35,796 bases of DNA from a virus. Made by a program: the position numbers and the translations under genes. Below, in pieces: positions 1 through 35,796 of the stretch. The stretch covers positions 1 through 35,796 of the IMG/VR virus record IMGVR_UViG_3300025483_000037; one strand, given 5' to 3'. The first letter of the stretch is position 1. Each line of letters opens with the position of its first letter. Under the pieces are notes generated by a model. It ran no database searches. It was not told the origin of the DNA and saw nothing but the letters and a program-made list of their open reading frames with translations.

Positions 1-713
1 CCTGCTACTGCGCCTCCACTTCTTTGAGCTTTGTATATTATTTTACTATTCCCCGCTGTGTAGTTAGCAGTTGCTGTTACATCACCTGCAAAAGTTGCGT
101 TACCTGTGTCCAACGCTAAACTTAAAGGTGTAATACTAGATGTTGAAACGGTAAAATTAGTGCCTGATGCGGTTATTGATGGATCTAAACCACCACCCGC
201 TAAATTGTTAAATGTTAATTTTGGTGTAGATTTTGCTATTGTCACATCACCTGCAAAAGTTGCAGCACTTCCAGAATCTAACGTTAAACTAGCATTCCCA
301 GCACTAGTTGAAAATGTCATAGAATTTGAACTATGCAAATATTTTATTTGGCCTAAATTGTTAGCATCAGTATCGCCGAAATAAATTGCACCATCAGATG
401 TATTTCCTGAAAATATACTTATACCAGCATGCGCTGAATCAGTAATAACCAAATCGTCAAAATTACTATTTGCAGTAATTGGTGGGCTACCTTGTACATT
501 TACTTTACCTGCAAAAGTTGCGTTACCACCCTGTGCAAATGAAAGTCTGAGGTTTGTGCCTTCATAAAAGTTTAATACACCATGAGTACCATTAAATATT
601 TCCCATGTTTCATCGGATGAATTCTTTAAAATTAATCTTGGTGATGCGCCTAATCCATCAACTAAAGTTAAATCACTTTCTGATAGTATTCCATTTAAAA
701 ACTTTTGTGACAT
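1..713 (-). CDS. tail fibre/tailspike-like protein, 3' part beyond the left edge
   Basis: Open from an ATG at 711-713 to the window edge without a stop (237 codons visible). The N-terminus reads MSQKFLNGILSESDLTL; the body is rich in Gly, Ser, Thr, Asn and Ala and repeats the phrase ATFAG(D/K)V three to four times (for example NATFAGKVN, AATFAGDVT, NATFAGDVT). Such repeats are typical of beta-structured receptor-binding fibres of marine phages, which often end in a self-cleaving S74 chaperone domain; that end is outside the window, so this is inference. It is the last visible gene of the leftward virion operon, 10 bases after the stop of the 483-aa fibre gene. The host-binding role is inferred from composition and position. 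Confidence 0.75.
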   Translation of the reverse strand, partial: MSQKFLNGILSESDLTLVDGLGASPRLILKNSSDETWEIFNGTHGVLNFYEGTNLRLSFAQGGNATFAGKVNVQGSPPITANSNFDDLVITDSAHAGISIFSGNTSDGAIYFGDTDANNLGQIKYLHSSNSMTFSTSAGNASLTLDSGSAATFAGDVTIAKSTPKLTFNNLAGGGLDPSITASGTNFTVSTSSITPLSLALDTGNATFAGDVTATANYTAGNSKIIYKAQRSGGAVA

Positions 714-723
714 ATATTATTTT

Positions 724-2175
724 TTATGCACACTTAATAACTAATACTCTTATATCGTTACTTGCTGGTGCTGTTGCAAAACTTATTTGTACCCAATCAT
801 TAGGTGTTGTTTTTCCTGCTATACTTCTTACTACGTCTGCAAATACGGTATCATTACTACTGTTATCAAATAATTGAACAATAACATCTTTAGTTCCAAG
901 ACCATGTTCTACTTCAAATGATGTAGCAGATGCATTACCAATTGACGCTGCAAATGATTGGTTGTTTGTTACTGTGGTTGCAATAGAAACATTTCCAAGA
1001 TTTGTCATAGTACCTGAACCAGTAACATCTCCTGTTAATGTCACAGTTGAATCTTTGGCTATAGTTACCACAGCAGTGGTTGCATCTACACTAAAATCAG
1101 TAGAGTCAAAAGCAGCACCACCAATATTAGTATCTGTTGCTTTCTCTATTGAAATCTCTCTTTCTGCCCCTTCACCATTTGCACTACTTATGTCTATACC
1201 TGTACCAGCAGTTATGTTTTTAATGTAATTACCAGACGTATCAGTTCCTAATGCAATATCGTGTTCTTTAGTATGAAGTTTATATGCTGTACCAGTACCT
1301 GTTCGTTGTGTCCATCTGTTTGCTGACTCATCCCAAAACAACTTAACATTGTCTGAAGAACCTCTATTTACTTCTATTCCTGAATCTTGTGTAGGTGCTG
1401 TAGAAGCATCGTGATTAGAATTTAATAATATTATATTATCAGCAAGGTTTATTGTTTCTGTATTTACATTAGTGGTAGTTCCTGTAACTGTTAGGTTCCC
1501 TGCAATTGTAACTGTCGTTGCTGTTATATCATCTGAGTTAAGAGTACCATCAACTGTAACATCATTAAAAGTTACATCACTTGTTGTTGCTACCGCCTGA
1601 CCTATTGCTATTTGACCATTTGTTATTGTAACACCTGTGCCTTCACTAATATGCGCTCTCACCTCAGATGCGCTTGGACCAGTGTATGTTATAACTCCTG
1701 TAGAACTATTATATGATAAAGATCCATCACCTCCTGAGTCAGTTACTGAAACAGATGCTCTGGCTCTAGCGTCTGTATACCATAAGTTTGTAGGACTTGC
1801 GTCTTCTGCAATATCATCAGTAACTAAAGTTAATGTTTGACCTAAGTTTTTTTCATGACCGTTTATTGTTATACTATCAAGAGCAAAATCAATATGGTTG
1901 TTAGGATCATCATAAGTTACAGTAATTCCTCCAGTCTCAGTACCACCAAGCATTCCTCCTACAATGTCCTGAACTTCTTCAACCTCAAGTTCGTCTTGCA
2001 GGTTTAGCCAGTTAGTTCCATCATAAAACTGAAATTTACTTACTGTTGTGTTATAGATAGCATGTCCTGCCGCAGCAGTCATTGCATCTCTTTGAGTTGT
2101 GGTCTTTTTGTCAATCAGAAAATTCTTTAACTGATTATCATCTAGAGAGATATTATTTAAATAGGTTATAGCCAT
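724..2175 (-). CDS. tail fibre / structural protein, 483 aa
   Basis: Starts MAITYLNNISLDDNQLKNF. The N-terminal about 60 residues form a small domain ending in FQFYDGTNWLNL, a phrase frequent in phage fibre and attachment proteins. The middle is low in charge and rich in Thr, Val, Asp, Asn and Gly, with phrases such as TVDGTLNSDDITATTVTIAG and LYTDARAR-like segments (LWYTDARARASV) that recur in marine phage tail proteins and suggest beta-solenoid structure. The C-terminus contains FEVEHGLGTKDVIVQLFDN, which resembles INHNLGKYPTVTVVDDNGN at the end of the upstream 405-aa protein, suggesting a shared C-terminal beta domain. Probably part of the tail or adhesion apparatus. The exact particle location is not visible from sequence. 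Confidence 0.75.
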   Translation of the reverse strand: MAITYLNNISLDDNQLKNFLIDKKTTTQRDAMTAAAGHAIYNTTVSKFQFYDGTNWLNLQDELEVEEVQDIVGGMLGGTETGGITVTYDDPNNHIDFALDSITINGHEKNLGQTLTLVTDDIAEDASPTNLWYTDARARASVSVTDSGGDGSLSYNSSTGVITYTGPSASEVRAHISEGTGVTITNGQIAIGQAVATTSDVTFNDVTVDGTLNSDDITATTVTIAGNLTVTGTTTNVNTETINLADNIILLNSNHDASTAPTQDSGIEVNRGSSDNVKLFWDESANRWTQRTGTGTAYKLHTKEHDIALGTDTSGNYIKNITAGTGIDISSANGEGAEREISIEKATDTNIGGAAFDSTDFSVDATTAVVTIAKDSTVTLTGDVTGSGTMTNLGNVSIATTVTNNQSFAASIGNASATSFEVEHGLGTKDVIVQLFDNSSNDTVFADVVRSIAGKTTPNDWVQISFATAPASNDIRVLVIKCA

Positions 2176-2187
2176 GGCAATATTTTA

Positions 2188-3405
2188 TTAATTTAGGTAC
2201 ACTTTTCCGTTTACTTCTGACGAAAATGCAATTGAAATACTATTTTGATTAGTATAAGTTACGTCTCCGTACATTATGTTTCCATTATCGTCTACTACCG
2301 TAACTGTTGGGTACTTCCCTAAGTTATGGTTAATAGTCCATGTTGTTGTGCTATAATCTTGAGTCCATGCTTGGAATGGATTATAATCTGGTTTGTTTGA
2401 TATATTATTCCAGGTTGCTACTGTTGCATAAACACCAGCATCTTGAGATGTTAATTGTGAGTTTGTATGAGATCTAATTACATTGTTACGCAATATACCT
2501 AATATATCTACAAGTATATCAGTATTTTCATCGTCATAATCACCTGCATCTAATCTACTTACTAAGTGATTAAATCCTGCTAACACATATTCATACTTTT
2601 CTGCATAAACATCATATAAAGCCCTATTAGACCCTTTATATGTTTCTACCTTGTTTCTTAGGTTATCAAATAAATCTATCATCTCAGCCTTTGTAGGGAC
2701 TTGATAAGCATGTATTGTGATACTCTTACTTACTTTCTCAGATACGGTCACCCAAGAATAAGTATTATGTGTATGATTAGTAGTAACATTTAAATTTACA
2801 GTATATTCAGCATCATAATAAATACCATCGTTACTAGTCTCTTCTAACTTGTATTGTCTATCCGCAGAAGTTGTCCCTGTTGTAGTTACAGTTAATAGTG
2901 TTTTTGATAAAGCAGATATGCTACTTGTAAAGACTCTACTTATAGAACTAGTTGTGAAACCTGTTACGTCATATGCTGGTGTTGTATCCTTTGCTTTTAT
3001 TACAGGAGTAAATTCATCTATGTCTTCTACTAATGAAAGTTTTATTTTAGAATATTGATAATCAAAAGATTTTGTATGAACAACAACTTCAGCACTACCA
3101 ACAGTAAATGAATATTCTACCTTATATGTTCCTTTGATTGGTTCACCATCATCTGATGATAATGGAAGAATGTAATTAAATACAGGTAGACTTCCTGAAG
3201 TTCCTGTTATATCTTTTATACCTTCGGCTAAGTGGTTTCTTATAATACCATCAGGTCTTGTAATCTTAATAAAAATGTTTACGTTGCTTTGTTGTGCAGA
3301 ATAAGTTCCTGTGTCCGATATAACCAGTTTGGGAGTACTAATTAAATCGAATAAAAGGTTAAAATCAATGTCTACGGAACCAGTTCCATTTGTAAATGTA
3401 CTCAT
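2188..3405 (-). CDS. tail/fibre structural protein, 405 aa
   Basis: Starts MSTFTNGTGSVDIDFNLLFD; 12 bases separate its stop from the next fibre start. The first half is Ser/Thr/Val-rich with alternating hydrophobic residues (Ig- or carbohydrate-binding-like beta content). A helical stretch around residues 235-300 (KAEMIDLFDNLRNKVETYKG and following) may trimerise. The C-terminus has WTINHNLGKYPTVTVVDD followed by a GDVTYTNQNSISIAFS-like segment, a small beta domain found at the end of many phage tail proteins. Position downstream of the capsid genes supports a tail or baseplate role. I cannot assign a specific homologue. Confidence 0.7.
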   Translation of the reverse strand: MSTFTNGTGSVDIDFNLLFDLISTPKLVISDTGTYSAQQSNVNIFIKITRPDGIIRNHLAEGIKDITGTSGSLPVFNYILPLSSDDGEPIKGTYKVEYSFTVGSAEVVVHTKSFDYQYSKIKLSLVEDIDEFTPVIKAKDTTPAYDVTGFTTSSISRVFTSSISALSKTLLTVTTTGTTSADRQYKLEETSNDGIYYDAEYTVNLNVTTNHTHNTYSWVTVSEKVSKSITIHAYQVPTKAEMIDLFDNLRNKVETYKGSNRALYDVYAEKYEYVLAGFNHLVSRLDAGDYDDENTDILVDILGILRNNVIRSHTNSQLTSQDAGVYATVATWNNISNKPDYNPFQAWTQDYSTTTWTINHNLGKYPTVTVVDDNGNIMYGDVTYTNQNSISIAFSSEVNGKVYLN

Positions 3406-3423
3406 AATTTTCTTCTGATAAAA

Positions 3424-3455
3424 TGGTCGGCTTCGGTGTAAACTTCAACCGACCA
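3424..3455 (-). terminator. hairpin between the 273-aa and 405-aa genes
   Basis: A 7-bp perfect stem, TGGTCGG (3424-3430) with CCGACCA (3449-3455), lies in the 75-base gap. Read on the minus strand it is followed by TTTTAT, so it may be a weak intrinsic terminator or processing hairpin that lowers fibre expression relative to capsid. The 18-base loop is large, so efficiency is uncertain. Confidence 0.5.
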
Positions 3456-3480
3456 ATTTAAAAACAAACCAACAACATAT

Positions 3481-4302
3481 TTATTTAAGCAATTTTACGA
3501 TTTCTTGGTAAATAGATGCCCCATTTTTGTTACTCAAAACAAAGTTAGTGAAGCCTTCTAAATGTCCAAGTTTGCTTGATCGTGGAACTTGTACTATTGT
3601 TTCTCCAGTTGAAGTCCAGGAGAAAGTGTTTGATTCTCTATCGAAAGAAATGATTTTTTTATCTAAAGCCCTTTTAATATTGGCTTGATAAGTTTTGTTT
3701 GTGTTTTTAGATAATTTAATAAATTGATTAGGATTTTTTTCTGCAAGAGTTTCTAACTCATCTCTTAATACAGATAAATCTCTTTTTTCATCTTTACCTA
3801 ATGAACTAATAAATTCTCTAACTTCAGCACCGCTTAATTCAGCAGCAACATTCATAGCGTCTCTTTTTAAAGATCTAGTTTTTCTTGCTTTTTCTGCTTG
3901 TACTTTTGGATTTACTAATTCAAATAATGGTTGCACAGATGTGTCTCTGTTTGGATTAGACGCATTATAATTTGAAAGAGTTAAGAATTGAAATATTTCT
4001 CTATCTCTAGCAACATTTCCTTTTAACAATAATCTACCTGACTGTTGTTTTGTAAATTGAATTGTATGAAATTCTGGCTTGCCTTCAAGACCTAAGTTTT
4101 TAATTGCTGCTATATCAACATAATCATCTACTTCAGGATCATAAACTCTATCTTTATTTGGAGCAATAACCATAAAAGGCATTTGCACTTTTCCTGGATT
4201 TAAAGGATCATCCTTTACTCCATAATATTTAAATATTTTTATTTCATCTCTTTTAAAATTAGGAGATGTTTTTACGTTATTATATACTTTTGTTTTTATC
4301 AT
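3481..4302 (-). CDS. virion-cluster protein of unknown function, 273 aa
   Basis: Follows the capsid gene and its terminator. Starts MIKTKVYNNVKTSPNFKRDE. Two parts are visible: a beta-type N-terminal half (phrases MPFMVIAPNKDRVYDPEVDD and PEFHTIQFTKQQSGRLLLKG), then a charged helical half from about residue 130 (KVQAEKARKTRSLKRDAMNV). The C-terminal segment, with DRESNTFSWTSTGETIVQVP, could be a small winged-helix-like fold. The leader carries AACCAACAAA directly before the ATG, a motif seen before several other starts here. Position suggests a head-completion or capsid-associated protein; no family is recognised. Confidence 0.65.
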   Translation of the reverse strand: MIKTKVYNNVKTSPNFKRDEIKIFKYYGVKDDPLNPGKVQMPFMVIAPNKDRVYDPEVDDYVDIAAIKNLGLEGKPEFHTIQFTKQQSGRLLLKGNVARDREIFQFLTLSNYNASNPNRDTSVQPLFELVNPKVQAEKARKTRSLKRDAMNVAAELSGAEVREFISSLGKDEKRDLSVLRDELETLAEKNPNQFIKLSKNTNKTYQANIKRALDKKIISFDRESNTFSWTSTGETIVQVPRSSKLGHLEGFTNFVLSNKNGASIYQEIVKLLK

Positions 4303-4318
4303 TTTGTTGGTTTTTAAA

Positions 4319-4350
4319 TTAAAAAAAAAGAGGGGAGGTTAATCCCCTCT
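4319..4350 (-). terminator. strong intrinsic terminator after the capsid gene
   Basis: Read on the minus strand: a perfect 8-bp stem AGAGGGGA / TCCCCTCT with a 6-base loop (plus-strand 4343-4350 and 4329-4336), followed immediately by a run of nine T (plus-strand A run 4321-4329). It lies 13 bases after the capsid stop. This would make capsid mRNA abundant relative to downstream genes. Confidence 0.9.
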
Positions 4351-4363
4351 CTTAATAGGTATA

Positions 4364-5698
4364 TTAGAATCCTGTTACAATTGCACAATGTTCTTTTCCT
4401 AAAACTTCAAGACCACAAATAGCCTCGTAGTTTACGTCTAAGATTGCATCAGCACTTGTAGGTGTTGGAGCAAGTCCACCAGTTAAAGTTTCTCTGAAAG
4501 AGAAGTTGTTTCCATCTCCTTCTAAGTATCTAACTTGTAGGTAATCTTGTGATCCACCGCCACCAGCAACTTTAATTTGTCCTGAAGGTACTAAGTACAC
4601 TTCACCACTTCCTGTTACTGTTGAACCTAACTGAGCATGATCAAGAATTGATAATGATTTTTTGTTGAATTTTCTTCCGTATAATTTGAAAGAATCAACA
4701 CCTAAATCGATATCTTTTCCATCTACACTAAATCTAGCGCCTTGTAATCCAGCACTTGTTAAGTTATTTAGGAAATTATCCATTTTGATATTAGCACTTG
4801 TTCCTAGCCACATCCAGTAATCCTTTGGCGCTCTTGCACTGTTTAGTGCAGCAGTCAAAGTTTCCATAGTTGCTTGGATGTTAGTACCAGAGTTGGCATA
4901 AGGTGAACCTGAATTTAAGATTCCTCCTGCTTTTAACTCTTCTCTAAGACCATTTGTAGTCTGTACTGCATTTCCAGCAGCATCACTTAATGCACCAGAA
5001 GTAATTCCAGCAAATCCAAATGGAGATTTTTTACCAAACATTAATGAGTTAGAGATATCTCCTCTAAATCTTTGTAACGCTTCGTATGCTCCTTTGTACA
5101 TGAAGTAAGGCTTACCTTTATACTCTACAGTTACTTTAGTTGCTTTTGCAACGTCAGAAATTCTGTAAGAATTTTTAAAGATTTGCACTCCATTTTCTTG
5201 CTTAGTCATACCATACTTGATAGCACTTGGAGATCCTGATCCTTCACCTTGAGCATTAGAAAATACTACTAAAGTAGATGCAGCATCGTAGTCTGTAGCA
5301 ACACCTGCACCATCAACTGGTACTAGAGTTACTGTATTAGCAGCCTGTGAAATTGCTTTTACTTGGTAGATATTTCCAGATGCACCCATTGCTAAGTCTC
5401 CTGGTCTTGCATTTCCTGCTCCTGTTGAAGCAGCAATATCGATTCCTGATTGTGTTCCTGTTCCAGAACCACCAGATGATCCGATAGTTATAACATTGTT
5501 TGAATACAATGCCTCATTTACAAAGGCGTGGTATACAGGCTGACTAGTTGGTTTCATTTTACCAAGAGCCTGCATTACGTCTAAGAATGATTCTTCTTCA
5601 TTCTGTATATCTAATACAGATGAAAGTATTTCTCTTCCTTGTACAAATGAATGATTTAGGAAGGATAACGAACTTATATATTCCGCACTTACTGACAT
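4364..5698 (-). CDS. major capsid protein, 444 aa
   Basis: Placed directly after an acidic scaffold gene and the portal, the usual head-gene order. Starts MSVSAEYISSLSFLNHSFVQ. Length (444 aa), the Gly/Ala/Ser-rich body and the alternating helix-rich and beta segments fit an HK97-fold capsid protein: an N-arm region, a Gly-Ser loop insert around residues 70-160 (IGSSGGSGTGTQSG), and a spine-helix region with AYEALQRFRGDISNSLMFG. The gene has its own strong terminator. HK97 fold is assumed from family knowledge; capsid identity rests mainly on context and length, but is well supported. Confidence 0.88.
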   Translation of the reverse strand: MSVSAEYISSLSFLNHSFVQGREILSSVLDIQNEEESFLDVMQALGKMKPTSQPVYHAFVNEALYSNNVITIGSSGGSGTGTQSGIDIAASTGAGNARPGDLAMGASGNIYQVKAISQAANTVTLVPVDGAGVATDYDAASTLVVFSNAQGEGSGSPSAIKYGMTKQENGVQIFKNSYRISDVAKATKVTVEYKGKPYFMYKGAYEALQRFRGDISNSLMFGKKSPFGFAGITSGALSDAAGNAVQTTNGLREELKAGGILNSGSPYANSGTNIQATMETLTAALNSARAPKDYWMWLGTSANIKMDNFLNNLTSAGLQGARFSVDGKDIDLGVDSFKLYGRKFNKKSLSILDHAQLGSTVTGSGEVYLVPSGQIKVAGGGGSQDYLQVRYLEGDGNNFSFRETLTGGLAPTPTSADAILDVNYEAICGLEVLGKEHCAIVTGF

Positions 5699-5721
5699 AA
5701 TTTTTATTTATTTAAAAGGTT

Positions 5722-6891
5722 TTACTTAATTATTTTAACATTATTGCCTCCTCGCATAATCTCACCGATTATACCCTCAACCGCAGTCGCTGGTTCTTTA
5801 TACTGTGGGCTACTCTTAGTAACCTTAGATGGGTTTTTAAGGTCTTTAACAACCTTTTCTTGTCCCAAACCAACACCATGCGATATCAAAGACTGGTTGT
5901 AAGTTTCTGGATCTAATGCATATGAAGCAACTTTATACCATTTATCGAAATCTATAATACCTTTTTCATCTTGAAATAAAGCAAAAAACTTAGTCGAATC
6001 CAGCGCCATATCTTTCAATTGCTCTGGGTTTTCTATTTCATAAGAAAAAGATTGATCATTATAATCTACAAGGATTCTTTTATTCTCTAAAAGATCTCTT
6101 GTAACATTATTAGTGTTCACACTTTCAATAAATGCTGCTTGTTGTGCCTCAGCCTCACTATTATCCTCTGGCTCACTTTCAGGTTGTATGAAGTTTTTTT
6201 GTTCGTCAACAAGCGTCTTTCTAAGTTTATCGGCATCTGCTTTTAACAGTTCCTTACCTAGTTCAACTTCATCCTCATCAAACCTATCGGCATCTAGAGA
6301 GTACTTATTAATTATATCTCTAAGATATAATCTTTCAATTGCCCTGTCTGATAGAGTTGGATTCTGACTCTTTAAATTATGTCTCATAATTTTTTGGTCA
6401 GTCATCTCTTCAAAGTTCAATGACGTAGCCTCTAAATATGGAGTCAATGACCCCGTTTTGTTATAAAATTCAACAGCATCTTTTATGAAGTCATCTTTGA
6501 AGGATGTTTTTTCTGAATCTCTCAGGCTCTTGTATTCTTCAAATAATTCTTCTATGGTACTAGAAGTACCGCCTGTCAAATCTTTAACAGCATTATCTAT
6601 AGACTCTACTAATTTATCACGAGAATCGTCTTCTTGTAATTCTTCAGTATTGTCTACAGGTTGTTCTGTTTCTTCCGAAACAGTTTCAACTTCTTTATCC
6701 ACCTCGGCTGGTTGGTCTTGAGTTTCCTCTACAACCTCCTCAGTGTTATTTTCTTTTACCTCTGTTTCTTCTTCAGGGGTATTTTCTACCTCTGTTTCTT
6801 CAACAGGTTTTTCTTCGAATACAGGTGTTGTTTCTCCTGATTCATCGACCTTTTTTAATTGACTAAGGTCAAAGTCTTTAAAATCATCCAT
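5722..6891 (-). CDS. capsid assembly scaffolding protein, 389 aa
   Basis: The first about 100 residues are extremely acidic and disordered (runs such as EEKPVEETEVENTPEEETEV), followed by helical segments, a typical composition for phage scaffolds that are removed before DNA packaging. It lies between portal and capsid genes, as in T7-like and P22-like phages. The short basic C-terminal tail (MRGGNNVKIIK) could be the capsid-interacting element, as in other scaffolds. The leader on the minus strand contains AACCAACAAAAC about 12 bases before the ATG. No protease motif is visible. Confidence 0.82.
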   Translation of the reverse strand: MDDFKDFDLSQLKKVDESGETTPVFEEKPVEETEVENTPEEETEVKENNTEEVVEETQDQPAEVDKEVETVSEETEQPVDNTEELQEDDSRDKLVESIDNAVKDLTGGTSSTIEELFEEYKSLRDSEKTSFKDDFIKDAVEFYNKTGSLTPYLEATSLNFEEMTDQKIMRHNLKSQNPTLSDRAIERLYLRDIINKYSLDADRFDEDEVELGKELLKADADKLRKTLVDEQKNFIQPESEPEDNSEAEAQQAAFIESVNTNNVTRDLLENKRILVDYNDQSFSYEIENPEQLKDMALDSTKFFALFQDEKGIIDFDKWYKVASYALDPETYNQSLISHGVGLGQEKVVKDLKNPSKVTKSSPQYKEPATAVEGIIGEIMRGGNNVKIIK

Positions 6892-6949
6892 GTCTATGTT
6901 TTGTTGGTTATGTAAACTTATAATTAGTTATAATAAATGTTTGTAAAAT

Positions 6950-9256
6950 TTATGATCCTACAACAGGTTGACTTGTTTGAGGCAATTCTTCCTGCATCAT
7001 TTGCATACCTGCTTCTTTTGTAGGTAAGTTGTCATATGCCGAGGCTTCTAACTTTGTCCCTGCCTTCAACTCTTCTATTTGCAATTCATGCTCGTGTTTT
7101 GCCTTTTGTATTTCTAAATCTAACTGATGTTTTAGTTTTTCCATTTCTGCCTTCATTTGAAACTCCATTTGTATGGTTTGTTGCTTTGCTTGTTCCGCAG
7201 ATTGTGCAGCCTGTTGTTGAATTTGCCCATTCATTTGTTGCTGCTTCATTGATCTTTCTTCAGCCTCTTCTCTTTTCTTTTTTATTCTATATGCTAGAAC
7301 TTGTTGGGCTTGTTTAATATTATTAATATTTTCTATAAAGACAGCATCTTCAAAATCAACTTGACCTTGTGCAACACTTGCTTGTAATATTTGCATCAAC
7401 CTTGCTCTTTGCTCATCACTAGGTCTATCCTCAATTGCTACACCAAATTCATACTTAGAAACTGTTGGAGACATTTTGAAAAATTTCATTGATTTATTTC
7501 CTAAAGATCTAACATAACCTTCTATTGGTTTTTTCTTTATAGAATCCTGTAACCTTACTATTGTAGCGGCAGCAACTTTTTCTAATAAATGTCTTTCACC
7601 TTGCTCTAAATGTGCTAAAGCGTTTGATGTTGCTTGCGCAGCAAGTTTTGCAGTAGTAGTTAAACTTCTTGCATCTGGTGTTGATCCATCTGTAAATTCA
7701 TTAAGACCTGTTATTTGTCTAATCATTTCAATATTGTTTTGAATGATTTGATAATAACTTACAGCATCTCTACCTAAACCGTTTTCTAATTCTTCTATAG
7801 GTCTATAATTTGTTGGTCTTCCACCAGCATCATTACGTCTATAAACTAATGTTCCTGTTTTATTAAATAAATCTAGAACATCCATTGGCTTCATTTGATT
7901 GCCTCCTGCTCCTAACGGAATATCTTCTAAAGCACCTAACTCAATCATAATACCTTTTGGCCTTGCTTGATTAATTGTGTTTTGAAGTCTATACCATGAA
8001 ATTTGAATTTGATCTGCTATTGGTATAAGTTGTTCCATTATACCTAATGGTTTCATGTTATAAAAATCTGGAGAAAATAAATGAAAAGATAAGTCAGTGT
8101 CCATCAAATTTGATTTAACTCTTTTCATATCAGAGCATAAACCATAATTAAAACAATAATCAGAATCTATAATCCAGGATATTTTGTAAACTACCTTAAA
8201 ACTTGATCTTACAAATTTGTTTTTCTTTTTGTTAGAATCGTAATACTTTGCTCTACCAAATTTCTTATTTCCTCGTCTATCTACTCTTGACTCGTGAACC
8301 ATTTGGTTTACTGAGAAAAACTCTAACTCTAATATTTTAACCTTAGAGTCATCATACTCTTTAAAGTGACCTCTATTAGAAGGATACATTTTTGCACTTC
8401 CTTTAGATCCTGAATACTTTTCAGCAATATCTTGATATTCTTTTTCGCTAAATTGTTCTCCTGCTCTTTGTTTTAAATCAGATATAGACATTTCAGTTAC
8501 CTCACCTACATGTACTTTATCAGAAAAATCTCTTTTATTACAATGACTAACTAAAAGATTAGAAGGGTTTACCTTTCTAATTTTTACAGCACCATTACTA
8601 TCTATATATTCTTTATACCCAGAAACTCCATAATCAAACAAATCTTCTAGAACACCTTTTCTTTGTTCAGCCATTTGATTAGTTTGAAAAACTAAATTTA
8701 TTCCTTGCTCCATTTCTATAGACGCATTGTGCTTATATGTGTAAGCCATATGTAAGTCTAGTTCTTCATCATTATCAGGCTCGTTTGCTTCTTGTTTTAA
8801 AGGGCTAAATGTTTCAATACCAGGAATTGTTTCTTTGGCAACATTTCTTAAATCCATTTTAGCCTTAGTCTTAGAATAATATTGTTCTGTTTCTGACTGG
8901 GCTAAAGAATCTATTGGAGTTGCAGAAATATTATATTCTGTTTTGCTTAGTTTACCTAATGCAATTCTTCTAAATTTTGGAACAATAGGAATTACAGACC
9001 AATCAATAGCCAACCAAGTTTCGTTTTCATTTTCACTTACATTAAGTAAACTTTTGTATTTATTAATTGACTGTGATCCTTGGGCGTAGTCTTTTATCCT
9101 AACGTAATTACCTCTATTATTATGAAAAGATTGTGTGTTGTGGTTGTTATAGTCAGTCCACGCTGCTTTAGCATACGCTAAACACCATGATAAATTCTTT
9201 TCAGATGGATCTATCAGATGGTTAGGGTAGGCTGACTTATTGTTCTGTATAATCAT
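6950..9256 (-). CDS. portal protein, 768 aa
   Basis: Follows TerL with a 4-base overlap (9253-9256) and precedes the scaffold. Length and architecture fit a large portal of podovirus or crAss-like type: an alpha/beta N-terminal region with DYNNHNTQSFHNNRGNYVR, a central part with GALEDIPLGAGGNQMKPMDV and IRQITGLNEFTDGSTPD (the 'ITGLNEF' type phrase is common in portals just before the crown helices), then a long Gln/Glu/Lys coiled coil from about residue 650 to the end (KQQQMNGQIQQQAAQSAEQA), like other portals with long C-terminal barrels. It would form the dodecameric DNA channel and docking site for terminase. Confidence 0.88.
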   Translation of the reverse strand: MIIQNNKSAYPNHLIDPSEKNLSWCLAYAKAAWTDYNNHNTQSFHNNRGNYVRIKDYAQGSQSINKYKSLLNVSENENETWLAIDWSVIPIVPKFRRIALGKLSKTEYNISATPIDSLAQSETEQYYSKTKAKMDLRNVAKETIPGIETFSPLKQEANEPDNDEELDLHMAYTYKHNASIEMEQGINLVFQTNQMAEQRKGVLEDLFDYGVSGYKEYIDSNGAVKIRKVNPSNLLVSHCNKRDFSDKVHVGEVTEMSISDLKQRAGEQFSEKEYQDIAEKYSGSKGSAKMYPSNRGHFKEYDDSKVKILELEFFSVNQMVHESRVDRRGNKKFGRAKYYDSNKKKNKFVRSSFKVVYKISWIIDSDYCFNYGLCSDMKRVKSNLMDTDLSFHLFSPDFYNMKPLGIMEQLIPIADQIQISWYRLQNTINQARPKGIMIELGALEDIPLGAGGNQMKPMDVLDLFNKTGTLVYRRNDAGGRPTNYRPIEELENGLGRDAVSYYQIIQNNIEMIRQITGLNEFTDGSTPDARSLTTTAKLAAQATSNALAHLEQGERHLLEKVAAATIVRLQDSIKKKPIEGYVRSLGNKSMKFFKMSPTVSKYEFGVAIEDRPSDEQRARLMQILQASVAQGQVDFEDAVFIENINNIKQAQQVLAYRIKKKREEAEERSMKQQQMNGQIQQQAAQSAEQAKQQTIQMEFQMKAEMEKLKHQLDLEIQKAKHEHELQIEELKAGTKLEASAYDNLPTKEAGMQMMQEELPQTSQPVVGS

Positions 9257-11238
9257 CTTACTCTATATTTCTTAAATAAACTTTTGGCATCAATAGTTTT
9301 GTTTTTGGCCATTTCATTTTTATATAAAATATTCTTATCTGCAATAAGCGTATAACCAGCAGCCATAGCAGCATCAAACTTTGTTGTTTTAGATATATCA
9401 AATTCTAACCAATCTTTTAGTAGGCTTTTAAAATATACTTTATCTATATTAGTTTCTATATAATCCTCTGTCACCTCTGCTATTTGTTGATGTGTTTTTA
9501 CAGATCCACTCATTCCAGGTTTATTAGACCCAGGTAGATACATCAAAAAACTAGCGTAACCTCTGTCTTCAAAATAATTTTTTATTCCTATTTTATTATC
9601 CTCGAATAAAACTTGACAAGAATAATAATGACAACACTTCAATACATCTTCATAAAATTGTCGTGCTGTACTTGGTCGGTAAATGTATTGAACAATAAAT
9701 GAACTATCGTAAAAATTTGCTATTGGATTCTGCTTTTGATATACATAGAATGCACCATCAGATCTTCTTTGGTCTACAGTACTGTCATGATCGTAAGGGT
9801 CACAACCCATAACGTACTCAACTTTTCTTGTTGGGTAAATATTATTTGATCTTTTTATTACTCTATTTGCATCATCTTTATTGTCAAATATATATGCTAC
9901 TTTAAATCTTCCATTAGCCATAGGTTTAAAATCTACATAACCTGTATCCCTGTCACCAACCCATTCAAAGTTACCTCTAGTATATGCATTGTCAACCCAT
10001 GATAATCTATCTATTCTGTCATTCAGTTTCATAGAGTTAAATAAAGAACGCTCTCCATCTATTCTAAATGCTTCTTGTATAGTGAACGGATTCCTGCGAA
10101 TAATATTAGACAAGGCTCTGTCATCACCAGCAAGAGATTTACGGTCATCCAAATAATATTGTTTAGCACGATCTTCATCAGCGATACCGTACTTATCAAA
10201 GAAAAGGGTTTTGTAAGAAGGCGTAAAAAATCTATATAACCCACTGGCGGTCCTGCCATGTATGTTTTTGCTTTCTTGGTCGCTTGCATCCCAAAGTTTT
10301 TTAAAAGACTCTCCACCTGATTCCATTTCCTCCACAGTGGTTGTATAAAGTAATTTTCCAATATATTGTCCATCCAGTTCTGAACAGAATCTAACAACAT
10401 TGTGCCTTTCCCAGACATCCACTTCCATAGTTTTTCCAACCTCGTCACCAAGGTATCTGTGTAATTTTGTTCCATCATATGCGTATTTATCTGAACTTTT
10501 CCAGTCAATCTGACTTTCTAGTTCTGGTTTACCTAAGTCCTCTAAAGACTTACTTCCTCTTTTTGTTGTTCTATAAAATCTTAATTCTGAAGTTGGGGTG
10601 ACCCCTTTTGATTGATCGTATACAGGTCTAAAAAAATCTGGTAACTTTTTAAAAGGACCAACTATGTTTTTTTGGAATACATTATTTTTTGCATCCATTG
10701 CTGTTTTAGATTGTATCCCTCCATTTTTATTTTTAGATCTAGATATTAAATCATACATAAATACTCCTGCTCTAACTGTTTTACCTTGTCTACGTTTAGT
10801 TAACTCTATCATTCCTAGACAGTTAGGGTTATCAACACATGCTTGTAAAAAATAAAAATAATCTTGATCTGTTTTTCTAAAACTTGGATATCCTATGTCA
10901 ATTTTCCACCAGTTTAAAAACAAATAATGCATCCCTGTTAAATAGGTAGCAACACCGTTGTTCATAAACCAAACTCCATTTAGTCTCCTATCCCATTCCT
11001 GTGATCTAAAGTTTTCTAACTCTACATCAAAATAATCTTTATCTTCTGCCTGTCTTACTAACTCTTCTTTTCTCTTATAGTTATAACCTTCAGGGAGTGT
11101 AGTCCTAATCCAAACCTGGTCTTCTTTTTTTGAAGAACTGGTTATAATAGGACGCTTCTCAATTTTTTTTGTAATTACATTATATACTTTTCCTTTTGGC
11201 GGTAATTCAAACTCTACACCTTGTATATCTACTTTCAT
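9253..11238 (-). CDS. terL: terminase large subunit, 661 aa
   Basis: ATPase and nuclease that packages DNA into proheads. Walker A-like LTKRRQGKT sits near residues 146-154 and Walker B YLGDE near 262-266 with the catalytic Glu. The C-terminal nuclease shows GCDPYDHD (Asp about 480), FEDNKIG (Glu/Asp about 546) and KFDAAMA (Asp about 622), the three acidic clusters of the RNase H-like terminase nuclease. The N-terminal phrase NNGVATYLTGMHYLFLNWW resembles large terminases of Bacteroidota phages. It overlaps the upstream 198-aa gene and the downstream portal gene by 4 bases each, indicating translational coupling. Confidence 0.95.
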   Translation of the reverse strand: MKVDIQGVEFELPPKGKVYNVITKKIEKRPIITSSSKKEDQVWIRTTLPEGYNYKRKEELVRQAEDKDYFDVELENFRSQEWDRRLNGVWFMNNGVATYLTGMHYLFLNWWKIDIGYPSFRKTDQDYFYFLQACVDNPNCLGMIELTKRRQGKTVRAGVFMYDLISRSKNKNGGIQSKTAMDAKNNVFQKNIVGPFKKLPDFFRPVYDQSKGVTPTSELRFYRTTKRGSKSLEDLGKPELESQIDWKSSDKYAYDGTKLHRYLGDEVGKTMEVDVWERHNVVRFCSELDGQYIGKLLYTTTVEEMESGGESFKKLWDASDQESKNIHGRTASGLYRFFTPSYKTLFFDKYGIADEDRAKQYYLDDRKSLAGDDRALSNIIRRNPFTIQEAFRIDGERSLFNSMKLNDRIDRLSWVDNAYTRGNFEWVGDRDTGYVDFKPMANGRFKVAYIFDNKDDANRVIKRSNNIYPTRKVEYVMGCDPYDHDSTVDQRRSDGAFYVYQKQNPIANFYDSSFIVQYIYRPSTARQFYEDVLKCCHYYSCQVLFEDNKIGIKNYFEDRGYASFLMYLPGSNKPGMSGSVKTHQQIAEVTEDYIETNIDKVYFKSLLKDWLEFDISKTTKFDAAMAAGYTLIADKNILYKNEMAKNKTIDAKSLFKKYRVR

Positions 11239-11831
11239 AAATTAGCAATAAATTCTGGAGTTAATCTTTTATCTGCTTTTATTACTTTAAGTAACTCTTG
11301 ATCCTCTCCATATAGTTTCATATAGTATGAATCTAACCTATCATTGATTGTATTCAAGTCATCCATTATCTTAGACTTTATTTGTAAAGCCTGTAAAATA
11401 TCCTTATCTCGGTCACCCTCAACTGGACTCAATAATTTAGTTTGATACTCAAAAAAAGTTTGTTCGTTAGAAACAATCATAGACCATATTCTATTATTTT
11501 GTTTTCTTAAAAACTCATCTACCATATTTATTAATTGGTCTGACAAAAAGAAAAATACATCGTGTAATTTTTCATTGTCTTTTATTAAACTAAAACCAGA
11601 TAATACAGCAGCCTGCTCTTTTCTAATTTTTAATTCTGGAAATTGTTCTTTCAATGGAGTATTCTGATCATACATATATAAAACATATTTTATCATGCTA
11701 TCATTAGCACTATCGAATGTTTTAAACATTTTTAATTTCGGATACTTTTTTTTTATTGAACCTTTGATACTGAAAGGATTAAATATCATTTTGTTAAAAT
11801 CCTCTTTATTGAAGATATCAGTTAAAGACAT
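11235..11831 (-). CDS. unknown protein, candidate small terminase, 198 aa
   Basis: First gene of the leftward virion operon, overlapping terL by 4 bases. Starts MSLTDIFNKEDFNKMIFNPF and is almost entirely helical and charged, with a long likely coiled coil near residues 140-175 (IKSKIMDDLNTINDRLDSYY). No clear helix-turn-helix is visible. Position immediately before terL suggests a small terminase or other packaging cofactor, but this is only inference. The leader contains ACAAACAAC next to the ATG, related to the AACCAACA leaders elsewhere. Confidence 0.65.
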   Translation of the reverse strand: MSLTDIFNKEDFNKMIFNPFSIKGSIKKKYPKLKMFKTFDSANDSMIKYVLYMYDQNTPLKEQFPELKIRKEQAAVLSGFSLIKDNEKLHDVFFFLSDQLINMVDEFLRKQNNRIWSMIVSNEQTFFEYQTKLLSPVEGDRDKDILQALQIKSKIMDDLNTINDRLDSYYMKLYGEDQELLKVIKADKRLTPEFIANL

Positions 11832-11971
11832 GTTGTTTGTTTTAAGCGAAAATATGCTAATTAAAAAGAATGATTATAAATATTTATAATTCAGTTTTAT
11901 TACCAGATATCGAGTATTAAATTTTATAGATACTTTTTTAGTCATAACTTATATTTACTCAAATTAAAAAA
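11832..11971. promoter_or_regulatory. divergent intergenic region between virion operon and small-gene operon
   Basis: 140 bases separating a leftward start (11831) and a rightward start (11972), so it must hold promoters for both unless transcription enters from elsewhere. It is very AT-rich and includes a short palindromic stretch ATAAATATTTAT (11876-11887). I see no clean TAnnTTTG element in either direction; late phage promoters may differ from the host consensus. Confidence 0.5.
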
Positions 11972-12217
11972 ATGGCTGAATACCAGGGAAAAAAGGTCAC
12001 GCTTAATAAAATCATGAAGTCTGAAAGACCTGCTAAAAAAAGCAAGGTTTACGTTAAAAAGCCTAACGGTAAAATTACTGTTGTGCATTTTGGTGATCCT
12101 AACATGAAAATAAAAAAACACATTCCTGGGCGCAGAAAATCTTTTAGGGCTAGACACAAATGTGATAATCCTGGACCAAGATGGAAAGCAAGATATTGGG
12201 CCTGTAAAACTTGGTAA
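11972..12217 (+). CDS. small basic protein with conserved ARHKCDNPGP-type motif, 81 aa
   Basis: A Lys/Arg-rich protein with a conserved C-terminal block RRKSFRARHKCDNPGPRWKA ending in a Trp/Cys-rich tail (YWACKTW). I recall the same block in small proteins of many marine tailed phages, usually near head genes; its function is unknown to me. The phrase VVHFGDPNMKIKKH precedes it. The two Cys could bind metal. First gene of the rightward micro-gene operon, directly opposite the packaging genes, so a virion or DNA-binding role is plausible. Confidence 0.8.
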   Translation: MAEYQGKKVTLNKIMKSERPAKKSKVYVKKPNGKITVVHFGDPNMKIKKHIPGRRKSFRARHKCDNPGPRWKARYWACKTW

Positions 12218-12218
12218 A

Positions 12219-12296
12219 ATGAATAAAATTGAAAATCCTTGCGAGTGTGGCAATATGACTGTAGATACTTGTAACTGTAAAGAAAAAAAGAAATGA
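12219..12296 (+). CDS. 25-aa Cys-rich micro-protein
   Basis: Starts one base after the preceding stop (TAAAATG) and its TGA overlaps the next ATG (ATGA at 12293-12296). The sequence has two CxC pairs (CEC and CNC) separated by about 9 residues and a Lys-rich tail, compatible with a tiny metal-binding module. The tight packing at both ends is the main evidence that it is translated. Confidence 0.6.
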   Translation: MNKIENPCECGNMTVDTCNCKEKKK

Positions 12297-12580
12297 CACA
12301 AAAGATTAGTGAATCGACAGAAGTAAAACTTGATCTTAAAACAATTACATTGATTATTGGATTTGTAATTTCTTTAAGTACAGTTTTTTTTACACTGAAG
12401 TCGGATATAGCCTTAGCAAAAGAATTACCTAAGCCAGAAGTATCTAGATCAGAATATGATCTAAAAGATCAGTTAATCAGAGAGCAGATAATGAATACTG
12501 GTAAACAGGTTGAGGAAAACGGTAAAAAGTTAGACATGATAGAGGAGAGGTTGTATGAACTAAGTATTAAGAATAAATAA
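12293..12580 (+). CDS. single-TM coiled-coil membrane protein, 95 aa
   Basis: Residues about 17-35 (ITLIIGFVISLSTVFFTL) form one transmembrane segment; the remainder is charged and predicted coiled coil (KQVEENGKKLDMIEERLYEL). It resembles the 108-aa product at 13463-13789: both have a VKLD(L/I)K-type segment, then the TM, then a coiled coil, so they look like paralogues. An inner-membrane spanin-like or membrane-anchoring role is possible given the lipoprotein gene nearby, but unproven. ATGA overlap with the upstream micro-gene. Confidence 0.75.
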   Translation: MTQKISESTEVKLDLKTITLIIGFVISLSTVFFTLKSDIALAKELPKPEVSRSEYDLKDQLIREQIMNTGKQVEENGKKLDMIEERLYELSIKNK

Positions 12581-12586
12581 TTTGTC

Positions 12587-12937
12587 ATGAAAAATCTTTT
12601 GATATTTGTTTTATTATTTTTTTTACCACTAAATTCAAATTCAAAAAAACATACAATTGAATCTAACGATTATAATAATAAAATAATTGTATATCAAATT
12701 AATTCCACCTGGAATGAAAGAAACTCAATAAAAAACTTAAAAAAATTGAGAGACTGTAAATATGTTTATGGATACCTAGAAGATCAACCAACGCATTTTA
12801 AAAAAGGAATAAAGTCTGTTCCTGCTATTTTTATAACAATTAATGGCAAGGTTGTTTATAGATATCAAGCAGGGCTTTCAATGAGGGCAACAATTGGTTA
12901 TGAAGAAATACAAGAAATTGTAAACAAACACAAGTAG
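12587..12937 (+). CDS. secreted thioredoxin-like protein, 116 aa
   Basis: The N-terminus MKNLLIFVLLFFLPLNSNSK is a signal peptide or membrane anchor. The mature part looks like a thioredoxin fold: a beta strand KIIVYQINSTW, a helix, then KSVPAIFITINGKVVYRYQA, where SVPA would supply the cis-proline and the following strands match thioredoxin edge strands. The expected CxxC is absent (the only Cys is in LRDCKY), so it is unlikely to be a disulfide oxidoreductase. Could act in the periplasm during infection or lysis; function unknown. Confidence 0.65.
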   Translation: MKNLLIFVLLFFLPLNSNSKKHTIESNDYNNKIIVYQINSTWNERNSIKNLKKLRDCKYVYGYLEDQPTHFKKGIKSVPAIFITINGKVVYRYQAGLSMRATIGYEEIQEIVNKHK

Positions 12938-12948
12938 GTTTTTTATTA

Positions 12949-13092
12949 ATGGAAACCTTATTAGAACTATGGCAACAAGAAGGTTATAAACACCTAGGCA
13001 ATTGGATAGACGGAACAATTGCAATAATTCTATTAGGAGGAGGCTATTATTATAAGAAATGGGTAGATCACAAATTTGATAATAAAAAATGA
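12949..13092 (+). CDS. 47-aa single-TM protein
   Basis: Starts METLLELWQQEGYKHLGNWI; residues about 20-34 (DGTIAIILLGGGYYY) form a short transmembrane helix followed by a basic tail. Its TGA overlaps the ATG of the lipoprotein gene (ATGA, 13089-13092). Small size, one TM and proximity to a lipoprotein allow a role in envelope disruption, but no family is recognised. Confidence 0.6.
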   Translation: METLLELWQQEGYKHLGNWIDGTIAIILLGGGYYYKKWVDHKFDNKK

Positions 13093-13448
13093 AAAATTAT
13101 ATTTTAATATTCTTATTACTTACAGGTTGTGCAGTTACAGAAAAACAACCTAAGATTTTGATAACACATGTTTTAGCGGTTACAGAACAAGGTGATACTT
13201 TAAGACTTCCTATTAATATGATTAGACCTAATGTAGTTTATAAAATAATAAACTATGGAAATAGTTACAGACCGTATTATAATGATTGGAACTATAGACC
13301 TTACGAAAACTATAATCAAAATATTTATATAAGACCTAATAACAACAATAGTAATAATAACAATACCCCTAGCAAACCTAGAGTTGATAGTAAAAATAAA
13401 GACATATCAAGGATAGAATTAAAGGTTGGCAACAAAAAAAATAATTAA
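13089..13448 (+). CDS. predicted lipoprotein, 119 aa
   Basis: MKNYILIFLLLTGC gives a signal peptide with lipobox LLTGC, so Cys14 would be lipidated. The mature protein has Tyr/Asn/Pro-rich low-complexity sequence (YRPYYNDWNYRPYENYNQ, then an Asn-repeat PNNNNSNNNN) and a charged C-terminus. An outer-membrane lipoprotein paired with nearby single-TM coiled-coil proteins would fit a two-component spanin; this is inference from architecture only. Confidence 0.72.
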   Translation: MKNYILIFLLLTGCAVTEKQPKILITHVLAVTEQGDTLRLPINMIRPNVVYKIINYGNSYRPYYNDWNYRPYENYNQNIYIRPNNNNSNNNNTPSKPRVDSKNKDISRIELKVGNKKNN

Positions 13449-13462
13449 TAATATAAGTTGTT

Positions 13463-13789
13463 ATGGAAGAAAACGAAATAAGTTTAGATGACAAATCAAA
13501 AGTACAATTAGATATTAAATCTTTAGTAGGTATTGTATTTGGAATAGTATCTTTAGCAGGTGTTTGGTTTACATTAACTGCTGAAATTTCACAGTTACAA
13601 TTAGATGTTGTTAGGATGCAAGATGATGTAGAATTGAACCATGAGTTTAGAGTTAAATGGCCAAGAGGAGAAATGGGAGCATTGCCAGATGACGCTAAAC
13701 AAGATCTTAGAATAGCATACTTACAAAAAGAAGTAGAAGAACTAAGAAAGACAGTGAAAGAATTAGAAATAGAAAACGCAAAAAAATAA
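13463..13789 (+). CDS. single-TM coiled-coil membrane protein, 108 aa
   Basis: TM at about residues 21-40 (LVGIVFGIVSLAGVWFTL) after an acidic N-terminus, followed by coiled coil segments (EISQLQLDVVRMQDDVEL, then YLQKEVEELRKTVKELEIEN). Aligns by eye with the 95-aa protein at 12293: VQLDIKSLVGIVF against VKLDLKTITLIIG. Candidate inner-membrane spanin or membrane organiser. Short spacing to neighbours suggests one operon. Confidence 0.75.
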   Translation: MEENEISLDDKSKVQLDIKSLVGIVFGIVSLAGVWFTLTAEISQLQLDVVRMQDDVELNHEFRVKWPRGEMGALPDDAKQDLRIAYLQKEVEELRKTVKELEIENAKK

Positions 13790-13793
13790 TATT

Positions 13794-13889
13794 ATGGCTA
13801 GTTACGGAGGACCTATAAAAAAAGAAAAAAGTAAAAAAAAGAAAGTAAAATTAAAACCTACAGGTTCAATTAAGAAAATGAAATATTAA
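13794..13889 (+). CDS. 31-aa Lys-rich micro-protein
   Basis: ATG 4 bases after the preceding stop. Starts MASYGGPIKK, and about 14 of 31 residues are Lys, so it probably binds nucleic acid or acidic partners. Evidence is tight packing between neighbours and a plausible composition; similar Lys-rich peptides occur in marine phage late clusters. Confidence 0.5.
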   Translation: MASYGGPIKKEKSKKKKVKLKPTGSIKKMKY

Positions 13890-13891
13890 TC

Positions 13892-14017
13892 ATGGCAAAA
13901 AAGGTATCATGGAAGTGGGGAGGTAAAACCTACTCAGGAACTATAATCAGACAAACAAATGATTATACATTTGCAAGAACACATAACGGAAAAATTAAAA
14001 AAATAAAAAAGAAATAA
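13892..14017 (+). CDS. 41-aa basic micro-protein
   Basis: Starts MAKKVSWKWGGKTYSGTIIR, ends in a Lys-rich tail. Two bases separate it from the upstream stop and one base from the downstream ATG. The aromatic/Gly pattern suggests a small beta structure. Function unknown. Confidence 0.55.
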   Translation: MAKKVSWKWGGKTYSGTIIRQTNDYTFARTHNGKIKKIKKK

Positions 14018-14018
14018 T

Positions 14019-14192
14019 ATGCCAGAACCATTAGTATTGACAGACAGTAACACAAACGATGTTATTAATATGAGAAAAATAGAGTTACTATTAGACGTAT
14101 TATCTAATATAGATGCTGCTAACTCACCAGATGTTTATGGTTTAAAAATTATGATTATTAATAAAATAGAAGATTTAGTAGAAAACATTTAG
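14019..14192 (+). CDS. 57-aa unknown helical protein
   Basis: Starts MPEPLVLTDSNTNDVINMRK; two predicted helices (IELLLDVLSNI and IMIINKIEDLVENI). Last gene of the rightward micro-gene operon; its 3' end overlaps the convergent HNH gene by 18 bases (14175-14192), so no terminator separates them. Confidence 0.6.
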   Translation: MPEPLVLTDSNTNDVINMRKIELLLDVLSNIDAANSPDVYGLKIMIINKIEDLVENI

Positions 14193-14450
14193 TTTTTCAT
14201 TCTCATCCATTTTTATTACATGCATCATAAATAGCATTTTTTTAAATTTCTTCTTATCACCAAAATAGTCATGACACTCTCTGCATAACGCCATAAGATT
14301 TATAACGTCATCTTTTTGTTGTGAGCCTCCCATACCTCTTGCATTTATATGGTGTATATCTACAGCAGTGTTATTGCAAACTTCACAACCAATCCAATCT
14401 GATTTATCTAAATTAAAATGTTCTAAATAAACTTTAGTGTGTTTTTTCAT
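14175..14450 (-). CDS. HNH endonuclease, 91 aa
   Basis: Carries the zinc-ribbon HNH signature: CEVC, then DIHHINARGMGG with the catalytic His pair, then LMALCRECHDYFG with the second CxxC and final His. The short length is like the freestanding HNH proteins of tailed phages, which can assist terminase cleavage or act as homing nucleases. A longer start at 14504 is open, but the ATG at 14448-14450 (MKKHTKVYLEHF) reduces overlap with the upstream gene to 17 bases and is preferred. It is distant from terL on the opposite strand, so a packaging role is not certain. Confidence 0.85.
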   Translation of the reverse strand: MKKHTKVYLEHFNLDKSDWIGCEVCNNTAVDIHHINARGMGGSQQKDDVINLMALCRECHDYFGDKKKFKKMLFMMHVIKMDENEKLNVFY

Positions 14451-14655
14451 ATGGCCTCTTCGGTGTCCTCTTGTAGTCGAAACTAGTTCGCTTATCAAGG
14501 TCATCTATATTAGTCTTATCAATAACTTGATTTTGCAGGTCTATAATTTTATAATTATACTGTACCAGTTTGTGAATACTTTCGTGAATTTTTTTTTCTT
14601 CTGTTCTGAAGTGATTGAAAATTTGATTTTCGAAAGGGTGATGTTCATGTTTCAT
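14434..14655 (-). CDS. 73-aa unknown charged protein
   Basis: Starts MKHEHHPFENQIFNHFRTEE, with a helical middle (HESIHKLVQYNYKIIDLQNQ) and a basic C-terminus (KRTPKRPYEKTH). Lies between the 51-aa gene and the HNH gene in a closely packed leftward operon. The leader CTAAAATT precedes the ATG. No family recognised. Confidence 0.55.
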   Translation of the reverse strand: MKHEHHPFENQIFNHFRTEEKKIHESIHKLVQYNYKIIDLQNQVIDKTNIDDLDKRTSFDYKRTPKRPYEKTH

Positions 14656-14675
14656 AATTTTAGTTTTTTTTAATA

Positions 14676-14831
14676 TTAGTGTTTTTCTTTATAGTCTATT
14701 AGTTCCCACATAAAAGGTTTTCTGTTTCTTGCATACTGTTTCATTGTCCAATGAATATCGTCAGTATGAAAGTCCTCCATGTAAGAGTTTTCATTTTTGT
14801 CTACTGGTTTTATTTTTATTTTAAATATCAT
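14676..14831 (-). CDS. 51-aa unknown protein
   Basis: Starts MIFKIKIKPVDKNENSYMED; the C-terminal half (DIHWTMKQYARNRKPFMWEL) is conserved-looking and amphipathic. Its ATG overlaps the end of the 41-aa gene by 11 bases. Identified by reading the minus strand across the gap between larger genes; function unknown. Confidence 0.55.
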   Translation of the reverse strand: MIFKIKIKPVDKNENSYMEDFHTDDIHWTMKQYARNRKPFMWELIDYKEKH

Positions 14832-14946
14832 TCAGTGCTTGTTGAAGTTTTTGAATCTCCAACTTTAGTTCAGCAGACATATTTTGTTTTTTTAATTCTA
14901 CAATTCTGTCTGTTATTTGTTTTATTACTTCTAGGTTTCTTGACAT
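14821..14946 (-). CDS. 41-aa coiled-coil micro-protein
   Basis: Starts MSRNLEVIKQITDRIVELKK and continues as a regular heptad pattern to the end (KLEIQKLQQALNDI), so it is probably a short coiled coil. Its ATG overlaps the end of the PD-(D/E)XK gene by 16 bases and its stop overlaps the next ATG, typical of coupled genes. Confidence 0.6.
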   Translation of the reverse strand: MSRNLEVIKQITDRIVELKKQNMSAELKLEIQKLQQALNDI

Positions 14947-15503
14947 TCTTCCGATGTTTGATAGCGCCATTGCCTTTTATCTATTTTATATTCATAATAT
15001 TTATTTCTTTCGTTCACCGTAATTTGGGGCCAACTTAATATATCCTCCTTCTTAAAATTCAATAAGACATAATGGTGGTTTTTTAAAAATAAGACAAAAA
15101 GTATATAGTCCACATCTAATTTGTGTATCGTAAACGAGTTAACCTTTAACGATCTTTCACATCCTTTGACATCAATTCTTTTACCATCTATTGTAAGGTC
15201 AGGGTCTGAAACACCTTTTTCTTTAACAAATGCGCTAGTCAAATAATTCACACCCTTCAAATCAAAGTTATGCCTTACTATCAATTCTGCTAAGATTCCT
15301 TTGAAGTCTGTATAGAAATTATTGTCTACAGGGTCATTAAATAATATGGGGTGTTTGTATAGATAAGATCTAGACTTCCAATAAAGTTTTTTATAGTGGT
15401 CTCTATTGGCCATTACTCGTGTGTCTACATATAGTTTTGCGTGTTCAAAGATACATTCAGGTATTTTATACGGTCCCTCCATCTGAATAGATTTTCCCCT
15501 CAA
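14931..15503 (-). CDS. PD-(D/E)XK-type nuclease, about 190 aa
   Basis: Contains FKGILAELIV (conserved Glu about 73), then VSDPDLTIDGKRIDVKG, where D100/D102 and D111-x-K113 match the PD-(D/E)XK active-site layout of restriction-like and resolvase nucleases. The C-terminal part is beta-rich and aromatic. It overlaps the upstream co-chaperonin gene; the ATG at 15503 overlaps by 38 bases, and an internal Met8 at 15482 would overlap by 17, so the start is uncertain. Possible roles are host DNA degradation or DNA processing. A second, different nuclease of this fold lies at 30678. Confidence 0.72.
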   Translation of the reverse strand: MRGKSIQMEGPYKIPECIFEHAKLYVDTRVMANRDHYKKLYWKSRSYLYKHPILFNDPVDNNFYTDFKGILAELIVRHNFDLKGVNYLTSAFVKEKGVSDPDLTIDGKRIDVKGCERSLKVNSFTIHKLDVDYILFVLFLKNHHYVLLNFKKEDILSWPQITVNERNKYYEYKIDKRQWRYQTSEECQET

Positions 15504-16077
15504 TCACCGTCTGATGCATTACATAATACTTCTTATCTTCTATTTCATTTTCAAAAGCGTACATCTCATGAAACCAGACTTCATCACCTGGCAACAATCC
15601 TGTTTTTTCGAAATTTTTTTTGGGGGTACTTACATACTCCACATAACCCATGTTCTTACTTAATTTTGGGGTGGAAAGATATATACTACCTTTCTTCTCT
15701 ATATTCTCCCTTGGTTTAATTAGCGCATGATTAGCGGTAGCAGTAATTCTTCCATCTCTCACAAAACAGAAAATCATTTCTAAATCTACAGTGTACAAGT
15801 TTTCCTCACCTTCTATTAGGTTGGTAGGATCTACAGTCAGATAATTAAAGTATACCAGGTCTCCAACATATAGATCATTTCTAACAGAGGATCCGTCAGT
15901 TGTTCTACACCATTTATTGTTTGGGATCGCCACGACCTCTCCCATTATTGTAACATGTTGTTCAGGTGTGTAAGTAACATCAAGATATAACTTATTGCCA
16001 TTGCCTAAGTCAACTTCATCTTGATACTTTTTATCAACTCTAACCACTACCGTTTGTCCAATCATTTGCATAACCAC
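15466..16077 (-). CDS. tandem GroES-like co-chaperonin, 203 aa
   Basis: The second half matches the GroES barrel: NHALIKPRENIEKKGSIYL, then GYVEYVS, then LLPGDEVWFHEM, then KKYYVMHQTVIEGKI, parallel to the GroES order V-KP, GGI-LP, GxV, VGDxVxF, Y-v---dI. The first half repeats the plan: IGQTVVVRVDKKY, GNKLYLDV, GEVVAIPN, YVGDLVYFNY, ENLYTVDLEMIFCFV. So two GroES-like domains occupy one chain, an arrangement known from chloroplast Cpn20. A phage co-chaperonin such as T4 gp31 or its relatives adapts host GroEL for capsid folding. First gene of the leftward 14-16 kb operon; the upstream Met4 (MIGQ) is an alternative start. Confidence 0.72.
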   Translation of the reverse strand: MVMQMIGQTVVVRVDKKYQDEVDLGNGNKLYLDVTYTPEQHVTIMGEVVAIPNNKWCRTTDGSSVRNDLYVGDLVYFNYLTVDPTNLIEGEENLYTVDLEMIFCFVRDGRITATANHALIKPRENIEKKGSIYLSTPKLSKNMGYVEYVSTPKKNFEKTGLLPGDEVWFHEMYAFENEIEDKKYYVMHQTVIEGKIYSDGGTV

Positions 16078-16145
16078 AATTTATAAATAATGATGCCTCT
16101 TTACTATGGTTCAATGACTGACTTATTAACCTTGTTATTAACCGT

Positions 16146-16192
16146 TAGCCATTTTGTCTAGCGGTCATGTATTCTGATAGCCAAATTGGCTA
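16146..16192. promoter_or_regulatory. pair of operator-like palindromes
   Basis: TAGCCAAATTGGCTA (16178-16192) has 7-base perfect arms around a central A. TAGCCATTTTGTCTA (16146-16160) is a degenerate copy; both are followed by GCG. They are spaced 32 bases apart centre to centre, about three helical turns, the expected geometry for cooperative binding of a dimeric repressor. They lie about 70-115 bases from the start of the leftward gene at 16077. Confidence 0.6.
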
Positions 16193-16203
16193 GCGATTTA
16201 TTT

Positions 16204-16282
16204 GCATAGTATATATTATACTAGTATTATATATAATATATATAGTATACTAGTATATTATATTAAACCAATATATTATATA
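16204..16282. repeat. nested A/T palindromes
   Basis: Almost entirely A and T. Includes TAGTATA-TAT-TATACTA (16207-16223), TAGTATACTA (16243-16252) and ACTAGT at 16220-16225 and 16249-16254. Low melting stability plus palindromes suggest a DNA unwinding element or cruciform-forming site next to the operators. Confidence 0.6.
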
Positions 16283-16476
16283 TTTCCGAGATGAGGTTTT
16301 GATCGTTTTAAGGTGCTGTAAATTTAAGACATATATAACATGTCCAGGCACTATTTAAAAGTTATTGTACATGGCTTAAAATTGCTCAGGAGTATAAAAA
16401 AATTTTTGTTGTAGATGGGAGGGTGATGTTCACACTATATATGACACCCTGACCAACCAAAAGAGAAACAGAAATT

Positions 16477-16612
16477 GGCAACCGAGTACCCCAAGAAATG
16501 GCATTTTGGATTTTGAAAAGTTCTATCAGGAATATGACTAATCGGTTCCTAATTACTGACTATCAATACGTTATACTCTTACTCGGTAACATATTACAAC
16601 GGAAAAGTTACC
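16477..16612. repeat. ACTCGGTAAC-type repeats, shared with the integrase upstream region
   Basis: TACTCGGTAACA at 16580-16591, an inverted related copy GGCAACCGAGTACCCC at 16477-16492 (reverse complement GGGGTACTCGGTTGCC), and GTTACC at 16607-16612 inverted against GGTAAC at 16585-16590. The same words, GGGTACTCGGTAACA, occur at 24205-24219 upstream of the integrase gene. Confidence 0.65.
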
Positions 16613-16713
16613 ATCAGTTTCATTATAGAAGGGAAATCTTATTTTTTGTAGCAGATTGAAACCTGTTTGTGAAAATTTCCTCCTCCTTATTTAAACGGAG
16701 TAATGCTGAGATG

Positions 16714-16723
16714 TAAATCTTTG
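16714..16723 (+). promoter_or_regulatory. possible promoter of the 129-aa regulator gene
   Basis: TAAATCTTTG resembles the Bacteroidota -7 element TAnnTTTG but with two extra bases between TA and TTTG. It lies about 50 bases before the ATG at 16773. Weak evidence by sequence alone. Confidence 0.3.
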
Positions 16724-16772
16724 CCCAACTCATAAAACAAAATAATACATTAGCCAATCAAACCAACACACA

Positions 16773-17162
16773 ATGAAAGTAGCCAAGAAGTTAGTAGAGT
16801 TATTTAGCCATCATAAAGCAGTTAACAAGTACCTTAAATCTTTAGACAATGACTTTGCTCCTAGAACTATTTATATCTTCTTAGCCTGTGCCATTGTAGA
16901 GTCTGAGTCAGAGGATGAACACACCTTTTACAAGTTACCTGATGTTATAGATGTATGTCACAGGATGGATTGGATGTTAAACTATTCTAATCAGTATCCT
17001 ATCTACAGAGAACACAAGAAGTTATTGGATGAGGGATTCATTGACAGGTTAAGTATTAAACAGAGGTACAAAGGTCAGAGGTTTACTATCTCTATCTATG
17101 GTAAGATTCAACTCCGTAGAATATATAACTATCTTATAAGAGAATTGTATTATCCTCTATAG
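16773..17162 (+). CDS. winged-helix-like regulator, 129 aa
   Basis: Starts MKVAKKLVELFSHHKAVNKY. The C-terminal half reads as a winged helix: YREHKKLLDEGFIDRLSIKQ (recognition helix followed by wing) and GQRFTISIYGKIQLRRIYNY, similar in layout to MarR/PadR-type wHTH domains in which 'LLDEGFI' leads into the wing. Its location as first gene downstream of the operator-rich control region supports a regulatory role. The leader is CAAACCAACACACA before the ATG, matching AACCAACA leaders of the late genes. No specific family identified. Confidence 0.65.
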   Translation: MKVAKKLVELFSHHKAVNKYLKSLDNDFAPRTIYIFLACAIVESESEDEHTFYKLPDVIDVCHRMDWMLNYSNQYPIYREHKKLLDEGFIDRLSIKQRYKGQRFTISIYGKIQLRRIYNYLIRELYYPL

Positions 17163-17310
17163 TATTCTTTGTATACTTCCTTATAGTAATTTGATATGGT
17201 CACCCCCAAACTTTGAACGCTTGACAAATTATTTTCAACGCTAAAAGTCCCACTATTTACTCTGTAAACATTAAAAAACCCCCCAAAAGTATCGCTAAAA
17301 GTTCGCATGG

Positions 17311-17326
17311 ATGTACGATTGTACAT
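17311..17326. promoter_or_regulatory. ATGTAC-N4-GTACAT palindrome
   Basis: Perfect 6-base arms (17311-17316 and 17321-17326) around GATT, ending 10 bases before the TATCTTTG promoter element. Its position over the expected -33 region suggests an operator for a dimeric regulator. Confidence 0.6.
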
Positions 17327-17335
17327 TTATTTTAC

Positions 17336-17343
17336 TATCTTTG
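17336..17343 (+). promoter_or_regulatory. Bacteroidota-type -7 element TATCTTTG
   Basis: Exact match to TAnnTTTG, 30 bases before the ATG at 17373. The usual TTG of the -33 element is not at canonical spacing; a TTG at 17319-17321 lies within the palindrome. Probable start of the early small-gene operon. Confidence 0.65.
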
Positions 17344-17372
17344 AGTAAATTAATTATTTAAACTTATATATT

Positions 17373-17711
17373 ATGAAATTACACACTACAACCCCCCCAA
17401 CTACCTCTACTGAGATTTTTCAGATAGGAGATTACATCAGGTCATATGATTTTACTGATAGAGATGATTGCTTTATTGAAGGCGTTGTTGATAGAGTAGG
17501 AGGTACACCTGTTGACCATCATGCAACAAACTATTTATCATTCAAATGTCACACGAAAGTTTCCTGTGATAAAAAAGTACCTGTATTCGGTGAAAGATTT
17601 TGGGTTCCTCAGAATGGTTCTTTGAATCCATTTTCAGGTGTTACTAACAGAGTAGTTAGATTAGATGATACAGATTACAAACCACTTTTAAAATCTAAGG
17701 GATTGATTTAA
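17373..17711 (+). CDS. unknown protein, 112 aa
   Basis: After a Thr/Pro-rich N-terminus, the phrase FQIGDYIRSYDFTDRDDCFI leads into EGVVDRVGG, which looks like a small beta-barrel (SH3-like or OB-like) module. First gene after the TATCTTTG promoter, with a TTTAAACTTATATATT leader and no Shine-Dalgarno sequence. Followed by strong hairpins. Function unknown. Confidence 0.65.
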   Translation: MKLHTTTPPTTSTEIFQIGDYIRSYDFTDRDDCFIEGVVDRVGGTPVDHHATNYLSFKCHTKVSCDKKVPVFGERFWVPQNGSLNPFSGVTNRVVRLDDTDYKPLLKSKGLI

Positions 17712-17720
17712 TCCCTCCTA

Positions 17721-17780
17721 AACACCTACCAACTTGCATAGAGATATGCGAGTTTTTGGTGGTAAAGGGCAATAATGCCC
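17721..17780 (+). promoter_or_regulatory. two hairpins before the DUF932 gene
   Basis: Hairpin 1: AACTTGCATA (17731-17740) pairs with TATGCGAGTT (17745-17754) around a GAGA loop, one G-U pair, then a short T run; it may terminate or pause transcription. Hairpin 2: GGGCA-ATAA-TGCCC (17767-17780). The second is followed at 17787 by TTTAAACTAT and the ATG at 17803, the same order (ATAA-loop hairpin, then AAACTAT leader) seen after the tRNA-like elements at 19.5 and 20.8 kb. The upstream gene's stop also sits in a GGGATT...AATCCC inverted repeat (17699-17715). Confidence 0.65.
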
Positions 17781-17802
17781 ACTTAATTTAAACTATTACA
17801 CT

Positions 17803-18723
17803 ATGTATGTAAACTCAAAAGGTCAATTAACAGATGTTCACGCTGACCATGTGAACCCAACACAAGCACAGGAATTGCTTCACAAGTTTAACCTCGATTG
17901 GAAGGTTAAGAAATATCCTTTATCATTTACACCATCAACACATTTTCCTTCTGTTGAAACCGATTTCTTCGGAGTTGTTAGAACTGATAACAACGATTGC
18001 TTTGGTGCATTCACAGACCAATACGAAACTTTCCAAAACTCTGAACTTGCTGAACTAGTTCTAGAGATTGCCGACACAATCGGTCAACCTATCTCAAACG
18101 GACAAGAGTTCAAAGGAGGTAGAAAAGTAATGTTACAGGTAGACTTAAATCCTGTAAAAATTGGCGATGATACTATCACTAGAAAAGCAACTGCTATTAA
18201 TTCTCATGATGGTTCTACTTCATTACGATGGGGAACTACAGGAACGACTATTTCATGTGCTAATCAATTTAGCGCAATCAGTAAAGAACTAGAGAACTCT
18301 GTAAGACACACGAGAAATATGAGAGATGCTATCGCTAGGTCTCTACGCATTATAGAGAATATGGAACAGGCTGATAAGTCTCTATTTGAAATCTTCTCTT
18401 CTATGACAGATTATAAGGTCACCCAAAAACGAGTAAACGAAACGATTAATATGATTACAGGCGTTGATGTTACTATGGGCGAACTTAATGCTAGAGACAA
18501 GTACTCTACTAGGAAACTAAATCAGACTCAGGATTTAGTTCAATCTATTGTAAAAGAAATGTCTTACAAAGGTCAAACGCTATGGGGATTGTTTTCAGGT
18601 GTAACTCATTACACTACTCATAAAGGTGGCTCAGATAGAACTAGAGAAGAGTCTAAGTATGTTGGAGGTCTTCAAAGGCTAGACCAAAAAGTCTTCAACA
18701 AGTTTGCGACACTAGTAGCGTAA
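17803..18723 (+). CDS. DUF932 / phage-plasmid-like protein, 306 aa
   Basis: Matches the DUF932 family (also known as phage/plasmid-like TIGR03299): FFGVVRTDNNDCFGAFTDQY followed by ETFQNSELAELVLEIAD, the characteristic 'YxxxQN' block, then a GGRKVMLQVDL strand, TTISCANQFSAISKE, and an all-helical C-terminal half. Members are widespread in phages and plasmids; their role is not established, with DNA-binding or anti-defence functions proposed. The gene contains one GGTCACCC motif (18417-18424). It is followed directly by tRNA-like element 1. Confidence 0.85.
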   Translation: MYVNSKGQLTDVHADHVNPTQAQELLHKFNLDWKVKKYPLSFTPSTHFPSVETDFFGVVRTDNNDCFGAFTDQYETFQNSELAELVLEIADTIGQPISNGQEFKGGRKVMLQVDLNPVKIGDDTITRKATAINSHDGSTSLRWGTTGTTISCANQFSAISKELENSVRHTRNMRDAIARSLRIIENMEQADKSLFEIFSSMTDYKVTQKRVNETINMITGVDVTMGELNARDKYSTRKLNQTQDLVQSIVKEMSYKGQTLWGLFSGVTHYTTHKGGSDRTREESKYVGGLQRLDQKVFNKFATLVA

Positions 18724-18730
18724 ACGGATT

Positions 18731-18787
18731 TACTAGATTGGATGTAGGGAGGTTCGATTCCTCCCCTAGTATCAATGCAATATTGCA
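18731..18787 (+). ncRNA. tRNA-like minihelix 1 plus ATAT-loop hairpin
   Basis: Acceptor-like stem TACTAG (18731-18736) / CTAGTA (18666+100: 18766-18771); T-arm-like stem GGGAGG (18747-18752) / CCTCCC (18760-18765) with a 7-base loop TTCGATT that fits the tRNA T-loop consensus (T54 T55 C56 R57 A58). Only 10 bases (attggatgta) stand where the D and anticodon arms would be. It starts 8 bases after the DUF932 stop. A second hairpin, TGCA-ATAT-TGCA (18776-18787), follows, and then TTAAAACTATATAAT before the next ATG. Confidence 0.75.
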
Positions 18788-18807
18788 GATTATTAAAACT
18801 ATATAAT

Positions 18808-19032
18808 ATGAAAACATTTAAAATTTTACAATTAACCTTTTTAACTCTTGGTACTGCATTTGTCATATCGGCTAGTGTAAGAATGTTGTTTTTTCTTACA
18901 AGTGAGATTAATTCATTTGCTCAGTTACTAACCTTTACTTTACTCGCATCATTTATCTTATTTCTTTACTATGCTATTCTTACTATGGTAATTGGATTAT
19001 GGAAAGATGCACTAACTAAAAAAACTATATAA
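18808..19032 (+). CDS. two-TM membrane protein, 74 aa
   Basis: ATG chosen at 18808 because it follows the repeated leader TTAAAACTATATAAT; an upstream ATG at 18775 would lie inside the hairpin. Two hydrophobic spans (about residues 5-27, LTFLTLGTAFVISASV, and 40-62, LLTFTLLASFILFLYYAILT) with a short hydrophilic loop. Both the small size and early position suggest a host-membrane-targeting protein; function unknown. Confidence 0.7.
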   Translation: MKTFKILQLTFLTLGTAFVISASVRMLFFLTSEINSFAQLLTFTLLASFILFLYYAILTMVIGLWKDALTKKTI

Positions 19033-19033
19033 G

Positions 19034-19471
19034 ATGGCACAGAATACAAAAGAGATTACACTTTGGGCAAGGCAATGCTCAGTAACAGGACAAGGAATGA
19101 TTGCTGGATATGTTTGGGATGATGGATGTTTCTATTGTGTTGATGATGATAAGATTGCTAATGCTGAATTTAGAAAAGACAGAGAACATATCATAAGTTA
19201 TATACCAAAAAATATAACTGAGATTGATTTCTTTGATGATTATATTGAGGAAGATGAAGAAGAATATTTGTCTGCAATAGAAAGAGTAAAACAAAACAAA
19301 GATACTGATGAGGATTTAAAAATTCTTTCTTACTTATTTGGTTTACACTACTACACAGAATGGTTAGAAGATGATGATATTCAGTATGCTGAGATAGATG
19401 GCGTAATGTATGAAGAAGGTACAGATGAATTTGATTTGGCTATTGCTGAAGAGAAGGTCACCCAAAATTAA
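19034..19471 (+). CDS. acidic unknown protein, 145 aa
   Basis: Starts MAQNTKEITLWARQCSVTGQ. The N-terminal block CSVTGQGMIAGYVWDDGCFY has two or three Cys and looks like a small folded module; the remainder is strongly acidic (DFFDDYIEEDEEEYLSAIER, and WLEDDDIQYAEIDG), as in DNA-mimic or other early phage proteins. The last codons are formed by a GGTCACCC motif (19456-19463). Its TAA directly abuts tRNA-like element 2. Function unknown. Confidence 0.7.
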   Translation: MAQNTKEITLWARQCSVTGQGMIAGYVWDDGCFYCVDDDKIANAEFRKDREHIISYIPKNITEIDFFDDYIEEDEEEYLSAIERVKQNKDTDEDLKILSYLFGLHYYTEWLEDDDIQYAEIDGVMYEEGTDEFDLAIAEEKVTQN

Positions 19472-19523
19472 GGATAGCATGGTGCAAGGGAGGTTCGATT
19501 CCTCCCTATCCACGACATAAGTC
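19472..19523 (+). ncRNA. tRNA-like minihelix 2 plus ATAA-loop hairpin
   Basis: Begins on the base after the upstream stop codon. Acceptor-like stem GGATAG (19472-19477) / CTATCC (19506-19511), T-stem GGAGG (19489-19493) / CCTCC (19501-19505), loop TTCGATT (19494-19500). The 11-base connector catggtgcaag replaces D and anticodon arms. The 3' end reads AC then GAC-ATAA-GTC (19514-19523), a 3-bp hairpin with an ATAA loop, then ACATAATTTAAACTATATAAT before the ATG at 19545. Confidence 0.8.
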
Positions 19524-19544
19524 ACATAATTTAAACTATATAAT

Positions 19545-19859
19545 ATGGAAACAATGATTCCCATTACTAAAAAATCCTCTTACAAATTAGAGGTTTGGCA
19601 TTGCGATGTCAATAGCAGATTTGTAAACATGACTCTAACTTTTTGTTCTGAGTATGGATGCAATGAATATGATTTCAGATTAGATACTACAATTGATCTT
19701 GTCGAAATATCCTGTAATGATTTTAAATATCATACTGCATTCAAGAACAAAAGATTCAAACTCCTTGCTGAATGTCTTTACATGAGTCAAACAAAACTTA
19801 TTGACAAACTAAGAACTAAAGCACAAATGGAATTATCATATGAATTATTACCATTTTAA
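19545..19859 (+). CDS. unknown protein, 104 aa
   Basis: Starts METMIPITKKSSYKLEVWHC with the AAACTATATAAT leader. Alternating beta-type N-terminus with several Cys (WHC, TFCSEYGC, ISC) and a helical C-terminal half (KLLAECLYMSQTKLIDKLRT). No family recognised; one of a series of small early genes. Confidence 0.65.
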   Translation: METMIPITKKSSYKLEVWHCDVNSRFVNMTLTFCSEYGCNEYDFRLDTTIDLVEISCNDFKYHTAFKNKRFKLLAECLYMSQTKLIDKLRTKAQMELSYELLPF

Positions 19860-19871
19860 AAACTATATACT

Positions 19872-20150
19872 ATGACACAGAATTTAAAACAAAAAGATTT
19901 AGCATTAATTACATCTCTTATTTTACATGAGGATATTTTAGGTGGGACAATCTTTCAAACATTCGACAGAGCGTATGCTATTGCTGAGAAATTCCAATAC
20001 ATCTATCCTCACGATTTCAAATGGGAAGGCGAAGATTTAGAATTTGATGAAGCAGTAATATTATTTACAAAACAACAAATAGAAATCTCTTTAGATAAGT
20101 TCGAAAAAGAAATAGAAGAGATTGAAAGAATAGAAAAAGACAATAATTAA
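19872..20150 (+). CDS. unknown helical protein, 92 aa
   Basis: Starts MTQNLKQKDLALITSLILHE, sharing the MTQNLK start with the next gene. All-helical; the C-terminus is a charged coiled-coil-like tail (LDKFEKEIEEIERIEKDNN). Twelve bases after the preceding stop. Confidence 0.65.
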   Translation: MTQNLKQKDLALITSLILHEDILGGTIFQTFDRAYAIAEKFQYIYPHDFKWEGEDLEFDEAVILFTKQQIEISLDKFEKEIEEIERIEKDNN

Positions 20151-20161
20151 AACTATATAGT

Positions 20162-20404
20162 ATGACACAGAATTTAAAAGTAACATCCGTAAGGTATTTT
20201 GAAACTCGCAGAGGTTTAGGATACGAGTGTAGAACTAACGTAAAAGGTCTTTCAATATGGAATGATGGAAATGGTGGAGGAACTTATTTTAGTGGCAATG
20301 AGTATTCTAAAAGTGGAAGAGAAATTGGCATTTATTCTAAAAAATATAACGAACAAGAATTAGAAAGTCTAATTGATGAATACGAAAATGTTAAAACTAT
20401 ATAA
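20162..20404 (+). CDS. unknown protein, 80 aa
   Basis: Starts MTQNLKVTSVRYFETRRGLG; a Gly/Tyr-rich beta-type middle (TNVKGLSIWNDGNGGGTYFS) and a short C-terminal helix. The start cassette is nearly identical to the neighbouring genes, although the rest of the protein is unrelated, showing that the cassette moves or is copied separately from the body. Confidence 0.65.
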   Translation: MTQNLKVTSVRYFETRRGLGYECRTNVKGLSIWNDGNGGGTYFSGNEYSKSGREIGIYSKKYNEQELESLIDEYENVKTI

Positions 20405-20405
20405 T

Positions 20406-20603
20406 ATGCCACAGAATCTAAAACAAGAATCATTTGATGATTTAAAACAAAGGCTTGTCCACTACTATGAGGTAGACTTAGGCAACTGCGAAATGTCCAA
20501 CGAAATGTGGATTGAAGAACTAGCAAAGTCAATGTACTATATAAATTATAAAGAGAATTTTATAGAGCAACACGAAGCATACAAAAAAATGTGTAACGAG
20601 TAA
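20406..20603 (+). CDS. unknown acidic helical protein, 65 aa
   Basis: Start at 20406 (MPQNLKQESFDDLKQRLVHY) chosen because the cassette AAAACTATATAAT precedes it; the longer upstream reading would begin inside the previous gene. Helical, with Trp/Tyr-rich patches (MWIEELAKSMYYINY). Confidence 0.65.
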   Translation: MPQNLKQESFDDLKQRLVHYYEVDLGNCEMSNEMWIEELAKSMYYINYKENFIEQHEAYKKMCNE

Positions 20604-20618
20604 ATTAAAACTAAAATT

Positions 20619-20786
20619 ATGAATGTAAAACAATTAATAAAACAACTTGAAAATCTTCCACAAGACTTACCTATTAGAGTCGTAATGAAGGATGAAAATG
20701 AATGGCTTTACGAGTTAGAGTGTTCAGAAACGGGGGAATCAGGTTACGAAGAATGTGGAGAAGTTAGATTACTAACCACAGAATAA
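20619..20786 (+). CDS. 55-aa unknown protein
   Basis: Starts MNVKQLIKQLENLPQDLPIR, a phrase common in small phage proteins that begin with a helix followed by 'LPxDxPV' and strands (VVMKDENEWLYELE). Leader AAATTAAAACTAAAATT. The stop is one base upstream of tRNA-like element 3. Confidence 0.65.
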   Translation: MNVKQLIKQLENLPQDLPIRVVMKDENEWLYELECSETGESGYEECGEVRLLTTE

Positions 20787-20787
20787 A

Positions 20788-20842
20788 GAGTCACAAGGTG
20801 CATTGGGAGGTTCGATTCCTCCTGACTCACGACAATAATGTC
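20788..20842 (+). ncRNA. tRNA-like minihelix 3 plus ATAA-loop hairpin
   Basis: Acceptor-like stem GAGTCA (20788-20793) / TGACTC (20823-20828), T-stem GGAGG (20806-20810) / CCTCC (20818-20822), loop TTCGATT (20811-20817), 12-base connector caaggtgcattg that shares GGTGCA with element 2. Then AC and GACA-ATAA-TGTC (20831-20842) and TATAATTTAAACTATT before the ATG at 20864. Compared with element 2, all six acceptor pairs are preserved although most bases differ. Confidence 0.8.
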
Positions 20843-20863
20843 ATATAATTTAAACTATTAAAA

Positions 20864-21181
20864 ATGAATAATTTAGTAAAACATCTAGCAGTAGAAAAAC
20901 TGCGAGAGGCTTTGGAATGCCATGATTGGCATTACGAAAGAAGTGATGATTCATCTGTCTATAGAAGAGGTAGAGATGAGTCTGATAACATCCGTAATCT
21001 TATGAATACTATAGGGGATAGAGATAAGGCTATTTCTATGTATAATAAGTATTGCCCTTTTATTGAGTCTAAGGATGAGGTCACCCCAATTTCAGAAAAC
21101 AGGGATGCACCAACTTTGGAAGAGAAATGCATTTCCTTCCTAGAAGAACGAAACTATTATATATCTAAACAAAAATCTTAA
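20864..21181 (+). CDS. unknown protein, 105 aa
   Basis: Starts MNNLVKHLAVEKLREALECH after the TTTAAACTATTAAAA leader. Charged and helical with an Arg/Asp-rich middle (RRGRDESDNIRNLMNTIGDR). A GGTCACCCC motif at 21079 lies in the coding sequence. Two bases before the next gene. Confidence 0.65.
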   Translation: MNNLVKHLAVEKLREALECHDWHYERSDDSSVYRRGRDESDNIRNLMNTIGDRDKAISMYNKYCPFIESKDEVTPISENRDAPTLEEKCISFLEERNYYISKQKS

Positions 21182-21183
21182 TT

Positions 21184-21453
21184 ATGAGCGCAATTACTAA
21201 TGAAATTTTTGAGTCATACAGAAATGACCAGGAAAAAATTAAAGAAGCAAAGAAGTTTCTAAAAAGCAAAGGCTACTACACAGATTGTATGTGGCAAACT
21301 ATTGATGTCACAGATAAATACAAATGTGATAATGAAGATGCCTATGAAATACTAGATTTAGTTCTAGGTTCAGATTGTTCAGATACTTTTGAAAGTATTG
21401 ACATACAGGCTGATTTAATGAACATAAAAAGAAAGGAGAGATACAATGGCTAG
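21184..21453 (+). CDS. unknown protein, 89 aa
   Basis: Starts MSAITNEIFESYRNDQEKIK. The block KFLKSKGYYTDCMWQTIDV followed by NEDAYEILDLVL recalls small conserved proteins of Bacteroidota phages but I cannot name a family. Overlaps the next gene by 8 bases. Confidence 0.65.
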   Translation: MSAITNEIFESYRNDQEKIKEAKKFLKSKGYYTDCMWQTIDVTDKYKCDNEDAYEILDLVLGSDCSDTFESIDIQADLMNIKRKERYNG

Positions 21454-21817
21454 GCTAACAGACAAACAACATAGATACTTAGGTAGATATTCTTCTACCT
21501 ACCATTTTGTAGAATCAAATAATTTAATGGATGAAGCAAATAAAATTTTAGGTAAAAATTGGGAAGCATCAGATGATTGTGAGCAAATTGATTCTATACT
21601 AGAGTATATAAGACCAAATGGTTTTAGAGTGAATTTTTTAGAGTATTGTAAATTTGAAGAGGATATCTTAGTTAGGGAAACAGATAGTTTTTCTACTGAC
21701 CCTGTATTTTTATGGTTTAATCATTTCGTAGATTTCATTCAAGAGGTAAAACCAAACCTTTACAACGATGCTTGTGAATATGCTGACAAAAGAGAGGAGG
21801 GTAGTGATGGAGTATAA
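21446..21817 (+). CDS. unknown protein, 123 aa
   Basis: Starts MARLTDKQHRYLGRYSSTYH. Acidic, aromatic-rich (PVFLWFNHFVDFIQEVKPNL). Preceded by AAAGGAGAG about 6 bases before the ATG, a real Shine-Dalgarno-like sequence, unlike the A-rich leaders upstream. Overlaps neighbours at both ends, indicating translational coupling. Confidence 0.65.
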   Translation: MARLTDKQHRYLGRYSSTYHFVESNNLMDEANKILGKNWEASDDCEQIDSILEYIRPNGFRVNFLEYCKFEEDILVRETDSFSTDPVFLWFNHFVDFIQEVKPNLYNDACEYADKREEGSDGV

Positions 21818-22070
21818 TGCACTTATCCAATGGCAAGACACAGGAGAGTTTGAGGATGTTATAATTACAACCAACAAAGAAACTAAAGATGAAGATTATA
21901 TTTTCTTCTATTTTCAATCAGTTCAGGAGATCGAAAGTTATAGAAAAATAGGAGTAAATGATTTTAGAGTAGTTAGTTACCTTCCTACTAGAACTAGAGA
22001 TTGGTATCATAAGTTAAGGTCACCCAAACATACTGATGAGAACACAGGTGATTCAATGATGTATATCTAG
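21807..22070 (+). CDS. unknown protein, 87 aa
   Basis: Start at 21807 (MEYNALIQWQDTGEFEDVII) preferred over an ATG at 21768 because it reduces overlap to 11 bases and follows GAGGAGG. A beta-rich small protein with many aromatic residues (DYIFFYFQSVQEIESYR). GGTCACCC at 22018 lies in a different frame here (R-S-P) than in other genes (V-T). Confidence 0.62.
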   Translation: MEYNALIQWQDTGEFEDVIITTNKETKDEDYIFFYFQSVQEIESYRKIGVNDFRVVSYLPTRTRDWYHKLRSPKHTDENTGDSMMYI

Positions 22071-22080
22071 TTCGAAACTA

Positions 22081-22120
22081 AGTTCGATTCCCATCAAGTA
22101 TACTTAGTGGGAATTGAACT
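22081..22120 (+). promoter_or_regulatory. 13-bp hairpin with T-loop-like sequence in its stem
   Basis: AGTTCGATTCCCA (22081-22093) pairs with TGGGAATTGAACT (22108-22120), twelve Watson-Crick pairs and one G-U. The loop contains the palindrome AAGTATACTT (22096-22105). The left arm contains GTTCGATTCC, the same word as the T-arm of the three minihelices, so it may be a rearranged relative. It follows a stop codon directly, in the same kind of position. Confidence 0.65.
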
Positions 22121-22152
22121 CTAGTCTATGTTAATCAAAAAAAATAATAAAA

Positions 22153-22365
22153 ATGGCACACGAAATTAAATTACATGATTTCTTAAAGGACAACATTTTA
22201 GATGTTGTTTCCAAAAGACACAACTACAATCCAACTTGCTTGGAGTATTTAGAATCCACAGAAAAAGATTTGATGCTCACTCTAGCATTTGTTAATTCAA
22301 CAAAAGAGGTAATGCTGAGAATTAAAGAAATTAAAGAAACTAAAAACATAGAGCATGAAGGATAA
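22153..22365 (+). CDS. unknown protein, 70 aa
   Basis: Starts MAHEIKLHDFLKDNILDVVS; helical and charged. Ends in a 11-base overlap with the next gene. The leader is a plain A-rich stretch without Shine-Dalgarno sequence. Confidence 0.6.
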   Translation: MAHEIKLHDFLKDNILDVVSKRHNYNPTCLEYLESTEKDLMLTLAFVNSTKEVMLRIKEIKETKNIEHEG

Positions 22366-22708
22366 AATATATGTAGTAACAAAAGCAATCATCTATGGTC
22401 AGTTAATGCTTGAGGCAATGGATGAAGTAAAAGATTTACCAATTTTTAAATATTCTTTAAAAAGAAAAATAAATCAGGCTGAACAAGAACTAGAAAAAGA
22501 GTTAGGGAAATATATAATGACTCTGACTAAAAAAGATGAAGAGTTTTATTATAATCTTCAAACTCACATTGAAGATTTAATTACAAAATTATCTAAACTT
22601 TCAATCGAGGAATTGCCTTTAGTTAATAAAATAATTGATGAGTATATGAATGACTCAGACAATTGGAAAGAAAATTTAATTTTACAATTTAAAAAAATCA
22701 ATAGTTAA
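22355..22708 (+). CDS. unknown helical protein, 117 aa
   Basis: Starts MKDKIYVVTKAIIYGQLMLE. Nearly all alpha-helical with alternating Lys/Glu, probably a helical bundle (KRKINQAEQELEKELGKYIM). Coupled to the upstream 70-aa gene. No family recognised. Confidence 0.62.
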   Translation: MKDKIYVVTKAIIYGQLMLEAMDEVKDLPIFKYSLKRKINQAEQELEKELGKYIMTLTKKDEEFYYNLQTHIEDLITKLSKLSIEELPLVNKIIDEYMNDSDNWKENLILQFKKINS

Positions 22709-22749
22709 AGATTTTTAAAACTCACAAAAACAGAAACTTATAAACAAAC

Positions 22750-22803
22750 ACGAAACAAGGTATCAAATAATTAGTATAGTAAATATATAATCCCTTATTT
22801 CGT
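22750..22803 (+). promoter_or_regulatory. long-loop hairpin before the 102-aa gene
   Basis: ACGAAACAAGG (22750-22760) pairs with CCTTATTTCGT (22793-22803) with one mismatch, enclosing a 32-base AT-rich loop. It sits in a 122-base gap and is followed by CATTTAAACTTTTTAAAAATT and the ATG at 22831. Could be a processing site or hold an unrecognised promoter. Confidence 0.45.
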
Positions 22804-22830
22804 ATCAATCATTTAAACTTTTTAAAAATT

Positions 22831-23139
22831 ATGAACTCTCGTACAATAAGAAACTTACAAAAAAAGTATGGTTTAAAGAAGTATCAAGATGCAATTTCAA
22901 ATGGAACTGCATGGGGTAAATCTGCCAAATTTACACAAAGGTGTAAAGAATTACTCAAATCAGGAGCGTGTTATCTTCCTCCGAAATCTCATTACATTCA
23001 CTTTCATTCTGTTGTCCCTTCAAGACATGATATCCCTAAAGGTTCTTTAGGAACTATAGAGCATTCTATAAAGTTTTGGAGCGATGAATGGAACAAATCA
23101 CTATTAGTCGGTCAAATGATTCATGAGTCTTATGTTTAG
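22831..23139 (+). CDS. unknown protein, 102 aa
   Basis: Starts MNSRTIRNLQKKYGLKKYQD, a basic helical N-terminus; the C-terminal half has a His-rich beta segment (SHYIHFHSVVPSRHDI) and KFWSDEWNKSLLVGQMIHE. Several His could bind metal. Overlaps the next gene by 17 bases. Confidence 0.62.
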   Translation: MNSRTIRNLQKKYGLKKYQDAISNGTAWGKSAKFTQRCKELLKSGACYLPPKSHYIHFHSVVPSRHDIPKGSLGTIEHSIKFWSDEWNKSLLVGQMIHESYV

Positions 23140-23332
23140 AGACTACATATTGGAAGAAACTAATAGTTTTTTCAAAAAAGATGGGACTAGAATCATAGAG
23201 CGAAAATATTCTCATGGACTAATAACACGAGAAGTAGACACAACAAAAATCGATTGGTATAACAAATTAATAAATATAAAAAATGACAGGTTCAAACAAA
23301 CAAGTATGTCTGGAAGTAAAAAAAGTAATTAA
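23123..23332 (+). CDS. unknown protein, 69 aa
   Basis: Starts MSLMFRDYILEETNSFFKKD; Met4 at 23132 is an equally possible start. Beta-type middle (TRIIERKYSHGLITREVD). It overlaps the next gene by 50 bases (23283-23332), unusually long, so either its 3' end or the next start might be different from what I give. Confidence 0.5.
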   Translation: MSLMFRDYILEETNSFFKKDGTRIIERKYSHGLITREVDTTKIDWYNKLINIKNDRFKQTSMSGSKKSN

Positions 23333-23828
23333 CGAAATCACAAATCAAGATATTTCTAAAAAATTAAGAAAAAGAAAAATAGTAGAAGCAAGAGGCATTT
23401 ATTTTACCATATTAAGAGATGTTTATGGAATGCCTTACCAAGCAATTGGTGATACAATAGGAATGAATCATGCATCAGTTCTTCACTCTTGTAAAAACTT
23501 TAAGTATTGGCTAGTAACTAATAAGCAATTAAGAGACTACACAAATGAAGCATATAATGTAATAAAAGGCATTACAACTATAGAAGACTCTAGGGATACT
23601 TTGACAACTAAATTATATAGGGCTGAAGCAACTATAAAACAATTACGATTAAGTTTAAAACAAGAGGAAAATGTCAGCCTTCACGCTGTGGAAAGATATC
23701 AAAATGAACTTATGAGAATACAGAAAGCATCAACTCTTGAGACAATAATGAAAAATAAAAAAGTTAGATTAAGATTTCCAAATTTAATAGAACAAATAAA
23801 AAGCGAATTGAATAGAAGATATAGGTAA
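23283..23828 (+). CDS. DnaA domain IV-like DNA-binding protein, 181 aa
   Basis: Residues about 28-75 match the DNA-binding domain IV of DnaA: RKIVEARGIYFTILRDVYGM (basic helix), PYQAIGDTIGMNHASVLHSC (parallel to the DnaA signature IGxxFGxRDHTTVLHA). There is no AAA+ ATPase domain. The C-terminal part is coiled coil (RAEATIKQLRLSLKQEENVS) with a basic end. Such a protein could bind DnaA-box-like DNA as a regulator of phage or host replication initiation, or act as a transcription factor. It precedes the integrase gene and a promoter at 23837. Confidence 0.72.
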   Translation: MTGSNKQVCLEVKKVINEITNQDISKKLRKRKIVEARGIYFTILRDVYGMPYQAIGDTIGMNHASVLHSCKNFKYWLVTNKQLRDYTNEAYNVIKGITTIEDSRDTLTTKLYRAEATIKQLRLSLKQEENVSLHAVERYQNELMRIQKASTLETIMKNKKVRLRFPNLIEQIKSELNRRYR

Positions 23829-23836
23829 AAAAATTA

Positions 23837-23844
23837 TACATTTG
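23837..23844 (+). promoter_or_regulatory. Bacteroidota-type -7 element TACATTTG
   Basis: Exact TAnnTTTG match 30 bases before the ATG at 23874, the same distance as the element before 17373. Probably starts transcription of the 85-aa gene and the integrase region. No clear -33 TTG at standard spacing. Confidence 0.6.
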
Positions 23845-23873
23845 TTCATTAAAACTAATATTAAAAACTAATA

Positions 23874-24131
23874 ATGGAATTTAAAGTAGAAGAAACGAAA
23901 AACAATTTCGTACAAACTGCATCCGAATTATTGCAGATAAAAGAAATACCTACAACTGAAGTCTCAGAGTATGTATATGGTTCAAAACGAGCAAAATCCA
24001 AGTTAAATCAGAAAAAAACAGGTCACAATAAATTATTCTTATCAGAGTCTATGAGAATCATAGAGTTCTATGTAGAATTAAATAATAAGATAGTAAATAT
24101 AATAGAGCATAATAAAAAGGATATACAATAG
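23874..24131 (+). CDS. possible small DNA-binding protein, 85 aa
   Basis: Starts MEFKVEETKNNFVQTASELL. The central segment TTEVSEYVYGSKRAKSKLNQ is basic and could be a helix-turn-helix, followed by a helix SESMRIIEFYVELNNKIVNI. It lies just upstream of the integrase and has its own promoter element, the usual place for an excisionase or repressor-like protein, but sequence evidence for a named family is lacking. Confidence 0.55.
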   Translation: MEFKVEETKNNFVQTASELLQIKEIPTTEVSEYVYGSKRAKSKLNQKKTGHNKLFLSESMRIIEFYVELNNKIVNIIEHNKKDIQ

Positions 24132-24204
24132 TGTAATGAAATCAATTGATGTTATACTACTTCCCCTAGGGACTACAACTTTCGCTCATTCCAGACAATG
24201 GAGA

Positions 24205-24249
24205 GGGTACTCGGTAACACTAGGGAAAAATTTAACACCAAGTGTTACC
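24205..24249. promoter_or_regulatory. inverted repeat upstream of the integrase, possible attP or operator
   Basis: GGTAACACT (24213-24221) and AGTGTTACC (24241-24249) are perfect 9-base inverted arms separated by 19 bases. The left arm is part of GGGTACTCGGTAACA (24205-24219), shared with the 16.5-kb control region. Within the 173-base gap before the integrase, it may be integrase arm/core sites or a regulator site; the low T content after the right arm argues against a terminator. Confidence 0.55.
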
Positions 24250-24304
24250 ACACATTATTTATCCTATTTATTCAGCCTAATTTTTCAAACTTTAAATAAC
24301 TGCT

Positions 24305-25528
24305 ATGAATAAATATACTCTATACAATAGAAAGGGAAGGCTTTATGCTAGAATCAACAGGGACAAGTTCTTTTCTTTAGGACTGAAAGTTCCTGAAAAT
24401 GCAATGTTAAACTTCCAAACTAAAAAAGTTGATGGCAGTTCTTCATTGGTTCATAAGATAAATGTAGAACTATCTAGATGGGACTTACTCTTTAATAAGT
24501 ATATAACTAGAAGCCCTGAAGATATTTGTAGGCTATGGTCACCCCCAAATGAAACAAAGAAAAATCATTCAGGTAAACAAACATTTGTAAATCTGTTTGA
24601 AGACATTTATGATAAGATGTACAATGGTATAATATTGAACGATGGTAATTTGTTTACTATGACAACACTTAAAACTTACGTTTGTGTATACCATATTTTA
24701 CAGACATTTCCTGAAACAATTTACGTTGATGATATTGATGAAGGAAGCACACAGGATAGAAAAGAAAAGATTAAAAGAAGGTCTGAACTGAATGGATATT
24801 TTAATGCATTTAATCTTTATTCAATGCAACTAGGAAACAGACCATCATCTAGAAGAAATCAAATTAAAATATTAAAATCTATTTTAAATAAAGCAATGAA
24901 GTTTTATGGGTATTACTTTACAAGCCCTCCAAAACCAAAGGAATTGAAAAGCCCTGTCATTGCTCTTGAGCCTAGTGATGTAGAGATGCTACATAAGAAT
25001 CCTCCTATAGATATTAAACTAACAAAGGCATGGTACTATACAAGATTCATGCTACATTCTTGTATGAGAATTAGTGATATGATAGGCTTTAAAATACCTA
25101 AAGGAGATGATTACATCACATATATCAGTAAAAAATCCACAACTCAATCTACTTTTTATTTACCTAAAGATGTAAGAGAATATTTATTACGAGATGAGAA
25201 AGGATATACTATGGTAGGGTTCAGAAATGATTTAAAAAGATTATTAAAATCTTATGATGAATTCAATAAAGAGAAAAGAATTACAACTTTTGATGTTGAA
25301 GGAAATCCTGTAGTTGCAATGCTTCCAATTTATGAAGTGATTACTCCACATAAATTAAGGAGTAGTGGAATTACTTGGTACTTGTCATTAGGATATACTG
25401 AGAAACAAGTAAGAGAGATATCAGGACATTCAAACGGATCTGTTGCTTTCTATAGATACACAGACCATACAGATGCAAAGACAAAACAAAGACAGGCAAA
25501 CAAAATTAACGAATTGTTAAAAGTATAG
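24305..25528 (+). CDS. int: tyrosine recombinase / integrase, 407 aa
   Basis: C-terminal catalytic domain with MRISDMIGF (Arg255), the beta-hairpin lysine region YISKKSTTQ (about 276), HKLRSSG (His349, Arg352), SGHSN (His375) and FYRYTDH (nucleophile most likely Tyr385, Tyr383 being the alternative). The N-terminal about 90 residues form a beta-type arm-binding-like region and residues 90-215 a SAM-like core-binding domain. It would integrate the phage or resolve dimers; a temperate life style is inferred. A GGTCACCCC(C) motif is embedded at 24537. Confidence 0.93.
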   Translation: MNKYTLYNRKGRLYARINRDKFFSLGLKVPENAMLNFQTKKVDGSSSLVHKINVELSRWDLLFNKYITRSPEDICRLWSPPNETKKNHSGKQTFVNLFEDIYDKMYNGIILNDGNLFTMTTLKTYVCVYHILQTFPETIYVDDIDEGSTQDRKEKIKRRSELNGYFNAFNLYSMQLGNRPSSRRNQIKILKSILNKAMKFYGYYFTSPPKPKELKSPVIALEPSDVEMLHKNPPIDIKLTKAWYYTRFMLHSCMRISDMIGFKIPKGDDYITYISKKSTTQSTFYLPKDVREYLLRDEKGYTMVGFRNDLKRLLKSYDEFNKEKRITTFDVEGNPVVAMLPIYEVITPHKLRSSGITWYLSLGYTEKQVREISGHSNGSVAFYRYTDHTDAKTKQRQANKINELLKV

Positions 25529-25615
25529 TTAATAACTAATTTACAAACGTATAATTTCATATTTTATTTATCGTAAATTACAGTCATTAAACCACGACTC
25601 TATGAACGATAATAC

Positions 25616-25843
25616 ATGGTCAGAATTGATTTCGACAATAAAGAGATTATACATGATAGGAAAAGATATCCTCTTAAACCTTTCAAACTTTTTTTGCTCG
25701 AACATCATGAAGAACTATGTGTAAAGCATCGGATTAGAGGATGGGTTTTTGATTGGGAAACGATTATGTTTCACACTCGAAAATATTATATAATCAATTT
25801 TTATTTAAACAATATTCTTAATGAAACTAAAAAGAAAACTTAA
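25616..25843 (+). CDS. unknown protein, 75 aa
   Basis: Starts MVRIDFDNKEIIHDRKRYPL; basic, aromatic (KLFLLEHHEELCVKHRIRGW). A competing 39-codon frame begins at 25602, but the 75-aa frame has better protein-like composition. Its end overlaps the annealing-protein start by 23 bases. It may be regulatory; no family recognised. Confidence 0.5.
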   Translation: MVRIDFDNKEIIHDRKRYPLKPFKLFLLEHHEELCVKHRIRGWVFDWETIMFHTRKYYIINFYLNNILNETKKKT

Positions 25844-26336
25844 AAAAATTACGATTGCAGGTAAAAAGGAAATCGTACCATGGGTAGAAAGATTATCTTA
25901 CTTCAATCAATACTTCCCAAAGCACACTACAAAAACAGAGATTACACATATTGATAACACATTCGTTGTTATGCGAGGTATTGTTCTTGATGAGAATGAT
26001 AGAGAAATTTCTGATGGTGTTGCTCACAAAAAAGTAAATGAGCCTTTCTCATTTCAAAAATGTCAATCAGGTGCATTAAATAGAGCATTGTTTATAATGG
26101 GTATTCACGATAGTGGAGAAGATTCTATTATGGATGAAGATGATGCAAATGATTTAAATGATATGGTCAATCAAAAATTTACTGCAATGGTAGATCATTT
26201 AGATATTGACTATGCAATGGTAGAGTCTAAATTACCATCCTACTCAAAGCAGTTTACTCCTGCGCAAATGACATTTTTAAAAAAAGAAATCAATAAAAGA
26301 AAATCTGCAAAAGCAGTAAAACAAGCAAGTAAATAA
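25821..26336 (+). CDS. single-strand annealing protein (Rad52/Sak/ERF type), 171 aa
   Basis: The segment EISDGVAHKKVNEPFSFQKC followed by QSGALNRALFIMGI matches the Rad52-superfamily phage recombinase pattern, in which Q-x-A-x-x-R-A-L-x-x-x-G-I ends the core. The N-terminal VPWVERLSYFNQYFPKHTTK and the strand HIDNTFVVMRGIVLDEND fit the double-stranded core beta sheet. It is followed by the YqaJ exonuclease gene, the usual partner pair for Red/RecET-like recombination. The last 40 residues are helical and Lys-rich. Confidence 0.75.
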   Translation: MKLKRKLKKITIAGKKEIVPWVERLSYFNQYFPKHTTKTEITHIDNTFVVMRGIVLDENDREISDGVAHKKVNEPFSFQKCQSGALNRALFIMGIHDSGEDSIMDEDDANDLNDMVNQKFTAMVDHLDIDYAMVESKLPSYSKQFTPAQMTFLKKEINKRKSAKAVKQASK

Positions 26337-26348
26337 CCAACTAATTAA

Positions 26349-26414
26349 GGGGAGGGCAAACCAACAACAAATGTCTTTGGTAACAAGCCTTCTGACATTC
26401 CCTCCCTTTTTTTT
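26349..26414 (+). terminator. two-tier intrinsic terminator / attenuator
   Basis: Outer stem GGGAGGG (26350-26356) / CCCTCCC (26400-26406); inner stem AATGTC (26370-26375) / GACATT (26394-26399); then eight T (26407-26414). A 13-base bulge on the 5' side (CAAACCAACAACA) carries the leader-ORF initiation motif. It lies between two co-directional recombination genes, so it must be read through or conditionally formed for exonuclease expression. Confidence 0.85.
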
Positions 26415-26430
26415 AAATGTATTAATATGA
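26371..26430 (+). CDS. 19-aa putative leader peptide overlapping the terminator
   Basis: ATG at 26371, preceded by AACCAACAACAA, encodes MSLVTSLLTFPPFFLNVLI and stops with TGA at 26428-26430, overlapping the ATG of the exonuclease (ATGA). Its codons cover the inner stem, the 3' outer stem and the T run, so a translating ribosome would open the terminator. Two Pro and two Phe codons lie at the outer stem. Whether it is translated is inference. Confidence 0.5.
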   Translation: MSLVTSLLTFPPFFLNVLI

Positions 26431-27455
26431 AGTTAAAAAAAATATCAACAAGAAACTTGACCTACGATGAGTGGGTAGAGTTAAGAATGGGATTAGTAAA
26501 AGATGGAATGGTAGGAGGAAGTGATGCCTCAACTATATTAGGACTAAACCCTTGGACATCAAAGATAAATAGATGGAATCAAAGTTTAGGAACTTCAAAT
26601 ATTCATACAATAGATAATGAGGTTATGTTTCATGGTAGGTTATTAGAAGACTATGTTGCTGATTTATGGCAATATTGGTCAGGTGAGCCAATTGACATGA
26701 TAAACAATTACAAGCAAGGCGTAAAATTAAGAACTTGCAGACGTAGGAATTTTATTTTTATCAATAATAAATATCCTTGGTTGTTTGCAAACTTAGATAG
26801 AGAAATCCTTAGACATGATGAAAGACAAGGTAAGGGAATATTAGAAATTAAAACAATCTCATCTTTTAATTCTGATAAATGGCAAGGAGGTATTCCTCCA
26901 TACTACATTGCTCAAGTACAATTATATATGTTGGTAATGGATGTAGAATATTGTGATATGGCACTACTAAAAGATGGTAGACACATGGATGTTTTTACTA
27001 TTGATAGAAATAGAGATTTACAAGATACAATTATAGAAGAAACTTATAAGTTTTATGAGTCTGTACAGGAGGCTAGAACTATCATAGAGGCATATCCTTC
27101 AAACACAGGACAAAATGAATTATATGATAAAATAGCACACCTAGAGCCTAATGTAGAAGATGGATACAAACCTGATTTAGATAGTTTCTTGTCAGATAAA
27201 CACAAATCTAAATTGAATAGAACAAAGATTGATGCTTCGGAAGAACTACATCAGTTGTCTGCAATGTATTGTGTAGAGAGAGATAGAGAAAAAGAATCGA
27301 GGCTTTTGAAACAACAAATTGCTCAACAAATTAAATCTATCATGGTAAAGAGAGGGGCGCAGGAAGTTGATTTCGGAGACCAGGGAAAGATTATCTGGCA
27401 AAAAACATTTAATGTAAAGTATAACCCTGTGTTAAAACAGAAAGTAAATTTTTAA
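26427..27455 (+). CDS. YqaJ-family / lambda exonuclease-like nuclease, 342 aa
   Basis: GGSDASTILGLNPW (residues 30-43) is the family signature; LFANLDREI (Asp124) and ILEIKT (Glu140, Lys142) form the PD-(D/E)XK active site, and PYYIAQVQLYM matches the following helix. It would digest one DNA strand from ends to produce the substrate for the neighbouring annealing protein. The C-terminal about 130 residues contain a Lys/Gln-rich helix (KESRLLKQQIAQQIKSIMVK) and a last beta segment, as in many phage members. Its ATG overlaps the leader ORF. Confidence 0.92.
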   Translation: MKLKKISTRNLTYDEWVELRMGLVKDGMVGGSDASTILGLNPWTSKINRWNQSLGTSNIHTIDNEVMFHGRLLEDYVADLWQYWSGEPIDMINNYKQGVKLRTCRRRNFIFINNKYPWLFANLDREILRHDERQGKGILEIKTISSFNSDKWQGGIPPYYIAQVQLYMLVMDVEYCDMALLKDGRHMDVFTIDRNRDLQDTIIEETYKFYESVQEARTIIEAYPSNTGQNELYDKIAHLEPNVEDGYKPDLDSFLSDKHKSKLNRTKIDASEELHQLSAMYCVERDREKESRLLKQQIAQQIKSIMVKRGAQEVDFGDQGKIIWQKTFNVKYNPVLKQKVNF

Positions 27456-27456
27456 A

Positions 27457-27819
27457 ATGGAATTAAAAAACATAAGAGAAGGAATATTAAAAAACATGGC
27501 TGTGAAAAACAGATGGAATCTAGAGGTAGATCAAGTTATAGAAGGTAACTCATATTTTGGTCAGTGTATTTTTATTGGAGTTGCCTCTATGTATGGATTT
27601 AACAATCAATCTGTAAAAGATTTCTTATCTATCAGTACGGATGAAAGAGATTTTATGGAGGATAAATTTTTGAGAATACTACAAGATAGTTTCGATAAAA
27701 AAAATGATTCAGTAACTGCAAAGAGATTTCAGATAAAAGTAAACTTGATACTTAACTATATAAGACACGAATTTAAAAAGACTGTTAACCTTAAAGACAT
27801 AATACAAAATAAAATATAA
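27457..27819 (+). CDS. unknown protein, 120 aa
   Basis: Starts MELKNIREGILKNMAVKNRW one base after the exonuclease stop. Contains a helix-rich sequence with FGQCIFIGVASMYGFNNQSV then KDFLSISTDERDFMEDKFLR; this resembles the DnaA domain IV or phage-regulator layout where a small helix-turn-helix follows, but I am not certain. Stop and next ATG overlap by one base. Confidence 0.6.
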   Translation: MELKNIREGILKNMAVKNRWNLEVDQVIEGNSYFGQCIFIGVASMYGFNNQSVKDFLSISTDERDFMEDKFLRILQDSFDKKNDSVTAKRFQIKVNLILNYIRHEFKKTVNLKDIIQNKI

Positions 27820-28079
27820 TGAATATAGACATCAATGGTAAGGTAAGGTACATATCAAAAGAAAATAAAGTTACAAGCGATAAGGCTAATCATGCTTTTA
27901 AAATTATTGTAATTGAGACTTTAATGGATTCTTATGTTGCAGTTCATGTATGGAATGAAAAACTTGATGTATTAAATGAAATAAGAATAAATGACATTGT
28001 TGAACTTTCTTGTAGGCTAGAGTCACATAAAAACAAAAAGAATCCAAACTTATGGTTTCATAAAATACTACTCAAATGA
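27819..28079 (+). CDS. DUF3127-like OB-fold protein, 86 aa
   Basis: NIDINGKVRYISKENKV, then AFKIIVIETLMDSYVAVHVW, then INDIVELSCRLESHKNKKNP and a final strand LWFHKILLK follow the OB-fold order seen in DUF3127, a single-strand-binding-like family common in Bacteroidota phages. Probably binds single-stranded DNA. It is related in plan to the 122-aa product at 31277. Overlaps the next gene by four bases. Confidence 0.65.
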   Translation: MNIDINGKVRYISKENKVTSDKANHAFKIIVIETLMDSYVAVHVWNEKLDVLNEIRINDIVELSCRLESHKNKKNPNLWFHKILLK

Positions 28080-28696
28080 TCAGATCCTCAACTATAATAT
28101 ATTCAGTTATGAGGAAGCATGACCTTACGCCTTACTCTTATCTTATTGCTGACTTGATACACAAGTATACATCAGGGCAAGGTTTTTGTAATCAAACCCT
28201 AAAATTTATTGCACATGAATTAAGTATTTCTACTAGAAATATAACACGATGTGTATCTATACTTATAGAAAAAGGTCTTATAGAAAATATAGGAAACAAA
28301 TCTAATCCTAAATATAGAACAACTACACTATGGTTTGAATTAGTAGTTACTGAAACAGGAGGAGAAGTTTTAAAAGAAAATTATAAAAAAGTTTGTGAGG
28401 ATGTAATTGAATACATCAATCTCACATTTGATAAAAAATATAATCCATCTACTTATAATGATAGGTTTAAAATTATCCTAAATAAAACATTTAACGGAAA
28501 GAAAATTACTGGTGAGATAATGGTTGAGGTGTTTAAGTTCTGTAAGATTACTTGGAGTGAACAATATCAATCTTCTGTAACACCTGAAACTATTTTTGGA
28601 AATAAATTCATGACAAAATATTTATTACAATACAATGAATGGTCTCTAAATAATAAAACACATATAAAAGAACGAAAGCACATAGCCATAATATGA
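28076..28696 (+). CDS. phage replication initiator-like protein, 206 aa
   Basis: The N-terminal domain is a winged helix (FIAHELSISTRNITRCVSIL, IEKGLIENIGNKSNPKYRTT), as in replisome organisers. The C-terminal segment from about residue 120 (VIEYINLTFDKKYNPSTYND, then VFKFCKITWSEQYQSSVTPE, TIFGNKFMTKYLLQYNEW) matches the conserved phage C-terminal domain Phg_2220_C with its 'xxPxTLFGxKFxxYL' ending. It likely binds the origin and recruits the helicase encoded next (4-base overlap). Confidence 0.8.
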   Translation: MIRSSTIIYSVMRKHDLTPYSYLIADLIHKYTSGQGFCNQTLKFIAHELSISTRNITRCVSILIEKGLIENIGNKSNPKYRTTTLWFELVVTETGGEVLKENYKKVCEDVIEYINLTFDKKYNPSTYNDRFKIILNKTFNGKKITGEIMVEVFKFCKITWSEQYQSSVTPETIFGNKFMTKYLLQYNEWSLNNKTHIKERKHIAII

Positions 28697-30405
28697 AAAC
28701 TATTGACAAACTACATGACCTTGGTATTAGATTTAATACCATTAAAAATGACGGACCAACTAAAACTACTTGCCCTTGGTGTAGTCATACAAGAAAAAGA
28801 AATAAAAGTGAAAAATGTTTAAGGGTTTGGCCTGAAGAAGGTACATATTATTGTCATCATTGTGGGACAAGTGGGTCAGTACAAGAATACGAAACCGAAT
28901 ATGAATTACCTACTGCCATGTCTAAACCTGTGACAAGTAAAGTAGTCAAATGGTTTGAGGGTAGGGGAATTAGTCAGAGAACTTTACAATGTTATGGCGT
29001 TACAGAGGGCGTAGAGTATATGCCCCAAATACAAAAAGAGGTCAATGTAATTCAGTTTAATTACTTAAAGAGAGGCAGAAAGATTAATATAAAATTTAGA
29101 GACGCTCAAAAGAATTTTAAATTAAATAAAGGATCTGAACTTACAATGTATGGTTTGGATATTATTAAAGATTCTTCATGGTGTATAATAACTGAAGGAG
29201 AGATTGATGCCTTATCATTTTATGAGGCTGGAACATTAACAGAAAAATTAATGTTTGCTTGTAGTGTTCCTAATGGCGCATCTACAGGGAATCAAAACCT
29301 ATCATACCTAGATAATTCTATAGATTATTTTGAAGAAAAGGATAAGGTATATATAGCAGTAGATAACGATGCTCCAGGAATTAAACTGCGAGATGAATTG
29401 TCTAGAAGAATTGGAAAAGAAAAAGTTTGGTTAGTGTCTTACCCTGATGGTTGTAAAGACGCTAATGATGTATTGTTAAAATTTAGTGCAGAAGAGTTAG
29501 TAAAATGCATTGAAGTTGCAAAGCCTTTCCCTCTAGAAGGGATAAGTAAAGCCAAGGATGTCAGTGATGAAGTATATCATATGTACAATTATGGTATGCC
29601 AAGAGGAGAGGAGATTGGTTTTGACAACTTCGATAAACTACTTACATGGAGACCGAGTGAGTTTACATTAGTAACAGGAGTTCCTGGACATGGTAAATCT
29701 TCATTTGTAGATGAGGCAATAGTTAGACTTGCAAAAAAAGGTTGGAAGTTTGGTATATTTTCTGCTGAGAAGCAACCAATTAAAGTACATATAGCAGAAC
29801 TTATAGAAAAGTATTTAGGAAAACCTTTTGGTAAAGGTTCGTCTGATGGTGTACAAGAACATGAATTAAAACCAGCAATAGACTTTGTAAACAAGCATTT
29901 CTTTTTTATTAATTTAAAAGACAATGATCTAACCGTAGAAGGCATTTTAAACAAGGGTAAGGAACTTGTAAAGAAAGAAGGTATATCGTGTCTTATAATT
30001 GATAATTGGGCTTTTGTAGAGCATAAGATAGAGAGAGGAATGAATGAGCATCAGTATACAGGATTGCAATTATCAAAAATAAAAATATTTAAAGAAGCAT
30101 TTGATTGTGGTGTTGTATTAGTTGCACACCCTCAAAAACTAAAGAAGGAGAATGGGAAGGTAGAAGTCGCTTCAGGTTACAGCGTAAGTGGCTCCTCCCA
30201 CTTCTTCAATAAAGTAGATAACGGTATTACAGTATATAGAGATTTTGAAAAAGAAATAGTAGAAGTGCATGTATGGAAAGTAAGGTGGAGGTTTACAGGT
30301 AAGACAGGAATGCAAGAGTTTAAATACAATTTAAGAACAACATGTTATAACGAAATATATGAGACAGAATCACCAAGCCAATTCCCAAAATTCCAAGGAC
30401 AGTAA
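28693..30405 (+). CDS. primase-helicase (T7 gp4 / Twinkle type), 570 aa
   Basis: Zinc-binding N-terminus: CPWC (27-30) and CHHC (54-57). Toprim primase: TEGEIDALS (Glu168, Glu170) and VDNDAPG (Asp224, Asp226). RecA-type DnaB helicase: GVPGHGKSS Walker A (329-337), LIIDNW Walker B (Asp437), then VAHPQKLK as the motif 3/4 His-containing strand and YSVSGSSHFFNKVDNGITVY near the arginine finger region. Unwinds DNA and synthesises primers at the phage fork. It overlaps the initiator gene by 4 bases, the normal replication cluster. Confidence 0.95.
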   Translation: MKTIDKLHDLGIRFNTIKNDGPTKTTCPWCSHTRKRNKSEKCLRVWPEEGTYYCHHCGTSGSVQEYETEYELPTAMSKPVTSKVVKWFEGRGISQRTLQCYGVTEGVEYMPQIQKEVNVIQFNYLKRGRKINIKFRDAQKNFKLNKGSELTMYGLDIIKDSSWCIITEGEIDALSFYEAGTLTEKLMFACSVPNGASTGNQNLSYLDNSIDYFEEKDKVYIAVDNDAPGIKLRDELSRRIGKEKVWLVSYPDGCKDANDVLLKFSAEELVKCIEVAKPFPLEGISKAKDVSDEVYHMYNYGMPRGEEIGFDNFDKLLTWRPSEFTLVTGVPGHGKSSFVDEAIVRLAKKGWKFGIFSAEKQPIKVHIAELIEKYLGKPFGKGSSDGVQEHELKPAIDFVNKHFFFINLKDNDLTVEGILNKGKELVKKEGISCLIIDNWAFVEHKIERGMNEHQYTGLQLSKIKIFKEAFDCGVVLVAHPQKLKKENGKVEVASGYSVSGSSHFFNKVDNGITVYRDFEKEIVEVHVWKVRWRFTGKTGMQEFKYNLRTTCYNEIYETESPSQFPKFQGQ

Positions 30406-30406
30406 A

Positions 30407-30688
30407 ATGATTTTACATAAAGTTGTATGGAATAGAAATAGATGGGGAGGTAAAGTAGGTAAGCAAGAAGCATTCGAAGAAGGAGAGGGTTTATTAAGAG
30501 TTGCAAAACTAAATGAAATCATCCCTAATAAAGAAGACTATTTTATAAGACCGAACAATGATGGTATTGATTACTATTTATTATTAGGAGGCTTTCATAC
30601 CTCCACAGATTATGACACTATAAAAAGTTTTGTAAACCGAAATACGGTTTATGTAAGATTAGATTTTAAAAAAGGATATGGGAAATAA
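30407..30688 (+). CDS. unknown protein, 93 aa
   Basis: Start MILHKVVWNRNRWGGKVGKQ at 30407, one base after the primase-helicase stop; an ATG at 30359 lies within the previous gene and is less likely. Beta-type with GIDYYLLLGGFHTSTDYD. Overlaps the next gene by 11 bases. Function unknown. Confidence 0.62.
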   Translation: MILHKVVWNRNRWGGKVGKQEAFEEGEGLLRVAKLNEIIPNKEDYFIRPNNDGIDYYLLLGGFHTSTDYDTIKSFVNRNTVYVRLDFKKGYGK

Positions 30689-31025
30689 AAACAGAAACAA
30701 AGGACACAATTACGAAAGAGAACTTAGAAAAAACTTTATCAATTTAGGTTTTACTAATTGTGTTACATCTAGATATGGATCTAAGATGATGGATGATAAA
30801 GGTATAGACTTAATGTACACAGGGGATTTTGCTGTTCAGGCAAAATGTTATTCTAGAAATCCTAACTATAGAAAAGTTTTAGAAGAAATGCAGGTAAGAC
30901 AAACCGACTATCCTGTGATATTCCACAAGGTTCCGAGAGGTAGAGAGTATTGTGTTCTTTATAAGGAAGATTTTATGGAGTTGTTAGAAATGTTAATTAA
31001 AAATCAAATTATAAAAACACCTTAG
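30678..31025 (+). CDS. Holliday junction resolvase-like PD-(D/E)XK nuclease, 115 aa
   Basis: KGHNYERELRKNFINLGF (conserved Glu), SRYGSKMMDDKGIDLMYTGD (Asp), FAVQAKCYSR (QxK) match the archaeal Hjc/phage resolvase layout E-...-D-...-(E/Q)xK. The size is right for an Hjc-like enzyme. Located after primase-helicase, it would cleave recombination or replication junctions before packaging. Gln in place of the usual Glu before x-K is tolerated in the wider superfamily. Confidence 0.75.
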   Translation: MGNKNRNKGHNYERELRKNFINLGFTNCVTSRYGSKMMDDKGIDLMYTGDFAVQAKCYSRNPNYRKVLEEMQVRQTDYPVIFHKVPRGREYCVLYKEDFMELLEMLIKNQIIKTP

Positions 31026-31027
31026 TT

Positions 31028-31258
31028 ATGGATGAAATGCAATATGAAATGAGAATACCTGAAGTAGATAAAATTTTAAAAGAAGCAAATGACAAGTATG
31101 TGCAAATTGTTTCTGTAGATAATACGCCTGAAGAGGCAGAAGAAATGAGACTGATTGATGATAAATTAGTTTCAGATGTTAATTATGTAAACTCAATAGT
31201 AAAACAAGTCCTCGAATATCTCGAGGCGAGAGGTTGTAAAACTTCTGAATATATATAA
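31028..31258 (+). CDS. unknown helical protein, 76 aa
   Basis: Starts MDEMQYEMRIPEVDKILKEA two bases after the resolvase stop. Acidic and all-helical. Ends in VLEYLEARGCKTSEYI. No family recognised; position in the replication cluster suggests an accessory role. Confidence 0.6.
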   Translation: MDEMQYEMRIPEVDKILKEANDKYVQIVSVDNTPEEAEEMRLIDDKLVSDVNYVNSIVKQVLEYLEARGCKTSEYI

Positions 31259-31276
31259 CACTTTTAAATAATAATT

Positions 31277-31645
31277 ATGAGCAATTCAATTGAATTACAA
31301 GGTCGTATCAAAGAAATCTCTGATACACAAACCATCCAAACTCAAAATGGAGATTTGGAAAAAAGAGTATTAACGCTTGAACTAGGAGGAGATTCAAAGT
31401 ATCCTGTTGACTATCCTGTTGAGGCTATTGGTCAGAAAGCAAGTTTATTTGCTAACTACAAAGTAAATGATCAAGTACAAGTTAGTGTGAATCTAAGATC
31501 ATACACTGACAGAAATGGAGAGTTAAGAACTGCAAATGCCAATGCGTGGAAAATTACTTATGCTGATGGTAAAATTGCTGGTCAAAATAGCCATGCTGAT
31601 AAAGTAGAAAATTTTGTTAATGAAGGAGATGCATTAACATTTTAA
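31277..31645 (+). CDS. DUF3127 single-strand DNA-binding-like protein, 122 aa
   Basis: ELQGRIKEISDTQTIQTQNG, KRVLTLELGG, YPVDYPVEAIGQKASLFANY, KVNDQVQVSVNLRSY and a terminal strand AWKITYADG follow the DUF3127 OB-fold. The C-terminus is acidic (VENFVNEGDALTF), like the tails of SSB proteins that recruit partners. Likely the phage SSB. The second, shorter OB-fold protein is at 27819. The leader is TTTTAAATAATAATT before the ATG. Confidence 0.78.
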   Translation: MSNSIELQGRIKEISDTQTIQTQNGDLEKRVLTLELGGDSKYPVDYPVEAIGQKASLFANYKVNDQVQVSVNLRSYTDRNGELRTANANAWKITYADGKIAGQNSHADKVENFVNEGDALTF

Positions 31646-31700
31646 ATCAATAAGCCTGAACATTCTATGAATTAGTAGGGCTTATATTAAAACTGAAATT

Positions 31701-31841
31701 ATGAAAAAATTTAGACAATGGAGGTCTAATCAAGGTCGATCTCCAAAAAAACAAGAGGCTTCCTTAATTGTGTTTGGAATATCTGCATGTGTATTATTTG
31801 TATTAATAATGAGTTTAGTGATATGGGAAAACATAAATTAA
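31701..31841 (+). CDS. 46-aa single-TM protein
   Basis: Starts MKKFRQWRSNQGRSPKKQEA, a basic N-terminus, then a TM helix about residues 22-41 (LIVFGISACVLFVLIMSLVI). Leader TATTAAAACTGAAATT resembles the AAACTAT leaders. Its end overlaps the next gene by 19 bases. Possible early membrane protein or a host-takeover factor. Confidence 0.58.
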   Translation: MKKFRQWRSNQGRSPKKQEASLIVFGISACVLFVLIMSLVIWENIN

Positions 31842-31981
31842 TTAAATTTTTATTTCCTCGTCTTTATCATGAAATATGGACTGAAGGATATAAAACAGGA
31901 ACCACAGCAATTAGAATGTTAGACAATAAATTAAAAGAAATTACAGATGAAATCAACAGACAAGATCAAGATACTAGGTAA
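31823..31981 (+). CDS. 52-aa unknown protein
   Basis: Start at 31823 (MGKHKLIKFLFPRLYHEIWT) preferred to 31787, which lies deeper in the previous gene. Helical with charged C-terminus (MLDNKLKEITDEINRQDQ). Overlaps the next gene by 35 bases. Confidence 0.52.
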   Translation: MGKHKLIKFLFPRLYHEIWTEGYKTGTTAIRMLDNKLKEITDEINRQDQDTR

Positions 31982-32291
31982 AGAAATAATAGATTTACTA
32001 GTAGAAAAAAATGGTAAGTATGGAGACTCTGCATTAAACCCTATCAATATATTTTCTGATGGTGATGCGGTAAACTCTTTATGTGCTAGAATAGATGATA
32101 AACTTTCTAGAATTAGAAACAATGGTATTAACGTAGACACAGAAGATACAGTGAAAGATCTTTGTGGTTATTTAATATTATTACTTCTTGCAAGAGACAA
32201 AGAAAAAGAAATATTCAAGCCAAATAGAAAAGAAGTTTATGATAGTAACGGTCACAAGGTAGATACTTGGGTTACTGATTCTACATATTAA
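31947..32291 (+). CDS. DUF1599 / MazG-like nucleotide-modification-associated protein, 114 aa
   Basis: EKNGKYGDSALNPINIFSDG, then CARIDDKLSRIRN and TEDTVKDLCGYLILLLL follow the pattern of DUF1599 (all-helical MazG-like; 'K-YG... R..DKL.R... ED..DL.GYL.L'). The family is associated with nucleotide metabolism or modification in phages. Last rightward gene; it ends in a 4-base tail-to-tail overlap with a leftward micro-gene, so there is no separate terminator here. Confidence 0.7.
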   Translation: MKSTDKIKILGKEIIDLLVEKNGKYGDSALNPINIFSDGDAVNSLCARIDDKLSRIRNNGINVDTEDTVKDLCGYLILLLLARDKEKEIFKPNRKEVYDSNGHKVDTWVTDSTY

Positions 32292-32425
32292 ATTGCTCTA
32301 TGCCTTCTAAAATTGTTCCAGGCAATTCTTTTAGAGTTTCCTAGAATAAGTTTTTTGTCAACTCTTTCGTTGTATTCGTTTCTAATAGAGTTCAGTTGTG
32401 GATTTCCGTTTTCTGGTTTATTCAT
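32288..32425 (-). CDS. 45-aa unknown basic protein
   Basis: ATG 3 bases after the holin-like stop, read leftward. Starts MNKPENGNPQLNSIRNEYNE and ends with a basic helix (SKRIAWNNFRRHRAI). Tight packing with the lysis operon supports it. Function unknown. Confidence 0.55.
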   Translation of the reverse strand: MNKPENGNPQLNSIRNEYNERVDKKLILGNSKRIAWNNFRRHRAI

Positions 32426-32427
32426 TT

Positions 32428-32889
32428 TTATTTTTTAAATATACTTGTTGCTTTTTCTGCTGTTCTTCCTCCGAAATATGCTAAAACGACACTCATCATT
32501 ACCTTTTCAAAGGTGTCATTCCATGTTACACCTATACTAAAAGGTATACTATCAATGCTGTCTAGTATTCCAGCCAGCGAAAATACAACAATACACCAAA
32601 CTAACACTAAAGGACGCACATTTTTTGATAACCATCCACTATTTGGTCCTTGATCTGACTGCCATCTACTAGTGATTGCTTCCATCTCTTTGTTCTGTTG
32701 GTCATATATCATCTGCTGAAGTTTTATTTTATCTTCTTGTGATATATCTGACTTACCTATTTCTGCTAATGCCTGTTGAGGTGAGGTCACCCCAGATAAT
32801 ACTTTTCCTAATGTAGGATTAATCATTGATGCTGCTCCGAATAAGAGTTTACCAACGGTTGTTTCTTTGAATTTCTTTTTATCACTCAT
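32428..32889 (-). CDS. holin-like membrane protein (GTA/3TM-type), 153 aa
   Basis: The C-terminal half has WLSKNVRPLVLVWCIVVFSL (TM), then a second hydrophobic span SVVLAYFGGRTAEKATSIFK; the phrase 'RPLVL ... AYFGGRTAEK' is characteristic of the three-TM holin family linked to gene transfer agents (GTA_holin_3TM). The N-terminal half is a soluble helical part with GKLLFGAASMINPTLGKV. It precedes the endolysin in the lysis cassette and would permeabilise the inner membrane. GGTCACCC occurs antisense at 32785. Confidence 0.78.
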   Translation of the reverse strand: MSDKKKFKETTVGKLLFGAASMINPTLGKVLSGVTSPQQALAEIGKSDISQEDKIKLQQMIYDQQNKEMEAITSRWQSDQGPNSGWLSKNVRPLVLVWCIVVFSLAGILDSIDSIPFSIGVTWNDTFEKVMMSVVLAYFGGRTAEKATSIFKK

Positions 32890-32892
32890 AAT

Positions 32893-33081
32893 TTATTCTT
32901 CTATTAAACCCCATTCATATATAATGGACATAAAACCTAATCTTAATATTGCGCTATAACAATTTTCTTCTGCGTCTGGAGGTATAAGGTCATAAGCAAA
33001 ACCAAATCCTTCGTGAGGCCACTTAAAGTTTAATGATAATGACCACCATGTACCATCTTCGTTATTATTTTTCTTTCTCAT
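32893..33081 (-). CDS. 62-aa unknown lysis-cluster protein
   Basis: Starts MRKKNNNEDGTWWSLSLNFK. A small beta-type protein with several Trp and Gly (KWPHEGFGFAYDLIPPDAEE). Placed between endolysin and holin; overlaps the endolysin stop by 4 bases. Similar short proteins occur beside endolysins in marine phages. Function unknown. Confidence 0.6.
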   Translation of the reverse strand: MRKKNNNEDGTWWSLSLNFKWPHEGFGFAYDLIPPDAEENCYSAILRLGFMSIIYEWGLIEE

Positions 33082-33533
33082 ATCACCATGTATTTTGTTT
33101 TACCATTCTCTCTGTATGCTTTTAAACATCTTTGTCTATTTGAATCTGCATCTACATAACTTACATGTACCCAGTCTGGATTCTCATCCGTCCCAAATTC
33201 CCATATGATTTGGTCGAAGTCTAAATTTTCTTTAATGTAATTATACATCTCAGCGTTTGTCATATAGCCATAAGTATCATCCAGATCAATTGCTCTTCCC
33301 TGGCAATGCTGTGATTTACTTGACCCACCGATGGCAGTATTGAGAGCATCACATCTGAACATACTGTTAATTTTTATAGGACCATTTGCTGCTTTTCGTA
33401 ATGGTTCAAATATTTTCTCAGCAATAAGTTCCATGTTCTGTAACTCATACTCTCCTGGAGAATTATCTATTCCTAATCTCATAGCAGTCACGCTTCGTGT
33501 TGCTTCTTTTTTACTTATGTGTTCGCTTATCAT
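33078..33533 (-). CDS. M15-type peptidoglycan endopeptidase (endolysin), 151 aa
   Basis: Residues INSMFRCDALNTAIGGSSKS followed by QHCQGRAIDL give the M15_3 zinc motif: His76 and Asp83, with Glu112 (IIWEFGT) and His123 (WVHVSYV) completing the site. Similar to phage D-Ala-D-Ala or L-Ala-D-Glu peptidases that act as endolysins. No signal peptide, so export needs the neighbouring holin. Its start overlaps nothing; the next gene upstream ends 3 bases away. Confidence 0.88.
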   Translation of the reverse strand: MISEHISKKEATRSVTAMRLGIDNSPGEYELQNMELIAEKIFEPLRKAANGPIKINSMFRCDALNTAIGGSSKSQHCQGRAIDLDDTYGYMTNAEMYNYIKENLDFDQIIWEFGTDENPDWVHVSYVDADSNRQRCLKAYRENGKTKYMVI

Positions 33534-33535
33534 AA

Positions 33536-35796
33536 TTAATATTCTTGATCTAATTCTTTAAATGCTCTTTCTCTTGCTTTTCTTTTATATCTAGAAACCT
33601 TATCATGTAATTTTTCAGGTGATAAATCTTTTAAACTAGAATATTGTTCTAAGAGTTTTTGTCCTAATTTTTTAGCAGCCAACGCTTTATATCTTGCGTA
33701 CTCTTTATCAGTTTGTTTTCTAGATTTTTTTGTTTTGTATTCGTAAAGACTTCTTCTGCCAGGATTCCCTCTGAAAATTCCATTGTCAGTCAAAAGTTCA
33801 GATATCTTATCTGAGTCTCTGCCTAAAGAAAATTTAAATGGCACAAATTTCTCTATCATGTTTGGAACAATAGGATCTCCTTTTGTGTTATACATATCAT
33901 CAAAGCCTGAATTTAGATAAGGGAAGTCTCTAAGCAACGGATTTAAAACTCCTGCTGGGCCAGTATTTTTGTCTTTTATTGGAGTATCTGTAGCATCCAT
34001 ATAAGTTCTAATCATCTGTCTATGAAAATTACTTAAAGTCATACTACCCATTACTTTAACTATTTTTTCAATAGACTCTTCTCCTATATCTTTAGATAAA
34101 AGTTTTCCTAAATCAGTAATACCTTGAAGCCATGATTGCTCAAACATGCTTCCTATAATACCTGATGCTATTTCTAAACCTGTTTTATCATCATACTTAG
34201 ATCCTTGTTTGATGTTTGCAGCAGCCAATAAACTAAAGAATAAAGGATTATCTATATAAGAAATTTGTGTATCACCAATTGTTATTGTATACGGTCTCCA
34301 TCCTGATTCCTCTAACTCATATTTGTTAGTCATATTTTTAGGGCCTCCTGCTGAAATTTTTATTTTAGCATCCTCATCATCCTCATCTCCTATTAATGTT
34401 AGTAATCCTAATACTGTTGCGGTTGCTGTAGTGGCTTTTATATAAAGGTGCGCTTTCTGCTCTTTAGTTAATGGTGTAAATTTTTGTTTACCTAATAAAG
34501 GTTTTCCATTTCTGATTGCTCTAACATATCCTGCTGGAGTCCAGTCTAAAAATCTATTAAACACATTAGTTAGTACTCTTGCAAAAGGAATAAATGTAGT
34601 AACAACTGGTCCGTAAACTGGATGGTTTCTTCCTGCGACTACTGCATCATATATTAATTTTAAACTTCCTTCAGGTTCGTAGTTAAATGTTGCTCTAGCA
34701 GCATAGTCTTCTGTATCGTTTTGTAAATCTTGAGATCTATTTTCTTCTATTAACTCATTAACTCTTACTCTAAATTCTACAGAGCCTTCAGTAAACCCTT
34801 CTTCAGTTGCTTGTTTTACAGCCTTGTCAATTGCTATCTCTGGAGGACTAATTATGTTTTCTGCCATTTCCATATCAGCAGCAGTTACATTTTCACCTTT
34901 CTTTATTCTAGAGGCTAGAGCAAATGCTCTCATATCTTTTGCAGCATGAAAAAACAATACATCACCTGCAACCATCACTCTTTGAACATACTTATAGAAA
35001 TTTGGGGAAGCCAATCCGACTCCTGGAACAAAACCAAATGCCCAATGATTTGCAATTTTTCCAACTACACTGTCATTATTCCATCTAAACCATTCTAGTG
35101 TTGATGGCGCATCGAACTTATCACTTTTTGTAGGTTTTATTCCTGTTTGTAAAACATATCTAGCGTTAAGTAATCCCTTACCAAATCCTTTATACATTCC
35201 TATTATAGAGTTTGTAAATTCTTTAGGACTGTGTAAAACACCTGTATATAATTCACTTGCAATTGACATCATGTTTGCTGTTACGTTTCTTATAGGAGTA
35301 GTAAAGCCTGATAATATAGAAGCATAAAAATATGCTTTAAATAATTCTGATGCTTTTTGTACTGTAGAAAGTTTACCAAACATTGTTTTTTCTATATATG
35401 TATATAGTTCGTGTTGTGCTTCAGATTTAGGCAACCCTTCAGCCTTTTCATCTACAATTTTTTTAAGTCTTATAATTTCTGCTTCTTGTTCTGGAGTTAG
35501 TTCAGTTATTTCAAACTCATTATTAGTTCCAGTATCTTTTTTAGTTTTTTGTTTTAATCTATTATTAATATGTTTTACTAATCTTTGTGGAGCAAGGGCA
35601 TCTAATAAAGAAAATGCTTGAATAAATCTACCTGCTTCAGTCCCCTCTTTAGATAATTTTGTAATAAGCGCATCTAAGTTTGCGTTTAGAACTCCAGCAG
35701 CATCTGGATTATCTTCTAACTTTTTTATTTCTTCCTCTACTAGGGGAACAATTTTATTTGTTAAAGCAATTTTAACCTCTGGCTGTAGGTATACAG
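33536..35796 (-). CDS. large virion/ejection-like protein, 5' part beyond the right edge
   Basis: The frame stays open from the stop at 33536 to the right edge with no in-frame ATG in the last 360 bases (a TTG near 35432 is not needed as a start), so at least 752 residues are present and the true start lies outside. The N-terminal visible part is coiled coil (ELTPEQEAEIIRLKKIVDEK); then FYASILSGFTTPIRNVTANM, several amphipathic or hydrophobic spans (TATATVLGLLTLIG), and a very basic C-terminal tail (KLHDKVSRYKRKARERAFKE). This architecture recalls large internal virion or polyvalent-protein-associated proteins ejected with DNA. Precise function is unknown. Confidence 0.75.
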   Translation of the reverse strand, partial: VYLQPEVKIALTNKIVPLVEEEIKKLEDNPDAAGVLNANLDALITKLSKEGTEAGRFIQAFSLLDALAPQRLVKHINNRLKQKTKKDTGTNNEFEITELTPEQEAEIIRLKKIVDEKAEGLPKSEAQHELYTYIEKTMFGKLSTVQKASELFKAYFYASILSGFTTPIRNVTANMMSIASELYTGVLHSPKEFTNSIIGMYKGFGKGLLNARYVLQTGIKPTKSDKFDAPSTLEWFRWNNDSVVGKIANHWAFGFVPGVGLASPNFYKYVQRVMVAGDVLFFHAAKDMRAFALASRIKKGENVTAADMEMAENIISPPEIAIDKAVKQATEEGFTEGSVEFRVRVNELIEENRSQDLQNDTEDYAARATFNYEPEGSLKLIYDAVVAGRNHPVYGPVVTTFIPFARVLTNVFNRFLDWTPAGYVRAIRNGKPLLGKQKFTPLTKEQKAHLYIKATTATATVLGLLTLIGDEDDEDAKIKISAGGPKNMTNKYELEESGWRPYTITIGDTQISYIDNPLFFSLLAAANIKQGSKYDDKTGLEIASGIIGSMFEQSWLQGITDLGKLLSKDIGEESIEKIVKVMGSMTLSNFHRQMIRTYMDATDTPIKDKNTGPAGVLNPLLRDFPYLNSGFDDMYNTKGDPIVPNMIEKFVPFKFSLGRDSDKISELLTDNGIFRGNPGRRSLYEYKTKKSRKQTDKEYARYKALAAKKLGQKLLEQYSSLKDLSPEKLHDKVSRYKRKARERAFKELDQEY

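Follow-up and report, generated by a model that had tools for sequence, protein, structure and literature searches.

Minimal tRNA-like minihelices between phage genes as predicted processing sites in polycistronic mRNA

Between the genes of phage T7, RNase III sites serve as intergenic RNA structures at which the polycistronic phage mRNA is cut into gene-sized pieces. In plant mitochondria, by the account in PMC11658184 (citing Forner 2007 and Hanic-Joyce 1990), t-elements define mRNA ends via RNase P/Z. RNase P reads the stack of acceptor and T stems from the elbow, for which the D-loop can be missing whereas the T-loop, or one like it, is required (PMC4919913). Here we analyse a stretch of viral DNA of 35,796 nucleotides (the window) that has three tRNA-like structures in sense orientation between genes, each with a tRNA-type T-arm (loop TTCRANY) on an acceptor/T stack of about 12 bp. 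We propose that these minihelices are probably minimal tRNA mimics, predicted to act as processing (punctuation) sites in polycistronic phage mRNA for the host tRNA-maturation enzymes RNase P, RNase Z or both.

A sequence-only reading had already placed three elements with a common T-arm in the window, and the placement holds: GGAGGTTCGATTCCTCC occurs there in exactly three copies, at 18748, 19489 and 20806, where dinucleotide shuffles lead one to expect none (Table 1). The outer stems that it proposed are fully paired, and acceptor-like stem and T-stem add up to 12, 11 and 11 bp in minihelices 1, 2 and 3, in agreement with the 11 to 12 paired steps it had counted, beneath a TTCGATT loop. Thermodynamic folding recovers the T-arms and most of the stems, and a descriptor that demands pairing (connector GG, T-arm and outer stem) matches three times in the 36 kb window versus once in 3.2 Mb of shuffled sequence. 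Two elements were said to start on or within one base of a stop codon; indeed minihelix 2 starts on the base directly after TAA (19469-19471) and minihelix 3 one base beyond TAA (20784-20786), and minihelix 1 starts 7 nt past the preceding stop codon. The 3' end ACGA is correct for minihelices 2 and 3, while minihelix 1 has TCAA. Within 2-4 nt past each minihelix lies a small hairpin, followed by an AAACTAT...ATG leader; these were overlooked in the first reading, as were the long hairpin before the DUF932 gene and the hammerhead candidate.

Table 1. Positions of the minihelices and neighbouring features in the window
Feature	Position	Strand	Details
Long RNase III-like hairpin (putative) before DUF932 gene	17726..17762	+	z -4.8; then small hairpin 17767-17780 and leader AAACTATTACACTATG
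DUF932-family protein gene	17803..18723	+	PF06067, E=1.4e-18; upstream of minihelix 1
Minihelix 1, tRNA-elbow	18731..18771	+	TACTAG - attggatgta (GG) - GGGAGG ttcgatt CCTCCC - CTAGTA; 3' flank TCAA
Small hairpin 3' of minihelix 1	18776..18787	+	TGCA-ATAT-TGCA; fold; constant partner of devices
Leader AAACTATATAAT + ATG	18796..18810	+	gene 18808-19032
Minihelix 2, tRNA-elbow	19472..19511	+	GGATAG - catggtgcaag - GGAGG ttcgatt CCTCC - CTATCC; 3' flank ACGA
Small hairpin 3' of minihelix 2	19514..19523	+	GAC-ATAA-GTC; fold
Leader AAACTATATAAT + ATG	19533..19547	+	gene 19545-19859
Minihelix 3, tRNA-elbow	20788..20828	+	GAGTCA - caaggtgcattg - GGAGG ttcgatt CCTCC - TGACTC; 3' flank ACGA
Small hairpin 3' of minihelix 3	20831..20842	+	GACA-ATAA-TGTC; fold
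Leader AAACTATTAAAA + ATG	20852..20866	+	gene 20864-21181
Candidate type I hammerhead ribozyme	22027..22132	+	AACATA CTGATGA gaac..gttc GAA acta..tagt C|TATGTT; predicted cut after 22126; gene 22153-22365 downstream

The absence of a D arm, also remarked on before, is right insofar as ARAGORN finds no tRNA gene in the window and no cloverleaf with D, anticodon and T arms is formed. However, the connector has a conserved GG that resembles a minimal substitute for the GG with which the D-loop docks on the T-loop, and this connector GG, previously seen as part of a motif in two copies, is present in the connector of minihelix 1 as well (TTGGA). We found no tRNA parent for the window minihelices. 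An Rfam search of the window gives nothing at threshold, the tRNA family included, and among 4227 families none exceeds its gathering threshold for the minihelices. A weak match to RF04354 (Plastid-ycf2 5'UTR RNA; E 0.03) covers the outer stem and a hairpin that has the T-arm complement. It is antisense, below threshold and in another context, and we rejected it as a coincidence of the T-arm palindrome. A terminator or operator, acting as a DNA site, was rejected on the grounds of orientation, variable compensated stems, a constant T-loop and the lack of a T-run.

Is the fold under selection? The hit lists come partly from the descriptor that demands pairing, and the A2 and A3 covariation tables, whose members were picked by it, are inflated. 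Because of this inflation, we used a partner-swap test, a window-free model and orthologues as the real tests. Among 62 sites chosen by T-arm alone, 14 have an acceptor pairing of at least 6 bp, versus 1.3 ± 1.1 with swapped partners. The window-free covariance model (R1) recovers all three window minihelices (E=4.7e-6, 3.3e-6 and 1.2e-3 for minihelices 1, 2 and 3). In L361, one of the relatives of the window phage that were found via the DUF932 gene, the orthologue of minihelix 1 has the compensatory change TACTGGA/TCCAGTA, that of minihelix 3 is compensated in both stems (GAGCCA/TGGCTC and GAAGG/CCTTC), and minihelix 2 has an orthologue too. We looked for compensatorily changed relatives elsewhere and found them in many phages, with full pairing kept in more than 100 divergent copies and compensatory changes in both stems. 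The earlier reading would have been undermined by their absence from other phages, and on this count it stands.

The minihelices represent a widespread RNA class that is apparently undescribed. Its consensus is an acceptor-like stem of 5-8 bp, a connector of 6-15 nt with YGG, a T-arm with the loop UUCRANY, and a 3' sequence N-Y-(not C) in place of N-C-C-A. The connector and the loop are coupled: YGGW is found with 10 of 10 UUC loops versus 4 of 20 UGC loops (p=3e-5). Carriers are many unrelated phages, namely phages of Bacteroidota (by homology), Prochlorococcus, Streptomyces, Mycobacterium and Gordonia, in which the copies are intergenic and on the gene strand, with one strand per record. Papyrus has 13 copies, filling 13 of the 14 gaps of at least 40 nt in one operon, and the 9 copies of Endor1 fill 9 of 11 operon gaps; most copies lie 0-15 nt past a stop and 12-58 nt ahead of the next start. 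The GenBank records that we viewed annotate no feature at the elements, the open-access literature yielded no description of such elements in phages, and Rfam has nothing at threshold apart from GOLLD in Papyrus. The named Bacteroidota phages elemoE, phi38:1, phi46:3, Gundel_1 and hemulen have no convincing copies (weak matches in elemoE and phi38:1 were checked and dismissed), the T7 record has no minihelix, and blastn of the whole window region against named phages gives no match. The element was confirmed in neither P-GSP1 nor PseuGesM_254, both of which have blast matches. In bacterial genomes, the exact actinophage-type pattern (18 fixed bases) has 10 matches in 257 Gb, versus a chance estimate of about 7.

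Moreover, in relatives of the window phage other RNA devices take the place of a minihelix. On the 3' side of the DUF932 gene there is a minihelix in the window, L359, L360, L361 and L428, a long hairpin that we infer to be of RNase III type in L351-L355, L358 and L362, and a hammerhead in L356; on the 5' side, the long hairpin of the window stands against a hammerhead in L351. The hammerheads of L351, L352 and L356 fit a descriptor (CUGANGA/GAAA core, three stems, NUH cleavage site) that has no match in 3.2 Mb of shuffled sequence; the fold of the L356 hammerhead agrees, and its Rfam score is under threshold. Rfam does not find the hammerhead in the window, though the descriptor fits, and we treat it as a candidate only. 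In L353, L354 and L362, the same small hairpin and AAACTATATAATATG leader follow real tRNA-Arg genes, whose 3' flanks are nearly identical to those of a minihelix (tRNA-ACAAAGGCAATTAAGCC versus minihelix-TCAAAGGCAATATTGCC), and the same type of small hairpin is found 3' of tRNA, hammerhead and long hairpin alike. The earlier proposal that the minihelices serve to cut polycistronic phage mRNA is strengthened considerably, though indirectly, by this exchange with hammerheads, RNase III-like hairpins and real tRNAs, and by the related elements with compensatory changes; its emphasis on RNase P is not, since a 3' cut by RNase Z fits the anatomy equally well.

Could the minihelices stabilise the mRNA while remaining uncut? 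Stack and small hairpin might slow exonucleases or 5'-end-dependent decay without specific cleavage, as compact GC-rich intergenic folds that are always ahead of the next leader/RBS, and whose place long RNase III-like hairpins can take, would suggest. However, T-loop and connector GG are conserved and coupled although a barrier of this kind has need of neither, and a hammerhead ribozyme or a real tRNA would not take its place; we consider this reading unlikely. The multi-copy clusters of Papyrus and Endor1 and the generic tRNA shape could also mean that elbows in early operons serve to titrate or sense RNase P, RNase Z, the CCA-adding enzyme, tRNA-modifying enzymes or tRNA-targeting host defence. 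This decoy alternative, raised in the sequence-only reading, loses ground to the strict gene-to-gene position, single orientation and device exchange: a decoy or sensor has no need for exact stop-to-start placement, the gene strand or a constant hairpin and leader, the window has only three elements, and the hammerhead exchange would go unexplained, all of which makes it quite improbable. Placement between stop and start might instead suit translation elements, which insulate against read-through or reinitiation or aid downstream initiation. We think this very improbable, as the minihelices are common to hosts whose initiation signals differ greatly (A-rich leaders, Shine-Dalgarno), and the conserved part is a tRNA elbow for which a tRNA or a hammerhead can substitute.

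In T7-like cyanophages, a set selected by downstream sequence alone, the site before the capsid gene holds full tRNA-Gly, D-less tRNA-Gly, D-arm and minimal forms, which we count in favour of a processing site. The minimal descriptor has no match in S-SBP1, S-RIP2 and P-SSP7, whose capsid 5' regions have D-arm variants or a conserved-loop hairpin instead. This graded series at one site, from tRNA-Gly to minimal, and the enlarged insert of L421 would fit functionless tRNA-gene remnants, or mobile pieces of tRNA that serve as sites of integration, a reading we find scarcely credible, since neutral relics would decay whereas pairing is kept in the divergent copies and GG and T-loop are conserved.

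How, then, would a processing site of this kind work? The acceptor/T-stem stack of 11-13 bp, with an elbow of connector GG and T-loop, would be recognised by the host enzymes; RNase P would cut at the 5' end of the acceptor-like stem, RNase Z just 3' of the stem, or both, parting the mRNA of the upstream gene from that of the downstream gene. The latter would then have its start at or close to the small hairpin and leader/RBS, the small hairpin presumably acting as a 5' protector. As an RNase P substrate, a minihelix offers the coaxial acceptor/T stem with T-loop elbow and GG coupling, and it lacks the 3' RCC(A) for pairing with the P15 loop; as an RNase Z substrate, it offers an acceptor/T-arm with no CCA encoded past the discriminator. 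CCA is present in 3 of 135 elements, with a pyrimidine common at position 74 and C75 avoided. Avoidance of C75 lowers the affinity for the usual bacterial-type RNase P. The near-absence of CCA may make the fragment unlike a finished tRNA and leave its 3' side open to RNase Z. Counting against our proposal are the missing 3' RCCA and the many copies with stacks of 11 or 13 bp, not 12. Elements adjoining stops also count against it, in that cutting by RNase P alone would leave the upstream 3' end without protection.

More generally, we lean somewhat towards a previously unseen RNA-processing layer of tailed phages, in which dedicated minihelices, for which ribozymes, RNase III hairpins and true tRNAs can substitute, would sever early operons at almost every gene boundary and so hand phage mRNA maturation over to the tRNA-maturation machinery of the host, across at least three bacterial phyla. 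If this is true, many phages, including well-studied laboratory phages of Streptomyces and Mycobacterium, cut their messages with host RNase P or RNase Z. As a natural minimal tRNA mimic of about 40 nt with a built-in elbow, the minihelix could probe what RNase P and RNase Z need and could serve as a short processing tag.

Compared with T7 RNase III sites, the minihelices differ in structure and predicted enzyme. The eukaryotic tRNA-like structures of lncRNAs of the mascRNA/MENbeta type are larger, cloverleaf-like and single copy, and form the 3' end of the lncRNA. Hammerheads (RF00163, RF03152) are self-cleaving and of unrelated fold, and the window minihelices have no catalytic core; yet hammerheads occupy the same intergenic sites in L351 and L356 and the same module in L352, followed likewise by the small hairpin and/or leader, and these shared slots suggest a testable role for phage hammerhead ribozymes. 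Like t-elements as PMC11658184 describes them, the minihelices are tRNA-like structures that would mark mRNA ends and recruit RNase P and RNase Z, have no genomically encoded CCA and are not tRNAs for translation; unlike them, they consist of acceptor/T stack and GG connector only and come in repeated, dedicated sets in bacteriophages, with the cleavage demonstrated for t-elements predicted here. If our proposal is true, they are a bacterial-virus counterpart, overlooked by annotation, of mitochondrial tRNA punctuation, in which intergenic tRNA structures likewise mark cuts in polycistronic RNA. In relatives of the window phage the module even has a real tRNA-Arg, whereas the marks here are mostly non-tRNA minihelices, mixed with ribozymes and hairpins.

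Our analysis bears out the three elements that the sequence-only reading had proposed for this phage, minihelices made of an acceptor-like stem, a connector and a T-arm, and their sequences are present as stated. The common T-arm 17-mer occurs exactly three times in the window, where none is expected, and the outer stems claimed to be fully paired (TACTAG/CTAGTA, GGATAG/CTATCC and GAGTCA/TGACTC) are so, giving helix totals of 12, 11 and 11 bp for elements 1, 2 and 3. At these positions a tRNA gene search found none and an Rfam search gave no family reaching threshold. A pairing descriptor (T-arm, outer stem and connector GG) matches exactly the three elements in the window and has one match in 3.2 Mb of shuffled sequence. 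Two features had been overlooked: all three connectors (attGGatgta, catGGtgcaag and caaGGtgcattg) carry GG, and 2-4 nt 3' of each element there is a small hairpin, followed by AAACTAT...ATG.

Searching IMG/VR for the exact T-arm, with tRNAs taken out, gave 62 distinct sites with flanks, in whose selection acceptor pairing plays no part. Of the 62, 14 have outer stems with 6 bp or more, compared with 1.33 ± 1.09 after swapping of 3' flanks among sites (2000 rounds, maximum 7), and the connector reads YGGW in 14/14 sites with such a stem versus 15/37 that have no stem. Two more pattern scans bring the total to more than 100 non-tRNA copies on about 100 contigs. The sequence-only reading had called for a covariance-model search and for related elements with compensatory changes in other phages, and such elements exist. 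Model R1, built from 16 copies of 44 nt with the window copies excluded, recovers all three elements (E 3.3e-6, 4.7e-6 and 1.2e-3 for elements 2, 1 and 3); in its alignment, whose members were chosen by pairing, at least one sequence has both partners changed at 11 of 13 pairs, the exceptions being the two loop-adjacent pairs. Orthologues located via the neighboring DUF932 protein, and hence not selected for pairing, show compensatory changes: in L361 the outer stem of element 3 becomes GAGCCA/TGGCTC and its T-stem GGAGG/CCTCC becomes GAAGG/CCTTC, while the stem of element 1 becomes TACTGGA/TCCAGTA. The reverse strand of contig L421 carries, before TTTAAACTATATAATATG, a GGATAG/CTATCC minihelix whose enlarged insert measures about 40 nt; in form it stands between a minihelix and a tRNA.

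The consensus has a stem of 5-8 bp, a connector NNYGGNNNNNN, a T-stem of 5-7 bp, usually GG/CC-closed, and a loop TTCGATT or TTCRANY, without anticodon arm or encoded CCA (CCA lies directly 3' in 3/135 elements). Where the stack, anchored on the T-loop, is 12 bp, the first base after it is mostly A, the second C or T in 98% of copies, and the third rarely C. In T7-like cyanophages YGGW accompanies 10/10 TTC loops versus 4/20 TGC loops (p = 3e-5, or 1.5e-4 when each distinct connector is counted once), values that are indicative since the sequences are related. This coupling is the pattern expected from a D-loop/T-loop elbow contact, which the elements would then make.

Copies found by descriptor and by a second covariance model, R2, built from copies of Mycobacterium phage Papyrus and Streptomyces phage Endor1, number 13 in the Papyrus small-gene operon, filling 13 of its 14 gaps of at least 40 nt; in Endor1 they fill 9 of 11 gaps. 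R2 also matches Zemlya (7), Predator (7), Gordonia phage Aleemily (5) and George (1), and more weakly P-SSP7 and S-SBP1. Searching with a consensus sequence gave matches in 68 Streptomyces and 13 Mycobacterium phage records, where in most cases the annotation has no feature at the matched position. T7 and several other phages searched have no elements, and the exact actinophage-type pattern occurs at about chance level in bacterial and archaeal genomes totaling 257 Gb. All 44 copies in eight multi-copy records lie on one strand, the gene strand in Papyrus, Endor1 and the window. We found no description of such elements in the open-access literature. The elements are real, widespread, strongly selected and absent from the annotations viewed. 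Papyrus also carries a GOLLD RNA (Rfam E 8e-52) inside an unannotated 1.2-kb gap.

Our main argument for processing is the exchange of devices. The window lineage repeatedly shows a module in which a device is followed by the small hairpin and the leader AAACTATATAATATG, the device being a minihelix, a long hairpin, a hammerhead or a tRNA (see table). Since a tRNA is necessarily cut, and a hammerhead necessarily cuts itself, if functional, the simplest function common to these devices is RNA cleavage between genes. The hammerhead descriptor has 7 matches in 3.2 Mb, 6 of them in the window lineage, and 0 in shuffled sequence; the L356 hammerhead matches RF00163 at E 0.02, under Rfam's own cut-off. 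The window candidate, of type I, spans a gene end and the gap to the next gene, and its stem III bears a long extra hairpin containing AGTTCGATTCCC. The long hairpin could be an RNase III site, the sole basis being its 15-19 bp helix and z-score of -4.8; however, its conserved sequence (CTTGCRYA-GARA-TRYGCGAG ... TTTTTGGTGGTAAA, 5' of small hairpin and leader) exceeds what a plain RNase III site needs, and it may have another identity.

Features and their positions

Feature	Record	Position
Minihelices 1, 2, 3 (+)	window	18731-18771, 19472-19511, 20788-20828
DUF932 gene (+)	window	17803-18723
After DUF932 gene: minihelix	window, L359, L360, L361, L428
After DUF932 gene: long hairpin	L351-L355, L358, L362
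After DUF932 gene: hammerhead	L356
Before DUF932 gene: long hairpin	window	17726-17762
Before DUF932 gene: hammerhead	L351
Further hammerheads before same leader type	L352 (two), L356 (one)
tRNA-Arg(TCT) directly 5' of small hairpin and leader, elsewhere in operon	L353, L354, L362
tRNA-Arg(TCT) 5' of leader, elsewhere in operon	L359, L360
Candidate hammerhead	window	22027-22132
Clear hammerhead directly 3' of phage tRNA array	L299 (IMGVR_UViG_3300021962_000074)	579-627
GGTCACCC(C)AA motif	window	2740-2765, about 17198, 18411-18436, 19450-19475, about 21081, 22012-22037
GGTCACCC(C)AA motif, 5' of tRNA-Arg	L356
Leader AAACTATATA.. and first codons	window	19012-19051, 19850-19889, 20140-20179, 20384-20423
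Capsid-gene upstream site: tRNA-Gly	L471
Same site: tRNA-Gly-like, no D stem	L468, L469, L482, L538, L547
Same site: D-arm forms	as in P-SSP7
Same site: minimal GG forms	L008, L504, L524
Same site: CACCTCAGAGTCGGA-loop hairpin	L437; L125 (S-RIP2)	about 2895-2930; about 22230-22275
GOLLD RNA	Papyrus (L399)	50837-51296 (L399:837-1296)

The GGTCACCC(C)AA motif stands several times just 5' of a processing device (minihelix 2, the hammerhead, the L356 tRNA). Four window genes share the leader AAACTATATA.. and first codons (M.QN.K), which suggests that gene starts or 5' modules have been copied.

In T7-like cyanophages that were picked solely by conserved downstream sequence, one site before the capsid gene holds a range of forms, from tRNA-Gly to minimal GG forms. 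In 52 of 102 phages this site holds a hairpin with a variable stem and a nearly constant 15-nt loop, CACCTCAGAGTCGGA, for which an Rfam search gave no match; standing at the position of a processing site, it is possibly another cleavage device.

RNase P takes hold of the elbow and measures off the acceptor/T-stem stack, requiring a T-loop-like structure while the D-loop is dispensable (PMC4919913). Both RNase P and RNase Z cleave the t-elements that mark mRNA ends in plant mitochondria (PMC11658184). The phage elements have features read by both enzymes, and we consider it likely that host tRNA-maturation enzymes, RNase P or RNase Z with neither preferred, cut at them. We infer the probable host of the window phage from its terminase, 32% identical to Flavobacterium phage terminases. 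If the cut falls on the 3' side, the upstream mRNA would end in a fold and the new 5' end would lie close to the small hairpin, as with the hammerheads; if it falls on the 5' side, the entire fold would stay on the downstream mRNA. While we do not class the phage elements as t-elements, since their cleavage is proposed and the sign of tRNA ancestry is limited to the graded forms seen at a single cyanophage site, the systems nearest to them in working are plant mitochondrial t-elements and tRNA punctuation.
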